From Actinoallomurus spadix (GTDB taxonomy: Bacteria > Actinomycetota > Actinomycetes > Streptosporangiales > Streptosporangiaceae), in assembly GCF_024055725.1 (NCBI RefSeq), contig NZ_JAMXMX010000013.1:1-64000 (forward strand): DNA of 64,000 bases. Direction: 5' to 3'. The notes beneath the pieces are model-generated. The model saw only the letters and a list, made by a program, of their open reading frames with translations. It did not search any database and was not told the origin of the DNA. Positions 1-64,000 of the stretch are shown piece by piece (within the stretch, counting starts at the first letter, position 1; every line of letters begins with the position of its first letter). The translations under genes were made by a program, and so were the position numbers.

Positions 1-320
1 CCGCCGCAGCCGCATCCGCCCTGTCCTGATCCTGCTTACGCAACTCATCTTGCTTGGACCGATCCGCCGCCAGCTGCGCCGCAGATGCCGCCGCAGCCGC
101 ATCCGCCCTGTCCTGATCCTGCTTACGCAACTCATCCTGCTTGGACCGATCCGCCGCCAGCTGCGCCGCAGATGCCGCCGCAGCCGCATCCGCCCTGTCC
201 TGATCCTGCTTACGCCACTCCTCTTGCTTGGACCGATCCGCCGCCAGCTGCGCCGCAGATGCCGCCGCAGCCGCATCCGCCCTGTCCTGATCCTGCTTAC
301 GCCACTCCTCCTGCTTTTTC
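1..320 (-). repeat. 87-bp tandem repeat (29 codons), about 3.7 copies
   Basis: Units begin at 1, 88, 175 and 262, the last incomplete; the array probably continues left of the window. The copies differ mainly at one site, where Leu alternates with Trp and Asp with Glu (QDELRKQ versus QEEWRKQ). The exact 87-bp period keeps the minus-strand reading frame open, so this is a protein repeat inside the large T7SS-associated gene. Twenty-nine residues are about eight helical turns, which fits a long continuous helix or coiled coil. Confidence 0.9.
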
Positions 321-1705
321 TCCAACTCGTCCGATTTCGCCTGGTTGGCGGCGTTCTGCTTATCCATCTTGTCCTGCTGCGCCGCCGCCGCGTCGGCCTG
401 ATAATCCGCGGCCAGACTGAAACTGGGGGTGCTGAGCTGCGGCAAGGATTTCGGAACGCTCACCCAGGCGTTGCGGATGTAGGTCATCGCATCCTCGGCG
501 GCCGTATCGAGATTTTCCTTTACCGAGTTCTTCCAGCGCGCTACCGCCTCCTCCCCGATTTTCCTCCAGGTGGACTTGTCGTTCAGCGGGCCGAAATTCA
601 TCTTACCGTCGGACGTTACCGCATCACCACTCCAGTCGGCGGTAGCCGTCTTGAGCTTCTCATCTTTATGCTGTGTCTGGTCGCTCTGGCTATTGCCCCC
701 ATAGTATTCAATATGGTAGCGCACCGTGGCGATGTTCGTTCTCCAGATGTTGTACGTGATATCGGCCAGCAGGTCCACCAGCCAGCGCAGCGGGTTACCC
801 ATATATAGGGCCCAGTTATGCCACGCGGCATGCAGGTTAGTGATCGCATTGATGTAGGCCTGCTTTGCAGCCTCCAGCTCAATGGCGACCTTCGATATCC
901 CAGGGCCACCCGTCGGAAGAGCGTCGGTATAGCCCTGATAAGTCAGACCGAGCTTCTGAATCAGGTCATAGAAGACGCCGGCCGCCTCTCCTCGCCACGA
1001 TGCGTCCTCCGTCCCGAGCGCGGTCTGCCACTGCTGGATCGTCTGCCGAGCGAAGCGGAAGAAATTCGCCGCCCGGTTGAAAGCGAGCGCGGCCCGGTCG
1101 AAACCCGCGAGGTCGACCGCGTTAGCGTCTTCTACGCGGATGCCGTTCCAGGCGAAATCCTGGGTGCTGTACGGCTTGTTGAGCAATTGCTCAAGGGCGA
1201 GACCGCCACCATAGCTGTACTGCGAGACCGGTCTGGAATCCCATCCGCTGAACGCGCTCCCGTCACCGTTCTTCGCACCGTCCATGAGCGGCGAACTACT
1301 CGAGCCGAACGTGGCGCCGGGATCCGCAGCGCCGGTCATCCCCGCGGGCATGGAGTGGTCGGCGTCGGTGCCGAGGAGCGTGATGCGTGCCCGGTACATC
1401 TTGACTTCCGTGCCGACGGGCAGCTTACTATTCGCCGAGCCGTCGGTTTTTCCGTAGAACGGGACGACGATATCAGTATTCTCGATACGCCAGCCGGAAT
1501 TCTGGCGGAGCCAGGTCGTGTCCTGGACGGCCTGAGCAATCGTATCACTCGGCGCGGTTCCCTCGGCGTTGATCTCGAACTTCATCAGCGGGGTATTATC
1601 ATTGCCGTAAAGCTTATTGAAGATCTCGTCGCGCTTGGGCAGCTGGTAGCCGGTGAGCAGAAAAATGGTGGAATTCCACTTGTCGGGGGCCGGAACGTCC
1701 GCCAT
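1..1705 (-). CDS. Large WXG100-like T7SS-associated protein with 29-residue repeats (3' end outside window)
   Basis: The frame opens at an ATG at 1705 and stays open to the window edge, so at least 568 residues are encoded and the C-terminus is missing. The first half is a helical domain: residues about 195-330 hold long amphipathic helices with a W-R-G turn at W237, the signature of WXG100-type secretion targets. From about residue 460 the chain becomes a charged, Ala/Gln/Lys-rich helix built of near-identical 29-residue units, each centred on RKQDQDRADAAAA. No signal peptide is seen. It is the last visible gene of the eccD-eccB-esx operon, 52 bp behind its neighbour, so it is probably a secreted T7SS substrate or toxin-like effector (inference). 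Its DNA is visibly less GC-rich than eccB or eccD. The missing C-terminus would decide its function. Confidence 0.75.
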   Translation of the reverse strand, partial: MADVPAPDKWNSTIFLLTGYQLPKRDEIFNKLYGNDNTPLMKFEINAEGTAPSDTIAQAVQDTTWLRQNSGWRIENTDIVVPFYGKTDGSANSKLPVGTEVKMYRARITLLGTDADHSMPAGMTGAADPGATFGSSSSPLMDGAKNGDGSAFSGWDSRPVSQYSYGGGLALEQLLNKPYSTQDFAWNGIRVEDANAVDLAGFDRAALAFNRAANFFRFARQTIQQWQTALGTEDASWRGEAAGVFYDLIQKLGLTYQGYTDALPTGGPGISKVAIELEAAKQAYINAITNLHAAWHNWALYMGNPLRWLVDLLADITYNIWRTNIATVRYHIEYYGGNSQSDQTQHKDEKLKTATADWSGDAVTSDGKMNFGPLNDKSTWRKIGEEAVARWKNSVKENLDTAAEDAMTYIRNAWVSVPKSLPQLSTPSFSLAADYQADAAAAQQDKMDKQNAANQAKSDELEKKQEEWRKQDQDRADAAAAASAAQLAADRSKQEEWRKQDQDRADAAAAASAAQLAADRSKQDELRKQDQDRADAAAAASAAQLAADRSKQDELRKQDQDRADAAAA

Positions 1706-1757
1706 GCTCTACTCTCCATCCAATGATGAACGCCGAAGAAGAAAAAGCCTGGTCCGC

Positions 1758-2255
1758 TCAGGCGGCCGTGCCGGTGCCGGTGCCGGTGCCGCCACTGAAG
1801 TCATTGGGCACCAACCCCAGAGCGTCCAGGAACGCCTTCCCATCGATCTTCGTCAGCGAATCATGCTGAGCATCCATCAGATTCTTGATGGTCGCGGCCA
1901 GGTACGTGTGCAGATCTTTGAAAAGCTTGATCTGCTGAGTATAGACCTTGTCGATCGACGTGGCCGCATTCGTGACCGCTTGCGCGAGATTCGGGCCGCC
2001 GGTGGTGTTCTGGTCTTGGTTGGAGCTCGCGACCTGCCCGAGCATGAGCGGCACCTGACTGCGATAGGCGTACAGCTTATGCTTTTCCGAGTCGGGGATC
2101 GGAGCTAGCCCCAAGATGCCTTGCATCGTCGGCGTCCCATGCTCGTCCACCTTATTCGCGACCTTGTCAAGGGCGTCGGAGAAAGGGATGATCTGGTGGT
2201 CAATGAAGCTCTGCAGCCCGGCCTTGTCCAGGACGATCTTGGTGTTGTCCGCCAT
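1758..2255 (-). CDS. Small T7SS-associated helical protein
   Basis: This is a 165-residue protein starting at ATG 2255, with an AGGAGAGC ribosome site just upstream. It is predicted to be mostly helical: an N-terminal segment (IVLDKAGLQSFID), a Gln/Asn-rich middle and a helix around residues 105-135. It ends in a Gly-Thr tail (GTGTGTGTAA) encoded by a GGTGCC-type micro-repeat. There is no signal peptide or membrane segment. It lies between the Esx pair and the large WXG100-like protein, so it is probably a chaperone or partner of the large protein or a small co-secreted substrate, as with the Esp/DUF-type proteins next to substrates in other T7SS loci. I do not recognise a named family. Confidence 0.7.
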   Translation of the reverse strand: MADNTKIVLDKAGLQSFIDHQIIPFSDALDKVANKVDEHGTPTMQGILGLAPIPDSEKHKLYAYRSQVPLMLGQVASSNQDQNTTGGPNLAQAVTNAATSIDKVYTQQIKLFKDLHTYLAATIKNLMDAQHDSLTKIDGKAFLDALGLVPNDFSGGTGTGTGTAA

Positions 2256-2340
2256 CGCTCGGCTCTCCTGAAATTTGTCGGTTCCACGGTCCGCCGGTCG
2301 GGTTCCTCCCCATCCGGCCTTCCGCTATCGGCGTACCGTC

Positions 2341-2378
2341 CGCCGCCGGCCGTCCGGTGATCCGGACGGCCGGCGGCG
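2341..2378 (-). terminator. Perfect 17-bp hairpin downstream of the esx pair
   Basis: CGCCGCCGGCCGTCCGG at 2341-2357 pairs exactly with 2362-2378 across a 4-nt TGAT loop, five bases after the stop of the second esx gene. No T tract follows, so it could act as a leaky terminator or an mRNA-end stabiliser. Either would let the esx genes be expressed more strongly than the two genes behind them. Confidence 0.7.
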
Positions 2379-2383
2379 TGCGG

Positions 2384-2707
2384 TCAAATGCCGATCCGCA
2401 CCTCGGACCACATCTGGCTGAGGTTGTTCTCGTTGTACTTGTAGCTGCCGACGATATCGTCGAGCAGCTGGGAATGGCTGGTGAGCATCTGCTCCATGGC
2501 CTTGATCGCGTTGTCCCAGGCCTGCTGCTTCGCGTGATAGACCTGGGCGTCTTCGCCAATCCACGACTTCTTCAGCTCGGCGAGCTCCTGCTCCAGGCTG
2601 GAGATCGTCTTCGCGATGGCCTGGGTCTGGGAGACCAGGTCCTCGGCGGCGTTGTCCACGTGCTGGTAGTCGACGTGGATGTAACCGTCGGTGAAGTCCT
2701 CGCTCAT
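2384..2707 (-). CDS. WXG100 family protein (EsxA-like)
   Basis: This 107-residue protein has two long helices joined by a W-I-G turn (KKSWIGEDA, about residues 47-55), the defining WXG100 motif. Near the C-terminus YKYNE fits the Y-x-x-x-D/E export signal of T7SS substrates. Such proteins are secreted as helical-hairpin dimers through the EccBCD channel and usually pair with the product of the neighbouring esx gene. It lies 48 bp after the other esx gene in the same operon and is followed by a strong hairpin. The length fits the family, and an acidic N-terminus (MSEDFTDG) precedes helix 1. Confidence 0.93.
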   Translation of the reverse strand: MSEDFTDGYIHVDYQHVDNAAEDLVSQTQAIAKTISSLEQELAELKKSWIGEDAQVYHAKQQAWDNAIKAMEQMLTSHSQLLDDIVGSYKYNENNLSQMWSEVRIGI

Positions 2708-2755
2708 CGATGTCCTCGTTTCACGTCAGGGAGAAAAGTCCGGGATGTTCTTGGG

Positions 2756-3091
2756 TCAGCCGTGAAGGGCGTCGAAGACCGCCTGGGCCTGCTGGTAGCC
2801 CTGGTTGATCTGATCGTTGGCGGAGCCTTGCTGCTGGTGCTGCGCAGTGAGGGTGTCGTTCAGCTTGTTGACCATGTCCCTGAGGTTTCGCAGGATGATG
2901 TCCGCCTGATCCTCCCAGGACTCGACGAGTTTCTGGAAACTCCAGCCGTCCTTGCCCTGGTAGCCGGCAGCCAGGTTGAAGCGGGTGGACTGGACGTCCT
3001 GCCTGATCCGGGTGATTCCGCTGAACGCCATTTCCAGGGCCTTAATGCCGTTCTGGGTCGCCCTCACCTGCGACTGCTGCATGTCCGCCAC
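2756..3091 (-). CDS. WXG100-like protein (EsxB-like) with YQG in place of WXG
   Basis: This 111-residue helical hairpin protein is the first of the esx pair. The turn reads GYQGKDGWSF (residues about 43-52), so Tyr replaces the usual Trp of W-x-G; a Trp sits five residues later and another in the second helix. The C-terminal helix carries Y-x-x-x motifs near YQQAQAVFD, but none is a textbook export signal. One degenerate partner is common in Esx heterodimers. It follows eccB by about 150 bp, so the pair is part of, or just downstream of, the eccD-eccB transcription unit. Confidence 0.88.
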   Translation of the reverse strand: MADMQQSQVRATQNGIKALEMAFSGITRIRQDVQSTRFNLAAGYQGKDGWSFQKLVESWEDQADIILRNLRDMVNKLNDTLTAQHQQQGSANDQINQGYQQAQAVFDALHG

Positions 3092-3242
3092 GTTGCGCCT
3101 TCCTTTCTGGTTCGGTGCTCACGGGAAACCGAGAGCGAGATCACGCGTCGAGGTTCGCTCGGCCGGCACCGCCATGGGCGCATCGCCGCCGATGGGTTCA
3201 CGTCTTCCATCCGTACTCTTTGATAGCGCCCTGGACTTGCCG

Positions 3243-4841
3243 TCAACTTGTCGGCCCCTTGCCCATGCCAGGCTTCGCCGCCTTGCCGGGGTTCGCTGCC
3301 GCCTTGCGATTCGTCGCTGCCGTGCCCCGGGCAGCCGTCGGCGCCGTGCCCGCACCCCCGGTCGGCGCCGTGCCCGCACCCCCGCTCGGCGCCGTGCCCG
3401 GAGCCGAGCAGGGCGGCGCGGTGCTGGAGGAGACTCCCGCCTGCGCCGCCGCCGCGCTCAGGTCCGGCCCGGTCGGCAGCATGTTCAGCAGCGGCGAGGG
3501 CAGGGCGACCGCCTGGCCCGTCGAGTACCCGAGTGCGGCCAGGTCGGAGGCGGACGCCACGCGGTACTTCGTCCCCGTGTCGGTCACCAGGTAGGTCGTG
3601 CCGCCGGTCGTGCCGCCCACCGCCGGCAGGACGCGCACCAGCGCGCCGCCGCCGGGCGGCACGGTGATCCGGTCCACGGGCACGCACGCGGACGCGGTCG
3701 CCACCTGGGCGGGGACGCCGCGCGTGGCCGGGTCCCGCAGCGCGACGCTCACCCGGGGGCCCGCTGCGGTCGGCTTGATCTGGACGCACGCATTCTGGTC
3801 CGGCTGCGGGTCGACCAGCCGCGGCGGCGTCTCGGGCAGCGCCTCCGCGACGGTCGTGTCCGGCGCGACCCGGCCGGTCAGCGCGTCGGAGGCAAGGCCG
3901 ATCGCGTCGGGCGTTCTGCCGCCGTACGCCCTGGCGCGGACGGCGGGGTCTGCCAGGATCAGGGCGGCGACGGTCGTGGTGACCTCGACCAGGCCGTTCC
4001 CGCGCAACTGGTAGTACCGCGGCTTCGACCCCAGCACCCCGATCTTGAAGACCTGTCCGATGCGGGTCGCGTGCCCGTCGAGCGCCGGCCCGGCACCGCC
4101 CAGACCGGGCACGGTGGGGGCGGCCAGGTCCGGCCCGGCCGGCAGCGCGTCGACGAACGCCGCCGACACCGGTGTCGGTGTCCGGCTCCCGTAACCGAGG
4201 GCCGTCACCGCACCGCCCTTCTGGTCCAGCCGCAGCCTGCTGCCCTGCCAGACCAGGTACACGTGCGCGTCGGGCGCGGTGACCAGCATGCCCTGGCCGG
4301 CCGTGAGCGCGCCGTCGCCGTCGGCCTCCCCTACGCCGATGGCGAGGGTCGTGACCGGCGCTGGGGAGCCCAGCGCCCTGCGGCCGGAGCAGACGGCCCA
4401 CGCCCCGTGGGCCAGGCCGTCGGGCGACGGCAGCGCGTCGGGCGCGCCGGCGATGCCCACCGGCTGGCCGTGCGGCGTCCCGTCCAGCGACTTGGTCCGG
4501 ACGTGGTGCGCGGTCAGCTTGGTGCCGCCGATCAGCCGCGCCGACGCGTAGTTTTGCACCGGGCGCAGCCGCCCGTCCACGTAGAGATAGGACGCGCCGG
4601 TCTCCTGATCCACGACCAGGCTGTTCGCGCTCTGCCAGGAGGCGGACCGGCCCGGGGAGAGCAGGCCCCAGACGAACGAGCCGCCGCACAACAGCACGGC
4701 GATGACGATGCCGATGACCACCCCTCGGTTCGTCCGGCCCTGCGGGCTCTCCGGCGCGTCGGGATCCGCCCGGAGCATCCCCGAGGTGATGCGGCCCATG
4801 ACGAACATGTGGGCGTGTACCTGGTCGCGGCGGGACTGCAT
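3243..4841 (-). CDS. eccB: T7SS core protein EccB
   Basis: EccB is the bitopic core subunit of the ESX membrane complex, with a large extracytoplasmic domain. The protein is 532 residues. The start at 4841 (MQSRRDQVHAHMF) was chosen because EccB proteins begin with this M-Q-x-R-R-D-Q pattern and a GGAAGAG site precedes it; the frame opens further upstream, but that part overlaps eccD. Residues 1-38 are cytoplasmic, about 40-61 form the single membrane helix, and the rest is the repeat-type outer domain with conserved Cys residues. The C-terminal tail is low-complexity, with repeated GGAGTAPT-like units and Lys/Ala/Pro. It follows eccD by 32 bp and precedes the esx pair. Confidence 0.93.
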   Translation of the reverse strand: MQSRRDQVHAHMFVMGRITSGMLRADPDAPESPQGRTNRGVVIGIVIAVLLCGGSFVWGLLSPGRSASWQSANSLVVDQETGASYLYVDGRLRPVQNYASARLIGGTKLTAHHVRTKSLDGTPHGQPVGIAGAPDALPSPDGLAHGAWAVCSGRRALGSPAPVTTLAIGVGEADGDGALTAGQGMLVTAPDAHVYLVWQGSRLRLDQKGGAVTALGYGSRTPTPVSAAFVDALPAGPDLAAPTVPGLGGAGPALDGHATRIGQVFKIGVLGSKPRYYQLRGNGLVEVTTTVAALILADPAVRARAYGGRTPDAIGLASDALTGRVAPDTTVAEALPETPPRLVDPQPDQNACVQIKPTAAGPRVSVALRDPATRGVPAQVATASACVPVDRITVPPGGGALVRVLPAVGGTTGGTTYLVTDTGTKYRVASASDLAALGYSTGQAVALPSPLLNMLPTGPDLSAAAAQAGVSSSTAPPCSAPGTAPSGGAGTAPTGGAGTAPTAARGTAATNRKAAANPGKAAKPGMGKGPTS

Positions 4842-4873
4842 CTCGTCTCTTCCGTCGTGTTCTCGTGTCCGGG

Positions 4874-6280
4874 TCAGCCGATGGCGCGCAGTTCGCCGTA
4901 GACGCCCAGGACCCACAGGGTCAGCGGCAGCATGCCGATCGCGACCAGGCTCTGCAGGAGTTCGGCGCCGCGGCCCCAGTACGGCACCAGCCGGCGGCCG
5001 GGCACCGTCCATCCGGCGATCAGAAGCGCCGCGGTGACCGCCATCAGCCCCACCGCGATGACCACCCGGCCGGTCGGGCCGGTCCTGGCGATCTCGACGG
5101 CGACGATCGTGGCGGCTCCCCAGACTCCCGGCAGGGCCATGGACAGGCGCTGCCAGACGTTACCCAGGCCGCGGCTGTGCAGCACGAGCAGCAGGGACAG
5201 CGCGGCGGCCATCACGAGCTGCGCCAGGTCGTCGTCGTGGGCCAGGGCGGTCAGGCAGGCCATGCAGGCCAGCCCGACCGTGCCGTACATTCCCGTCATC
5301 CAGCCGTCCGCCAGGACCGCGCGGGCGGCCACGGCCTTCGGCGAGCGTGGTTCGATGCCCTCCTGAAGCTGCTCGGGGGTGGTCGGCAGCGGCGGCATGC
5401 GCAGCCCGGACAGCCGGAGCGACATGGCCGGCACGAACGCGCCGAAGATGATCGCGAGCAGGGCGACCACCGCGGCCGCCTCCTCCGGTGGGAGGCCCGC
5501 GACCATCATGAGCGCCCCGGCGAGGGCGCCGGCGACGGCCAGCACGGTCGCGCCGACGAACAACGACGTGTACGCCGCCACCAGCGCCAGCGCGAGCACG
5601 GCCCCGCCCGCCTCGGCCGCGGACGCGGCGAGCAGCCGGGCGCCCGCCACCTCGAAACCGTCCGGCCCGGACAGCCGGCCCCCGGGCAGCAGCCACCCGG
5701 CCAGGGTGAGGAACGGACCGGCCATGACGCCCAGGAGCGCGGCCGTCGCGGCGTCGCCCACCGCGCGGCTCGCCGCCGCCGCCCCGGCGAGCAGCAGGAA
5801 CGCGGCGGCGCCGGCGGCGATGACACGCTGCTCGGCCGGTCCGCTCGGCAGCGCGAGCACCCCCAGAATGGCGACCATCACGAACACCGCCACGCCGCGC
5901 AGCAGTCGCCGGCTCGCCTGCGGGCTCCACCCGTACGGGCTGTCCTTCATCGTGGTGGAGATGCCGTCCACCAGGTCGTCCAGCCGGACCTCGGGCAGCG
6001 CCTCGGTGCGGGGCCGCAGGTACAGCGTGTCCCCGTCGTGCAGGTCGAGGGACTCCAGGGTGGCGTTCTCGTCGAGCGGCGGTCCGCCCAGGCGCTGCAG
6101 CACCCAGCCCTCGTGTTCGATCCCGGTCTCGCCGAGGTCCTCCCCGCCGTAGCCGAGCACGGCGGGGAGCAGGTCCGCGACCGGGACGTCGGCCGGTACG
6201 GCCAGATCGATCGTCTTGGCGGGGGCGCGTACCGTCAGCCGGCACAGATCCGCCACCGGGCTCTTGCTCATGGGACTCAC
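4874..6280 (-). CDS. eccD: T7SS integral membrane protein EccD
   Basis: EccD lines the ESX translocation complex in the inner membrane. The 468-residue protein starts with a ubiquitin-like (YukD) domain, residues about 10-95 (LCRLTVRAPAKTIDLAVP to DGDTLYLRP). About eleven hydrophobic helices follow from residue 125 to the end, as expected for the family. GTG at 6280 lies five bases behind GGAAAG; ATG at 6271 is a possible alternative. It is the first gene of the minus-strand T7SS operon and is divergent from eccC. Confidence 0.94.
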   Translation of the reverse strand: MSPMSKSPVADLCRLTVRAPAKTIDLAVPADVPVADLLPAVLGYGGEDLGETGIEHEGWVLQRLGGPPLDENATLESLDLHDGDTLYLRPRTEALPEVRLDDLVDGISTTMKDSPYGWSPQASRRLLRGVAVFVMVAILGVLALPSGPAEQRVIAAGAAAFLLLAGAAAASRAVGDAATAALLGVMAGPFLTLAGWLLPGGRLSGPDGFEVAGARLLAASAAEAGGAVLALALVAAYTSLFVGATVLAVAGALAGALMMVAGLPPEEAAAVVALLAIIFGAFVPAMSLRLSGLRMPPLPTTPEQLQEGIEPRSPKAVAARAVLADGWMTGMYGTVGLACMACLTALAHDDDLAQLVMAAALSLLLVLHSRGLGNVWQRLSMALPGVWGAATIVAVEIARTGPTGRVVIAVGLMAVTAALLIAGWTVPGRRLVPYWGRGAELLQSLVAIGMLPLTLWVLGVYGELRAIG

Positions 6281-6612
6281 TCGTTCTTTCCACGAACGCC
6301 CGTCGCCTCCGCCGAGCGGCGGCCGGGCGCGTGGATGGGTCGTTACTCCACGTCGATCCGTCTACATAAAGCTCTCCGCTCAGGCATACGCACGGAACCG
6401 CCCTGCGGTTCATTCGGATCGGCGGATATCCGTACGAAGTGCCGTGCGGGCGCGAATGGGCACGTCGAGGGCGTCCCGCCTGTACGATTCGGGGTGACGT
6501 AACCGGCCTGCTCCGCGAGGTCCTCTCCGCGGCTCTCCACTCCGCCGAGCGCGCCCGGCGACCATCGTCCGCCGGCGCGGCGCTTCGCCGTTCCACGCCA
6601 GGAGGCCGTTCG
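6281..6612. promoter_or_regulatory. Divergent eccD / eccC intergenic region
   Basis: These 332 bp separate the starts of eccD and eccC and must hold promoters for both sides of the T7SS locus. An open frame crosses the region ahead of eccC but has no ribosome site. The only clear signal is AGGAGG at 6599-6604 ahead of the eccC TTG start. I see no convincing palindrome or -35/-10 pair. Confidence 0.5.
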
Positions 6613-9600
6613 TTGAGTTTCGTGCTGTTCCGCAGGCCGATGCGCCGGCGACCACCCGAGATGCCCGAGGGGGAGCTCGCCCTTCAGGAACCGCCGACGC
6701 TGCCCGAGACCGTGCCCGACAACTCCGCCATCTGGACGTACCTGCCCATGGCGCTGATGTCGATGGCCATGGTGATGATGTACATGAGCCGGGGCAGCGG
6801 GGCGAAGAACACCTTCGTGCCGCTCTCCCTCGGCCTGATGGTCCTCGCCGCCGCGGGCATGCTGGTCGGGCAGGGGATGCGCAAGAGCAGCGAGCGCAGG
6901 GAGAAGCTGAAGGGCACCCGCCGGGACTACCTGCGTTACCTCTCCCAGACCCGCCGCAAGGTGCGCGCGGCCGTACGGGAACAGCAGCGCGCGCTGAGCT
7001 GGCGGCACCCCGCGCCGCAGACGCTGTGGTCCATGGTCGGCACCACCCGGATGTGGGAGCGCCGGCCCTCGGACCCCGACTTCGCCGAGGCGCGGCTGGC
7101 GGTCGGTGACCAGAAACTGGGCCTGCGGCTGGCCCCGGCGACGACCAAACCGGTCCAGGACCTCGAGCCGCTCACCGCACACGCGCTGCGCGGCTTCATC
7201 CGGGCCTACTCGACCGTGCCCGACCAGCCCACCGCCGTCTACCTGCAGTCCTGGGCGCGGGTGCTGTTCCGGGGGGACGAGGCACGGATCCGCGGCGCCG
7301 TCCGCGCGATGATCGCCCAGCTCGCCCTCTTTCACTCTCCGGACGACCTGTGGATCGCGGTCTGCGTCGCCCCGGACCGCCTGGCGGAGTGGGAGTGGGT
7401 CAAGTGGCTGCCGCACAACCTGAGCCCCCACGACAGCGACGCCGCCGGCCAGGTCCGCATGATCGCCCTGGACTTCCCGGAGTTGGAGGGCATGCTCGGC
7501 GCGGAGTTCTGGGAGCGGCCCGCGTACGACCCGGAGGCCATGCCCGCCCGGGAGGAGCCCTACACGGTGCTCATCGTGGACGGGGGCACTGTGCCCGCCG
7601 GTCACACGCTGGACGGCCCCGGCCTGCGCAACGTCGTCGTACTCGACCTGTCCGGCGCGCTGACGTGGCGGCCCGGCCGCACCACCCTCCGCCTCGACGT
7701 GAACGACGGCGAACTCAACCTCGTCCGCACCGACCGGGAGCGCAAGGAACAGTTCACCCTGCTCGGCCGCCCCGACGACCTGGGCGTACGGGCCGCGACC
7801 GCGCTCGCCCGGCGGCTCGCGCCGTACCGCCTCGGCGTCGGGTCCGACAGCACCGAGCCGCTGTCGGCCACCACGGACCTGGCCACCCTCCTGGGCATCC
7901 CCGACCTGTACCGCCACGACCCGCAGACCCTTTGGAACAAGCGCACCGCCGCCGAGCGGCTGAAGGTGCCGATCGCGGTCGGCGTCGACGGCAAACCGGT
8001 CGAGCTGGACATCAAGGAATCCGCACAGGGCGGCACCGGCCCGCACGGCATGCTGATCGGCGCCACCGGCTCGGGCAAGAGCGAGTTGCTGCGCACGCTC
8101 GTGCTGGCGATGGCGCTGACCAACTCCTCCGAGACACTCAACTTCGTCCTGGTGGACTTCAAGGGCGGCGCGACGTTCCTCGGCCTGGACGAGCTGCCGC
8201 ACGTCTCCGCGGTCATCACGAACCTCGCCGACGAGGCGGCCCTCGTCGCCCGCATGCGCGACGCACTGCACGGCGAGCTCATGCGCCGTCAGGAGCTGCT
8301 GCGCGCCGCGGGCAACTACGTATCCGCGCTGGAGTACGAGAAGGCACGCGCGGCCGGGACGCCGCTGGAGCCGCTGCCCAGCCTCTTCGTCGTGGTCGAC
8401 GAGTTCAGCGAGCTGCTCGCCGCGCACCGTGACTTCATGGAGCTGTTCGTCATGATCGGCCGGCTGGGCCGCAGCCTCGGCGTGCACCTGCTGCTCGCCT
8501 CCCAGCGGCTCGACGAGGGCCGGATGCACCAGCTCGAGAGCCACCTGTCCTACCGCATCGGTCTGCGGACGTTCTCGGCCATGGAGAGCCGCGGCGTGCT
8601 GGGCGTGCCCGACGCCCATCAGCTGCCGCCGCAGCCCGGCTCCGGTTTCCTGAAGACGGGGGTGGAGGCGCTGACCCGGTTCCGCGCCGCCTACTCCTCC
8701 GGTCCCTACCGGCCGCGCGGCAGGACCGACCAGGCGCGGGTCGCGAGCCAGGTGGTCCCCTGGTCCGCGTCCCGTGTCGTCCAGACGCAGCCCCTCCCCG
8801 TGGACGAGACGCCGGAGGAGCCCGAGGAGACCGGCGAGACCCTGCTGTCGGTGGCCGTCGACCGGCTGCGCGACGCGGGGCCACCGGCCCACCAGGTGTG
8901 GCTGCCACCGCTCGACCTGCCGCCCACCCTCGACCAGATCCTCCCGCCGCTCGCGCCCGACGACAGATTCGGCCTGACGACCGCCGACTCGGAGCTGCGC
9001 GGCGGGCTCACGGTGCCGGTGGCCATCGTCGACCGGCCCTTCGAGCAGATCCGCGACCTGCTGGTCGTCGACCTGTCCGGGGCCGGCGGGCACGTCGCCA
9101 TCGCCGGCGGCCCGCAGAGCGGCAAGAGCACGCTCGTCCGCACCCTGATCACCGCCCTGGCGCTCACCCACACGCCGCGCGAGGTGCAGTTCTACTGCCT
9201 CGACTTCGGCGGTGGCACGCTCGCCGGCCTCAGCGGCCTGCCGCACGTCGCCGGGGTGGCCAGCCGTCTGGACGAGGAACGCGTCGGCCGCACCATCGCG
9301 GAGGTCACCGCGCTGCTCGCCGACCGCGAGCAGTTCTTCCTCCACAACGGCATCGACTCGATGGTGACCTACCGGCGCCGCCGCGCGGCCGGGGAGTTCG
9401 CCGACGAGCCGCACGGCGACGTCTTCATCGTCATCGACGGCTGGTCGACGGTGCGCCAGGATTTCGACCGGTACATCCAGACGTTCAGCGCGATCGCGGC
9501 GCGCGGTCTCAGCTTCGGCATCCACCTGATCGTCACCACCGCGCGGTGGGTGGAGCTGACGGCGGCCGTGCGCGACCAGGCCGCCACCCATCTGGAGCTG

Positions 9601-10560
9601 CGGATGGGCGACCCGATGGACTCGGAGGTCGACGCCCGCAGCGCGGCGGGCGTGCCGCGCGTCCCCGGACGCGGCATCACCCGTGACAGCAAGCTGCACT
9701 TCCTCACGGCGCTGCCGCGCATCGACTCGGTGGAGAGCGCCGACGACCTCGCCGACGGCGTCGCGGGTCTGGTCGCCGCGGTGCGCGAGAGCTGGACCGG
9801 CCCGGCCGCGCCGCCGGTGCGGATGCTGCCGGCCCAGCTGAGCGTGCGGGAACTGCCGGCGCCCGAGGGCGACTTCCGGGTGCCGATCGGCCTGGATGAG
9901 GAACGGCTCTCCCCCGTCGTGCACGACTTCGCCGAGAACCCGCACATGGTGGTCGTCGGCGACACCGAGAGCGGCAAGACGAACCTGCTGCGGCTGGTCG
10001 CCCGCGCCGTCACCGAGCGGTACACGCCCGCGGAGGCCCGCATCATGCTGGTCGACTATCGCCGCGAGCTGGTCGAGGCGGTTCCGGGGGAGTACCGGCT
10101 CGGGCACGCGGTCTCGATCGACGCGCTCCGTGAGCTCGTCACCGGGGCGGGCCAGGCGATCAAGGCCCGCGTGCCGGGACCGGACATCACCCCCGCCCGG
10201 ATGAGGCTCGCCGACTGGTGGAGCGGGCCCCGGCTGTTCATCCTGGTCGACGACTACGACATGGTCGGAGCCGGCCCCATGCAGCATCCGTTCGACCCTC
10301 TCCTCGACCACCTGGCGCTCGGGTGGGAGGTCGGGCTGCACCTGGTCGTCGCCCGTGCCGCCGCGGGCGCCGGCCGTGGCCTGGGCGAGATGATGATGCG
10401 CCGCCTGCAGGAGGTCAACACGCCGTCCCTGTTGATGTCCTGCCCGCCCGACGAGGGATACCTCTTCGGCAACGTCAAGGGCCGCATCCTGCCGCCCGGC
10501 CGGGCGGTCCGGATCGCCCGGCGCAAGGCCGTGCAGATCCAGACGGCGATGCTCGACTGA
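6613..10560 (+). CDS. eccC: T7SS motor ATPase EccCa-EccCb fusion (FtsK/SpoIIIE type)
   Basis: EccC drives export of WXG100 substrates. The start is TTG at 6613, eight bases behind AGGAGG; the in-frame sequence upstream lacks family features. The 1315-residue protein has two membrane helices (about residues 38-85) and then three FtsK-like ATPase domains. Their Walker A motifs are GATGSGKSE (about 484), GGPQSGKST (about 833) and GDTESGKTN (about 1116). The Walker B motifs are LFVVVDEF, VFIVIDGW and LFILVDDY. It is therefore a single-chain EccC, as in many Actinobacteria, rather than the split EccCa/EccCb of ESX-1. It faces away from eccD/eccB/esx and ends in a convergent hairpin region shared with the sigma factor gene. 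Confidence 0.96.
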   Translation: MSFVLFRRPMRRRPPEMPEGELALQEPPTLPETVPDNSAIWTYLPMALMSMAMVMMYMSRGSGAKNTFVPLSLGLMVLAAAGMLVGQGMRKSSERREKLKGTRRDYLRYLSQTRRKVRAAVREQQRALSWRHPAPQTLWSMVGTTRMWERRPSDPDFAEARLAVGDQKLGLRLAPATTKPVQDLEPLTAHALRGFIRAYSTVPDQPTAVYLQSWARVLFRGDEARIRGAVRAMIAQLALFHSPDDLWIAVCVAPDRLAEWEWVKWLPHNLSPHDSDAAGQVRMIALDFPELEGMLGAEFWERPAYDPEAMPAREEPYTVLIVDGGTVPAGHTLDGPGLRNVVVLDLSGALTWRPGRTTLRLDVNDGELNLVRTDRERKEQFTLLGRPDDLGVRAATALARRLAPYRLGVGSDSTEPLSATTDLATLLGIPDLYRHDPQTLWNKRTAAERLKVPIAVGVDGKPVELDIKESAQGGTGPHGMLIGATGSGKSELLRTLVLAMALTNSSETLNFVLVDFKGGATFLGLDELPHVSAVITNLADEAALVARMRDALHGELMRRQELLRAAGNYVSALEYEKARAAGTPLEPLPSLFVVVDEFSELLAAHRDFMELFVMIGRLGRSLGVHLLLASQRLDEGRMHQLESHLSYRIGLRTFSAMESRGVLGVPDAHQLPPQPGSGFLKTGVEALTRFRAAYSSGPYRPRGRTDQARVASQVVPWSASRVVQTQPLPVDETPEEPEETGETLLSVAVDRLRDAGPPAHQVWLPPLDLPPTLDQILPPLAPDDRFGLTTADSELRGGLTVPVAIVDRPFEQIRDLLVVDLSGAGGHVAIAGGPQSGKSTLVRTLITALALTHTPREVQFYCLDFGGGTLAGLSGLPHVAGVASRLDEERVGRTIAEVTALLADREQFFLHNGIDSMVTYRRRRAAGEFADEPHGDVFIVIDGWSTVRQDFDRYIQTFSAIAARGLSFGIHLIVTTARWVELTAAVRDQAATHLELRMGDPMDSEVDARSAAGVPRVPGRGITRDSKLHFLTALPRIDSVESADDLADGVAGLVAAVRESWTGPAAPPVRMLPAQLSVRELPAPEGDFRVPIGLDEERLSPVVHDFAENPHMVVVGDTESGKTNLLRLVARAVTERYTPAEARIMLVDYRRELVEAVPGEYRLGHAVSIDALRELVTGAGQAIKARVPGPDITPARMRLADWWSGPRLFILVDDYDMVGAGPMQHPFDPLLDHLALGWEVGLHLVVARAAAGAGRGLGEMMMRRLQEVNTPSLLMSCPPDEGYLFGNVKGRILPPGRAVRIARRKAVQIQTAMLD

Positions 10561-10568
10561 GGGTGAGA

Positions 10569-10658
10569 GAGCGGCGCCGCTCCGTCCGGCACAGGCTCAC
10601 GAGAGCCGGCGTGCCGGTGGTCCCCGCGGGGGCTTGGGAGACCGGAGCGGCGCCGCTC
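10569..10658. terminator. Two copies of a 14-bp palindrome between convergent eccC and sigma genes
   Basis: GAGCGGCGCCGCTC occurs at 10569-10582 and again at 10645-10658. Each copy is self-complementary and, being identical, can also pair with the other across about 62 bases. The first begins 8 bp after the eccC stop and the second overlaps the stop codon of the sigma factor gene, so they probably serve as a bidirectional terminator. Confidence 0.65.
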
Positions 10659-11217
10659 AGTCCATCGCGGCGCCGTCGCGCAGGGACGCGCGCAGCGCGC
10701 GTATCGCGTAGTGGGCGCGGGACTTGACCGTTCCCGGCGCGAGGCCGAGCGCGGTGGCCGTCTGCTCCACGCTGTAACCGAGGTAGTACGTGTAGATCAG
10801 GACCTCGCGCTGCGGCTCGGTGAGCTCGCTCATGACCTCGAGCACCGCCTGGAGCGTGACGACGCGCTCGGCCGGATCCGGCTCGGCATGCTCTTCGGCC
10901 TCGCCGTCACCGACCTCGTTCGGCCGGGCCTGCCGGGCGCGGTACTGGTCGATCACGAGCCGGCGCGCGACGGTGAACAGCCAGGTGCGAACACGATCCG
11001 ACGTGGGGTCGAGGATCTCACGGTGCTGCCAGGCCCGTATGGCGGTCTCCTGGACGATGTCCTCGGCCCGGTACCGGTCGCCGTTGCAGAGCCGGAGCAC
11101 GAAGTTGAGGAGCACGGCGCCGTGCCGCTCGTACAGCGTGCGCGAGAAGGCGTCGCCGTGCGACGGATCATGCTGTCGAGCCGGGACCACACGCGGAAGG
11201 TCCTGCCATCGCGGCAT
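10657..11217 (-). CDS. ECF-type RNA polymerase sigma factor (sigma-70 family)
   Basis: This 186-residue protein contains sigma region 2 (FVLRLCNGDRYRAEDIVQET to TWLFTVARRLVIDQYR, about residues 38-95) and region 4 (LTEPQREVLIYTYY and a helix-turn-helix around YSVEQTATALGLAPGTVKSR). The start at ATG 11217 has GGAGAG five bases upstream; earlier in-frame starts lack a site. Region 2 recognises the -10 element and region 4 the -35. No anti-sigma gene sits beside it, unlike most ECF loci. It lies between eccC and the mycosin gene, which suggests, but does not show, control of this T7SS locus. Confidence 0.9.
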   Translation of the reverse strand: MPRWQDLPRVVPARQHDPSHGDAFSRTLYERHGAVLLNFVLRLCNGDRYRAEDIVQETAIRAWQHREILDPTSDRVRTWLFTVARRLVIDQYRARQARPNEVGDGEAEEHAEPDPAERVVTLQAVLEVMSELTEPQREVLIYTYYLGYSVEQTATALGLAPGTVKSRAHYAIRALRASLRDGAAMD

Positions 11218-11510
11218 GGCTACTCTCCGGGCCACCGCCGGTGGCCGGCCCAGCACTCGGCTGCGCATCATGAAAGGCGGCCTCATTCTCACCATTCGTC
11301 ATCCTGCGGTCGGCCCCGGCGCCCCATGACATCTGCGGATGATGAAGCAACGACGATCAAGTGGGAGGCTTGGCGGATCCTTGCCGCCGAACTTCCGGCA
11401 TCGACTTTCGGTGTCGAGTCCACGTGCCACGTGCGCCCTTCCCGTGCGGGTTCCGGCGTGGATGCCGGACCGCTGCGAGAGACGCTAGAGATCAAGCCAT
11501 ACCGGGATCA

Positions 11511-12767
11511 TCACGCCGGAGTGGACACCTTCGGTAGCTCTCTCGGGGGACCGCCGCCGGCCGGCCGCCAGCCTCGGGCCCGGCCGAGCGGCACGATCAC
11601 CGCCGCGCACGCGATGAGGGCCACGAGCCCGCCCCCGACCGAGGCGACGACCAGCGCACGGGTACGAACGGCGTGCGAGGAGGCCCGGGCGGACAGCCGC
11701 AAAGAGTCCGCCGGCATCGGCCGGGCCGTCACCGGGGACGACACCTCCGCCACGGCGGCGTACGGGTCCAGGACGGGCCTGGCCGCGGGGTAGGCGGACG
11801 CGACGAGCCGGTTCGCCACCTCGGCCGCCGTCAACCGGGGCTGGTACGCGCGCACCAGCGCGGCCGTACCGGCGACGAACGCGGCGGCCAGCGAGGAACC
11901 GGACCCGATGTAGTTCCCGGCGCCCTTGGGACCGATGCTCACGACGGCGTCGCCGGGCGCGGCCAGGTCGGCGGCGAAGACGTTCGGCGCCCCTTTCGGG
12001 CGTGCGCCGTCCGGCCCGAAGTCCTCCACCGCGACCACCTGCGGGATGAAGGCGGGGAAGTAGGGTTGCGCGGGCGGCGCCGAGGCCGCCCCGCCGGCCG
12101 AGCCGGGCACCGCGTCCGGCACGGCGGGTGCGACCACGACGGCGTCCTTGCCGGTCGCGTAGGCGACCGCGGCCGTCAGCTCGGCCCGGCCCTCGGTCAG
12201 GGCCGCGCCGACGTACACGACGCGGGCGCCGCGGTCGACGGCGGCCCGGATGCCCGCGGCGACCGCGCCCGGCGAGGCGACGCCGTTCCTGCCGGTGCCG
12301 CGTACGGCGAGGATCTGCGCCCCAGGGGCGATCCCGCCTCCGGTCGCGTCCTCGGCGCGTCCCGCGATCAGGCCGGCCGCGAAGGATCCGTGCCCGACGC
12401 AGTCCTGCCCGGCGTCTCCCACCGCGGTGACCCGGCCGGCCAGCGCGGGGACGTTCGCGGCCACGCCGGTGTCCACGACGCCGACGGTGACTCCGCTACC
12501 GTCACTGAGCTCACGGACCCGGGACACCCCGAGCGCGCTCATCGTCCACGGCTGCGCGTGTGCCTCGGTCGAGGACGCGCCGGTGCACGACCCGCCGGAT
12601 GCGAGCACCGATGGTATGACGGGGAGGCCGACAGGGCCGGGCGCGACGCCAGGGGGTCGTTCGTACGCCATGGCCGCCGCGACTCCGGGGAAGGCGGAGA
12701 CGAGAAGCGAGGCCGTGGCGGTGGCCACCGACGCCACAGCGCGCAGGCGCAGGAGGACACGTCGCAT
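11511..12767 (-). CDS. mycP: Mycosin-like S8 serine protease of the T7SS, oxyanion Asn not seen
   Basis: Mycosins are membrane-anchored subtilases needed for ESX export. The 418-residue protein has an N-terminal signal sequence (residues about 1-32) and a single C-terminal membrane helix (about 368-393) followed by a basic tail. The triad residues can be placed: Asp in VGVVDTGV, His in GHGSFAAG and Ser in GSGSSLAAA. Two motifs are degenerate. The usual GTSxAAP is G-S-S-L-A-A-A, and the segment that normally reads VVAAAGN reads VVVAPAVPDA, so the oxyanion-hole Asn appears to be absent. It may be a poor or inactive protease kept for complex stability (inference). It is upstream of the sigma gene on the same strand. 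Confidence 0.88.
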   Translation of the reverse strand: MRRVLLRLRAVASVATATASLLVSAFPGVAAAMAYERPPGVAPGPVGLPVIPSVLASGGSCTGASSTEAHAQPWTMSALGVSRVRELSDGSGVTVGVVDTGVAANVPALAGRVTAVGDAGQDCVGHGSFAAGLIAGRAEDATGGGIAPGAQILAVRGTGRNGVASPGAVAAGIRAAVDRGARVVYVGAALTEGRAELTAAVAYATGKDAVVVAPAVPDAVPGSAGGAASAPPAQPYFPAFIPQVVAVEDFGPDGARPKGAPNVFAADLAAPGDAVVSIGPKGAGNYIGSGSSLAAAFVAGTAALVRAYQPRLTAAEVANRLVASAYPAARPVLDPYAAVAEVSSPVTARPMPADSLRLSARASSHAVRTRALVVASVGGGLVALIACAAVIVPLGRARGWRPAGGGPPRELPKVSTPA

Positions 12768-12924
12768 GCGCTTAGCGTAGAGACCCGATCTTGTCGTTCT
12801 CTTGTCGGACGAGCCCAGTATTCTCGCTGGTCACACTGCTCGTCGGCGAGGGTGTCAAGCGGCCCGCGCGAACGGCATGATGGTGGTCTCGTCGACACCC
12901 CCACCGCCCCAAGGAGGGTTCAGC

Positions 12925-15900
12925 GTGTCTCGGCAGTTGCTCACTGTCTCCCCGGAGGAGCCGGGTGCTTTCCGGACGATCGAGGAGGCGCTGGCGGCGG
13001 CACGTACCGGGTCGGTCATCCGTATCCGGCCCGGCCGATACCCCGAAAGCCTTTTCATCCGGACCCGGGTCACGATCGTGGCCGACGGGGAACGGGGCAG
13101 TGTCGAGATCTGCCCACGGAGCGGCACCGCGGTGATGCTCGTGGCGGACGCCGTGATGCTCACGGACCTCACGCTGCGCGGTGGCGGCGACGACGTGCCG
13201 GTCGTCGACGCCGCGCGCGGGCAGGTCGCGATGGAGGGCTGCACCGTGGCCGGGTCCGGCTGGACGGCCGTGCTGGCCCGCGGGTCCGGTTCGCTCGCGA
13301 TGCGCGGCTGCCGGGTCACCAACGCCGATGGCGCGGGCATCGTCGACACCGCGGACACGGCCAGCGTCATCGAGGACTGTCTCATCGAGAACCTCGGCAC
13401 CTCCGCCGTCGTGCTGGGCGAGAAGTCCCGGTCGAGGATCCGGGGCTGCCGGCTGCGGGACGCCCGCGGCAACGGCGTGCTCGCCAACGGCGAGGCCCAG
13501 GGCGTGATCGAGGACTGCGAGATCTCCACGACCTCCAAGCCGGCCATCGCCCTCGAAGGCGACAGCGCCACGCGGATCGTGCGGACGAGCGTCCGCGACT
13601 GCGCGACCGGCGTGTACGTCACCAGCGTGGCGCGCCCGGAGCTGGAGGAGGTCACGGTCACCGACATCACCGCCGGTTCCGGCATCGTGCTGGTCGGAGG
13701 CGCGGATCCGCTGCTGCGGCGCTGCCGGACGGCCCGTACGAAGAACAGCGGCCTGTCCGTCACCGAACGCTCGCGCGGCACGTTCGAGGAATGCGAGTTC
13801 GCCGGGTCGGCCGCGCCCGCGATCAGGGTCGCGGGGTCCAGCTCGCCGACGCTGATCGCCGCGACGGTGCGCGAGTGCGCCGACGCGTCCGCGTCCGTCC
13901 TGCTGACCGAGGAGTCCGTCGCGGAGCTGGACCGGCTGGAGGTCGTGGACGCCGCCGGCACGGCGATCGCCATCCGATCCGGCGCCAACCCGCTCATTCG
14001 CAACGCGACGATCACCGCGCCCGGCGGGACCGGCGTCGAGGTCACGAGCGACGGACGCGGGCGGCTGGAGCGCTGCGTCGTCGAGCGGGCCGGCGGCGCC
14101 GCCGTGCGCATCGCGGGCGGGGGCAACGTCTCCTTGCACGACTGCGACCTCCGCTCCCCCGGCGACGCAGGGATCGCCGTCGACTCCGGTGGGATCGGCC
14201 TGGCCCAGGACTGCGCGATCTCCGGGAGCGACGCCTCCGGCGTGGTCGTACGCGAGGGCGGCGACCTGAACCTCACCCGGGCGCGGATCGACGGCTCCGG
14301 GGCCCACGGCGTGCTCCTCACGGCCGGCGCGCGGGCCACGCTCGCGGACTGCGAGATCACCGGGAGCGTCGGCGACGGCGTCCGGGTCGACACCGTGGAG
14401 GCCGTCACCGTCACCGGCTGTGCCGTACGCGACAACCGCGGTGCCGGGCTGCGGCAGTCCCGCCCCGGCCGGCTGACCGTGCGCGACCTGGACGGCTCCG
14501 GGAACGCCGTCCCCGACTCCTGGGGCGACGAGGTCGCCACGGAGACCGCGGGCGCGCCGGACGGCAAGGACACCCGCGTGCCCGCACCCTCCGGGCCGCT
14601 GGAGGAGCTCGAGTCCCTCATCGGGCTCGAAGGCGTGAAACGGCAGGTGCGCGCGCTCGTCAACCTGAACCAGCTCTCGCAGCGCCGGGCCCGGCTCGGC
14701 ATGCCGGTCCCGCCGATGAGCCGGCACCTGATCTTCGCGGGCCCGCCCGGCACCGGCAAGACCACGGTCGCCCGGCTGTACGGCGGGATCCTCGCCTCCC
14801 TCGGCCTGCTGCCCTCCGGGCATCTGGTGGAGGTCTCCCGGGCCGACCTGGTCGCCCAGTACGTCGGCGCCACGGCCATCAAGACGACCGAGGCGTTCAA
14901 CGAGGCGCTCGGTGGCGTCCTGTTCATCGACGAGGCCTACACCCTCGTCACCGAGGGCAGAGGCAACGCGCACGACTTCGGCCGCGAGGCCATCGACACG
15001 CTCGTGAAGCTGATGGAGGACCACCGCGACGAGGTCGTCGTGGTGGCGGCCGGCTACACCGCCGAGATGCAGGCGTTCCTGTCCGCCAACCCTGGCATGG
15101 CCTCGCGGTTCAGCCGGACCATCGAGTTCACCAACTACTCGGTCGACGAGCTCGTCACGATCACCGAGAGGCTCTGCGAGAGCCACCGCTACGAGCTGCA
15201 CCCGACCACCCGGCAGGCGCTGGCCGCGCACTTCGAGCGGATGCCGCGGGACGCGACCTTCGGCAACGGCCGTACCGCGCGTCTCGTCTTCGAGGAGATG
15301 ATCGAGCGGCAGGCGTTCCGGCTCGCGTCCATGACCGACCCGGCCGAGAGCGACCTCACCCTGCTGATGCCGGAGGACGTCAGCGACGCCGCGGCCATGG
15401 AGGACACGGTGGGCGCGGAGCGCGAGACACTGCTGGCCCGGCTGCGGGACATGGTCGGCCTGGCCGGCGTGAAACGCGAGGTGAAGGACATCGTCGACCT
15501 CCTCGCGACGGCCAAGCAGCGGGAGGCGGCCGGGCTGCCCGTGCCCCGGCTCAGCCGGCATCTCGTCTTCACCGGATCGCCCGGCACCGGCAAGACCACC
15601 GTCGCCCGGCTCTACGCCGAGCTGCTGCACAGCCTCGGAGTGCTCCCGCGCGGTCAGCTCATCGAGGTGGCGCGCGCCGACCTCGTGGGCCGTTACGTCG
15701 GCCACACGGCGCAGCTCACCAAGGAGGTGTTCGAGCGCGCGCTGGGCGGTGTGCTCTTCATCGACGAGGCGTACACCCTGACCCCCGAGGGGGCGTCCAA
15801 CGACTTCGGCCGGGAGGCGGTCGAGACCCTGCTGAAGCTGATGGAGGACCACCGCGACGAGGTGGTGGTCATCGTCGCCGGCTACACCGAGGAGATGCGG

Positions 15901-16239
15901 CGCTTCCTGAACTCCAACCCCGGGCTCGCCTCCCGGTTCTCGCGGCAGGTGAAGTTCGAGGACTACAGCACCGACGAGCTCGTCACCATCATGGAGAACC
16001 AGGCCGCGGCGGCCGGCTACGAATGCGCTCCCGGGACGCTCGCGGTGTTGCGCGACCACCTCGACGCCCTGCCACGGGACCGGACCTTCGGCAACGCCCG
16101 TCTCATCCGCCAGCTCCTGGAGACGATGATCACCCACCAGGCGAGGCGGCTCGGCCGGATGCGGTCGCCCGGCGTGGCTGACCTGCGCCTCCTGCTCCCC
16201 GAGGACCTGCCCTCCGCGAACACCCCCAGCCCGCGCTGA
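12925..16239 (+). CDS. Right-handed beta-helix protein fused to two CbxX/EccA-like AAA+ domains
   Basis: This 1104-residue protein starts at GTG 12925, seven bases behind AAGGAGG. Residues about 1-540 are a long series of 22-24-residue rungs with D-C-x-I / G-C-x-V patterns (for example RGCRVTNADGAGI), typical of NosD/pectate-lyase-like parallel beta-helices. Two AAA+ modules of the CbxX/CfqX class follow. The first has Walker A GPPGTGKTT at 606 and Walker B VLFIDEAY at 665; the second has GSPGTGKTT at 884 and VLFIDEAY at 943. Each has an SRFSR arginine-finger segment. Mycobacterial EccA is TPR plus one AAA+ of the same class, so this is probably the cytosolic EccA-like ATPase of this T7SS, with a beta-helix in place of TPR. 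No signal peptide is seen. Confidence 0.9.
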   Translation: MSRQLLTVSPEEPGAFRTIEEALAAARTGSVIRIRPGRYPESLFIRTRVTIVADGERGSVEICPRSGTAVMLVADAVMLTDLTLRGGGDDVPVVDAARGQVAMEGCTVAGSGWTAVLARGSGSLAMRGCRVTNADGAGIVDTADTASVIEDCLIENLGTSAVVLGEKSRSRIRGCRLRDARGNGVLANGEAQGVIEDCEISTTSKPAIALEGDSATRIVRTSVRDCATGVYVTSVARPELEEVTVTDITAGSGIVLVGGADPLLRRCRTARTKNSGLSVTERSRGTFEECEFAGSAAPAIRVAGSSSPTLIAATVRECADASASVLLTEESVAELDRLEVVDAAGTAIAIRSGANPLIRNATITAPGGTGVEVTSDGRGRLERCVVERAGGAAVRIAGGGNVSLHDCDLRSPGDAGIAVDSGGIGLAQDCAISGSDASGVVVREGGDLNLTRARIDGSGAHGVLLTAGARATLADCEITGSVGDGVRVDTVEAVTVTGCAVRDNRGAGLRQSRPGRLTVRDLDGSGNAVPDSWGDEVATETAGAPDGKDTRVPAPSGPLEELESLIGLEGVKRQVRALVNLNQLSQRRARLGMPVPPMSRHLIFAGPPGTGKTTVARLYGGILASLGLLPSGHLVEVSRADLVAQYVGATAIKTTEAFNEALGGVLFIDEAYTLVTEGRGNAHDFGREAIDTLVKLMEDHRDEVVVVAAGYTAEMQAFLSANPGMASRFSRTIEFTNYSVDELVTITERLCESHRYELHPTTRQALAAHFERMPRDATFGNGRTARLVFEEMIERQAFRLASMTDPAESDLTLLMPEDVSDAAAMEDTVGAERETLLARLRDMVGLAGVKREVKDIVDLLATAKQREAAGLPVPRLSRHLVFTGSPGTGKTTVARLYAELLHSLGVLPRGQLIEVARADLVGRYVGHTAQLTKEVFERALGGVLFIDEAYTLTPEGASNDFGREAVETLLKLMEDHRDEVVVIVAGYTEEMRRFLNSNPGLASRFSRQVKFEDYSTDELVTIMENQAAAAGYECAPGTLAVLRDHLDALPRDRTFGNARLIRQLLETMITHQARRLGRMRSPGVADLRLLLPEDLPSANTPSPR

Positions 16240-16308
16240 TCCGGTGCCGCCCGGGCGCGCTCCGCTCCCCGGGCGGCACCGGAACCACATCGCGCTGACC
16301 CCTGAAAC

Positions 16309-16360
16309 GTGACATCCCGTCACCTAAAAGTCACATTGGCACTATCTTCTTCAAATGTGA
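16309..16360 (+). promoter_or_regulatory. Inverted repeats in front of the LuxR regulator
   Basis: GTGACatcccGTCAC occupies 16309-16323, and TCACATT (16331-16337) is matched by AATGTGA (16354-16360) across 16 bases. Between them TATCTT (16343) could serve as a -10. The second arm covers the GTG at 16357 that is the likely start, which fits a leaderless, autoregulated promoter. No transcription data support this. Confidence 0.35.
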
Positions 16361-19305
16361 TCTCTTCGGGCTCCCGCCCGTTCCTGTCTCGTACGGCAGA
16401 ACTGGCAGCGATCGATCGAACCCTGCACTCCGCGTCGGCCGGACGAGGCGGGGCGCTGGTGATCCGAGGCGAGGCCGGCATCGGCAAGACGGAACTCCTC
16501 GAACGGGCGCTGGACCGGGTGCCCGGTCTGCGGCGACTCCGGGCCGTCGGCAGGGAGTTCGAGAACGAGCTTCCGTTCACCGGCCTGCATGACCTGTGCC
16601 GGCCGCTGCTCACCCGGCTGGAGGCACTGCCCGGCCCGCAGCGGACCGCGCTGGAGGTGGCCTTCGCGCTGAGCGACGGCGCGACGCCGGACCGGTTCCG
16701 GGTCGGCCTGGCCGTGCTCGGTCTCCTGTCGGCCGCCGCTCGCGAGGAGCCGATCGTCTGCGTCATCGACGACTGGCAGTGGCTCGACCACGCCTCGGCA
16801 CAGGTCATGGCCTTCGTCGCACGCCGCGTCGAGCACGACCCGATCGCGTTCCTGATCGCCTCCCGGGACACCGGAGAGACCGCCACGTTCGACGGGCTGC
16901 CCGTGCTCACGCTCACCGGCCTCGGCGGCCAAGACGCACTGGCCCTGCTGACCTCCGCGTCGCATACGCCGCTGGATCAGCGGATTCGCGACCAGATCCT
17001 CGCCGAGGCGCGCGGCAACCCGCTGGCCCTGCTCGAACTGCCGCGCACGATGGGACCGGCGGAGCTGACCGGCGACTTCGACCTGCTCACGACGCCACCG
17101 GTGCCCGCGCGGGTCGAGGCCGGCTACCGCGAGCTCCTGGCCTCCCTCCCCGAGAACGCCCGGTGGCTGCTCCTCCTGGCGGCCGCCGAGCCCCTCGGCG
17201 ATCCGGTGCTCCTGTGGCGGGCGGCGGAACGGCTCGGCATCGGGGCCGATGCGGCGGGCCCGGCGGAGGCCGCGCGCCTGCTCGAGATCGGCGTCCGCAC
17301 GAGGTTCCGGCACCCGCTGGTCCGGTCCGCCATCTACCGGGCCGCGTCACCGGAGGAGCGCCGCACCGCGCACGGCGCGCTCGCCGAGGCAACCGACCCG
17401 GTCGCGGACCCGGATCGCCGGACGTGGCATCGCGCTCAATCGGTGCTCCTGCCCGACGAGGACATCGCGGCCGAGCTGGAGCACGCCGCCGCCCGGGCCT
17501 CGGCCCGTGGCGGCATCGCCGCCGCCGCCGGTCTCCTCGAACGCGCAACGGCCCTGACCGCCGATCCGGATCACCGGGCCGAACGCGCGCTGAGCGCGGC
17601 TCGCTACCACTACTGGGCCGGTGCCCCAGGGGCCGCAGCCGCCCTGCTGGCCACCGCCGAAGCGGGTCCGAGCGACGATCGGCGGCAGGCGTTCATCGAA
17701 CTGCTGGCCGCCCAGATCTCCATCCACAGCGGGCCCGGCGTTAAGGATCCGGCGCCGTTGCTCCAGGCAGCACGGCGGCTGGAGGCGTACGACCGGCCGA
17801 TGGCCCGCCAGATCTCCATCGAGGCATACGTCGTCGCCATGCGCGCAGGCCGCCTCGGGCCGCCGGGGCTGGAGGCCGAGACCGCCCGCCGGTTGGCGAC
17901 GATGCTGGAGGACGCTCCCGCCCAGTCCCCGACGCTGTCCGATCTTTTGCTGGAGGCGCTGATCACACGGGCTACAAAGGGCCACGTGGCGGCCATACCT
18001 CCGCTGCGGAGGGCGGTCGGTGCCTTCCTGGCGGAGACGGAGACGGATTGGCGATACAACTGGCTCTCGCTGGCCTGCGCGATGGCGATGGACCTATGGG
18101 ATCACGACGGCTGGCGCACCCTGGCCGAACGGCAGGTACGGCTCAACCGGCGTGCGGGCACGCTGCTCACGTTGCCGAGCGCGCTGCACTACCGTGCCTA
18201 CGCACATGTCCTCTCCGGGGAGTTCGGGGCCGCCGAAGCGCTGATCGCGGAGGCGCTCGCGATCGACGTCACCGGCAACCAGACCGGCCCGCCCTTCGGC
18301 GACCTGGCGCTTCGTGCGTGGCGCGGTGACCAGAAGGGGACGGCCGCCCTGGCCGAGCGGGTCGCCGCCCCGGCGCGCGAGCGCGGCGAAGGCCACAACC
18401 TCTCGGTGATCGACGGCGCCAACGCGGTGCTCTACAACGGACTCGGCCACTACGACGCCGCCTATGAGGCGGCCACCGAGGTCTGCGCGGACGACGGGCT
18501 GGGCTTCTTCTCGTTCGTCCCCTCCGAGTTGATCGAGGCCGCCGCGCGCACCGGACGGCACCGGCTCGCCGAGCCCGTGCTCAGGGAGTTCGTCGAGCGG
18601 ACCGACGCGAGCGGCACCGACCTGGCCCTCGGCCTGCAGGCATACGCGCGTGCCCTGCTGACCGAGGGCTCCGGTGCCGAGGACCTCTATCGAGAGGCGA
18701 TCGACCGGCTGGCCCGGACCGACACCGCCGCCTACCTCGCCCGGGCGCACCTGGTCTACGGCGAGTGGCTGAGCCGTGAGACAAGGCGCGGCGACGCCCA
18801 AGTTCAGCTGTGCATCGCCTACGAGAAGCTCTCCGCGATGGGAGCGGCCGCGTTCGCGGAACGCGCCGCCCGTGAGCTCTCCGCCTGTGGTGTGCGCCCG
18901 CCCCGGTCCGCCGCCACGCGGCTCCGCTCGCGCGTGGCCGATTCGGAGCCTGCGGATGAGTCGCTGGCCGCGCTGACCGACCGGGAGCGGGAAGTGTTGA
19001 CCCTGCTCGCCTCGGGGCTGTCCAACTCCGAGATCGCCGCCGCGCTGGTGATCAGCCACGAGACCGTCAAGACCTACGTCTCTCGAATCCTGACCAAGCT
19101 CGATCTGCGCGACCGGGTGCAGGCGGTGGTGTTCGCATACCGGATCGGCCTGGTAAGCCCGGACGGCTGGCCGGGCTGTCCGGGCCGCTCGGTGCCAAGG
19201 GCCGCCGCGGCCCGGCCGCGTAGTTCGCGGGCGGCGGAACGTCCCCCCGGGAGTCACGGCTGCACCTTGAAGCCACTTCCGGACGATCTACGTTTCTCAC
19301 CCTAG
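16357..19305 (+). CDS. LAL-type LuxR family regulator with N-terminal AAA/STAND ATPase
   Basis: This protein of about 982 residues has an N-terminal ATP-binding module (Walker A GEAGIGKTE at residue 38, Walker B-like IVCVIDDWQWLD), a long helical TPR-like middle of about 600 residues, and a C-terminal LuxR/GerE helix-turn-helix (LTDREREVLTLLASGLSNSE, then ETVKTYVSRILTKL) at about 872-930. A basic/proline tail of about 50 residues follows. The family activates transcription in response to unknown ligands, often in secondary metabolism or sugar use. GTG 16357 is preferred over the first in-frame GTG at 16309, because the latter would place a palindromic promoter region inside the gene; neither has a ribosome site. 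The target genes are unknown. Confidence 0.88.
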   Translation: MISSGSRPFLSRTAELAAIDRTLHSASAGRGGALVIRGEAGIGKTELLERALDRVPGLRRLRAVGREFENELPFTGLHDLCRPLLTRLEALPGPQRTALEVAFALSDGATPDRFRVGLAVLGLLSAAAREEPIVCVIDDWQWLDHASAQVMAFVARRVEHDPIAFLIASRDTGETATFDGLPVLTLTGLGGQDALALLTSASHTPLDQRIRDQILAEARGNPLALLELPRTMGPAELTGDFDLLTTPPVPARVEAGYRELLASLPENARWLLLLAAAEPLGDPVLLWRAAERLGIGADAAGPAEAARLLEIGVRTRFRHPLVRSAIYRAASPEERRTAHGALAEATDPVADPDRRTWHRAQSVLLPDEDIAAELEHAAARASARGGIAAAAGLLERATALTADPDHRAERALSAARYHYWAGAPGAAAALLATAEAGPSDDRRQAFIELLAAQISIHSGPGVKDPAPLLQAARRLEAYDRPMARQISIEAYVVAMRAGRLGPPGLEAETARRLATMLEDAPAQSPTLSDLLLEALITRATKGHVAAIPPLRRAVGAFLAETETDWRYNWLSLACAMAMDLWDHDGWRTLAERQVRLNRRAGTLLTLPSALHYRAYAHVLSGEFGAAEALIAEALAIDVTGNQTGPPFGDLALRAWRGDQKGTAALAERVAAPARERGEGHNLSVIDGANAVLYNGLGHYDAAYEAATEVCADDGLGFFSFVPSELIEAAARTGRHRLAEPVLREFVERTDASGTDLALGLQAYARALLTEGSGAEDLYREAIDRLARTDTAAYLARAHLVYGEWLSRETRRGDAQVQLCIAYEKLSAMGAAAFAERAARELSACGVRPPRSAATRLRSRVADSEPADESLAALTDREREVLTLLASGLSNSEIAAALVISHETVKTYVSRILTKLDLRDRVQAVVFAYRIGLVSPDGWPGCPGRSVPRAAAARPRSSRAAERPPGSHGCTLKPLPDDLRFSP

Positions 19306-19385
19306 AGCGAGGGAATCGGATGCAGTGAGCGGCTCAGACTGCCGCTCTCCCGGAGAACCGCCCGCGTGCGGAAAAGAGATGAAGC

Positions 19386-21080
19386 ATGTCAGGCCCCGAT
19401 CCATCGACCGGCGGTGGCCACCCCGGGACGTCCTTCCCCTGGGCGGACCCGTACGTCTACAACGCCCGTGAGCACGGTCTCACCGGTGACGGCGTCACGA
19501 ACGACCAGCCGGCGCTGCAAGCGCTGGTCGACACTCTCGGAGCGGCCTGCGCCGCCGACGGGCAGCCCCGGACGATCTACTGCCCTTCGGGACGGTACTC
19601 GATCCGCGACCGGGCCACCGACTGGCGGAGCGGAGTGTCCCTGATCGGCGCGGGCCGATCCGCGACGCGGTTCCTGCTGGCCAACCCCGCCGACCGGACC
19701 GTCTCCACCCCGCTGGCCTGGTTCACCATCGAGAATCACGGCGCGAGCAGGGGACGGCACATCGCCGACTGCACCTTCGCCTGCTTCGAGATCGACGGCT
19801 CCGGCGTGTACCTGGAGGAGTACGACCCCTACTCGAAGGGGCTGGGGCTGCAGTTCGTGCTGCGCGGCATCTTCCGGGACCTTTACATCCACGACGTCCC
19901 CAGCACCGGATTCGGTTGCGACTTCCTGCAGGACACCCTCGTCGAGAACGTCCTGGCCGTCCGCTGCGGACGGCTCGACCCCGGCGAGTCGATGGGCGGC
20001 GCCGGCATCGGCATCGGCATCGGCGGCTGGGGCTCCATCGAACGCTGCACGATCGCGTCCTGCACCGCGGTGAGCAACGGCACCAACGGCATCTTCGTGG
20101 AACTGCAGGACGCCGGCTGGCCCGCGACCCGCGGCATCCGCGTCATCGGCTGCCACACCGAGGGCAACCGGTTCGGCATCTCCGACTGGGGCGCCGACGG
20201 GCTCGTCGTGTCCGGCTGCACGATGCTCGCCAACCTTCAGGCGGGTTACGACGTCTCCGCCCTCGGCCCCTCAGGAGTCGCCGGACGCGGCGGCGTCGTC
20301 ACCGGCTGCATCATCGAGGACAACATCCGCGACGGCGTGGCCATCGGCAACACCCCGGGTCCCTACACCTTCGCCGCCAACCGGATCAGCCGCAACGGCC
20401 GCTACGGGTACTGGCAGCACAACCTCGACAGCGGCCGGCAGGCGGTGGCCGCCGATGTGATCATCGACGGCAACGAGTTCTGGGGCAACGGCCTGGACGG
20501 CATCACCGTCGACTCGGCGCTCATCGACCCCACCGTGACCAGCAACAGGTTCCGCAACAACGGCCGGCGGTGCGAACAGGGGTACGACGGCGACGGGGAC
20601 GGGGTGTCCTACACGCCGCTGTCCGTGGTCGACACCACGGCGCGCTGGCGGCCCAACGGGCACAAGGGCAAGCGCGTCACGGTGGCCGGCCAGTGCGCGA
20701 TCGTGGCGGGCAACAGCCGTACGGAGCTCAAGCTCGCCCCGATCCGCCCCGGATCGCCCACCGCGTGGACCGACGGCCCTCCGCCGTCCGGCGCCCGGTA
20801 CCGGCTGCCGGACGCGCCGGGCGTCCGGGCGGGCATCCGGCTGGCCGCCGACACCGACAGCGCGACCATCTGCGGCAACCGGGCCTGGGACAGCCAACCG
20901 GACAAGACCCAGACCCACGGCCTGGTCATCACCGATTCCGGCGACTGCCACGCCGGGTTCGTGCACGACAACGACCTCCTGGGCAACGCCGAGGGGACCA
21001 GCCGCTTCGACACCGTCCCGTCCGAGGGGTGCTGGTACCAGAATCCCGGGCTGGAAGACTCCGGCGGCCCTCCACCGTGA
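19386..21080 (+). CDS. Right-handed beta-helix (pectate lyase 3-like) protein
   Basis: The protein is 564 residues. An opening motif YNAREHGLTGDGVTNDQPAL at about residue 22 marks the pectate-lyase-3/GH28-like superfamily, in which a loop precedes the first helix rung. Repeated G-I/V-x-I-x-G-C and I-x-x-N-x-F rungs follow to about residue 400, with a Gly-rich stretch GAGIGIGIGG. No signal peptide is visible, so a cytosolic or co-transported role is possible, and the substrate cannot be guessed. A GGAAAAGAGA site precedes the ATG. Its stop overlaps the GTG of the FAD oxidoreductase by 4 bp, so the two are translationally coupled. Confidence 0.85.
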   Translation: MSGPDPSTGGGHPGTSFPWADPYVYNAREHGLTGDGVTNDQPALQALVDTLGAACAADGQPRTIYCPSGRYSIRDRATDWRSGVSLIGAGRSATRFLLANPADRTVSTPLAWFTIENHGASRGRHIADCTFACFEIDGSGVYLEEYDPYSKGLGLQFVLRGIFRDLYIHDVPSTGFGCDFLQDTLVENVLAVRCGRLDPGESMGGAGIGIGIGGWGSIERCTIASCTAVSNGTNGIFVELQDAGWPATRGIRVIGCHTEGNRFGISDWGADGLVVSGCTMLANLQAGYDVSALGPSGVAGRGGVVTGCIIEDNIRDGVAIGNTPGPYTFAANRISRNGRYGYWQHNLDSGRQAVAADVIIDGNEFWGNGLDGITVDSALIDPTVTSNRFRNNGRRCEQGYDGDGDGVSYTPLSVVDTTARWRPNGHKGKRVTVAGQCAIVAGNSRTELKLAPIRPGSPTAWTDGPPPSGARYRLPDAPGVRAGIRLAADTDSATICGNRAWDSQPDKTQTHGLVITDSGDCHAGFVHDNDLLGNAEGTSRFDTVPSEGCWYQNPGLEDSGGPPP

Positions 21081-22378
21081 TCGCCGGGCGGGGAGCGCGG
21101 ACGGACACCGACGTCCTGGTCATCGGGGCCGGGCTGGCGGGGCTGGCGGCCGCGCGGCACCTGCATCGCGACGGCGTCGACTTCCTCGTCCTGGAGGCCG
21201 GCGACCGCGTCGGCGGCCGGGTGGTCACCGATGTGGCCGGCGGGTTCCTGCTGGACCGCGGCTTCCAGGTGGTCAACACCGCGTACCCACGGCTGACCGC
21301 CCTGGTCGACCTGTCGACGCTGGACATGGGCTGGTTCCGCGCCGGGGTGCTGGTCCGCCACGGGGACCGCCTGGAACGCTACGCCCACCCGCTGCGCGAC
21401 CCCCTTGGGGTTCCGGGGACGCTGGCGTCGGCCGCCCGCGGCATCGGCACCGTCGCCGACCGGATCCGCCTCGCCGCGATCATCGCCCGGTACGCCGCCC
21501 TGCCCCCGGCGCGGCTGCTGAGGGAGCCGGAGACCACCGCCGCCGAGGTGATGAGCGGGCTCTCCCCCGCGATGCTGGAGGGTCTCGTCCGGCCGTACCT
21601 CTCCGGGGTTCTCGCCGACCCGGCCCTGGGCACCTCCAGCCACGCCCTGGCGATGATCGTCCGGTCGTTCGTCCACGGCCGCCTCGGCCTGCCGCGCACG
21701 GGCGTGGGGGCGGTGCCGGCGGCGATCGCCGCTCCGCTGCCGGCCGACCGGATCCGGCTGCGCGCACCGGTGGAGCGGCTGCTGGGCACGGTCGCGCACA
21801 CGCCGTCCGGGCCGGTACGGGCGCGTGCGGTGCTGGTCGCCACCGACCCGGTCACCGCCGCCCGGCTGCTGCCCGAACTTCCCCTGCCGGGCACGCACGC
21901 GCTGACCACCGTCTACCACGCCGCCCCCGAACCGCCGCTCGACGAGGCGACCCTCGTCCTGGACGGCGACGGCGCCCGCCGGCCCGGCGGCCCGTCCATC
22001 GCGAACACCATCGTGGTCAGCAACGCCGTGCCGGCCTACGCCCCGCCGGGCCGGCACCTGGTCGCCACCACGGTCGCCGCGCCCGACGCCGACCACGACG
22101 CGATCCGGACCGAACTGGCCCGGGTCTACGGCACGGCGACCGGCGATTGGGAGCACCTGGCGACCGTACGGATCCCGCACGCGCTGCCCGACGCCGCACC
22201 GCCCCTCGGCCGCCTGCGCCGGCCGGTGGCGCTCGGCGACGGCCGGTACGTCGCCGGCGACCACCGCGACAGCCCCTCCGCGCAGGGAGCGCTCGCCGGC
22301 GGCTGGCGCGCCGCCGGAACGATCATCGCGTCGGAGGGCCGGCGGGCCCGGACCCCGGAAGCCCGGCCTGATGGGTGA
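21077..22378 (+). CDS. FAD-dependent oxidoreductase (amine oxidase / phytoene desaturase-like)
   Basis: This 433-residue protein starts at GTG 21077, in a GTGA overlap with the previous stop. Residues about 11-45 are a Rossmann FAD site (VLVIGAGLAGLAAARHL, then LEAGDRVGGRV), the signature of flavin amine oxidases, protoporphyrinogen oxidase-like enzymes and carotenoid desaturases. The C-terminal segment GRYVAGDHRDSPSAQGAL is the second FAD-contact motif of this fold. The hydrophobic substrate-binding middle part does not identify the substrate. The gene overlaps nhaA by 8 bp, giving a tight three-gene operon with the beta-helix protein. Confidence 0.87.
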   Translation: MIAGRGARTDTDVLVIGAGLAGLAAARHLHRDGVDFLVLEAGDRVGGRVVTDVAGGFLLDRGFQVVNTAYPRLTALVDLSTLDMGWFRAGVLVRHGDRLERYAHPLRDPLGVPGTLASAARGIGTVADRIRLAAIIARYAALPPARLLREPETTAAEVMSGLSPAMLEGLVRPYLSGVLADPALGTSSHALAMIVRSFVHGRLGLPRTGVGAVPAAIAAPLPADRIRLRAPVERLLGTVAHTPSGPVRARAVLVATDPVTAARLLPELPLPGTHALTTVYHAAPEPPLDEATLVLDGDGARRPGGPSIANTIVVSNAVPAYAPPGRHLVATTVAAPDADHDAIRTELARVYGTATGDWEHLATVRIPHALPDAAPPLGRLRRPVALGDGRYVAGDHRDSPSAQGALAGGWRAAGTIIASEGRRARTPEARPDG

Positions 22379-23660
22379 CGACCGGCGCGAGCGCGTGACG
22401 TTCCCCGGGCTCCCGCCCTGGCCCGAGCGCGCGACGGTGGCGCGGATCCTCCGGACCGAGACGACCGGTGGACTGATCCTGCTGGTGGCCGCCGCGGTGG
22501 CGCTGGTCTGGGCGAACAGCCCGTGGGGCGCCTCGTACGCCCGCGTCCGCGACCTCCACGTCGGGATCCCGCCGCTGGGGCTGGACATGTCGGTGGCGCA
22601 CTGGACCGCCGAAGGGCTGCTGACCATCTTCTTCCTGGTCGCCGGCATCGAGCTGAAACGCGAACTGGTGACCGGTGAGCTGGGTACCCCGTCCACCGCG
22701 ACGCTGCCCGTGGTCGCGGCGGCGGGCGGTGTGGCGGTCCCCGCCGCCGTCTACCTGGCCGTCGCCGGAATCGGTGGCGGCAGCATGAAGGGCTGGGCCG
22801 TGCCGATGGCCACCGACATCGCCTTCGCGCTCGCGGTCCTGGCGGTACTCGGCACGCATCTGCCCGCGGCGATGCGGGCCTTCCTGCTGACCCTGGCGGT
22901 CGTCGACGACCTGGGCGCGATCCTGGTCATCGCGATCGTGTTCACCGCCGGTCTGCACCCACCGGCCCTGGCCGGCGCGGGCGCCGGCCTCGTCGTCTTC
23001 CACCTGCTGCAGCGTTACCGGATCGGCGGCTGGTGGTGGTACGTGCCGCTGGGCACGGTCATCTGGGCGCTGACCTACAAGGGCGGCGTGCACGCGACCG
23101 TCGCCGGAGTGGCGATGGGACTGATCCTGCGGGCCCGCCCCGATCGGCGGGCCGGTGAGGACGCCTCGCCGGCGGACCGCGCCGAGCATCTGCTGCGGCC
23201 GGTGTCGGCCGCCGTCGCCGCGCCACTGTTCGCCCTGTTCGCCGCGGGGGTGCGCGTCTCCGCTCCCGCGATCGGTGCGATCTTCGTCCGCCCGGAGCTG
23301 CTCGGCGTGGTCCTCGGCCTGGTGGCCGGCAAGACCGCGGGCATCGTCGCCGGGACCTGGCTGGCGGCCCGCTTCACCAGGGCCCGGCTCAGTCCCGGTC
23401 TGGCCTGGGCCGACGTGGTGGCCCTGGCGGCGCTGGGCGGGATCGGTTTCACCGTCGCCCTCCTCATCGGCGAGCTCGCCTTCACCGATCCCGGCCAGGT
23501 CGAGCACGTCAAGGCCGCCGTCCTGGTGGGCTCGGTGACGGCCGCGGTGGTGGCCGCGCTGCTGGTCAGACGCCGCAACCGGGTCTACCGGGCGCTCTGG
23601 GAGGCGGAGGGCCGCGACGCGGGCGCCGACGGCGGCCCGGACGCTCACCGGCGGCCCTAG
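22371..23660 (+). CDS. nhaA: Na+/H+ antiporter NhaA
   Basis: NhaA exchanges sodium for protons across the membrane and supports pH and salt tolerance. The 429-residue protein has about twelve hydrophobic helices. The cation-site Asp pair lies in TLAVVDDLGAILVIA (about residues 175-190), and the conserved MATDIAFALAVLAVLG segment just before it is also present. The length is slightly above that of E. coli NhaA because of a charged C-terminal tail. Its ATG lies 8 bp inside the FAD oxidoreductase gene, so it depends on upstream translation or transcription. Confidence 0.95.
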   Translation: MGDDRRERVTFPGLPPWPERATVARILRTETTGGLILLVAAAVALVWANSPWGASYARVRDLHVGIPPLGLDMSVAHWTAEGLLTIFFLVAGIELKRELVTGELGTPSTATLPVVAAAGGVAVPAAVYLAVAGIGGGSMKGWAVPMATDIAFALAVLAVLGTHLPAAMRAFLLTLAVVDDLGAILVIAIVFTAGLHPPALAGAGAGLVVFHLLQRYRIGGWWWYVPLGTVIWALTYKGGVHATVAGVAMGLILRARPDRRAGEDASPADRAEHLLRPVSAAVAAPLFALFAAGVRVSAPAIGAIFVRPELLGVVLGLVAGKTAGIVAGTWLAARFTRARLSPGLAWADVVALAALGGIGFTVALLIGELAFTDPGQVEHVKAAVLVGSVTAAVVAALLVRRRNRVYRALWEAEGRDAGADGGPDAHRRP

Positions 23661-23750
23661 GGTCCGTCTCAGCCGCCCCCGGCGATACCACCGCTCTCGG
23701 AGCCGCCTCGGCGGGCGGAGGCCCCGCGGTGGCCCGGCGGAGGCGAGGTG

Positions 23751-23780
23751 TAGGGTGAGCCTCGCGTTGAACACGTTCAA
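23751..23780 (+). promoter_or_regulatory. Promoter -10 and palindromic operator ahead of yndJ
   Basis: TAGGGT at 23751-23756 looks like an actinobacterial -10. Eleven bases downstream lies TTGAACacGTTCAA (23767-23780), a perfect 6+2+6 palindrome placed over the expected transcription start. This is a typical repressor position, and the shape resembles TetR-family operators. No regulator gene is next to it. Confidence 0.55.
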
Positions 23781-23801
23781 AACTTAGTGGGGTCGATCGA
23801 C

Positions 23802-24725
23802 ATGATCGTGCTCGTCGACATCGTGGTCGCGGTGGGGATGCTCGTCGTCGTCCCGATGGGACTGGCCCTGATGGACGGTCCGGAGCTCACGCGGCTGCGC
23901 ACCCTGTGGCCGGCGGGCGCGGCACTGGGCGTGATCGCCTTAGTGCTGCCGCGCGGCGCGACCGCGGGCGTCCTCGCCGGCGTCTACGCCCTGTTCACCG
24001 CGGCGCTGGCCCTCCAGGCACCCCGGCGGATCCTCCGCGGCCGGCCACCCCGGGAAGCACCCGGACGGCCCGCCGCCCCACCGGCCGGTTCCGGTCCGCC
24101 GCCGGGCCGCTCACCTCTCCCGCGCGAACTGGCCTTCCTGACCGCCCTCGTCACGCCGGCCATCGCCAGCACGGCCATGGTCGCGGAGCGGTCCGGGTTC
24201 CGGCTGTTCGGGTTCCGGCTGGAGACACTGCGGCTCACCGAGGCGCACTTCCACTTCGCGGGCTTCGCGGCGGCGTTGATCGCCGGCCTGGTGTGCCGGG
24301 CCGAGGGCGACAGCGCGCCGGCACGCGCGGCGGCGCTCACCGTCCCCGGTGGCACCGCCGTCGTGTTCGCCGGGTTCTTCGCCGGCGACTGGGTCCAGCT
24401 GGCCGGGGCGGCGATCCTGACCGCCGGCATGTGGCTGGTCGGCTGGCTGACCTGGCGGGACGTACGCGGGGCCGGCACGGACCCGGTCATACGGGGCCTG
24501 CTGGCGCTCTCCGCGTCCGTGCTCGCCGTGACGATGCTGCTCGCGCTGGACTGGGCGCTCGGCGAGGCGACCGGGCTGCCGCACCTGCCGATCGCCTGGA
24601 TGGCCGCCACTCACGGCGTCCTCAACGCGTTCGGATTCGCGCTGTGCGGCGTCCTCGCCTGGCGGCGCCTGCGGCCGTTCCCCTCCCCCGTCGCGGTCCC
24701 CGGAGGCTCCCATGCGACAGGATGA
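23802..24725 (+). CDS. yndJ: YndJ family membrane protein
   Basis: This polytopic membrane protein has about nine hydrophobic helices and the YndJ-family markers EAHFHFAGFAAALIAG and WMAATHGVLNAFGFALCG, whose His residues are conserved in the family. The function is not established. The start could be GTG 23787 or ATG 23802; ATG is used here because the GTG lies within a few bases of the operator palindrome. A Pro/Arg/Gly-rich loop separates the first three helices from the rest. It overlaps the DUF1990 gene by 14 bp, a pairing often seen in actinomycetes. Confidence 0.82.
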   Translation: MIVLVDIVVAVGMLVVVPMGLALMDGPELTRLRTLWPAGAALGVIALVLPRGATAGVLAGVYALFTAALALQAPRRILRGRPPREAPGRPAAPPAGSGPPPGRSPLPRELAFLTALVTPAIASTAMVAERSGFRLFGFRLETLRLTEAHFHFAGFAAALIAGLVCRAEGDSAPARAAALTVPGGTAVVFAGFFAGDWVQLAGAAILTAGMWLVGWLTWRDVRGAGTDPVIRGLLALSASVLAVTMLLALDWALGEATGLPHLPIAWMAATHGVLNAFGFALCGVLAWRRLRPFPSPVAVPGGSHATG

Positions 24726-25269
24726 CCGTCCGGACCATTCCGACCGTTCCGAGCCGACGTACGCCGAGGTCGGCGCCACGCGGGAGGGCCCGCTGCCACC
24801 CGGCTACCACCACCTGCGGTACCGCACGCTCATCGGCCACGGACCGGACATCATGCGCGCCGCGGCCGACGACCTGCTCGAGTGGCGGATGCACCGGGCG
24901 GCGGGCGCGCGCATCGGCGGCGCCTGTACCCGGGTCCGGCCGGGCGATCGGGTCGAGGTCTCGCTCGGGATCGGCCCGCTGCGCCTGGTCGCGCCCTGCC
25001 GGATCATCTGGACCGAGGACGGCGAGCGCCGTGCCGGTTTCGGGTACGGGACCCTGCCCGGACACCCGGCCCGCGGCGAGGAGTGCTTCGTCGTCGAACG
25101 TGATGACGACGACGCGGTGTGGTTCACGGTCACCGCCTTCAGCAGGCCCGCCCGCCGGATCATGCGCCTGGCGGGGCCCGTCGCGCCGTTGCTGCAGCGC
25201 GCGTACGCCTGGGCCTGCGGCCGTGCGCTGCGCCGCCTCGCCTCGGACTCGGTCATGCCGGGGAAGTAA
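24712..25269 (+). CDS. DUF1990 family protein
   Basis: This 185-residue soluble protein belongs to the DUF1990 family: TYAEVGATREGPLPPGYHHL near residue 16 and FGYGTLPGHPARGEECFVVE near 110 are the conserved blocks. The fold resembles SRPBCC-like small-ligand binders, but no activity is known. It starts 14 bp inside yndJ and must be co-translated with it, so the two probably act together, perhaps on a membrane or lipid component (inference). Confidence 0.85.
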   Translation: MRQDDRPDHSDRSEPTYAEVGATREGPLPPGYHHLRYRTLIGHGPDIMRAAADDLLEWRMHRAAGARIGGACTRVRPGDRVEVSLGIGPLRLVAPCRIIWTEDGERRAGFGYGTLPGHPARGEECFVVERDDDDAVWFTVTAFSRPARRIMRLAGPVAPLLQRAYAWACGRALRRLASDSVMPGK

Positions 25270-25320
25270 CCGATGTGCGCCCTGCCCAGGGGGTCGCTCT
25301 GCACGGTCAGCTCAGGGCGC

Positions 25321-25370
25321 ATATCGTCCGCGTATCGAGAATTGCATACGTGCTGACAACACGGCGCTGT
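25321..25370 (+). promoter_or_regulatory. Probable VanR operator / vanH promoter region
   Basis: The block begins ATATCGTCCGCGTATCGA and ends CAACACGGCGCTG, 20 to 63 bp before the vanH ATG. A closely similar block lies upstream of the vanR remnant at 31114-31165. Such a pair fits the known autoregulation of vanR and activation of vanH by VanR-P in Streptomyces. It contains CGTAT-N10-ATACG as partial dyad symmetry. Assignment to VanR is inferred from this sharing. Confidence 0.6.
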
Positions 25371-25383
25371 CTTGACTTGAGAC

Positions 25384-26436
25384 ATGCCCTCCAGCGAATT
25401 GGGTCTGATTCACAGCGAAGCGACCACGGGCCGTCGCGCCCGGACGATGGCCGAGCCATCTTCCTCGTCAATCCCGACGACAGGAATCGCGGTCTTCGGA
25501 TGCGGCCAGGAAGAAGCCGCCTTGTTCCAGGAGATGGGGGCGCGCCTCGGCTTGTCGCTCACCATCACCGAGGCCGCCGTCTGCGAGACCAACGCTGAAC
25601 TGGCACGTGGCAACCGATGCATCAGCGTGAACCACAAGACTCAGATCACCGAACCCGCGCTTCTGGCACTCAGCGAAGCAGGCGTGGAATACATCTCCAC
25701 CAGAAGCATCGGCTATAACCACATCGACCTGGAGTACGCCGAGCGCGTCGGCATCTCGGTCGGTAACGTCGCCTACTCACCGGGCAGCGTGGCCGACTAC
25801 ACGTTGATGTTGATGCTGATGGCCGTGCGCCACGCGAAATCCACCATCCGCCGCACCGATTCTCATGACTATCGACTGAATGAGACCCGCGGTAAGGAGC
25901 TGCGGGACCTGACCGTGGGCGTGGTCGGAACGGGGCGAATCGGCACAGCGGTCATCGACCGGCTGCGAGGCTTCGGGTGCCGTGTGCTAGCCCACGGCAG
26001 GCCGTCTCACGTCAGCGCCGACCACGTACCTCTGGACGAATTGATCGAGCAGAGCGACATCGTCACGCTCCATACCCCGCTCACTGCGGACACGCGCCAT
26101 CTCCTCGATCGCCGACGCATCGAGCGAATGAAACCTGGCGCGTACGTCGTCAACACAGGTCGCGGACCGCTGCTCGATACCGAGGCTCTCCTGTCGGCGT
26201 TGGAGAGCGGCCGTCTGGGCGGCGCGGCACTGGACGTCCTCGAAGGCGAGGAAGGCATCTTCTACGCCGACTGCCGAAACAGGAATCTCCAGAACGAGGC
26301 CCTGGTGCGGCTGCAGCGCCTGCCGAATGTGCTGATCAGTCCGCACTCCGCCTTTGACACCGACCACGCCCTGAAAGACATCGTCGAGAACAGTCTTATC
26401 AACTGCCTGAACTTCGAGAGTGGGAGAACAGCATGA
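25384..26436 (+). CDS. vanH: D-lactate dehydrogenase VanH
   Basis: VanH reduces pyruvate to D-lactate, which VanA uses to make D-Ala-D-Lac precursors that bind vancomycin poorly. The 350-residue protein has a 2-hydroxyacid dehydrogenase fold: NADH site VVGTGRIGTAVIDRL (about residues 180-194), catalytic Arg in VVNTGRGPL and His in SPHSAFDTDHAL. The stretch AYSPGSVADYTLMLMLMAVR and the C-terminal half closely resemble actinomycete VanH. The first about 30 residues are poorly conserved, and ATG 25447 is an alternative start. It overlaps vanA by 4 bp (ATGA). The DNA is less GC-rich than the flanks. Confidence 0.95.
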   Translation: MPSSELGLIHSEATTGRRARTMAEPSSSSIPTTGIAVFGCGQEEAALFQEMGARLGLSLTITEAAVCETNAELARGNRCISVNHKTQITEPALLALSEAGVEYISTRSIGYNHIDLEYAERVGISVGNVAYSPGSVADYTLMLMLMAVRHAKSTIRRTDSHDYRLNETRGKELRDLTVGVVGTGRIGTAVIDRLRGFGCRVLAHGRPSHVSADHVPLDELIEQSDIVTLHTPLTADTRHLLDRRRIERMKPGAYVVNTGRGPLLDTEALLSALESGRLGGAALDVLEGEEGIFYADCRNRNLQNEALVRLQRLPNVLISPHSAFDTDHALKDIVENSLINCLNFESGRTA

Positions 26437-27473
26437 GCAGATTGAAGGTCGGAGTCATCTTCGGAGGCGCCTCCGAGGAACATCCCGTCTCCATCAAGTC
26501 AGCGCGCGAGGTCGCGAGGAACCTCGACACCGAGAAGTACGAGCCGTTCTGGATCGGCATCACGGCCGACGGCGATTGGAAACTGTGCGACGGCCCCGCC
26601 ACGGACTGGGAGAACGGCAGTGCCCGTCCCGTCACGCTGTCACCTGACCGCAGCGTGCACGGTCTGCTGGTCATGGGCCAGGAGGGCTACGAGACGGTGC
26701 GCCTCGACCTCGTCTTCCCCGTGCTTCACGGCAAGCTCGGCGAAGACGGTGCGATCCAAGGCCTGTTGGAGCTCTCCGGCATCCCCTACGTCGGCTGCGA
26801 CATCCAGGGCTCGGCCGTGTGCATGGACAAGTCCCTGGCCTACACCGTCGCCAAGAGCGCAGGAATCGCCACGCCGAACTTCTGGGTCGTCGCGGAGAAC
26901 GAGAAGGTCGACCCCGACCGCCTCCCTTATCCCGTCTTCGTGAAGCCGGCCCGTTCCGGTTCATCGTTCGGCGTCAGCAAAGTCACCGACGAAGACGAGT
27001 TGACGAGCGCGCTGAGCGCCGCGTACCAGTACGACTCAAAGGCCTTGATCGAGGAGGCCGTGGCCGGCAGTGAGATCGGTTGCGCGGTGCTCGAAGAACG
27101 ATCCGGCCTGGTCACCGGCGAGGTGGATCGCGTCGACCTCTCGCACGGATTCTTCAGAATCCACCAGGAGGACTCCCCCGAGACCGGATCGGAGAACTCG
27201 ACGTTCGTCGTTCCCGCCGACATCTCCGACGAATCGCGCCGACTCGTCCAAGAGACCGCCAAGACCATCTACCGCGCCCTGGGCTGCAAGGGACTCGCCC
27301 GCGTCGACATGTTCCTCACCGACGACGGACAGGTGGTGCTCAACGAGGTCAACACCATGCCCGGCATGACGTCCTACAGCCGCTACCCGCGGATGATGGC
27401 CGCCGCGGGATTGTCGCTGTCCGACGTGATCGACCGGCTCATCTCGACGACACTGCACGGGAAAAAGCGATGA
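26433..27473 (+). CDS. vanA: D-alanine-(R)-lactate ligase VanA
   Basis: VanA joins D-Ala to D-Lac. The 346-residue ATP-grasp protein has the N-terminal loop IFGGASEEHPVSIKSA, an ATP site around FVKPARSGSSFGVSKV (about 169-184) and the metal/phosphate-binding VLNEVNTMPGMTSYSRYP at the C-terminus. The omega-loop His that distinguishes depsipeptide ligases from D-Ala-D-Ala ligases is present as FRIHQ, at residue 244, the same number as in enterococcal VanA. The start ATG overlaps the vanH stop and its own stop overlaps vanX, so the three proteins are translationally coupled. Confidence 0.97.
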   Translation: MSRLKVGVIFGGASEEHPVSIKSAREVARNLDTEKYEPFWIGITADGDWKLCDGPATDWENGSARPVTLSPDRSVHGLLVMGQEGYETVRLDLVFPVLHGKLGEDGAIQGLLELSGIPYVGCDIQGSAVCMDKSLAYTVAKSAGIATPNFWVVAENEKVDPDRLPYPVFVKPARSGSSFGVSKVTDEDELTSALSAAYQYDSKALIEEAVAGSEIGCAVLEERSGLVTGEVDRVDLSHGFFRIHQEDSPETGSENSTFVVPADISDESRRLVQETAKTIYRALGCKGLARVDMFLTDDGQVVLNEVNTMPGMTSYSRYPRMMAAAGLSLSDVIDRLISTTLHGKKR

Positions 27474-28078
27474 ACGACGACTTCGTCCACATCGACGACT
27501 GGGTGCCGGGCGTCCGCTGGGATGCCAAGTACGCCACTTGGGACAACTTCACCGGCAAACCGGTCGACGGCTATCTCGCGAATCGTATCGTCGGCACCCG
27601 GTCCCTGTGCGCGGCCCTGGAGCAAGCGCGCGAGAAGGCAGCCTCCCTTGGCTTCGGGCTGCTTCTCTGGGACGGGTATCGCCCCCAACGCGCCGTCGAC
27701 TGCTTCCTACGCTGGTCAGAACAGCCCGAGGATGGCCGGACCAAACTGCGACATTACCCGAACATCGACCGGGCGGAGATGTTCAAGAAGGGATATGTGG
27801 CCGCGAAATCGGGCCACAGCAGGGGCAGCGCCGTCGACCTGACCCTCTATCACCTTGCCACCGGTGAGCTCGTCCCCATGGGTGGCGGCCATGACCTCAT
27901 GGACCCGATCTCACGGCATCAAGCTAGCGAAATCACGTCAACCGAGGCGCAGAACCGTGAGCACCTCCGTTCCATCATGGAGGACTGCGGATTCGATCCG
28001 TACGACCGCGAATGGTGGCACTACACGCTAAGGAACGAGCCCCATCCTGATGTCTACTTCGACTTTCCCATCACGTGA
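27470..28078 (+). CDS. vanX: D-Ala-D-Ala dipeptidase VanX
   Basis: VanX is a cytosolic zinc dipeptidase that removes D-Ala-D-Ala so that only D-Ala-D-Lac enters the wall. The 202-residue protein has all known active-site residues at the enterococcal numbers: Arg71 (DGYRPQ), zinc ligands His116 and Asp123 (SGHSRGSAVD), catalytic base Glu181 and zinc ligand His184 (REWWHY). ATG 27470 overlaps the vanA stop (ATGA). Its end overlaps the following C39-like gene by 29 bp. Confidence 0.97.
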   Translation: MNDDFVHIDDWVPGVRWDAKYATWDNFTGKPVDGYLANRIVGTRSLCAALEQAREKAASLGFGLLLWDGYRPQRAVDCFLRWSEQPEDGRTKLRHYPNIDRAEMFKKGYVAAKSGHSRGSAVDLTLYHLATGELVPMGGGHDLMDPISRHQASEITSTEAQNREHLRSIMEDCGFDPYDREWWHYTLRNEPHPDVYFDFPIT

Positions 28079-28721
28079 TCAGGGTCTCCATTGTATCTCG
28101 CAGTGGGGACATCTGGAACGCAACGATGAGGTCGTCATGCGGCGAACCGGCCTATCGGGGCTGGAGGTCTTCCTGGGTGGCACCGATCCATCGCGACTGC
28201 ACGACTGGGCCTCCGACGGATACCGCTCAAGCGAGGAATACCTATTCTGGTCCCGCAAGGTCTGCGGTCTAGCGTGCCTACAGTCCCTGCTGCAGGGCTG
28301 GACCGACATCCGGCTGCCGATGGGTGAACTCCTCGCGCTGGCCCTCGACTGGGGCTGCTATGTGGTGGAGCCCTCCGGCAGGGTCCAAGGACTCATCTAC
28401 CGGCCGTTCATGGCCTGGGTCAGCTCACAGTTCGGATTCCACTGCGAACTGGTCGAGCACACGCCCATTCATGTATCCAGCCAGAAGGTGCGGCCCGGGC
28501 AGGTCATGATCGCGTCAGTATCACCTGAGATTCGCGACCCGAACACCCACGCGCCCCAACGTGGCGGCCACCTCGTGCTGGTCTATGCGGTCGATGACGG
28601 TGTAGTGCGGTTCCATAATCCGTCGGGCTACTCCCACAATTCAGACTCTGCGTCATTGCCCATGCAGGTATTCGAACGGTTTCACGCGAACCGCGGAATT
28701 CTGATCAGGAGGACTTCGTGA
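28050..28721 (+). CDS. C39-like cysteine peptidase family protein
   Basis: This 223-residue protein resembles actinomycete C39-like (papain-fold) proteins. After HCISQWG it has the active-site Cys in KVCGLACLQSLL (Cys72), a central block LIYRPFMAWVSS, and the His motif RGGHLVLVYA followed by FHNPSGY (catalytic His then Asn/Asp). No signal peptide or membrane segment is visible, so it would act in the cytoplasm, perhaps on a peptide or precursor. The ATG lies 29 bp inside vanX, and its stop overlaps the next start in TGATG, so it belongs to the van operon. Its role in resistance is unknown. Confidence 0.8.
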   Translation: MSTSTFPSRDQGLHCISQWGHLERNDEVVMRRTGLSGLEVFLGGTDPSRLHDWASDGYRSSEEYLFWSRKVCGLACLQSLLQGWTDIRLPMGELLALALDWGCYVVEPSGRVQGLIYRPFMAWVSSQFGFHCELVEHTPIHVSSQKVRPGQVMIASVSPEIRDPNTHAPQRGGHLVLVYAVDDGVVRFHNPSGYSHNSDSASLPMQVFERFHANRGILIRRTS

Positions 28722-29851
28722 TGCCAGGCGAGCCGCCACCGCGCGTCGTTGTCGCGGGTGGCCATTCGGCAGGGCACATCGAGCCCGCGATGAACTTCGC
28801 GGACGCCCTGCGCCGTCTGGAGCCCACGGCCGAGATCACCGCCCTCGGCACCGTCCGTGGCCTGGATACCACGCTCATTCCCGCCCGCGGCTACCCGCTC
28901 GAACTCATCCCGCCGGCGCCACTGCCGCGCAAACTGAACCGGGCCCTGCTGCAAACGCCGGGCAGGCTGCGTGACTCGGTGCGGGCCGCCGAGGCCGTGC
29001 TCGACCGCGTCCGGGCCGAGATCGTGGTGGGCTTCGGCGGCTACGTGGCCATGCCGGCCTACCTTGCCGCCCACCGGCAGGGCCTGCCGATCGTCATCCA
29101 CGAGGCGAACGCCCGGCCCGGAGTGGCCAACCGGCTGGCGGCCCGGATGACGACGCACGTGTTCAGCGCCGCGCCAGGTGTCCGGCTGGCTCACGCCACC
29201 GCCATCGGGATTCCGCTGCGGCCGGCGATCACCGGGCTCGACCGACCCGCGCTGCGCGACACAGCCCGGCGGCGGTTCGGGCTGCGACCCGACGGGCCGG
29301 TACTGATGGTCACCGGCGGTTCGCAGGGCGCCCGGTCGATCAACGCCGCGGTGTCCGGCGCGGCTGCGGCGTTGCGAGCGACCGGCGTGCAGGTGCTGCA
29401 CATCACCGGGCCACAGCACGTGGTCGAAGCGCCACACCACGACTCCGCCGACCCGCCCTACGTCGTCATGCCCTACGTAGACGAGATGCAGTACGCCTAC
29501 GCTGCGGCCGACTTCGTGATCTGTCGCTCGGGAGCGATGACGTGCGCGGAACTGGCCGCCGTCGGCCTGCCGGCCGCGTACGTCCCCCTACCGCTGCGCG
29601 GCGGTGAGCAGCGGCTGAACGCCGAGCCGGTCATCGCGGCCGGTGGGGCGCTGCTCGTCGACGACGCCGACCTCACCCCGACTTGGATCGAGACCACCCT
29701 GCTCCCGGTGCTCACCGATCCCGAGCGGATCGCGGCGATGTCGGCCCACGCGTCGGCGGCCGGCGCACCGGACGCGGGCGTCATCCTGGCCCGGCACGTG
29801 CTCACCGCGGTCGCGGAGCAACGAAGTATCGCCTCGCGAGGCTTGGAGTGA
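28721..29851 (+). CDS. murG: Second MurG-like UDP-GlcNAc:lipid I transferase in the van operon
   Basis: MurG adds GlcNAc to lipid I to make lipid II on the inner face of the membrane. The 376-residue GT-B protein has the first glycine loop AGGHSAGHIEPA, the second FGGYVAMPAYLA, IVIHEANARPGVANRLA, the third GGSQGARSIN and the UDP-GlcNAc site RSGAMTCAELAAVGLPAAY. ATG 28721 is preferred (eight bases behind AGGAGG) over GTG 28718. A dedicated MurG beside vanHAX suggests a version tuned to lipid I ending in D-Ala-D-Lac (inference); the chromosomal division-cluster murG is presumably elsewhere. It converges on vanS, 11 bp away. Confidence 0.93.
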   Translation: MPGEPPPRVVVAGGHSAGHIEPAMNFADALRRLEPTAEITALGTVRGLDTTLIPARGYPLELIPPAPLPRKLNRALLQTPGRLRDSVRAAEAVLDRVRAEIVVGFGGYVAMPAYLAAHRQGLPIVIHEANARPGVANRLAARMTTHVFSAAPGVRLAHATAIGIPLRPAITGLDRPALRDTARRRFGLRPDGPVLMVTGGSQGARSINAAVSGAAAALRATGVQVLHITGPQHVVEAPHHDSADPPYVVMPYVDEMQYAYAAADFVICRSGAMTCAELAAVGLPAAYVPLPLRGGEQRLNAEPVIAAGGALLVDDADLTPTWIETTLLPVLTDPERIAAMSAHASAAGAPDAGVILARHVLTAVAEQRSIASRGLE

Positions 29852-29862
29852 ACTCCCGCTTC

Positions 29863-30969
29863 CTACGAGACCTGCCGAGCTGTCGCGGGTAGTCGTACCG
29901 TGACGCGGAGCCCGCCGTCCGCGCGCGGGGTGAGCGAGAGCGTTCCGTCGTGCGCTTGGGTGATGCTCTTGGCGATCGCCAGACCGAGACCGGCACCTAC
30001 GTGGTCGCTGCGGATGCGTTCGGTGCCGCGCTGGAACGGCTCGGTGAGGGTGGAGACCACGTGCGGGCTGAGCTTGTCGCCGGTGTTCTCTACCGTGAGC
30101 ACGGCCGTCTCGGGACCGGCAACGGCGCTGACGTGAACGGTGCCGTGTTCGGGCAGGTTGTGGACGATCGCGTTGTGCAGGAGATTCGTGGTCAACTGCA
30201 GCAGGAGCGCGTGGGACCCGATGGTCGGGGTGATGTCCCCCGAGGTTTCAATGACGACGCCATGCTTCTCGGCCAGCGGGAGGAGTGTTTCGGTGGCTTC
30301 TTCCGCGATGAGCGACAGATCAACGTCATCTCGGGCGAAGGAGCGCTGGTCAGTGCGGCTGAGTAGGAGCAGTGCCTCAGTGAGGTCGATCGCTCGGGCG
30401 TTGACGACGCGGAGGCGTTCATCGAGCTCGTTGCTTTCCCGGCCCGGATCGTTGCGAGCGACGTCGAGCAAGGCCTGCGTGATCGCAAGTGGAGTACGCA
30501 GCTCGTGGGAAGCGTTGGCTGCGAAGCGCTGCTGTTCGGCGACATGCGCTTCGAGCCGCGCGAGCATGCCGTCGAAGGCGTCAGCGAACTCTCGGAACTC
30601 GTCCTTACGCCCCTCCAACTCGATCCGGTGAGAGAGCGACCCCCTCGCCGCCATGCGCGTGGCATCGGTGATGCGGGCCATCGGGGCCAGCATCCGCCCA
30701 GCCAGAAGCCACCCTCCGGCGAGACCGAACACCAGCAGGAACGCCAGCACCAGTATCGCGGCCGGGACGAAGACGGCGGGGCCGAAATTGCTGCTCGGGT
30801 CGAAGGTGCGTAGGAAGTCCGACAGATCGGGGACGTACAGGCTGTTCGGCCTTCCCCGTAGGAGGAACACCCACACGGCGGCGAGCAGCAGAGCGCCCGC
30901 GATCATGAGGAATCCGACGTAGCTGAGGGTGAGCTTGAGGCGGACGCTCAACCCAGGCGCCCTGTCCAC
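29863..30969 (-). CDS. vanS: Sensor histidine kinase VanS
   Basis: VanS senses glycopeptide and controls VanR phosphorylation. The 368-residue protein has two membrane helices (about 10-37 and 68-88) around a short extracytoplasmic loop, a HAMP domain, the H-box ANASHELRTPLAI with His155, and the N/G boxes NLLHNAIVHN and GAGLGLAIAKS. The text from LSVRLKLTLSYVGF onward closely resembles the Streptomyces VanS. The GTG at 30969 follows GGGAGG by five bases. Because of the vanR deletion, the frame is also open back to the vanR ATG at 31089, so a form with about 40 extra N-terminal residues could be made. Confidence 0.93.
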   Translation of the reverse strand: MDRAPGLSVRLKLTLSYVGFLMIAGALLLAAVWVFLLRGRPNSLYVPDLSDFLRTFDPSSNFGPAVFVPAAILVLAFLLVFGLAGGWLLAGRMLAPMARITDATRMAARGSLSHRIELEGRKDEFREFADAFDGMLARLEAHVAEQQRFAANASHELRTPLAITQALLDVARNDPGRESNELDERLRVVNARAIDLTEALLLLSRTDQRSFARDDVDLSLIAEEATETLLPLAEKHGVVIETSGDITPTIGSHALLLQLTTNLLHNAIVHNLPEHGTVHVSAVAGPETAVLTVENTGDKLSPHVVSTLTEPFQRGTERIRSDHVGAGLGLAIAKSITQAHDGTLSLTPRADGGLRVTVRLPATARQVS

Positions 30970-31089
30970 GTTCGCCTCCCTGGCTCCCGGCGTCCGGTCC
31001 GGTGTCGATGCGGTAGCCGACGGCAGGCGGAGTCCAGCGCGGATGACCGCGGCCATGTAGGCCTCATCCTCGACGACCAGCGCACGCAT
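30970..31089 (-). pseudogene. vanR: vanR remnant: response regulator with internal deletion
   Basis: ATG 31089 begins MRALVVEDEAYMAAVIRAGL, the start of an OmpR-type receiver with its acidic pocket (E-D-E). After about 21 codons the sequence jumps, near 31022-31027, to a different frame that reads VGYRIDTGPD, the very C-terminal end of an OmpR-type winged helix. Roughly 190 of about 230 codons are missing, including the phospho-acceptor Asp, the rest of the receiver and the DNA-binding helices. The N-terminal piece runs in frame into vanS. Only a few hundred bases are lost and both flanks are intact, as expected for a clean deletion or an assembly collapse. Confidence 0.8.
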
Positions 31090-31113
31090 TCCCTCAATCG
31101 TAGGAGCGGGGGG

Positions 31114-31165
31114 ATATCGCCGACGTATCGAAAACCGCCGCGTACAGGCCGGCAACACGGTGCCG
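31114..31165 (-). promoter_or_regulatory. Probable VanR operator / vanR promoter region
   Basis: On the plus strand this block begins ATATCGCCGACGTATCGA and ends CAACACGGTGCCG. It aligns with the vanH upstream block at 25321-25370 with a 3-bp gap. Relative to the gene it serves, it is in the opposite orientation to the vanH copy. It sits 25 to 75 bp upstream of the vanR ATG. Confidence 0.55.
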
Positions 31166-31313
31166 CCTCGGCCGGCGACATGAGCCGTCCCGCAGGTCGG
31201 ATATGGCCGTCACCTGGGTGGTGATGCCGCAGCGTGGGGTCTCAATGCGCTGCCGGACGGGCTATAGGAGGAGGGATTCGCGGAGTTCGCCGCGGGTGTG
31301 GGGGCGGTGGAAC

Positions 31314-31513
31314 GAAACTTTCATGCCCGGCGGCCTCCGCCGCACCTCGGCGGCGGTGGGTGTGGACGCGGGCCCCGCATCCATCGTCACGCAGGTCATC
31401 GCGGGTACGCGCGGCCCGAGGGCGCCGGCGCGGAGATCGCTGCGGCGCGGATGGAGGGGATCGGCTCCCCTGCCGTGGAGGGTCGTCTCGACGGGCGTGT
31501 GGGAGCGCTCCCA
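31314..31513 (+). promoter_or_regulatory. Cellulase upstream region with CebR/CelR box
   Basis: The 391 bp between the vanR operator and the cellulase contain no credible gene. At 31500-31513 lies TGGGAGCGCTCCCA, a perfect 14-bp palindrome identical to the established CelR/CebR operator of actinomycete cellulase genes; these LacI-family repressors release it on binding cello-oligosaccharides. It is about 60 bp before the endoglucanase start. Further upstream GAAACTTTC (31314-31322) is a smaller dyad of unknown meaning. Confidence 0.85.
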
Positions 31514-31547
31514 TAATCCGGTGGGTCGGGGGCACATCGGGGTCTGA

Positions 31548-33134
<1,587 letters not shown>

Positions 33135-33459
33135 TCCCCGCGACGACCGCGCGTGGCGGGGGGGGCCCCCCCCCCCACGGAACTCCCTCCCGGCGCCGGC
33201 TGTTACGGCCAACGCAATTTCTTGCTCCCCATTCATTATTTCGCCGTGATTCTTCGGTGCATGCCGCGAAGAGGCGAGTGTGAGTGTCATGACTCTTTCG
33301 GCCGTCCACTCCCGGCCGCGCACTCCGCCGATCGCCTTCCTGTACGGGTGGCGACGAGCTCGCGGCGGCATGGATACCGAGGCGCAGCCTTCGATGGGTA
33401 GCTAATTTGTCACCTTCTGTGACTATCGTGGCGAGGAACGTGCTGGATACCGTCCGCGC
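33135..33459. other. Intergenic region with G8-C11 tract
   Basis: No gene is credible here. Just after the cellulase, eight G (33158-33165) abut eleven C (33166-33176), a self-pairing tract that may end transcription and is prone to slippage. Closer to the next gene is GTCACcttctGTGAC (33409-33423), a short dyad within a likely promoter for the hypothetical gene. Confidence 0.5.
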
Positions 33460-34569
33460 ATGCCCTTCGAGACCGCCGGCACCCGGCCCGCTTCCGCATC
33501 GTCCGCATCCGACGGGGCCCACCGGGTCACCCCGGAGGACGTGGCCGAGATCGCGGCGACCACCGACCCCGTGCTGCGCAATCTGCGCATCACCCAGGCG
33601 TACCACGACCTGTCGATCGGGATGGCGGCGTTACTCGGGCGGGAGAACGTCAGCTGGTGCTGCTTCGGGACCTGGGCCTCACGCACGGCCGGCCGGTTCA
33701 TCCGGGGGGAGGGCATCCCGCGGATGATCCGCCTCATGGAGGTCTTCGCCCAGCGTGTCCCCGCACGTATCCAGGTGGTCGCTCCCGACCTGGTCGCTCG
33801 CGCCGTACGGCAGGTCGGCGACAACGTCGCGATCGGTAATCGCATGGTGTTCCAGGACCTGGGCCTGCTTTACGCCCGGCTGATCCAGGAGTACACCGGC
33901 GCGACCGGCGCCACCGCCCAGGACCGCGCGCTCGACCGCTGTGTGGCCGCGCTACGTCCCGGGCCGACCGAACAGGGCGGCCAGGAGCTGCTCATCGCCG
34001 CCGTGCACGGCTATCACGCCGCCATGCGCGCCCGTGGCGCAGCCGAGCGCGCCGAGCACATCCTGCTGGCCAATCTGCGGATCGGCCTGCACGAGCAGAT
34101 CCGCCTGCAGGAGCCCATCGCCCAGGCGCTGCTTCCGGTGCAGGTCTCTCCGTTCACTCCGCCACCGCTGCGCATGCGCCTGGTACGGCTGTGGCGGGCG
34201 ATGGCCACCGCCCACCTGATGGACGTCCGGATGCCCGCTCCCGACTTCCAGCAGACTCGCCGCCTCATCGTGCAGCGTCTGGGTGCCGACGTCGGCCGTG
34301 CCACCCCGGTAGGGGTCTTCCCACCCGACCTGGCACAGCTGTCCAGCATCGAACTCAAGGCGCTGCTGTACGACCTCGACCGTACGCCCAACGCCGTGCT
34401 GGGCAGCGCCGCCGACGACTGGGCCGAACTCGGCAACCGGATGAACTTCGTGGCCGACCTGTTCCGCGTCTGGCAGCAGACCGCGGATCTGTTCCAGCCT
34501 CCGTTCAGCAGGGACCAGGCCGAGGCCATCCGCGCCGGATCGCTCCCCCCTCCGGCCCCACCGCTGTGA
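33460..34569 (+). CDS. Conserved actinobacterial hypothetical protein
   Basis: The 369-residue protein is predicted to be helical and soluble. A notable block is YHDLSIGMAALLG, then SWCCFGTWASRTAGRFIRGE (about residues 49-88), with paired Cys and a conserved-looking W-A-S-R core; similar text occurs in unannotated actinomycete proteins. The rest alternates amphipathic helices with a Pro-rich C-terminus. There is no signal peptide, membrane helix or recognised catalytic motif, and I cannot assign a function. It stands alone on the plus strand with no ribosome site before its ATG, and ends against a long hairpin shared with the convergent kinase-like gene. Confidence 0.75.
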   Translation: MPFETAGTRPASASSASDGAHRVTPEDVAEIAATTDPVLRNLRITQAYHDLSIGMAALLGRENVSWCCFGTWASRTAGRFIRGEGIPRMIRLMEVFAQRVPARIQVVAPDLVARAVRQVGDNVAIGNRMVFQDLGLLYARLIQEYTGATGATAQDRALDRCVAALRPGPTEQGGQELLIAAVHGYHAAMRARGAAERAEHILLANLRIGLHEQIRLQEPIAQALLPVQVSPFTPPPLRMRLVRLWRAMATAHLMDVRMPAPDFQQTRRLIVQRLGADVGRATPVGVFPPDLAQLSSIELKALLYDLDRTPNAVLGSAADDWAELGNRMNFVADLFRVWQQTADLFQPPFSRDQAEAIRAGSLPPPAPPL

Positions 34570-34679
34570 ACCCTCCCGTCCCACCGCTGTGAGACCTGGG
34601 CCGAACGCGCCGAATCGACTCCCCGGCCCGCCGTACGTGTCGTGTGACCGGCGTGCCGATCGCGGCGAATCGACCCTGG

Positions 34680-34719
34680 CCCGCCTCTACGCGCCCGGTG
34701 CCGGGCGCGTAGAGGCGGG
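34680..34719. terminator. 19-bp perfect inverted repeat between convergent genes
   Basis: CCCGCCTCTACGCGCCCGG at 34680-34698 is exactly complementary to 34701-34719, separated by two bases. It lies between a plus-strand hypothetical and a minus-strand phosphotransferase, so it is a strong bidirectional terminator. No T tract follows on either side, as is common in actinomycetes. Confidence 0.85.
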
Positions 34720-34723
34720 CGGC

Positions 34724-35653
34724 TCAGAAGCGGGCCGGGGCGCCGAGGTCGGCGAGCGCGTGGTCGAGCAGGTCCTCCAGGGCGGGGATGTCGCGGACGG
34801 CGATCGTCCGGTCGGGCTGCTCGGGCAGCAGGTCGAGGACCGTGCGCAGGTCCCAGTACGGGTCGTGCCGGTAGCCGCCGGACACCTGGTCGAAGGAGGC
34901 CGAGAAACGGTCGGCGACCGTGACGTCGTAACGAAGCGCGAGTCCGCGGCGCATGTGGGCGATGTCGATGGCCACCGGCCCGTACGACGCGTTGGACCAG
35001 TCGACGATGCCGGTCAGGCGTCCGCCCGCCCACAGCGTGTTGTCGGGGTGGTAGTCGCGGTGGATGAAGTGCGCGGCGGCGCCCGGGGTGGGGCCGGCGG
35101 CGACGTCCAGCGCGTGCTCCCATAGCGCCGGTCGCCGGGCGTGCCGTGGCGCGAGCCGGATCTCCAGGCGGTTGTACGGGCGGTACGGCGGCATGGTCGA
35201 CGCCCCGGCGACCGCGTGGACGGGCAGCAGCGCGGCGGCCAGCTGGATGAGGTACTCGGGCAGCTCCGCGCAGGAGGGGCGGGGCGGGTGGCCCGGCAGC
35301 CGGGTTATCAGCAGCGCGGGGACGTCGCAGTGCGCCCCGGAGGGGTCCGCGGCGACCAGGGCGGGGGTGGGGATGTCGCACGCGGTGAGCAGGGTCAGCG
35401 CCGCGATCTCCAGCTCGGGGGAGAAGTCGATGTCGAGGACGGGCCAGCCGGACGACGCCCAGCGACGCAGGACCAGGCGATGCACGGTGCCCGAGCGGCT
35501 CTCGGCGAGTATCGCGTGGTTGACGTGGGCCAGCCCTCCGATCATGGGCCGGACCATCTTCACCTCACTGCCGGATCCCAGGCATTTTTCGATCCAGCGC
35601 AATGTGGCGGCGCTCGGCGGATCGGAGAGCGTGGGGAAGGTCACGGCCTCCAT
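34724..35653 (-). CDS. Aminoglycoside phosphotransferase (APH) family protein
   Basis: This 309-residue protein has an eukaryotic-like kinase fold. A Gly-rich nucleotide loop (MIGGLAHVNHAIL, about 36-48) is followed by a Lys/Arg-containing strand (HRLVLRRW), the catalytic loop FIHRDYHPDNTLW (Asp and Asn) and the metal-binding GIVDWSNASYG. Relatives phosphorylate antibiotics, choline, homoserine, thiamine or other small hydroxyl compounds, and sequence alone does not choose between them. It is a single gene ending at a strong hairpin and starting near the terminator of the coiled-coil gene. No resistance role should be assumed. Confidence 0.88.
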   Translation of the reverse strand: MEAVTFPTLSDPPSAATLRWIEKCLGSGSEVKMVRPMIGGLAHVNHAILAESRSGTVHRLVLRRWASSGWPVLDIDFSPELEIAALTLLTACDIPTPALVAADPSGAHCDVPALLITRLPGHPPRPSCAELPEYLIQLAAALLPVHAVAGASTMPPYRPYNRLEIRLAPRHARRPALWEHALDVAAGPTPGAAAHFIHRDYHPDNTLWAGGRLTGIVDWSNASYGPVAIDIAHMRRGLALRYDVTVADRFSASFDQVSGGYRHDPYWDLRTVLDLLPEQPDRTIAVRDIPALEDLLDHALADLGAPARF

Positions 35654-35756
35654 GAAAACGGATTCGGCCGAGGATCGGTAGTGTTTTTGACGGTACGAGG
35701 TGGACCGAACGGCATGTCATGGCAGGAGCGGCAGGCAAATTGCCGCTAATAGAGCG

Positions 35757-35803
35757 AAAAAAGGGAAGTGGCCGCTCTGGGGTGATTTGTGAGCGGCCAT
35801 CCC
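35757..35803 (-). terminator. Rho-independent terminator of the coiled-coil gene
   Basis: On the minus strand GGGATGGCCGCTC (from 35803) pairs, with one bulge, with GAGCGGCCACTTCCC (to 35763), followed immediately by TTTTTT at 35762-35757. The stem abuts the stop codon of the coiled-coil gene. It is one of the few classical stem-plus-U-run terminators in the window. Confidence 0.85.
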
Positions 35804-35804
35804 T

Positions 35805-37049
35805 TCAATCCTTGCCGTCGCGGCGCGGCCGCAGCAGCGCCTCCGCCAGCGCCAGCATCGTCTCCTCCAGCGTGACGAGCCGTTTCATCACATCCTCATG
35901 GACGGTCGTCACCTGCTTGGTCATGTCGTGCTGCACGCCGGTGACGCGCTGGGAGACGTCGTCGTGCACCCCGGCCACCTGGCGCAGGAGGTCCTCGCGG
36001 AGGATCTCCATGTGCTTGGTCACGTCGACGCGCGACGCCTCAATGATCTTCGACAGCGTCTCCTCGGTCTCGTCCCGGTCCGGTCGCGCCCGCAACTCGT
36101 CGAGGAGGGGATCGACCGCCTCGGACAACCGCTTCTCCAGGGCGTCGAACCGGTCGGTGGGGTCGATGAACGGCCGGTCGCCGATCGCGGCGACCTTGCG
36201 ATGCAGCTCGCTGATCTCCAGCGTGACGGGCAGCCGGGCGATCTGCTGCTCGACGCCGTCGACGCGGTCGCAGGCCCCGTCGACCTTGGCCGCCAGCGCC
36301 GGGAAATGTCCCTCGACACCGCGAATCTTCCCGGACAGGCCCTCCAGGCGGCCGTCGATGCCGTCGAGGCGCCCGCCGACCCCCTCGACCCGGCCGTTGA
36401 CGGCCTCCAGGCCCTGCTCGACCCGCTCGGCCATGTCGTGCAGTGACTGGTCGACCTTGCCGGCCACCCCGTTGATCTCGTGCTCGAGCTTCTCCGACCG
36501 GTGCCCGAGGTCGGCGAGCGTCTTGTCCAGCCGGTTGAACCGGACCGACGCGGCCTCCATCGTGCCGGCGAGCCGGTCGAGCCGCTTGGTCAGGTCGTCC
36601 ATCTGCTGAGCGGCCTGCAGGGTCGCCTCGGTGATGCTCCGGCTGGAGTCCAGCACGGCCTGGATGCGGGCCAGGCCCTCGTCGACGTTCTCGGCGATGA
36701 CGCCCACGTCGGCCCACAGGGAGGGCAGCTCCGCGACCGGCTTGACCTTCTCGCCCACCGACTCGATGTGCTCGGCCAGCCCCTCCGCCCACTCCGGCGG
36801 CTTGCCGTACAGCTCGTCGACCTGCCCGCGGACGGTGTCGAGCTGGGTCGTCAGCCCCGTGAGCTCGCGCTCCCGCACCTCGCGGAGCAGCCACTCTATT
36901 CCCTCCAGCCGCTGGTGGATCTCGTCCAGCAGCTGACCCGTCGAACGCTGCTCATAAACATGATCTTGCGCTGCGCGGGCGAGCAATTCTCGCATTCGGT
37001 CCGAGACCGGCTGACCCCCTGTCTGCAGGAAGTTGTGATTGGTGTCCAC
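35805..37049 (-). CDS. Long coiled-coil protein of unknown function
   Basis: The 414-residue protein starts at GTG 37049, six bases behind AAGGAGC. Almost the whole chain (residues about 20-400) shows heptad patterns, with repeated motifs such as L-x-G-I-D-G-R-L-E-G-L-S-G-K and V-x-G-V-x-x-D-x-x-x-x-V. It resembles apolipoprotein- or tropomyosin-like rods and the cytoplasmic stalks of bacterial scaffolds. There is no signal peptide, membrane helix or enzymatic motif. A structural or scaffolding role is inferred from the architecture alone. It has its own terminator and is preceded by 145 bp without a gene, so it is probably monocistronic. Confidence 0.82.
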   Translation of the reverse strand: MDTNHNFLQTGGQPVSDRMRELLARAAQDHVYEQRSTGQLLDEIHQRLEGIEWLLREVRERELTGLTTQLDTVRGQVDELYGKPPEWAEGLAEHIESVGEKVKPVAELPSLWADVGVIAENVDEGLARIQAVLDSSRSITEATLQAAQQMDDLTKRLDRLAGTMEAASVRFNRLDKTLADLGHRSEKLEHEINGVAGKVDQSLHDMAERVEQGLEAVNGRVEGVGGRLDGIDGRLEGLSGKIRGVEGHFPALAAKVDGACDRVDGVEQQIARLPVTLEISELHRKVAAIGDRPFIDPTDRFDALEKRLSEAVDPLLDELRARPDRDETEETLSKIIEASRVDVTKHMEILREDLLRQVAGVHDDVSQRVTGVQHDMTKQVTTVHEDVMKRLVTLEETMLALAEALLRPRRDGKD

Positions 37050-37194
37050 CCGGGTGCTCCTTCGTTTGCCGGTGCCGGAAATGGCGGCGGCGTGGATCGC
37101 GAGGAGACACTCTATTGAGCGGACCAAGGTCATCGAGCCGGAGATTAGAAATTTAGGGAAAAGAGATTATGCCCCGCACGGCAAAGCCCCCTTT

Positions 37195-37410
37195 TCAGGC
37201 GCGGCGATGCCGGCCCTCGTACGAGAATCCCGCCGAGGGGCCGCAGACGGCGGTGGCAGGGGATGCGCCGCGCCACATCAGGCGGTCGAGTTCGCCACGT
37301 CCGAGGAAGACCCCGCGGCAGCGGGAGCACTCCTCGAACACGATGCCGCCCCGCTGGAAGGTCACCATTCCGGCACCGCACTTCGGACACCGCAGTACGG
37401 CGTCGGCCAT
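37195..37410 (-). CDS. TFIIB-type zinc-ribbon protein
   Basis: This small protein of 71 residues begins MADAVLRCPKCGAGM, and a second Cys pair follows in EECSRCRGVFLGRGELDRL, giving C-x2-C...C-x2-C as in zf-TFIIB-type zinc ribbons. These are common stand-alone proteins in actinomycetes with unknown partners. ATG 37410 has a G-rich site (GGGGGGCG) just upstream. The longer open frame that runs upstream through 38124 lies across the methyltransferase gene and is not part of this gene. Confidence 0.85.
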   Translation of the reverse strand: MADAVLRCPKCGAGMVTFQRGGIVFEECSRCRGVFLGRGELDRLMWRGASPATAVCGPSAGFSYEGRHRRA

Positions 37411-37604
37411 CGTCGCCCCCCGTCTTCGCCCGCCCCGGATCGCGGGCGCCCATCGCCGCGCCCCGGGCGCGGCCTGCCGGTCGCCAAGAGTAGTCAGCCG
37501 GACACGGTCATCACCGTGGTCTTTGCCGGACTCTGGCGTGTCGCCCCGAGCTCGCGCGCCCAGGCGATCGGCGCCCGGCCATGCGGGTCCCGGCCCGGGG
37601 AGTC

Positions 37605-38798
37605 TCAGGCCGCCCGGCAGATGAGGGCGGTCGGGGCGTCGCCGACGCGGGTGAGGACCAGGACACGCGCCTCGGTGCCGTCCGTGCGCAGGTCGCGGCG
37701 CAGCCGCTCCACGTCCGCCGCGAAGCCGCGCTTCATGATCGTCAGGGCGCCCGCCCGCTGGGCGCGCAGCGCCGCCCGCACCCGCTTCACGCCGAACGGC
37801 AGGACCTCCAGGATCTCGTACGGGCGCGCGAACGGCGTCGCGCGCACTTCGTCCGAGGTGATGTAGGCGATCCGCGGGTCCGCGAGGGCCCCGCCGAGCA
37901 GGGCCGCGACCTCGGCGACGAGGTGGGCCCGGACGACGGCGCCGTCGGGTTCGTACAGAAAACGTCCCCACCCCGCTACGGGCGGCGGTCCGAGCGCGGG
38001 GTCGGCCGCCAGGGTCGCCGGCTCCCGGTCCTGCCGCAGGAGCGTCGCCCGGCGCGGCGTGCCGCCCGCCAGATCGCCGAGCCACAGCGCCGCCTCCTTC
38101 ACCTCCCCGCCGTCGGAAATCCACTCGGCCTCCGCGCCCGGCGGGACCGCCTCGTGCGGGATTCCCGGCGCGACCTTGACGCAGGCGCCCGGCGCCCGGC
38201 CGGCGAGGTCCAGGACCGTGCCGAGCGGCGGGAGGTACGCCTCCGGGTCGAACACCCGCCCGCGGGACGTGCGACGGCCGGGGTCGGCGAAGACGGCGGC
38301 GTACCCGCCGGGGTCCTGCGCGGCGGCGTCGCCACGCCGTACGTCCGCCAGGTCCGTGCGGCCGAAGGCGCGGAGGTTGGCCCGCGCGACCTCGGCGGTG
38401 AGGGGGTCGAGCTCGACGCCGGTGCCGCCGATGCCCGTACGGGCGCGGGCGAGCAGGTCACCGCCGATGCCGCAGCCGAGGTCGAGCACCCGGCCTCCGG
38501 GCGGGAGCCGGTCGGCGAACCGCCGTGCGCGGTACCGGGCGACACTGGCCCGGGTGGCCTGTTCGAGGCCCTGGGGAGTGAAGTACATCCGCTCCGCGTC
38601 GGCGCCGAACTTCGCCCGGCCGCGCTCCCGGAGCCGGGCCTGCGTGAGCGCCGCGCCGACGAGCCCGGCCGGGTGACGGGCGCGCAGGCGGGAGACCATG
38701 GCCGGCAGGGTGCGCTCGTCGGCGCCGGCGGCGCCGATCTCGCCGAGCAGCTCCTGGCCCTCGGGAGCGAGAAGCTCCCGGAACGCGGCGATGTCCAC
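37605..38798 (-). CDS. Class I SAM-dependent methyltransferase with THUMP-like domain
   Basis: The 397-residue protein has an N-terminal helical segment (VDIAAFRELLAPEGQELL), a Rossmann methyltransferase core with the SAM loop RVLDLGCGIGGDLL (about residues 101-114), the acidic strand TGVELDPLTAEVA and FADPGRRT as the motif IV position, then a C-terminal THUMP-like region (about residues 295-395). Relatives are annotated as probable RNA methyltransferases, but the target base is unproven. GTG 38798 is preferred because homologues begin V/M-D-L-A-A-F; GTG 38825 is in frame. It is divergent from groES. Confidence 0.85.
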   Translation of the reverse strand: MDIAAFRELLAPEGQELLGEIGAAGADERTLPAMVSRLRARHPAGLVGAALTQARLRERGRAKFGADAERMYFTPQGLEQATRASVARYRARRFADRLPPGGRVLDLGCGIGGDLLARARTGIGGTGVELDPLTAEVARANLRAFGRTDLADVRRGDAAAQDPGGYAAVFADPGRRTSRGRVFDPEAYLPPLGTVLDLAGRAPGACVKVAPGIPHEAVPPGAEAEWISDGGEVKEAALWLGDLAGGTPRRATLLRQDREPATLAADPALGPPPVAGWGRFLYEPDGAVVRAHLVAEVAALLGGALADPRIAYITSDEVRATPFARPYEILEVLPFGVKRVRAALRAQRAGALTIMKRGFAADVERLRRDLRTDGTEARVLVLTRVGDAPTALICRAA

Positions 38799-38903
38799 CC
38801 GATGACGGTAGCCCTCTGGGACCACTCACCGCGCACCTGACCACCGGCGAAACCCCGCAAACGCCACATATAACGACAGGTGGGCGGCACGCGGGGGCCC
38901 GTG

Positions 38904-38963
38904 TTGACGGGTTCCCGGACCCCGGCATAATCTCCAACTGGCACTCTCCCTACGAGAGTGCCA
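38904..38963 (+). promoter_or_regulatory. groESL promoter with CIRCE (HrcA) operator
   Basis: TTGACG (38904) and CATAAT (38926) with a 16-bp spacer form a good vegetative promoter. Just downstream TGGCACTC (38939-38946) and GAGTGCCA (38956-38963), separated by nine bases, make the CIRCE element bound by the heat-shock repressor HrcA. The groES start is about 118 bp further on. Confidence 0.93.
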
Positions 38964-39080
38964 ATCAAGCGACAGGCTGGTCTGGCACCCGCGACGGCAG
39001 GCCACCGTGGTCGCGTCTCCAACATGCGGCTGGCCGATCTGGTCGGCCGAGGATACGCAATCGAAGGGGAAGGTCAGATC

Positions 39081-39392
39081 GTGTCGACCGCCACCAAGGT
39101 TGTTCTCAAGCCGCTCGAGGACCGCATCGTCGTCCAGCCTCTCGAGGCCGAGCAGACCACCGCGTCGGGTCTCGTGATCCCCGACACGGCCAAGGAGAAG
39201 CCCCAGGAGGGCACCGTCCTCGCCGTCGGGCCGGGTCGCTTCGACGACAAGGGCGAGAAGCGCGTCCCGCTCGACGTCAAGGTCGGGGACGTCGTCCTCT
39301 ACAGCAAGTACGGCGGCACCGAGGTCAAGTACAACAACGAGGAGTACCTCGTTCTGTCGGCCCGCGACGTGCTCGCCGTCGTCGAGAAGTAA
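39081..39392 (+). CDS. groES: Co-chaperonin GroES
   Basis: GroES caps the GroEL ring during protein folding. The 103-residue protein starts at GTG 39081 (GGAAGG seven bases upstream). It has the mobile-loop region [20 protein letters not shown] and the conserved [19 protein letters not shown] end. The frame is open upstream to 38958, but that part overlaps the CIRCE element and is not coding. It is separated by 90 bp from groEL and is under CIRCE/HrcA heat-shock control. Confidence 0.97.
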
Positions 39393-41105
<1,713 letters not shown>

Positions 41106-41119
41106 TCATCCGCGGCGCG

Positions 41120-41225
41120 CCTGACGGATTCCGCCGGTGACGGTGGATCCGTCAGGCACACCCGGGCCGCGACCCGCGGCCGACCGATCATATGGATGCC
41201 CTCGTCACGCGCCTGGCGAGGGCAT
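41120..41225 (+). terminator. Two hairpins downstream of groEL1
   Basis: CCTGACGGAT (41120-41129) pairs with ATCCGTCAGG (41147-41156), and the inner bases extend the stem. A second stem ATGCCCTCG (41196-41204) / CGAGGGCAT (41217-41225) follows. They probably end the groESL transcript before the sigma factor gene. Confidence 0.75.
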
Positions 41226-41369
41226 TCGTCATTCCCATGAACGTTCAGTGACCACGAACGTGTCGATTGTCACACTGAGCGACCGCAATCGCGTTGGGAT
41301 CAGCACTGTGACCATTCCGTTGTCGTCAACGATGCAGACAGGCGCGATCTCGGTGGGCATCATGCTTTC

Positions 41370-42008
41370 GTGACCGAGGGAGCGATCGCCGGGGCCGCGG
41401 TTCGGGGTGCCACCGCCGAACTACGGGGGAGACGACCGGCTAAGGCGGACGACAACGACCTCAGGGAACTCACGAGCCTTGCCGTTCAGGGAGACCCGGA
41501 AGCGGTCGAATCCCTGATCGGACGAGTCCGCCCGATGGTGGTGCGTTACTGCCGGGCGCGGCTGGGCCGAGTTTCGGGGCAATATCACATCGCGGACGAC
41601 GTCGCCCAGGAGGTGTGCATCGCCGTGCTGGGCGCGCTACCGCGCTACCGCGACATGGGGCGGCCTTTCGCGTCGTTCGTCTTCGGCATCGCGTCGCACA
41701 AGATCGCCGATGCGATGCGCAGCGCGATCCGGGCCGCCGTGCCGACCGAGGACCTGCCCGACGGCCCCGACGAGGGCCCGGGACCCGAGGAGACGGTCGT
41801 CCGCTACATCGAGGCCGAGCACGCGCGGGATCTTCTCGACCGCTTGCCGGACCATCAACGGGAATTGGTCCTCCTACGGGTGGTGGCGGGTCTGTCCGCC
41901 GAGGAGACCGGTAATGTACTGGGCATGTCAGCCGGGGCCGTACGCGTCGCCCAGCACCGGGCTCTCGCCCGTCTTCGAGCGATGGCGAGTGAGGAGTCGA
42001 TCGCTTGA
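41370..42008 (+). CDS. shbA: SigD/ShbA-type RNA polymerase sigma factor
   Basis: This 212-residue sigma-70 family protein has region 2 ([20 protein letters not shown], then [19 protein letters not shown]) and region 4 ([20 protein letters not shown] with helix-turn-helix around [19 protein letters not shown]). Position downstream of groEL and upstream of an anti-sigma, DUF5319 and guaB matches mycobacterial sigD and Streptomyces shbA. ShbA drives hrdB expression in Streptomyces; SigD serves stationary phase in mycobacteria. The GTG start lacks a clear ribosome site but overlaps the stop of a short upstream frame in GTGA. Confidence 0.9.
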
Positions 42009-42817
42009 CCGGTGGGGGTACCGCCACTCCCGAGCCGCTCGACCTCAGTGAGATCACCCGCAGCGGCGATCTGTTCGACGCCTTGGCCACGCGCCGCGTC
42101 TCCATCGATCCGGGCTCCGGATCCACCGTTCCGGACGATCCGGCCGCCCGCCTGCTGGCCGCGCTGGTCGCCGACGTCGACACCGGCGCGCCGCCCCTGC
42201 CCACCCCGGCGCCCGCCCGTGTCCCGTGCACGGGAGCCAAGACCTCGGGACGCCCCGTCGTCCGGGCGTTCGTCACCTTCAGCGCGGTCGCGGTCATGCT
42301 GACGACGGCCGGCGCCGCCGTCGCGGGCGGCGGAGGTGACGGCGGGCCGAGGTCTCACGCCCCGTCGGCGAAATCCAAGATCACGGAACGCTCCAAGGCC
42401 CGTATCCAGACCATCGTCCGGGCGCTTCCCAGCGGACCTCGCCCCACCCCTGCGGCCGGTACGGCCAGTCCTGCCCCGTCCCCGTCGAAGGCGTCCGGGG
42501 CGCACGCCCCGGCGAAGGAGGAGCGTGGCTCCGGTCTCGCGGGACGCCCGGCGAACCGGCCGGTCACGCCCGGAGGCCGCCCCACCGGCGGTCCCTCTCC
42601 GACGCCGACCCCGACCCCGTCCCCGGGTACGGGCGCGCCGACCGGCTCACCCTCGCCGGTCTCGACCCCGTCCGCCACCCCGCGGCCCAGCGGGAGCACC
42701 ACCCGTCCGGACCGGCCGCGGCGCCGGGCCGCCTCGTCGAACACGGACACGAACACGGACACGAACACGGACGCGAACACGGGCACGCTGCGCCAGAGGC
42801 GCGGCGACCACCGCTGA
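42005..42817 (+). CDS. Membrane-anchored anti-sigma factor (RsdA-like)
   Basis: The 270-residue protein starts at TTG 42005, overlapping the sigma stop by 4 bp. The N-terminal stretch [20 protein letters not shown] and [15 protein letters not shown] match the short sigma-D-binding segment of RsdA. A single membrane helix (about residues 88-108) follows. The remainder is a long extracytoplasmic Pro/Ser/Thr/Ala-rich tail ending in Asn-Thr-Asp repeats. RsdA is released by regulated proteolysis in mycobacteria; this tail could reach into the wall. Classification rests on the short motif, topology and context. Confidence 0.8.
42740..42787 (+). repeat. 12-bp tandem repeat (N-T-D-T), four copies
   Basis: AACACGGACACG repeats at 42740, 42752, 42764 and 42776, with single changes in the last two copies. 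It encodes [16 protein letters not shown] in the outer tail of the anti-sigma protein. Confidence 0.9.
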
Positions 42818-42839
42818 GCCGCCGCGCGGAGCGCGCGGG

Positions 42840-43226
42840 TCAGCTCGACTGGCCTTCTTCGCTGTCGATGACGCCGTCGACGTAGCCGCGGGCGTACTCC
42901 CAGCTGACGTAGTCCTCCGGGGCGGCGGCGAGGGCCGGCTCATGGACGCGGGGGAGCCCCTCGTCGAGCAGGTGGCGCAGGTTGCCGTGCAGGAGGTCCC
43001 AGTCGATGTGGTGGGCCCGGCCGCAGTCGCCGCAGTCGACGGTCAGGCCCTTGATGCCGAGAGGTTCCAGCAGGGCCCGGAAGACTTCGAGATCGGCGAG
43101 GTCGGCCAGCACGTCCTCCCGCTCCGTCGTGCTCAGCGGAGCGGTCTCGTCGCTCGGGTCCCCGAGCGCGGCCGCCGGGTCCTCGGGATCGTTCGCGAAC
43201 GGATCGAGCGGAGCGTCATCGTGCAC
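42840..43226 (-). CDS. DUF5319 domain protein
   Basis: This acidic 128-residue protein is of the kind always found next to guaB in Actinobacteria (Rv3412 type). It has the C-x2-C motif VDCGDCGRAHHIDWDLLHGN, suggesting a metal site, and the conserved ending EDYVSWEYARGYVDGVID. The N-terminus is Asp/Pro-rich. The function is unknown. It is read against its neighbours, between the anti-sigma gene and guaB, as in mycobacteria. Confidence 0.9.
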   Translation of the reverse strand: MHDDAPLDPFANDPEDPAAALGDPSDETAPLSTTEREDVLADLADLEVFRALLEPLGIKGLTVDCGDCGRAHHIDWDLLHGNLRHLLDEGLPRVHEPALAAAPEDYVSWEYARGYVDGVIDSEEGQSS

Positions 43227-43311
43227 AAACCCACGCTACCCGAGTATCGGCCGCCGATTCGTGCCTTGTCGCCGTGCTTGGCCGGGCGTTCGACAGGGGC
43301 CACTAGGATGA

Positions 43312-44862
<1,551 letters not shown>

Positions 44863-44919
44863 GAGTTTCCTCCGGCCGTGGCCCGCTGCGGTCACGGCCG
44901 GCGCATGGAGAGGACGTAC

Positions 44920-46032
44920 ATGGCTGAGGTCGAGATCGGGCGGGGCAAGAGCGGCCGTCGGGCGTACGCGCTCGACGAGATCGGCATCGTCCCGTCGCGG
45001 CGCACCCGCGACCCGGAGGAGGTGAGCGTCGCCTGGCAGATCGACGCGTACCGCTTCGAGATGCCGCTGGTCGTCGCGCCGATGGACAGCGTGGTCAGCC
45101 CGGCCACGGCGATCGCCATCGGGCGCCTCGGCGGCCTGGGCGTGCTCGACCTCGAGGGGCTGTGGACCCGCTACGAGAACCCCGACTCGCTGCTGGCCGA
45201 GATCGCCTCGCTGGATGACGCGACGGCGACGCGGCGCCTGCAGGAGCTGTACGCCGAGCCGATCAAGGAGGAGCTGATCGGGCGGCGGATCGAGGAGATC
45301 CGTGACGCGGGCGTGACGGTCGCGGCGCGGCTGTCGCCGCAGCGTACGGCGCAGTACCACAAGGCGGTCATCGACGCCGGGGTCGACCTGTTCGTCATCC
45401 GCGGCACGACGGTCAGCGCCGAGCACGTCTCCGGGCGCGCCGAGCCGCTGAACCTCAAGCAATTCATCTACGACCTCGACGTCCCGGTGATCGTCGGTGG
45501 CTGCGCGACGTACACCGCGGCCCTGCACCTCATGCGCACCGGCGCGGCCGGGGTCCTGGTCGGGTTCGGCGGCGGCTCGGGGCACACGACCCGTACGGTC
45601 CTCGGCGTCGCGGTGCCGATGGCGACGGCGATCTCGGACGTCGCGGCGGCCCGGCGCGACTACCTCGACGAGTCCGGCGGCCGGTACGTCCACGTGATCG
45701 CGGACGGCGGCATGCGCCAGTCCGGTGACATCGCCAAGGCCCTCGCGGTGGGCGCGGACGCGGTGATGGTCGGGTCGCCGTTCGCGCGGGCGACGGAGGC
45801 TCCCGGCCGGGGCTACCACTGGGGCAGTGAGGCGCACCACGAGGAGCTGCCGCGCGGCAAGCGCGTGGAGCTCGGGTCGATCGGCACGATCGAGCAGATC
45901 CTGTACGGCCCGTCCAGCGTCGCCGACGGCTCGATGAACCTCATCGGCGCGCTGCGGCGTGCGATGGCGACCGCGGGCTACTCGGACCTGAAGGAGTTCC
46001 AGCGCGTCCAGGTCGTGGTGGCGCCGCACTGA
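44920..46032 (+). CDS. guaB3: GuaB3 family IMP dehydrogenase-like protein
   Basis: The 370-residue protein starts at ATG 44920 behind GGAGAGG. It has the IMPDH barrel core (PLVVAPMDSVVSPATAIAIG; VIADGGMRQSGDIAKALAVG) but no CBS domains, and no GxGSxCTT catalytic Cys where guaB has one; the equivalent segment reads GFGGGSGHTTRTVLG. This matches the actinobacterial GuaB3 paralogue, whose exact reaction has long been uncertain and which relates to GMP reductase/IMPDH. It always neighbours guaB. A strong hairpin at 46098-46132 ends the unit. Confidence 0.93.
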   Translation: MAEVEIGRGKSGRRAYALDEIGIVPSRRTRDPEEVSVAWQIDAYRFEMPLVVAPMDSVVSPATAIAIGRLGGLGVLDLEGLWTRYENPDSLLAEIASLDDATATRRLQELYAEPIKEELIGRRIEEIRDAGVTVAARLSPQRTAQYHKAVIDAGVDLFVIRGTTVSAEHVSGRAEPLNLKQFIYDLDVPVIVGGCATYTAALHLMRTGAAGVLVGFGGGSGHTTRTVLGVAVPMATAISDVAAARRDYLDESGGRYVHVIADGGMRQSGDIAKALAVGADAVMVGSPFARATEAPGRGYHWGSEAHHEELPRGKRVELGSIGTIEQILYGPSSVADGSMNLIGALRRAMATAGYSDLKEFQRVQVVVAPH

Positions 46033-46033
46033 T

Positions 46034-46069
46034 CCCTTCGCGCCCTTCGCGCCCTTCGCGCCCTTCGCG
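46034..46069. repeat. 9-bp tandem repeat CCCTTCGCG, four copies
   Basis: Perfect copies at 46034, 46043, 46052 and 46061 begin two bases after the guaB3 stop. No gene is encoded here. They lie upstream of the terminator hairpin. Confidence 0.9.
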
Positions 46070-46097
46070 CGGGCTCCGCGCCGGAAGCCTCCTCGTA

Positions 46098-46132
46098 CGG
46101 CACGCTCCTCTCCTTGCGTGGGGAGCGTGCCG
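46098..46132 (+). terminator. Terminator hairpin after guaB3
   Basis: CGGCACGCTCC (46098-46108) pairs perfectly with GGAGCGTGCCG (46122-46132) across 13 bases. It separates guaB3 from the glpD promoter region, where TTGACA at 46151 is a possible -35. Confidence 0.82.
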
Positions 46133-46237
46133 AAGCTCACATCCGTCCCTTTGACACGGTGCGTCGGCCGGTAAGTGTTTTGTCACGGGCCCGGGTACGG
46201 ACGTAGCGTGGGCTTGCGGACGTCGAGGGAGTACGGC

Positions 46238-47983
46238 ATGGCGGTTGAGGGGTCCGAGATCGAAGGCAACCGGTCGCGCCTCGGCCCGGCCGAGCGCGCG
46301 GCGGCGCTCGACCGGATGGGCGGGGGCGGGGAGTTCGACGTCGTCGTGGTGGGCGGCGGGATCGTCGGCGCCGGGGTGGCGCTGGACGCCGCGACCCGGG
46401 GCCTGACGGTGGCCCTGGTGGAGGCCCGTGACTATGCCGCCGGCACGTCCTCCCGTTCCTCCAAGCTGATCCACGGCGGGCTGCGCTACCTCGAGCAGCG
46501 CGACTTCGAGCTGGTCCGTGAGGCGCTCACCGAGCGCGGGCTGCTGCTCGGCCGGATCGCGCCGCACCTCGTACGCCCGGTGCCGTTCCTGTTCCCGATG
46601 ACCCACCGGGTCTGGGAGCGCGCCTACATCGGGGCGGGCGTGGCGCTGTACGACGCGCTGTCCCTCTCGATGGGGCAGGACCGCGGCGTGCCCCATCACC
46701 GGCACTTGACGCGCACGCAGGCGCTGCGCATCGCCCCGTCGCTGCGCCGTGACGCGTTCGTCGGCGCGATCCAGTACTGGGACGCCCAGGTCGACGACGC
46801 GCGGTACGTCATGACGGTGCTGCGCACGGCGGCGGCGTACGGCGCGCAGATCGCCTCGCGTACGCAGGCCGTCGGCTTCCTGCGCGAGGGCGAGCGGGTC
46901 ACCGGCGTACGCGTGCGGGACCTGGAGTCGGACCGGCAGCTGGCGGTGCGCGCCAAGCAGGTCGTCAACGCGACCGGGGTGTGGACCGATGACATCCAGG
47001 AGCTCGTCGGCGGGCGCGGCCAGATCCACGTCCGGGCGTCGAAGGGCGTGCACCTGGTGGTGCCACGGGACCGCATCCACTCTTCCAGCGGGGTGATCCT
47101 GCGCACCGAGAAGTCGGTGCTGTTCGTCATCCCGTGGGGCCGGCACTGGATCATTGGGACCACCGACACGGCCTGGGACCTGAACAAGGACCACCCGGCC
47201 GCGTCGAAGGCCGACATCGACTACGTCCTCGAGCACGTCAACGCCGTGCTGAACACGCCGCTCACCCACGACGACGTCGAGGGGGTGTACGCCGGGCTGC
47301 GCCCACTGCTGTCCGGTGAGTCGGAGGAGACCTCGAAGCTGTCCCGCGAGCACGTGGTCGCGCATCCGGTGCCGGGCCTGGTCGTGGTCGCGGGCGGCAA
47401 GTACACCACGTACCGCGTGATGGCGAAGGACGCGGTGGACGCGGTCGCGCACGGGTTGGACGGCAAGGTCCCGGAGTCGTGCACGGACCAGGTCGCGCTG
47501 GTCGGCGGCAACGGGTTCCCGGCGGTGTGGAACTCCCGTCACCGCCTGGCCGACTCTTCGGGGCTGCACGTCGCGCGGGTGGAGCACCTGCTGCGGCGCT
47601 ACGGCACGCTGACCGCGGACCTGCTCGCCCTGATCGAGGATCGGCCGGACCTCGGCAAGCCGCTCGAGGGCGCCGACGACTACCTGCGCGCCGAGGTGGT
47701 GTACGCCGCGACCCATGAGGGCGCCCGGCACCTCAACGACGTGCTGACCCGGCGGACGCGGATCGCGATCGAGACGTGGGATCGCGGGCTCGGTGCGGCT
47801 CGGGAGGCCGCCGAGCTGCTCGCGCCCGAGCTCGGCTGGTCGGCGGAGCAGACCGAGCGGGAGATCGAGTACTACCACAAGCGCGTCGAGGCGGAGCGGG
47901 ACTCCCAGGCGCAGGTCGACGACCAGGACGCCGACGCGACCCGTCGCGGGGCGCCCGACATCGTCCCGATCGCCACTCCCTGA
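46238..47983 (+). CDS. glpD: Glycerol-3-phosphate dehydrogenase, FAD-dependent
   Basis: GlpD oxidises sn-glycerol-3-phosphate to dihydroxyacetone phosphate at the membrane, passing electrons to quinone. The 581-residue protein starts at ATG 46238 (GAGGGAG six bases upstream). It has the FAD Rossmann motif VVVVGGGIVGAGVALDAATR near residue 35, the DAO-family blocks TSSRSSKLIHGGLRYLEQ and WGRHWIIGTTDT, and the all-helical C-terminal domain from about residue 415. No glpF or glpK neighbours are present. A short Asp-rich tail extends the C-terminus. TTGACA at 46151 may be its -35. Confidence 0.96.
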   Translation: MAVEGSEIEGNRSRLGPAERAAALDRMGGGGEFDVVVVGGGIVGAGVALDAATRGLTVALVEARDYAAGTSSRSSKLIHGGLRYLEQRDFELVREALTERGLLLGRIAPHLVRPVPFLFPMTHRVWERAYIGAGVALYDALSLSMGQDRGVPHHRHLTRTQALRIAPSLRRDAFVGAIQYWDAQVDDARYVMTVLRTAAAYGAQIASRTQAVGFLREGERVTGVRVRDLESDRQLAVRAKQVVNATGVWTDDIQELVGGRGQIHVRASKGVHLVVPRDRIHSSSGVILRTEKSVLFVIPWGRHWIIGTTDTAWDLNKDHPAASKADIDYVLEHVNAVLNTPLTHDDVEGVYAGLRPLLSGESEETSKLSREHVVAHPVPGLVVVAGGKYTTYRVMAKDAVDAVAHGLDGKVPESCTDQVALVGGNGFPAVWNSRHRLADSSGLHVARVEHLLRRYGTLTADLLALIEDRPDLGKPLEGADDYLRAEVVYAATHEGARHLNDVLTRRTRIAIETWDRGLGAAREAAELLAPELGWSAEQTEREIEYYHKRVEAERDSQAQVDDQDADATRRGAPDIVPIATP

Positions 47984-48137
47984 GGTTCACCGCGAGCCGA
48001 TGTTCCGGCGGCCGGTTCCGGCCGTTCGACCTCTCTCGAATACCGGCATTTGTCGGCTTTTGTCACCCCTAACTCCTGTAGGGTTCTCGGGCTAATGGTG
48101 CTAATGCCCGAAAAATCCGGCTTAAACGGGGGTTCGT

Positions 48138-49484
48138 GTGGCGAGGTCGCTGACGCGCGCGGTCGCAGTGGTGGGGACCGGCCTACTGGTCGCCGGAATC
48201 GCGGCCCCGGGTGACGCCGCGCCCCCCGTGCGGGGCGGCGCCGCCACCGCCGTACGGGCCGCCGGATCCGGCATCGACGCGCGGGCGCTCGGCGAGGTCG
48301 ACACACAGGCGCTCGGCGGGACCCGACTGCTCGGCGTTCACACCGCCCGCAAGAAGAAGAAAAAGAAGAAAAAGAAGAAGCAGCCGACCGTGCGGACCGG
48401 CCCCATCTTCAACTCCCCGACGGGCGCCAAGACCAGGCAGCGCGCGATCGTGACGCAGATCGACCGGCTTATCGCGGGCGCGCCCAAGGGCGCGGTCATC
48501 TACATCGCGATGTACCACTTCTCCACCCAGGACCTGGCCACAAGGCTCGTCAAGGCCAAAAAGCGCAAGGTGAACGTGCGCGTGGTCCTGGACCACGAGT
48601 CCGGGGGCTACAAGGCGTACAAGACGCTGAAGAAGTCGCTGGGCACCAACCGGAAGAAGTCCTCCTGGGTGACCCTGTGCGCGAAAGGCCGGGGCTGCAT
48701 CGGGCCGCAGTTCAACCACAACAAGTTCTTCCTCTTCTCGAGCACGCTTCACTCGAAGAAGGTCGTGCTGCAGACCTCGGCCAACGCCACGTACAACGCC
48801 CGGGATCTGCAGTACAACGACGCGCTGACGCTGAAGAGCGCGAGCGTCTACGCGGCGTACCGGCGCTACTTCTACGACCTCGCGAAGCAGCACCACACCG
48901 GCGATTACCACCGGATCGTCCGCGCCGGGAAGTACCGGATGGACTTCTTCCCCTGGTCGGCGGGCGACCCGGTCAGCCAGGCGCTGGACAAGGTGTCGTG
49001 CACGGGCGGCACCCACCTGCGGATCGTCATGGGCCACTTCACCTGGCGGCCCATCGCGCAACGGCTCTGGAGACTCGACGACGCGGGGTGCCGGGTCCAG
49101 GTGGTGTTCGGGCACGTGGGCCAGTCGGCCCTGCGCGACCTGACCAGGTCCGGTGGCCGGCACGGCGGCCCCGAGGTGAGGTACCTGCCGGACAACGGCC
49201 ACGCGTACGAGCACTCGAAGTACCTGCTGATCGACGGCCGCTACCAGGGCAAGAAGCAGAAGGTCGTCTTCACCGGCAGCACCAACTACACCGACCCGGC
49301 ATTCCACGGCCACGACGAAGCGATGCTCACCATCGCCGACGCGGCCCTGGAGAAGAGCTACGTCACGAACTTCGGCACGGTCTTCGGGCGCGGCAAGGCC
49401 GTCAAGTCCGCCGACGCCCGCCTCTCCGCGACCGGCGTCGTGGTGCCCGACTACGCCGACGACACCGCCGAGGCCGACGATTGA
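48138..49484 (+). CDS. Secreted phospholipase D-like protein with a ten-lysine run
   Basis: The 448-residue protein has a signal peptide (residues about 1-28, cleavage near DAA-PP). Residues 72-81 are ten consecutive lysines. Two PLD-type lobes follow. The first HKD motif is HNKFFLFS (His194, Lys196), with Ser where Asp is usual; the second is complete, EHSKYLLID (His359, Lys361, Asp366). GS-x-N follows in the second lobe (TGSTNYTDPAF). Enzymes of this superfamily cleave phosphodiesters of lipids or nucleic acids. The lysine run could bind teichoic acid, DNA or lipid head groups (inference). It is preceded by TCGGGC/GCCCGA dyads and followed by a hairpin. Confidence 0.88.
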   Translation: MARSLTRAVAVVGTGLLVAGIAAPGDAAPPVRGGAATAVRAAGSGIDARALGEVDTQALGGTRLLGVHTARKKKKKKKKKKQPTVRTGPIFNSPTGAKTRQRAIVTQIDRLIAGAPKGAVIYIAMYHFSTQDLATRLVKAKKRKVNVRVVLDHESGGYKAYKTLKKSLGTNRKKSSWVTLCAKGRGCIGPQFNHNKFFLFSSTLHSKKVVLQTSANATYNARDLQYNDALTLKSASVYAAYRRYFYDLAKQHHTGDYHRIVRAGKYRMDFFPWSAGDPVSQALDKVSCTGGTHLRIVMGHFTWRPIAQRLWRLDDAGCRVQVVFGHVGQSALRDLTRSGGRHGGPEVRYLPDNGHAYEHSKYLLIDGRYQGKKQKVVFTGSTNYTDPAFHGHDEAMLTIADAALEKSYVTNFGTVFGRGKAVKSADARLSATGVVVPDYADDTAEADD

Positions 49485-49513
49485 CCGGCTGACCGGCTGA
49501 CCGGCTGACGAAG

Positions 49514-49538
49514 GTGTGGCCGCCCACGGCGGCCACAC
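49514..49538. terminator. Bidirectional terminator hairpin
   Basis: GTGTGGCCGCC (49514-49524) and GGCGGCCACAC (49528-49538) form a perfect 11-bp stem with a 3-nt loop between the convergent PLD and TetR genes. The preceding bases are three tandem copies of GACCGGCT. Confidence 0.88.
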
Positions 49539-49558
49539 CACGTACGGGTGGGCCCCGG

Positions 49559-50287
49559 TCAGTCCGGTGACGAGTCCAGCAGGAGGCCGACGCCGGAGCC
49601 GTACAGCTCGGCCGGAACCCGCTCGGGGTCGAGCAGGTGCTGCAGCGCCAGCCCGAACTCGATCGCCATGGCGAGCGAGGCCCGGTCCTCCGGCGACATC
49701 TCCGAACCGCCGCCGGACCGGCCCTCGGCCGGGCTCCCGGACCGACCCTCGCCCAGGTTCCCGGACCGATCTTCGCTCGGGCTTCCGGACCGCCCTTCGG
49801 CCGGGCTTCCGGACAGGCCGGCGGCGAGTTCCTCGCGGCGGGCGTGGTACCAGTCGGCGATTCGCCAGCCCGCCGAGAAGTCGCGCATCCCGAACAGCCA
49901 CAGCTCGACCAGCAGGAGCGCCCGCATGCGGGTGTCCTCGTCCGACAGCCGCTCGGCGTAGTGTCGCCCGACATCGGCGCACCGCTCCTGCGGCGGGCGC
50001 GCGGAGTCCCGCAGGGCGTGACAGGCGGCGAGGCCCGGCTCCGCCTGGGTGTAGCGCTCCAGCAGCGCGAGGACCAGGTCCGACTTACTGGCGAAGTTGG
50101 AGTAGACCGCGCCCTTCGTGAGCCCCGCCAGGGCGGCGATCTCGTCGAGTGAGGCGCCGCGGATCCCGCGCTCCGCCCAAAGCCTCTCGGCCGCGTCGAG
50201 GAGCGCGGCCCGCGTCTGGGCCCGCCGCTCCTGCCGGGGTGTGCGGCCTTCCTCGTTGCCGGCGGACCGGCCCGGGCCGGAGATCAT
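49559..50287 (-). CDS. TetR family regulator with an eight-residue tandem repeat insert
   Basis: This 242-residue repressor-type protein has an N-terminal HTH (ALLDAAERLWAERG, then LDEIAALAGLTKGAVYSNFA at about residues 45-64). In the ligand-binding half, residues about 161-192 are four copies of S-G-S-P-A-E-G-R, encoded by a 24-bp repeat (49713-49808), which interrupts the helical bundle. The start ATG 50287 has GAGGGGG just upstream. It is divergent from an aldehyde dehydrogenase/GMC oxidoreductase operon, which is its likely target; the ligand is unknown. Confidence 0.92.
   Translation of the reverse strand: MISGPGRSAGNEEGRTPRQERRAQTRAALLDAAERLWAERGIRGASLDEIAALAGLTKGAVYSNFASKSDLVLALLERYTQAEPGLAACHALRDSARPPQERCADVGRHYAERLSDEDTRMRALLLVELWLFGMRDFSAGWRIADWYHARREELAAGLSGSPAEGRSGSPSEDRSGNLGEGRSGSPAEGRSGGGSEMSPEDRASLAMAIEFGLALQHLLDPERVPAELYGSGVGLLLDSSPD
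49713..49808 (-). repeat. 24-bp tandem repeat, four copies, inside the TetR gene
   Basis: Units start at 49713, 49737, 49761 and 49785, each opening CCGGACCG on the plus strand. All keep frame and encode variants of SGSPAEGR. Confidence 0.9.
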
Positions 50288-50442
50288 TGCGCCCCCTCGT
50301 CTCGACGGTTCCTCGCCTCCCCCTCCGGAATACACCGTGGAGTGCAATCCGAGCCAGCAAATGCAGAACAAGGTGACTCTCGGAACGCGCCGAAATGGCA
50401 TTGAGGACAGGGAATGTGGCGCTGACCACGCAAGCGGATGAT

Positions 50443-50456
50443 TACTCGGTAGTAGC
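50443..50456. promoter_or_regulatory. Candidate TetR operator in the divergent promoter region
   Basis: TTACTcggtAGTAG contains TACT/AGTA dyad symmetry, about 30 bp before the aldehyde dehydrogenase start and 160 bp before the TetR gene. It is the most symmetric short sequence in this intergenic gap and is offered as the likely binding site on that basis only. Confidence 0.4.
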
Positions 50457-50480
50457 CATGAGGAGGACTCGCGTCTTAGA

Positions 50481-52067
50481 GTGCCCTGCATGAAGGCACC
50501 CGTAGCGGCGCACGCCGGCGCGCGCGTCACCGCTCCCGACCTCCCCGCGGAGGTCGTCGAGCGGCTCACCTCACGCGTCGCCTCCAGCGGCCGAACGGTC
50601 CGCGTCACCGCGCCGTTCACCGGCGAGCCGGTCGCCACGCTGCCCGTCTCGACCGGGACGGACGTCACCGCGGCGTACGAACGGGCCCGCGCCGCGCAGG
50701 AGTCCTGGGCGCGGCTGTCCCCGGCCCGGCGGGCCGAGCCGTTCCTGCGCTTCCACGACGCGATCCTCGACCGCCGCGCGGAGGTCCTCGACCTCGTCCA
50801 GCTGGAGACCGGCAAGGCCCGCCGGCACGCTTTCGAGGAGGTCCTCGACGCCGCAGGCTGCACGCTGTACCACGCGCGCCGGGCGCCGGGCCTGCTGCGG
50901 CCGCGTCGCCGGCAGGGCATCATGCCCGCCGCGACCCGCGTCATCGAGCTCCGGCACCCCAAGGGCGTCGTCGGTGTCATCTCGCCGTGGAACTACCCCC
51001 TCGCGCTCGGCGTCACCGACGCCGTGCCCGCCCTGCTCGCCGGCAACGCGGTGGTGCACAAGCCGGACACCCAGACCGCGCTGTCCACCCTGTGGGCGCT
51101 CGACCTGCTCGTCGAGTGCGGGCTGCCCGAAGACCTGTGGCAGGTCGTGATCGGCGAGCCCGCGCGCATCGGGGACCCGCTGATCGAGGGCGCCGACTAC
51201 GTCGCCTTCACCGGCTCCACCCGCGGCGGCCGGGTCATCGCCGACAAGGCCGCGGACCGGCTGATCGGCTACTCGCTCGAACTCGGCGGCAAGAACCCCA
51301 TGATCGTGCTGGACGACGCCGACGTCGAGCGGGCCGCGCACGGAGCCCTCCGCGCCTGCTTCACCAACGCCGGCCAGCTCTGCATCTCGATCGAACGCCT
51401 CTACGTCGACGAGAAGATCTACGACCGGTTCGCCGAGCGCTTCGTGCACCGGGTCAAGAACATGCGGCTGGGCGCCGGGTTCGACGCCGACATGGGCTCG
51501 CTCACCTCCCATCGTCAGCTCGACACCGTCACCCGCCACGTGGAGGACGCCGTGGCGAAGGGCGCGCGGATCCTCGCCGGTGGACGGCCGCGCCCCGGCG
51601 TCGGCCCGTACTTCTTCGAACCGACCGTCCTGGAGAACGTCACGCCGGAGATGGAGCTGTGCGCGGGTGAGACGTTCGGCCCGGTCGTCGCGCTCTATCC
51701 CTTCTCCTCCGACGACGAGGCCGTACGCCTCGCCAACGGCACGCCGTACGGGCTCAACGCCAGCGTGTGGACCCGCGACGTCGCGCGGGGCCGCCGGCTC
51801 GCCGCCCGGATCAAGGCCGGCACCGTGAACATCAACGAGGGGTACGCCGCCGCGTACGGCTCCTACGACGCGCCCATGGGCGGGATGAAGCAGTCCGGGG
51901 TGGGCCGCCGGCACGGCGCCGAGGGGCTCCTCCGCTACACCGAGGCCCAGACCGTCGCAAGCCAGCACGGAGTCGGCTTCGAACCGATCCTCGGCATGTC
52001 GTACGAAACGTACGCCGCCCTGGTCTCGAACGGTCAGAAGCTGCTGAAACGCCTTCGCCTCAGGTAG
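50481..52067 (+). CDS. Aldehyde dehydrogenase (succinic-semialdehyde dehydrogenase type)
   Basis: The enzyme oxidises an aldehyde to the acid with NAD(P)+. The 528-residue protein has the cofactor site VVGVISPWNYPLALG, FTGSTRGGRVIADKAA, catalytic Glu in LELGGKNP and nucleophilic Cys in NAGQLCISIERL (about residue 301). Overall it resembles actinobacterial GabD2-like enzymes; the substrate is inferred only from similarity. Start options are GTG 50481 and ATG 50490. It lies divergent from the TetR gene and 10 bp before a GMC oxidoreductase, so an alcohol-to-acid pathway is likely. Confidence 0.93.
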   Translation: MPCMKAPVAAHAGARVTAPDLPAEVVERLTSRVASSGRTVRVTAPFTGEPVATLPVSTGTDVTAAYERARAAQESWARLSPARRAEPFLRFHDAILDRRAEVLDLVQLETGKARRHAFEEVLDAAGCTLYHARRAPGLLRPRRRQGIMPAATRVIELRHPKGVVGVISPWNYPLALGVTDAVPALLAGNAVVHKPDTQTALSTLWALDLLVECGLPEDLWQVVIGEPARIGDPLIEGADYVAFTGSTRGGRVIADKAADRLIGYSLELGGKNPMIVLDDADVERAAHGALRACFTNAGQLCISIERLYVDEKIYDRFAERFVHRVKNMRLGAGFDADMGSLTSHRQLDTVTRHVEDAVAKGARILAGGRPRPGVGPYFFEPTVLENVTPEMELCAGETFGPVVALYPFSSDDEAVRLANGTPYGLNASVWTRDVARGRRLAARIKAGTVNINEGYAAAYGSYDAPMGGMKQSGVGRRHGAEGLLRYTEAQTVASQHGVGFEPILGMSYETYAALVSNGQKLLKRLRLR

Positions 52068-52077
52068 GAGCGCACGG

Positions 52078-53799
52078 ATGGACTACGACGTCCTGGTCAT
52101 CGGATCGGGCTTCGGCGGCAGCGTCACCGCCCTCCGCCTCACCGAGAAGGGATACCGCGTCGGCGTGCTGGAGGCCGGGCGGCGCTTCGACGACCCCGGC
52201 GGCGCGCCCGGCCGCCGCCACGAGGACCTGCCGATGACCTCCTGGCGCACCCGCCGGTACCTCTGGGCGCCCGGCCTGGGCATGACCGGCATCCAGCGCA
52301 TCCACCTGCTGCGCGGCGAGCGGGGCTCCCGCGTCCTCGTGCTCGCCGGGGCGGGCGTCGGCGGCGGCTCGCTCGTCTACGCGAACACCCTGTACGAGCC
52401 GCCGCAGCCGTTCTTCGACGACCCGCAGTGGCGGCACATCACCGACTGGAAGGCCGAGCTCCAGCCGTACTACGACCAGGCCAGGCGGATGCTGGGGGTC
52501 CGTACCAACCCGACCATGACCCCGGCCGACCGGGCGATCAAACGGGTCGCCGACCGCATGGGCCGCGGCGACACCTTCCACCTCACCCCGGTGGGCGTCC
52601 TGTTCGGCGACAAGCCGGGCATGCCGGTCGACGACCCGTACTTCGGCGGCGCCGGGCCGCGCCGCGTGACCTGCACCGAGTGCGGCTCCTGCATGACCGG
52701 CTGCCGTGTCGGCGCCAAGAACATGCTCACCGAGAACTACCTCTACCTGGCCGAGCACGCCGGCGCGAAGGTGATCTCGATGGCGACCGTCACCGCCGTG
52801 CGGCCGCGCCCGGGCGGCGGCTACGAGGTCGAGATCATCCGGACCGGGCGGCGCGGCGCCCGCTGGCGGCGCACGCTCACCGCCGAGCAGGTCGTGCTCG
52901 CCGCCGGCACGTACGGCACCCAGCGCCTGCTGCACCGCATGAAGGTCACCGGCACGCTGCCTCGCCTGTCCGACCGCCTCGGCGTACGGACCCGGACCAA
53001 CTCCGAGGCGATCCTCGGCGTCGAGCGGTTCCGTCGCAGGGGAGAGGACCACTCGCGCGGCCTGGCCATCACCTCGTCGTTCCACCCGGACGAGCACACC
53101 CACATCGAACCCACGCGGTACGGCCCCGGCTCGAACGCCATGGGCGGCCTGCGCTCCCTGCTCATCGACGGCGGCGGCCGCGCGCCCCGGTGGGCGAAGT
53201 TCCTCGGGCGTCTGGTCACGCACCCCTGGGACCTGGTGCGCCTGCCGAACCTGCGCAACTGGTCCCGCCGCACGATCATCGCGCTGGTCATGCAGACCAA
53301 CGACAACTCGATCACCGTCCGGCCGTCGCCGTCCGGCCGTGGCCTGCGCGCCCGCCGCGGCCACGGCGAGCCGAACCCGACCTGGATCCCTCAGGCGCAC
53401 CGCGCGGTCCGCATGCTGGCCGAGGAGATCGGCGGCTTCCCGGGCGGCACCTGGCTGGACCTGTTCAACATCCCGACGACCGCGCACTTCATCGGCGGCT
53501 GCACGATCGGGAACTCACCGGAGGAGGGCGTCATCGACCCGTACCACCGCGTGTACGGCCACCCGGGCCTGCACGTCGTGGACGGTTCGACCGTCTCGGC
53601 CAACCTCGGCGTGAACCCCTCCCTCACCATCACCGCCCAGGCCGAACGCGCCATGGCCTTCTGGCCCAACCGCGGCGAACCGGACGCCCGCCCGGACCTC
53701 GGCGCGCCGTACGCCCGCCTCACTCCCGTGGCCCCGAAGAATCCCGCCGTCCCCGCCGACGCCCCGGCGGCCCTCCGCCTCCCTCCCACCCCCGCCTGA
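52078..53799 (+). CDS. GMC family FAD oxidoreductase (cholesterol oxidase-like)
   Basis: GMC enzymes oxidise alcohols with FAD. The 573-residue protein has the N-terminal FAD motif DVLVIGSGFGGSVTALRL, the second GMC block GAGVGGGSLVYANTLY, a Cys cluster TCTECGSCMTGCRVGAKNML (about 199-218), and the C-terminal active-site region VDGSTVSANLGVNPSLTITA with the His/Asn-bearing FAD contact. Cholesterol-oxidase-like relatives share the layout, but the substrate is unproven. The ATG follows GGAGCG, 10 bp after the aldehyde dehydrogenase, in one operon. A hairpin after the stop ends the unit. Confidence 0.92.
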   Translation: MDYDVLVIGSGFGGSVTALRLTEKGYRVGVLEAGRRFDDPGGAPGRRHEDLPMTSWRTRRYLWAPGLGMTGIQRIHLLRGERGSRVLVLAGAGVGGGSLVYANTLYEPPQPFFDDPQWRHITDWKAELQPYYDQARRMLGVRTNPTMTPADRAIKRVADRMGRGDTFHLTPVGVLFGDKPGMPVDDPYFGGAGPRRVTCTECGSCMTGCRVGAKNMLTENYLYLAEHAGAKVISMATVTAVRPRPGGGYEVEIIRTGRRGARWRRTLTAEQVVLAAGTYGTQRLLHRMKVTGTLPRLSDRLGVRTRTNSEAILGVERFRRRGEDHSRGLAITSSFHPDEHTHIEPTRYGPGSNAMGGLRSLLIDGGGRAPRWAKFLGRLVTHPWDLVRLPNLRNWSRRTIIALVMQTNDNSITVRPSPSGRGLRARRGHGEPNPTWIPQAHRAVRMLAEEIGGFPGGTWLDLFNIPTTAHFIGGCTIGNSPEEGVIDPYHRVYGHPGLHVVDGSTVSANLGVNPSLTITAQAERAMAFWPNRGEPDARPDLGAPYARLTPVAPKNPAVPADAPAALRLPPTPA

Positions 53800-53800
53800 T

Positions 53801-53819
53801 CCGGCCGGCACGCGGCCGG
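53801..53819 (+). terminator. Hairpin after the GMC oxidoreductase
   Basis: CCGGCCG (53801-53807) pairs with CGGCCGG (53813-53819) across five bases, directly after the stop codon. Confidence 0.65.
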
Positions 53820-53946
53820 GGCAGGGGAGACGTCCAAGAATGATCTCCTTAGGGTGGCGTGCCCGAATAACGCCTCTGGGGAATGTTGCGTAGTGCGACG
53901 GGATGAGCACGATACGTGACCTTATCTCAGTGGAGGAGCGCAGAAG

Positions 53947-54171
53947 ATGCCGATTTCGGCGGACATGAACAAGGTGCTGGACCGGGACTACGAAGACATG
54001 GACATGAAGAGGCTGGTCGACGCCCCGGTGGAGGCCCTGGCCGGTGTCAGCCAGAGCGACGCGGAGATGCTGAAGAAGGCATTCGGCATCAAGACGATCG
54101 GCGACATGGGTCGCAACAAGTACATGCAGGCCGCCTATGCGATCGTCCACCTCTCGGAGGCCTGCAAGTAG
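53947..54171 (+). CDS. Small helix-hairpin-helix-like protein
   Basis: This protein of 74 residues starts at ATG 53947 with a strong GGAGGAGCG site upstream. The middle reads ALAGVSQSDAEMLKKAFGIK then TIGDMGRNKYMQAAYAIV, a helix-hairpin-helix-like pattern (G-V/I turns) that in other proteins contacts DNA or proteins. No Cys, membrane or signal features are present. I do not recognise a named family. The strong ribosome site and conserved-looking pattern make it a real gene despite its size. Confidence 0.78.
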   Translation: MPISADMNKVLDRDYEDMDMKRLVDAPVEALAGVSQSDAEMLKKAFGIKTIGDMGRNKYMQAAYAIVHLSEACK

Positions 54172-54315
54172 TCGTTGCCCTCGCCGCTTCGCCGTCGCCG
54201 TGGACACCCGATCGCCCTGATACGCACGCTCTGGGACGTCAACGGCGGCGGCGAAGACGTACCGGTTCAGTCACCGATTTGTCACCCTCAGCAGTCGTGC
54301 GTTAACTTTCCGTGC

Positions 54316-54812
54316 ATGCCCTCCCGCCTGCACGACACCCTCAACGCCTTGTTCCGCGAACGCCCCGAGTTCGCGGTGGAGGTGCTGCGCGACCTGATGC
54401 ACCTCGACATTCCCGACACCCTGCCGGTCCAGGTCGAACGCAACGACTTGAACGACCGACCCTCAAAAGACCTGCAGCCGGACACCGTCCTCACGATCGG
54501 CCCACGCCACAAACCGGTCCACGCCGTCATCAACGGATCATGGAGGAAGTCGTGTCCGAAACCTGGCCCGTCTACAGCCCCTTCGCCCGCGAACACTTCG
54601 GCCGCGGCAAAGCCGAAGGCAAAGCGGAGGGCAAAGCGGAAGGCAAGGCCGAGGGAGAGGCCGACGCACTCCTGACGATCCTGGAGGCCCGGGGCATCGA
54701 GGTGCCACAGACCGCCCGCGCCCGCATCACCACCTGCACCGACGTCGAAGAACTCAGAACATGGCTGAAGCGCGCCGCGGTGGCGCGTTCCACCGACGAG
54801 GTCTTCGACTGA
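54316..54812 (+). pseudogene. Rpn/PD-(D/E)XK-like nuclease family gene with internal deletion
   Basis: From ATG 54316 the frame encodes the typical N-terminus (MPSRLHDTLNALFRERPEFA, then LQPDTVLTIG). At about 54535 the coding signal moves to another frame, which carries the typical C-terminus: SPFAREHFGRGKAEGKAEG, then LEARGIEVPQTARARITTC and a final VDELRTW-like helix. The middle, which holds the catalytic Asp/Glu/Lys of the nuclease fold in full-length relatives, is absent (roughly 150 codons). The C-terminal part from ATG 54540 could still be translated. The KAEG repeats are normal for this family. Confidence 0.7.
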
Positions 54813-54815
54813 CGG

Positions 54816-55520
54816 TCAGGACCGGTAGGCGGCCAGGAGGGCCTCGCGGTCCTGTGCCGGGAGGTGGCGGACCGCCTCGCGGAGGGTCACGCCCGAGATT
54901 CGGGTGGTGCGGTCGCGGACCCAGGCGGTCACCCAGGCGGGGTCCTTTTTGGACAGCTCGCGCAGGACCCAGCCGAGCGCCTTGCGGATGAAGAACTCCC
55001 GCTCCTCGATGAGCAGGTCACCGTACTCCGACAGGCGGGTCAGGTCGCCGTCGCCGATGCGGATGCGCAGGATCAGGGCGAGCAGCGCGGTGCGCCGGAT
55101 CCAGAGGTTCTCGTCGCCCGGCCACAGATCGAGCGTCGTGGCCAGCCGTGGGTACCGCCAGACGAGGGCGCCGACGACCTTGATGGCGAGGAAGTCGACG
55201 TACGCCCAGGTGTGCGACTCACGGATCATCCGCTCGACGATCGGCAGATCCCTGGCCTTGAGCAGCGTCCAGTTGCGGATCAGGACCTCGACGGCCACCA
55301 TCCGCAACTCGTGGACGGGCTCGCGCCAGAGGCCGAGGGCGAGGTCCAGAGTCTGTTCCCGAGATCTTCCGGCGGCGGCGCGGACGGCGACCTTGCGGAT
55401 GGCCGGCACCGGGACGCCGAGGTGCCGCAGGTCGCTCTTCAGGTAGCGCTTCTCCCGCTCGGCGCGGGCGGAATCCCCGAGGGCCCGCAGCTCGGCGAGG
55501 ATCTGATCGAGAGGGTCCAC
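54816..55520 (-). CDS. AlkD-like DNA alkylation repair protein
   Basis: AlkD-family proteins are HEAT-repeat DNA glycosylases that remove alkylated purines. The 234-residue protein is wholly helical, with repeats visible in FFIRKALGWVLRELSKKDPAWV and ENLWIRRTALLALILRIRIG. It has the R-K-V motif VPVPAIRKVAVRAA near the start and W-A-Y-V-D-F-L-A around residue 104 (conserved Trp and Asp). GTG 55520 opens the gene. It ends 3 bp from the nuclease pseudogene on the other strand. Confidence 0.9.
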   Translation of the reverse strand: MDPLDQILAELRALGDSARAEREKRYLKSDLRHLGVPVPAIRKVAVRAAAGRSREQTLDLALGLWREPVHELRMVAVEVLIRNWTLLKARDLPIVERMIRESHTWAYVDFLAIKVVGALVWRYPRLATTLDLWPGDENLWIRRTALLALILRIRIGDGDLTRLSEYGDLLIEEREFFIRKALGWVLRELSKKDPAWVTAWVRDRTTRISGVTLREAVRHLPAQDREALLAAYRS

Positions 55521-55592
55521 GGGGTCAGTATGGGCGGCCGGTACGACGAGAGCGGGCGCCGGAACGGCCGCCCGCTCGGTCGCGGGCGCCGG

Positions 55593-56510
55593 TCAGGTGC
55601 GGTAGGCGGTCCACGTCTGCTGCATCCGGGTGCCCTGTCCGGCGGTGAACCGGGTCATGCAGCTGTCGTAGGAGTAGTCCATGAAGTTGTGGATCGGGTC
55701 CTTGCCCGACGCCTTGCAGCTGTCCTTGCCGGTCGGGCACTTGAAGGCGGGCTCGGACTCGTACGGGGTGTCGTCGACGTAGTCGCCGGGCTTACTGCAG
55801 CCGTTCTCGAACGTGTGATAGAGCCCGAGCCAGTGTCCCGTCTCGTGCGTGGCGGACTGGCCGAGGTCGTAGTGCGTGAGCGAGCCGCCGGGCACCGTGG
55901 CGTAGTGGATCACGACGCCGTCCATCGACGGCTTGTTCTTGTACTCCCATGGGAAGGTGGCCCAGCCGAGGAGGCCGTCGGACAGCGCGGCGGTGTAGAT
56001 GTTGAGCGCCCCGGCCCCGCCTTTGCGCAGTTTCTTCTTGAGCGTCTTCTCGTACGTGTCGGGGGCGTTGAACCACTTGGCGTCGGTCGTCCAGTCGCGT
56101 CCGGCGAGGACGAAGGAGAAGCCGGTCTTCGCCGTGCCGTACGCCCGATTCATGACGGCGATCTGCTGGTCGACGCGCGCCCGGCTGATGTCGCCTTTCT
56201 TGCCCTTACCGGTGCGGATGACGTGGAAGTACACCGGGACCTTGTGCGGGGTGACGGCCTGGATTGAAGGCCGGCGGGCGAGGATCGCCTTGAGCTCACG
56301 GTCGACGGCGGCGGCCTGGGCGGCGGAGACGTCGTTGTCGTCGCGCGGGTGGACGTCGGGCGAGGTGGCCCGCGTGCCGGCGGGCGGGGTGGTGCACGAG
56401 GACACGGCGGCCGGCCTGGACGCCTCGGTCGTCTTCGCGGTGGCCCCGGTGATCGGCAGCAGGGCGAGGGTGACGGTCGCGAATCCGGTCAGCGCGGCGG
56501 CTGAACGCAT
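55593..56510 (-). CDS. Secreted M43-type zinc metalloprotease
   Basis: The 305-residue protein has an N-terminal signal peptide (residues about 1-25), a propeptide-like stretch to about 85, and a metzincin domain with zinc motif HETGHWLGLYH (His222, Glu223, His226, His232) and the Met-turn around NFMDYSYDSCM. This order fits the pappalysin/cytophagalysin (M43) family. Cys residues (in GCSKP, FKCPTG and DSCKASG) probably form disulfides outside the cell. Preceded by a gap shared with guaA, it is monocistronic. Confidence 0.93.
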   Translation of the reverse strand: MRSAAALTGFATVTLALLPITGATAKTTEASRPAAVSSCTTPPAGTRATSPDVHPRDDNDVSAAQAAAVDRELKAILARRPSIQAVTPHKVPVYFHVIRTGKGKKGDISRARVDQQIAVMNRAYGTAKTGFSFVLAGRDWTTDAKWFNAPDTYEKTLKKKLRKGGAGALNIYTAALSDGLLGWATFPWEYKNKPSMDGVVIHYATVPGGSLTHYDLGQSATHETGHWLGLYHTFENGCSKPGDYVDDTPYESEPAFKCPTGKDSCKASGKDPIHNFMDYSYDSCMTRFTAGQGTRMQQTWTAYRT

Positions 56511-56721
56511 GTGGGGGGCTCCCGGGAGAGGTACGAAGAAAGCGGAGGAGCCCGAAATAGTGCCAAAAAAGATCTCGGAGGGGTTAAAGGGGGGCGGGAC
56601 AACCCCGGCAGATCACCGTTCGAGTGGCATTCTCGCGTCGGCTGATCCGGCGGTGGCGGCGTTCGCGCAGGCAGCGGCCCCCTAGACTGGGGACGATCCG
56701 AACTTCCGAAAGGCGTTCTCG
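56511..56721. promoter_or_regulatory. Divergent metalloprotease / guaA intergenic region
   Basis: TAGACT at 56683, 34 bp before the guaA GTG, is a good -10 match. A run of A bases and a CCCC/GGGG pairing near 56580-56610 may form a small hairpin. Nothing else stands out. Confidence 0.4.
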
Positions 56722-58293
56722 GTGTCCGTCGAGTCAGTCGAGCAGTCCTTCGACACGGTCCTCGTTGTCGACTTCGGCGCGCAGTACGCGCAGCTCATCG
56801 CCCGTCGCGTGCGCGAGTGCCACGTGTTCAGCGAGATCGTCCCCTCGACCATGCCGGTCGAGGAGATGCTGGCCAAACGGCCAAAGGCGATCATCTTGTC
56901 CGGTGGCCCCGCGTCGGTGTACGAGCCGGGCGCGCCCGCCGTGCCCACCGGCCTGTTCGAGGCCGGCGTCCCCACCCTGGGCATCTGCTACGGGTTCCAG
57001 GCGATGGCCAAGGAGCTCGGCGGCACGGTCGCCAACTCCGACATCGCCGAGTACGGCGCGACGCCGCTCACCGTGCTCGACCAGGGCAGGCTCCTGGCGG
57101 GGCTGCCCACGGAGCAGTCGGTGTGGATGTCGCACCGCGTCACGTGCAGCGCCGCCCCGACCGGCTTCATCGTGACCGCCAGCACCGCGAGCGCGCCGGT
57201 CGCCGCCATGGAGGACGCCGCCCGCGGGCTCTACGGCGTGCAGTTCCACCCCGAGGTGATGCACACCGAGCACGGCCTGCAGGTTCTGCGGCACTTCCTG
57301 GAGGCGGCGGGCTGCCGGCCGTCCTGGACGATGGTCAACATCGTCGAGGAGTCGATCGAGGCCGTACGCGCCCAGGTCGGCGACAAGCGGGCGATCTGCG
57401 GGCTGTCCGGCGGCGTCGACTCGGCCGTGGCCGCGGCGCTCGTGCAGCGGGCCATCGGCTCCCGCCTGACCTGCGTGTTCGTCGACCACGGGCTGCTGCG
57501 CAAGGGCGAGGCCGAGCAGGTCGAGAAGGACTTCGTGGCCGCCACCGGCGTCGATCTGAAGGTCGTCGACGCGGCCGACCGGTTCCTCGGGGCGCTCGAG
57601 GGCGTCACCGACCCGGAGACCAAGCGCAAGATCATCGGCCGGGAGTTCATCCGGGTCTTCGAGGCCGCGGCCCGCGAGATCGTCGAGGAGCACGGCGAGG
57701 CCGTCGAGTTCCTCGTTCAGGGCACGCTCTACCCGGACGTCGTCGAGTCCGGCGGCGGCACCGGCGCGGCCAACATCAAGTCCCACCACAATGTCGGCGG
57801 GCTGCCGGAGGACCTGCGGTTCTCGCTGGTCGAACCGCTGCGCACGCTGTTCAAGGACGAGGTGCGCCGGCTCGGTGAGGAGCTCGGCCTGCCGTCCGAG
57901 ATCGTGTGGCGGCAGCCGTTCCCCGGCCCCGGCCTCGGCATCCGGATCATCGGCGCCGTGACGCGGGACCGCCTCGAGCTCCTCCGCGAGGCCGACGCGA
58001 TCGCCCGTGAGGAGCTCACGCGCGCCGGTCTCGACCGCGACATCTGGCAGTTCCCGGTCGTGCTGCTCGCCGACGTCCGCTCGGTGGGGGTGCAGGGCGA
58101 CGGCCGTACGTACGGCCACCCCATCGTGCTGCGCCCGGTGACCAGCGAGGACGCCATGACCGCCGACTGGGCGCGGCTGCCGTACGACCTGCTGCAGCGG
58201 ATCTCCACGCGGATCACGAACGAGGTCGCGGAGGTCAACCGCGTGGTCGTCGACATCACCAGCAAGCCGCCGGGCACCATCGAGTGGGAGTGA
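56722..58293 (+). CDS. guaA: GMP synthase (glutamine-hydrolysing)
   Basis: GuaA aminates XMP to GMP using glutamine and ATP. The 523-residue protein has a class I glutaminase domain: Cys89 in [10 protein letters not shown], with His/Glu in [12 protein letters not shown]. The ATP-pyrophosphatase domain follows (PP-loop [13 protein letters not shown] at residue 229), then the dimerisation domain with [15 protein letters not shown] and KPPGTIEWE at the end. It starts at GTG 56722. Functionally it completes the guaB step in the same window, about 12 kb away. Confidence 0.98.
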
Positions 58294-58305
58294 CGCCCGC
58301 CGATC

Positions 58306-58329
58306 GCCGGCCGCCTCCCGGCGGCCGGC
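58306..58329. terminator. Bidirectional hairpin between guaA and ahpD
   Basis: GCCGGCCGCC (58306-58315) and GGCGGCCGGC (58320-58329) form a perfect 10-bp stem with loop TCCC between convergent genes. Confidence 0.85.
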
Positions 58330-58335
58330 GGCCGG

Positions 58336-58875
58336 TCACGCCGGGGTGAGCACGCCCTCGGCGTCGAGCGTGGCGGCGACCGCGTTCACGACGGCGGCGA
58401 CGCGCAGGCCCTCCTGCACCAGCTCCCGCGAGAAGCCCTGCTCGCGCAGCGTCTTCTCGTGAGAGTCCAGGCAGCGGCCGCAGCCGTTGATCGCCGACAC
58501 CGCGAGGCACCACAGCTCGAAGTCGGCCTTCTCGACGCCGGGGTTCCCGATCACGCTCATCCGCAGCTTCGCCGGCAGCGTCGCGTACGTCTCGTCCTCG
58601 ATGAGGTGCGTCGAGCGGTAGTAGACGTTGTTCATCGCCATGATGGCCGCGGCGGCCTTGGCCGCCTGGAACGCCTCCGCGGACAGGTGGTCGGCGGCGT
58701 CCTCCGACAGCGCCTTGATCACCTGCGCGCTGCGGGTCGCCATCGCGCTCGCCAGCACGGCGCCCCACAGCTGCTGCTCCGACAGCTGCGACGTGGACGT
58801 CACCGAGCCGAGGTTCAGCTTGAGGTCCTTGGCGTACGCCGGCAGGGCGTTCTTCAGGGTGTCGACACCACTCAT
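58336..58875 (-). CDS. ahpD: Alkylhydroperoxidase AhpD
   Basis: AhpD reduces AhpC, linking peroxide reduction to the lipoamide system in Actinobacteria. The 179-residue protein has the C-x-x-C active site [11 protein letters not shown] (Cys132, Cys135, His139) and the conserved [13 protein letters not shown] before it. ATG 58875 is preferred: GGAGG precedes it by five bases, and an ATG four codons upstream is less well placed. It is downstream of ahpC in the same direction, separated by a hairpin. Confidence 0.95.
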
Positions 58876-58904
58876 GTCATCCTCCAAAGCTCCGGAAGCG
58901 GGTT

Positions 58905-58932
58905 GACGGGGCTCGCCCCCGCGAGCCCCGTC
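58905..58932 (-). terminator. Hairpin between ahpC and ahpD
   Basis: GACGGGGCTCGC (58905-58916) pairs exactly with GCGAGCCCCGTC (58921-58932), loop CCCC. It lies in the intercistronic gap, so it may attenuate ahpD relative to ahpC or stabilise the ahpC message. Confidence 0.8.
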
Positions 58933-58982
58933 ATGACGACGGCCGGCCGCGGACTTCAGCGGCCGGCCGATCAGCCGGTCGA

Positions 58983-59537
58983 TCAGACGCCCGCCATCAG
59001 CTTCTTGGCGTCGAGCGTGGACTCGCCCTTGTTCCAGTTGCAGGGGCAGAGCTCGTCGGACTGCAGGGCGTCGAGGACCCGCAGGACCTCCTTGACGTTG
59101 CGGCCGACCGAGCCCGCGGTCACCATTGTGAACTGGATCTCGTTGTTCGGGTCGACGATGAAGGTCGCGCGCTGGGCCACGCCCTCGTCGGTGAGCACGC
59201 CGAGCGCCTCGGACAGCTCCCGCTTGACGTCCGACATCATCGGGAACGGCAGCTCACGCAGGTCCGGGTGGTCCTTGCGCCAGGCGTAGTGCACGAACTC
59301 CGAGTCGATGGAGACGCCGAGCACCTGTGCGTCCCGGTCCGCGAACTCCTCGTTCAGCCGGCCGAACTCCGCGATCTCCGTCGGGCAGACGAAGGTGAAG
59401 TCCTTGGGCCAGAAGAACACGACGCGCCACTTGCCGTCGTAGGACTTGTGGTTGATCCGCTCGAACGCGTTGTCCGGGTCGAGCGAGACGCATGCGGTGA
59501 GGTCGTACTCCGGGAACTGGTCACCGACCGTGAGCAC
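58983..59537 (-). CDS. ahpC: Peroxiredoxin AhpC
   Basis: AhpC reduces organic peroxides and hydrogen peroxide. The 184-residue protein has the peroxidatic Cys51 in [14 protein letters not shown] and C-terminal Cys residues in [12 protein letters not shown], as in actinobacterial AhpC with extra cysteines. It starts at GTG 59537, with AGGAGG upstream; a longer open frame to 60608 overlaps oxyR and is not part of the gene. It is divergent from oxyR across 105 bp. Confidence 0.96.
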
Positions 59538-59628
59538 TCGTAGGCCTCCTTGCCAGACGGGTGTTGGATACGTTCCAGGGTGCCTTAGGTATCGTTGATC
59601 TGCGAAATCGGCCCCCCCGAAGGATTCC

Positions 59629-59645
59629 GATAGGAGATTACTATC
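59629..59645. promoter_or_regulatory. OxyR-type operator overlapping the oxyR start
   Basis: GATAG (59629-59633) and CTATC (59641-59645) are separated by seven bases, giving ATAG-N7-CTAT as in the classical OxyR half-site arrangement. The right arm covers the proposed ATC start codon of oxyR, so binding would occlude oxyR translation initiation DNA and act on the ahpC promoter. Confidence 0.7.
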
Positions 59646-60584
59646 AGCCGCCCGACCGTCGCCCAGCTTCGCGCGTTTCTCGCCCTGGCGGAGCACCTGC
59701 ACTTCCGTGAGGCCGCGGCGGCGCTCCGGCTGAGCCAGCCCGCGCTGTCCGGCGCCATCGCGGCCCTGGAGGAGACGCTGAACGCCCGCCTGGTCGAGCG
59801 TACGACGCGGCGGGTGCTGCTCACCCCCGAGGGCGAGCGTGTCGCCCGCCGCGCCGAGCGGGTCCTGGCCGAGCTCGACGGCCTGATCGAGGAGGTCTCC
59901 GCGCCGCGCCGCCCGCTCAGCGGCCCGCTGAACCTCGGGGTGATCCCGACGGTCGCGCCGTACCTCCTGCCGGTCGTGCTGCCGCACCTGGCGCGCGAGT
60001 ACCCCGACCTGCGGCTCGCCGTACGGGAGCAGCAGACGCGCGCCCTGGTGGAGACGTTGCGGGCCGGCCGGCTCGAGGTCGCGATCCTGGCGCTCCCGGC
60101 CGATGAGGGGCTCGCCGAGCTGCCGCTGTACGACGAGGACTTCGTCCTGCTGGCGCCCGAGGCGTACGGGCTCGGTGCCGGGCCGGTGGGCCGGGACGCC
60201 GTCCGCGATCTCGACGTGCTGCTGCTGAACGAGGGGCATTGCCTGCGGGACCAGGCGCTGGAGATCTGCCGGGAGGCCGGGGCGAAGCCCGGCGACGCGA
60301 CGTACGCCACGAGCCTCGCCACGCTCGTGCAACTGGTGTCCGGCGGCCTCGGGGTGACGCTGGTGCCCGAGTCGGCGCTGCCGGTCGAGACCCGGCGCGG
60401 AGAGCGCCTGACGGTCACCCGCTTCGAAGATCCCGCTCCGTACCGCCGGATAGGGATCGTCTATCGGCGGACGAGCCCGCGCGCCGACGACTTCGCGTTG
60501 CTCGCTGCGGCGATCCAGACGGCCGTCCGCGCGCGCCGCTGGCGGGTCCGGTCGCCCACCGTGACCGTCCCCGGCGACCGTTAG
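59643..60584 (+). CDS. oxyR: LysR-type peroxide sensor OxyR, probable ATC start
   Basis: The 313-residue regulator has an N-terminal winged HTH: RPTVAQLRAFLALAEHLHFR then AAAALRLSQPALSGAIAALE. The effector domain contains the redox Cys region GHCLRDQALEICREAG. Homologues begin with Met just before R-P-T. Here the frame upstream offers only GAG-ATT-ACT-ATC-AGC after a stop, with no ATG, GTG or TTG. AGGAG at 59632-59636 is six bases from ATC 59643, so ATC is the likely start. The next ordinary start (GTG 59814) would delete the DNA-binding domain. It is divergent from ahpC. Confidence 0.85.
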   Translation: MSRPTVAQLRAFLALAEHLHFREAAAALRLSQPALSGAIAALEETLNARLVERTTRRVLLTPEGERVARRAERVLAELDGLIEEVSAPRRPLSGPLNLGVIPTVAPYLLPVVLPHLAREYPDLRLAVREQQTRALVETLRAGRLEVAILALPADEGLAELPLYDEDFVLLAPEAYGLGAGPVGRDAVRDLDVLLLNEGHCLRDQALEICREAGAKPGDATYATSLATLVQLVSGGLGVTLVPESALPVETRRGERLTVTRFEDPAPYRRIGIVYRRTSPRADDFALLAAAIQTAVRARRWRVRSPTVTVPGDR

Positions 60585-60675
60585 ACCACCGTTCCCCGCG
60601 GCGGCCATGCCGGCAGGACGAGGGGCGCAGGCCGGTCTCAGCGGCGTCGCCGCCTGAGATGCCGGACCGCCCGGG

Positions 60676-61482
60676 TCAGCGGCGTCGTCGCTTGAGGCGC
60701 CAGACCGCCCAGACCAGTGCCAGACCGGCGGCCACCGGGGCGGCTCGTTTGACGATGGACGGCCCCGCCACCTGGAGCAGGTCGATGGGCTCGGCCTCCC
60801 GCCGAGCCGGTGCCGCCTCCCGCCGGACCGGTGGCTCGGACGCGGCAGGGGAGGTGGCCCGGTCGGTGACGGCCTCCTCGGAGGTGGCCGGGCTCGCGGC
60901 CTCTTCCTCGATCCTGGCCTCGTCGGCGGGCGCGGTGCTGCCCGCCGCGGGTGTCTCCGCCGATCCGCTTTCGGGAGCGCCCGTCTCCTCGGTCCCCGTC
61001 GGCTCGGCGGTCCCCGTCGGCTCGGCGGCCTCCTCCGGCTCGGTGGCCAGTTCGGCGGCGAGGTTGTCGGCGAACCGGCCGATCAGGCGGCCGCCGACCT
61101 CGGCCAGGATGCCCCGGCCGAACTGCGCGGGCCGGCCGGTGACGTTCAGCCTGGTGTGCACGGTGACGCGTGTCCGGCCGCCGTCCTCGTGCAGCCGGGC
61201 CTGGACGGTGGCGGAGGCGGTGCCCGGTCCCCGCGCCTCCTTGCCGGATGCCTCGATCACCACGGTGCGGGACTCTTCGTCGCGGGAGGCGATGCGGGCG
61301 GTGCCCCGGTAGGTCACGGTCATCGCGCCGAGACGCACTTTCAGCCGGCCGGTGAACTCTTCGGCCTCGACCGCGTCCAGCGTCGCCCCGGGCATGCAGG
61401 GTGCGATCCGCTCGATGTCGAGCAGCACCTGCCACGCCTGGTCCACCGGCACCGGAACGGTGAACTCGTGATCGAGTTCCAT
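60676..61482 (-). CDS. coxG: CoxG-like SRPBCC protein with long linker and C-terminal membrane anchor
   Basis: CoxG proteins anchor CO dehydrogenase to the membrane in carboxydotrophs. The 268-residue protein has the SRPBCC/CoxG domain at residues 1-145 (MELDHEFTVPVPVDQAWQVL; CMPGATLDAVE; RLNVTGRPAQFGRGILAEVG). An acidic Glu/Ala/Thr-rich linker of about 90 residues follows, then one hydrophobic segment and a Lys/Arg tail (WRLKRRRR). ATG 61482 has AGGAGG upstream. It is the last gene of the coxL-coxM set visible here. Confidence 0.9.
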   Translation of the reverse strand: MELDHEFTVPVPVDQAWQVLLDIERIAPCMPGATLDAVEAEEFTGRLKVRLGAMTVTYRGTARIASRDEESRTVVIEASGKEARGPGTASATVQARLHEDGGRTRVTVHTRLNVTGRPAQFGRGILAEVGGRLIGRFADNLAAELATEPEEAAEPTGTAEPTGTEETGAPESGSAETPAAGSTAPADEARIEEEAASPATSEEAVTDRATSPAASEPPVRREAAPARREAEPIDLLQVAGPSIVKRAAPVAAGLALVWAVWRLKRRRR

Positions 61483-61638
61483 GCGTCGCCTCCTCGTGTT
61501 CGGCGGTCTGCGCGTGACATTACGGCCGTGTCCGCCACATACGCCACCTAAAAGGTGCATGAGGTGGCGCCCGTCGCCCGCCCACCCCCGACGCGTCCCG
61601 GTGCGTACCCGAGGTGGGCTTGAGCGACACCGAGCGGG

Positions 61639-62484
61639 TCAGGCGCCCGCCGCCGCGGCGAGGGCGCGGGCCGTCAGCACCTGGGCCAGATGCCGCCGGT
61701 ACTCCGCCGACCCGTGCAGGTCGCTCGGCGGGCTGGTGCCGTCCGGGGCGTCCTGCGCCGCCGCCTGGAACGCCTGCCGGGACGCCGGCCCGTCGGCGAC
61801 GGCCGTCTCGACGGCGTACGCCCGGACCGGTGTGGGGCCCATGTTCGTCAGGCCGACGCGCGCCTCGGCGACCTCGCCGTTCGTGCGCCGGACGAGGCAC
61901 GCGACCCCGACCACGGCCCACGCCTGCGCCGTACGGTGGAACTTCTCGTAGTGAAACCCCCAGCCGGTGTACGCCTTCGGCAGGCGTACGCCCAGGAGGA
62001 TCTCGTCCGGCTCCAGCGCGGACGTCAGGTAGTCGGTGAAGAAGTCGCGGGCCGGGATCTCCCGCGCCGACGTCACGAACACGCCGTCCATCGCCAGTGC
62101 CACGGCCGGCAGGTCACCGGCCGGGTCGGCGTGCGCGAGCGAGCCGCCGATCGTGCCCCGGTGGCGGACGGCCGGGTCGGCGACGGTCGCGGTGGCCGCG
62201 GCGAGCAGCGGCGCGTGCGCCTGGATCAGGGGGTCGCGGATGACCTCGTAGTGGGTGGTCATCGCCCCGATGAGCAAGGAGTCCCCGTCGTCGCGCACGC
62301 CGCGCAGCTCGGGCAGGCCGGAGACGTCGACGAGGACCTCGGGGTAGGCCAGCCGGAGCCGCAGGAGCGGCAGCAGGCTCTGCCCACCCGCGATGACCTT
62401 GCCCTCCTCGTCGGCCTCGCGCAGGGCCGCGACCGCGTCGCTCAGCGAGGACGGCCGCACGTAGTCGAAGATCGCCGGGATCAC
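61639..62484 (-). CDS. coxM: CO dehydrogenase family medium (FAD) subunit
   Basis: This subunit passes electrons to FAD in molybdenum CODH-type hydroxylases. The 281-residue protein starts at GTG 62484 (GGGAGG six bases upstream). It has the FAD sites AGGQSLLPLLRLRLA near residue 34 and TIGGSLAHADPAGDLPA near residue 112, and the C-terminal two-domain arrangement of CoxM/CutM. It overlaps coxL by 4 bp, so the stop of coxL and the start of coxM are coupled. Confidence 0.93.
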   Translation of the reverse strand: MIPAIFDYVRPSSLSDAVAALREADEEGKVIAGGQSLLPLLRLRLAYPEVLVDVSGLPELRGVRDDGDSLLIGAMTTHYEVIRDPLIQAHAPLLAAATATVADPAVRHRGTIGGSLAHADPAGDLPAVALAMDGVFVTSAREIPARDFFTDYLTSALEPDEILLGVRLPKAYTGWGFHYEKFHRTAQAWAVVGVACLVRRTNGEVAEARVGLTNMGPTPVRAYAVETAVADGPASRQAFQAAAQDAPDGTSPPSDLHGSAEYRRHLAQVLTARALAAAAGA

Positions 62485-64000
62485 GCCGCACCTCCCGCCG
62501 AGCCGAGGCCACTCCCCGCGCCGGGTCCGGGCGTACCTTCCGTGGAGCCGAGACCGCCGCCCGCGCCGGGTCCGGGCGCGCCGCCGGGCGGCGCCGAGCC
62601 GCGGCGGACGGCGGTCAGCGCGCGCCAGACCCGTTCGGGCGTGCACGGCATCGGAACGTCGTCGACCCCGTACGGGCGCAGCGCGTCGACGATCGCGTTC
62701 ACGACCGCCGGCGTCGAGGCGATCGTGCCCGCCTCGCCGACGCCCTTGACGCCGAGCGGGTTGGTGGTCGCCGGGGTCTCCGTACGGTCGGTGGTGAAGG
62801 TGGGCAGGTCCGCCGCCGAGGGCACCAGGTAGTCGGCCATCGTGGTCGTCGTCAGGTTGCCGTCCTCGTCGTACACCGCCTCTTCGTACAGCGCCTGCGC
62901 GATGCCCTGCGCGAGGCCGCCGTGCACCTGGCCCTCGACGATCAGCGGGTTGACGACCTTCCCGACGTCGTCGACGGCGACGTACGAGCGGATCCGCACG
63001 AAGCCGGTCTCGGTGTCGACCTCGGCGGCGCACAGGTGCGTGCCGTGCGGGAAGGAGAAGTTCTCCGGGTCGTGGGTCGCCTCGGAGTCCAGGGACGGCT
63101 CGAACCCCTTGGGCAGGTCGTGCGCGGCGAACGCGGCGAGGGCCACCTCCTGGAGCGTACGGGCCTGGCCCGGCACGCCCTTCACCGCGAACGAGCCGCC
63201 GGAGAACTCGATGTCGCCCTCGTCGGCCTCCAGCAGGTGCGCGGCCATCCGGCGGGCCTTGTCGATCACCTTGTCGCAGGCGTTGAACAGCGCGACGCCG
63301 CCGACGGCGAGGGAGCGCGAGCCGTACGTGTCCATGCCCTTCGGCGAGATGCCGGTGTCGCCGTGCAGCACCCGGACGTCCTCGAACGGCACGCCCAGCC
63401 GGTCCGCGGCGATCTGCGCCCACGCGGTCTCGTGGCCCTGCCCGTGCGCGGACGAACCGGTGACGACCTCGACCTTGCCGGACGGCAGCACCCGTACGGA
63501 GGCGTGCTCCCAGCCGCCCGCGCCGTACGACAGGGAGCCCAGGACCCGCGACGGCGCCAGCCCGCACATCTCGGTGAACGTCGAGACGCCGATGCCGAGC
63601 TGTACGGGGTCGCCGCGGTCCCGCCGGTCGGCCTGCTCGGCGCGCAGCTTGTCGTACTCGAACAGCCGCAGGGCCTTCTCGGTCGCCGCCTCGTAGTTGC
63701 CGGAGTCGTACGTCAGCCCGGCGATCGTGTCGTAGGGGAACTCCTCGTGCCGGATCCAGTTGCGCCGGCGCACGTCGAGGGGGTCCAGGCCCAGCTCGTT
63801 CGCGAGTTCGTCCATCAGCCGCTCGATGGCGAAGGTCGCCTCCGGCCGTCCGGCGCCCCGGTACGCGTCGGTCGGTGTCTTGTTCGTGAACACGCCGGTG
63901 CAGGTGAAGGAGTAGGCGTCCATCTTGTAGATGCCGTTGAACATGAACGCGCCGAGCAGCGGGATGCCGGGCGTGACGAGCATGAGGTAGGCGCCCATGT
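62481..64000 (-). CDS. coxL: CO dehydrogenase family large (molybdopterin) subunit, form II type, N-terminus outside window
   Basis: The frame runs from the window edge to 62481, giving the C-terminal about 505 residues of a molybdenum hydroxylase large subunit. The active-site loop reads PTDAYRGAGRPEA, i.e. A-Y-R-G-A-G-R, the form II signature rather than A-Y-R-C-S-F-R of true aerobic CODH, so CO as substrate is not assured. Molybdopterin-contact blocks VTGSSAHGQGHETAWAQIAA and GVGEAGTIASTPAVVNAI are present. A Gly/Pro-rich tail carries a short duplicated unit (APGPGAGGGLGS / TPGPGAGSGLGS). It overlaps coxM by 4 bp. Confidence 0.9.
   Translation of the reverse strand, partial: MGAYLMLVTPGIPLLGAFMFNGIYKMDAYSFTCTGVFTNKTPTDAYRGAGRPEATFAIERLMDELANELGLDPLDVRRRNWIRHEEFPYDTIAGLTYDSGNYEAATEKALRLFEYDKLRAEQADRRDRGDPVQLGIGVSTFTEMCGLAPSRVLGSLSYGAGGWEHASVRVLPSGKVEVVTGSSAHGQGHETAWAQIAADRLGVPFEDVRVLHGDTGISPKGMDTYGSRSLAVGGVALFNACDKVIDKARRMAAHLLEADEGDIEFSGGSFAVKGVPGQARTLQEVALAAFAAHDLPKGFEPSLDSEATHDPENFSFPHGTHLCAAEVDTETGFVRIRSYVAVDDVGKVVNPLIVEGQVHGGLAQGIAQALYEEAVYDEDGNLTTTTMADYLVPSAADLPTFTTDRTETPATTNPLGVKGVGEAGTIASTPAVVNAIVDALRPYGVDDVPMPCTPERVWRALTAVRRGSAPPGGAPGPGAGGGLGSTEGTPGPGAGSGLGSAGGAA

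What the first reader, a model, noticed from the sequence alone, without database searches (positions are those of the whole stretch)
30970..31089. vanR internally deleted beside an intact vanS and vanHAX
The first about 21 codons of VanR (MRALVVEDEAY...) are joined to its C-terminal V-G-Y-R-I-D, out of frame, leaving no phospho-acceptor or DNA-binding helices. In Streptomyces VanR is required for vanHAX expression, so the cluster should be silent unless another regulator acts. The junction also puts the vanR start in frame with vanS, so a chimeric sensor with a short receiver fragment could be made.
Basis: partly seen in the sequence, partly recalled or inferred. Interest (0 to 1): 0.72.

Follow-up and report, generated by a model that had tools for sequence, protein, structure and literature searches.

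The report
Vancomycin sensor parted from its regulator
A soil-type bacterium has lost the regulator gene beside its vancomycin-resistance sensor but keeps a near-identical intact regulator elsewhere in its genome, as several relatives do, which suggests that one regulator serves scattered sensors and that the resistance genes are not simply silent.

Summary
On the minus strand vanR is cut to its start (ATG 31089, 21 codons) joined out of frame to its V-G-Y-R-I-D end. About 568 nt are missing, and the vanR start reads in frame into an intact vanS (GTG 30969). The inference that the cluster is silent is not supported: the same genome carries a full-length VanR on contig C40, 86% identical to the cis VanR of Actinomadura rifamycini. 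Of vanHAX-type genomes without an intact neighbouring vanR, 12 of 12 have such a VanR elsewhere, against 1 of 40 with an intact one (Fisher 6e-11; a kinship-corrected test has only 4 pairs, p 0.125). In two of the twelve the only VanS is at the resistance locus and the only VanR elsewhere. The VanR-type operator is kept at the window's vanH promoter and at the former vanR promoter, which now stands before vanS; 24 of 25 vanS genes without an intact vanR that were examined keep it. Best reading: a split VanRS system, VanS here acting through VanR in trans. Phosphotransfer and expression are untested. A published survey notes missing or broken partners; my searches found no account of the trans arrangement.

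The parts
31115..31130 (-). VanR-type operator (CGATA-N6-CGATA) of the former vanR promoter, now upstream of vanS; a -10-like TACGAT follows at 31102-31097, 7 nt before the ATG
   Evidence: One of two exact matches in the window; the other is at vanH. The same site at 23-27 nt before the start in 105 of 109 distinct vanR promoters, shuffles 181 of 21800; gap here 25 nt
31028..31089 (-). vanR 5' remnant (21 codons), up to the deletion junction at about 31029/31028
30970..31028 (-). vanR 3' remnant (V-G-Y-R-I-D in another frame) plus the spacer before vanS, read in frame with vanS; ribosome-binding-like GGGAGG before the GTG
   Evidence: the stop that ends intact vanR inside vanS is absent here (WINDOW frame +2 against L001)
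29863..30969 (-). vanS, intact histidine kinase (368 aa); with the leader from 31089 a 408-codon open frame
   Evidence: best NCBIfam match VanS-O, 602.9 bits, below its cut-off of 720; dN/dS 0.17-0.41 among six Actinomadura-group copies without intact vanR
25322..25337 (-). VanR-type operator in the vanH promoter
   Evidence: exact match; a reverse site of at least 8/10 in 52 of 53 distinct vanH promoters, shuffles 249 of 5300
25384..26436 (+). vanH, D-lactate dehydrogenase
26433..27473 (+). D-alanine--(R)-lactate ligase, VanO-like
   Evidence: NCBIfam D_ala_D_lac 607.6 bits, cut-off 550 met; VanO model 731.3, cut-off 750 not met
27470..28078 (+). vanX, D-Ala-D-Ala dipeptidase (start placed by eye)
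   Evidence: NCBIfam dipept_VanX 397.9 bits, cut-off 320 met
28050..28721 (+). orf2 of vanO-type operons, function unknown
   Evidence: no Pfam or NCBIfam match; 79-95% identical in 10 relatives; dN/dS 0.14-0.24
28718..29851 (+). murG-like gene, intact here
   Evidence: TIGR01133 243.2 bits, cut-off 250.25 not met

Best explanation
The locus is the sensor-and-target half of a split VanRS two-component system. A D-Ala-D-Lac resistance cassette came with its own vanR-vanS. The recipient already had an almost identical VanR (on C40), so the cassette's vanR was redundant and was removed by an internal deletion. The vanR promoter with its operator and start was kept and now stands before vanS, which can start at its own GTG or be made with a 40-residue leader. 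VanS is inferred to phosphorylate the C40 VanR on sensing glycopeptide, and that VanR is inferred to bind the kept operators at vanH and vanS. Shown: deletion, intact trans VanR, operators, pattern across genomes. Inferred: order of events, phosphotransfer, binding, induction.
For: (1) An intact VanR with both domains on C40. Its receiver matches the A. rifamycini cis VanR at 104 of 118 positions and its DNA-binding part at 83 of 96; the next own regulator is 61%. (2) Trans VanR in 12 of 12 vanHAX-type genomes without an intact neighbouring vanR, in 1 of 40 with one. (3) In 5 of those 12 the trans VanR has no intact vanS beside it; in 2 of them (A. harenae, Lentzea sp. NBRC 102530) the only VanS found is at the resistance locus. 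(4) Different lesions in 8 of 8 loci mapped. (5) vanS dN/dS 0.17-0.41, vanH 0.21-0.31. (6) Own-genome operator scan: 5 exact sites, two being the window's vanH and ex-vanR promoters and two at C40; 12 sites at up to one mismatch, 2 for the reversed pattern. (7) 24 of 25 examined vanS genes without intact vanR keep the operator. (8) Five of 7 genus mates carry the C40-type VanR at 94-96% and none has the ligase, so VanR looks resident and the cassette acquired. (9) Published: Tei3, 67% identical to S. coelicolor VanS, is concluded to phosphorylate S. coelicolor VanR in vivo (PMC9779433, passages).
Against: No expression or phosphotransfer data. The kinship-corrected test has 4 pairs, 4 of 4 in the predicted direction, p 0.125. 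VanR of S. toyocaensis is reported not to accept a non-cognate kinase, and vanHAX of A. balhimycina is reported independent of its cluster's VanR homologue (PMC7325946, passages). The C40 VanR has its own VanS2 (63% identical to VanS), which could oppose VanS. C40-type vanR promoters mostly have GCATA, not CGATA, in the first half-site. In G279 no vanR-promoter operator was found and in G325 the site is 8/10 with the -10 region deleted. Split vanR and vanS also occur at 4 of 27 examined VanR loci of genomes without the ligase, so the cassette alone does not cause splitting.
Confidence: 0.7

Rival explanations
1. Plain decay: vanR was lost by chance and vanHAX is no longer induced; the cassette is on its way out.
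For: vanR is heavily eroded in some relatives (L005, G325, G279), and murG matches only in part in several. The losses in the Actinomadura group may be recent.
Against: Chance loss should also hit genomes without a second VanR: 0 of 12. vanS, vanH, ligase, vanX and orf2 are open and under purifying selection. Operators are kept.
Confidence: 0.15
2. Constitutive or other control: vanHAX is expressed without VanR, or another OmpR-type regulator has taken over.
For: Constitutive vanHAX away from vanRS is proposed for A. balhimycina (PMC9779433, passages). The own genome has many OmpR-type regulators.
Against: The exact VanR-type site is kept at vanH; the next regulator is only 61% identical and has its own kinase.
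Confidence: 0.1
3. Assembly or sequencing artefact: the deletion is not in the organism.
For: 71-contig draft; no reads were available.
Against: The junction is inside a 234.6 kb contig, and breaks of the same gene occur in independent assemblies with other end points.
Confidence: 0.05

Closest known systems
VanRS-vanHAX of actinobacteria (S. coelicolor, vanO-type operons)
   Same: vanS close to the VanS-O model; vanH, D-Ala-D-Lac ligase, vanX, orf2 and murG-like gene; convergent vanRS; operator at vanH and vanR promoters
   Different: vanR is reduced to a stub and the only close VanR of the genome is on another contig
vanRS-like pairs lacking or having impaired one gene, as noted by the 2021 actinobacterial survey (PMC8698665, sections 7 and 15 read, other passages)
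   Same: It states that pairs often lacked one gene or had it impaired, and that Actinomadura vanHAX operons carry the vanO orf2
   Different: The parts I saw do not connect the loss with a VanR elsewhere, with the kept promoter or with the stub
A. balhimycina vanHAX away from VnlRS (PMC7325946 and PMC9779433, passages)
   Same: vanHAX not beside vanRS; VanRS homologues can work across species in S. coelicolor
   Different: There vanHAX is reported independent of the VanR homologue; here vanS stays beside the operon
Orphan kinases and regulators, branched two-component systems (for example HpaS-VemR, PMC7036368, search listing and abstract start only)
   Same: A kinase acting on a regulator encoded elsewhere
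   Different: Here the split arises by loss of one partner of near-identical duplicated pairs, repeatedly

Membership tests
vanO-type D-Ala-D-Lac resistance operon | D-alanine--(R)-lactate ligase | tested here: met
   NF000206.1 607.6 bits, cut-off 550
vanO-type D-Ala-D-Lac resistance operon | VanO-specific ligase model | tested here: not met
   NF000374.1 731.3 bits, cut-off 750; therefore called VanO-like
vanO-type D-Ala-D-Lac resistance operon | vanX dipeptidase | tested here: met
   NF033115.1 397.9 bits, cut-off 320
vanO-type D-Ala-D-Lac resistance operon | vanH dehydrogenase | tested here: inconclusive
   NF000492.1 533.6 bits, cut-off 540, just missed
VanRS two-component pair in cis | intact vanR beside vanS | tested here: not met
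   568 nt missing
VanRS two-component pair in cis | intact VanS kinase | tested here: met
   open frame, H-box and ATPase regions aligned to relatives; VanS-O cut-off itself not reached (602.9 of 720)
Split VanRS (VanS acting on VanR in trans) | close VanR elsewhere in the same genome | tested here: met
   C40, 86% identical to A. rifamycini VanR
Split VanRS (VanS acting on VanR in trans) | VanR-type operator at the target promoters | tested here: met
   25322-25337 and 31115-31130 exact
Split VanRS (VanS acting on VanR in trans) | phosphotransfer from VanS to the trans VanR | not testable with these tools
   needs biochemistry

The most novel reading that the evidence does not exclude
One highly conserved VanR is a genome-wide hub in the Actinomadura group: incoming or duplicated VanS sensors plug into it and shed their own vanR, while the vanR promoter, operator and start codon are kept as a leader that feeds vanS translation by fusion or by start/stop overlap. 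Glycopeptide-resistance operons would thus be wired into a resident regulator, with sensors, regulator and resistance genes at up to three separate places (G324).
Probability: 0.5. Interest if true: 0.75.

Novelty: new variant of a known kind. Interest (0 to 1): 0.64.

Why it matters
vanHAX clusters are often judged inducible or silent by whether vanRS lies beside them. If VanR in trans serves VanS here, a missing vanR is no evidence of a silent or constitutive cluster. The repeated losses are a natural experiment on how near-identical duplicated two-component systems settle: one regulator kept, sensors multiplied. Genomes in which the only VanS and the only VanR lie apart (A. harenae, Lentzea sp. 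NBRC 102530) make this directly testable.

Tried and rejected
Considered and rejected: that the genome has no other VanR (searches show one). That only this strain has the lesion. That orphan VanR arises only in ligase-bearing genomes (4 of 27 VanR loci without the ligase are also unpaired). A kinship-corrected test of the cis/trans association is too small to be significant (4 pairs, p 0.125). The fifth exact operator match in the own genome (C6:74727) lies at the beginning of or inside a reading frame and was not interpreted. A guess that orf2 is a C39-like peptidase found no support: no family match and a poor model, mean pLDDT 47.5.

Left out of counts: of 47 vanHAX-bearing loci among the 80, L065 was dropped because its vanR runs off the contig. 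The 80 loci are the best 80 of 93. Genomes reached twice under two handles were counted once. L040 (Solirubrobacter) has no vanHAX near and is not in the 12/40 comparison.

Full report
Observation. On the minus strand the ATG at 31089 starts MRALVVEDEAYMAAVIRAGLR, then the sequence jumps to the V-G-Y-R-I-D end of VanR in another frame. Against the intact vanR of Actinomadura rifamycini this is one deletion, nt 62-629. The ATG is in frame with the vanS GTG at 30969, 120 nt on. The stop that ends intact vanR just inside vanS in A. rifamycini is absent here. VanS and the genes vanH, ligase, vanX, orf2 and murG are open.

A second VanR. The window lies in an 8.02 Mb, 71-contig genome. Contig C40 holds an intact VanR (224 aa, receiver and DNA-binding domains) beside a second VanS (63% identical to the window's). 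With A. rifamycini VanR as query the C40 copy is 86% identical and the next regulator 61%. In the same genus, 5 of 7 other genomes carry this VanR at 94-96% and 0 of 7 the ligase at E <= 1e-140. So the C40 pair looks resident and the resistance cassette acquired; this is inference.

Pattern across genomes. One search gave 80 loci (best of 93) with a VanS relative; 47 carry the ligase beside it. Leaving out L065 (contig end), 46 of these genomes plus L040 were searched for VanR. A search of 341 family genomes found the ligase in 16 and VanR at E <= 1e-95 in 151, of which 5 show two matches. Combining both without double counting, and leaving out G382 and G386 for contig ends: genomes with the operon and no intact neighbouring vanR have a trans VanR in 12 of 12; genomes with an intact one in 1 of 40 (Fisher 6e-11). 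Kinship inflates this. On a VanS tree only 4 independent pairs remain, 4 of 4 in the predicted direction, p 0.125. The lesions have different end points in 8 of 8 loci mapped, which argues for separate losses.

Split pairs. Of the 12 trans VanR loci, 5 have no intact vanS beside VanR: G288, G331, G279, G324, and G044, where vanS pieces remain. In a sixth, G325, vanS2 matches in two pieces in different frames. In G288 (A. harenae) and G044 (Lentzea sp. NBRC 102530) the only VanS at E <= 1e-75 is the one at the resistance operon. In G324 resistance genes, VanR and VanS lie on three contigs. Splitting is not confined to ligase bearers: 4 of 27 examined VanR loci from genomes without the ligase have no vanS beside them, and each of those genomes has one VanS elsewhere. 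All 27 VanR-bearing genomes have a VanS; the 2 without VanS (G052, G053) also lack VanR. 22 of the 29 genomes were chosen because they bear VanR.

Operator and leader. A direct repeat CGATA-N6-CGATA occurs exactly twice in the window: in the vanH promoter (25322-25337) and the former vanR promoter (31115-31130) (at two mismatches the window has no more matches than shuffles, 27 against a mean of 23). Related sites stand 23-27 nt before vanR in 105 of 109 distinct promoters (shuffles 181 of 21800), and in reverse near vanH in 52 of 53 (shuffles 249 of 5300). In the whole genome the pattern ATAYGNNGNCGATAT has 5 exact matches: these two, two at C40 (vanR and the divergent gene), and one in C6 at a reading frame. 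C40-type vanR promoters mostly differ in the first half-site, GCATA for CGATA. Of 25 examined vanS genes without an intact vanR, 24 keep a site of at least 8/10 upstream; G279 does not, and in G325 the -10 region is deleted.

In 18 of the 25, where vanR is reduced to a short stub or gone, the stub is in frame with vanS in 5 (window, L206, L209, L211, L216), the vanS start itself stands at the vanR start's place in 3 (L059, L075, L220), and the stub's stop overlaps the vanS start in 9 (six at +5, three at +1). In L217 the stub ends 26 nt before the assumed start, where an in-frame ATG overlaps the stop. For L216 the script took an ATG 4 nt too early and I re-read it by eye. The other 7 keep longer vanR pieces and were not scored for frame. 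The 7-nt distance from a -10-like TACGAT to the ATG suggests leaderless transcription, common in actinobacteria (recalled, not tested). The kept start would then be needed to translate vanS, or at least tolerated.

Selection. vanS dN/dS is 0.17-0.41 among six copies without intact vanR; vanH, ligase, vanX and orf2 give 0.14-0.31. Part of this divergence may predate the loss of vanR.

Partner compatibility. The window VanS and C40 VanS2 share 52 of 70 residues in the phosphotransfer helices, against 32 of 70 for the C55 kinase; C40 VanR and A. rifamycini VanR share 104 of 118 receiver residues. In print, Tei3 (67% identical to S. coelicolor VanS) is concluded to phosphorylate S. coelicolor VanR, and VanS of S. 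toyocaensis to act on S. coelicolor VanR but not the reverse (PMC9779433, passages). Against: VanR of S. toyocaensis accepts no non-cognate kinase, and vanHAX of A. balhimycina is independent of its VanR homologue (PMC7325946, passages).

Literature. PMC8698665 (sections 7 and 15 read, other passages; [quoted passage not shown] The words 'in trans', 'cross-talk' and 'crosstalk' have no match in it. PMC11273654 was seen in passages only. Searches listed no paper that, by title or abstract start, describes VanS with VanR in trans. The library holds open-licence papers only, and two key papers are not held.

Verdict. Observation confirmed; 'silent' not supported; the best reading is a split VanRS with VanR in trans, not yet shown by experiment.

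Noticed in passing
window 28050-28721: orf2 of vanO-type operons: 79-95% identical in 10 relatives, strongly conserved (dN/dS 0.14-0.24), no Pfam or NCBIfam match; predicted structure of low confidence.
   Followed up: partly
L001-L004, L006, L079 (murG region): The murG-like gene of the cassette matches only in part, or weakly, in several relatives, while it is intact in the window, L005, L008 and L080.
   Followed up: no
L220 (G022:C7, Solirubrobacter soli), 4522 onwards: A vanS whose start codon stands where vanR's start would be, 24 nt after the operator, with no vanHAX found nearby.
   Followed up: partly
L208 2735-3769: An orphan vanS in A. syzygii (G331) follows a reading frame that looks like a D-Ala-D-Ala ligase (by eye), perhaps another VanR target.
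   Followed up: no
L185 7150-8178 (G000:C40): A TPR protein gene divergent from the C40 vanR has its own exact operator copy (C40:8238): a likely member of the VanR regulon.
   Followed up: partly
window 31557-33134: A secreted protein gene with weak matches to cellulase-type models lies next to the vanR promoter, on the other strand.
   Followed up: no
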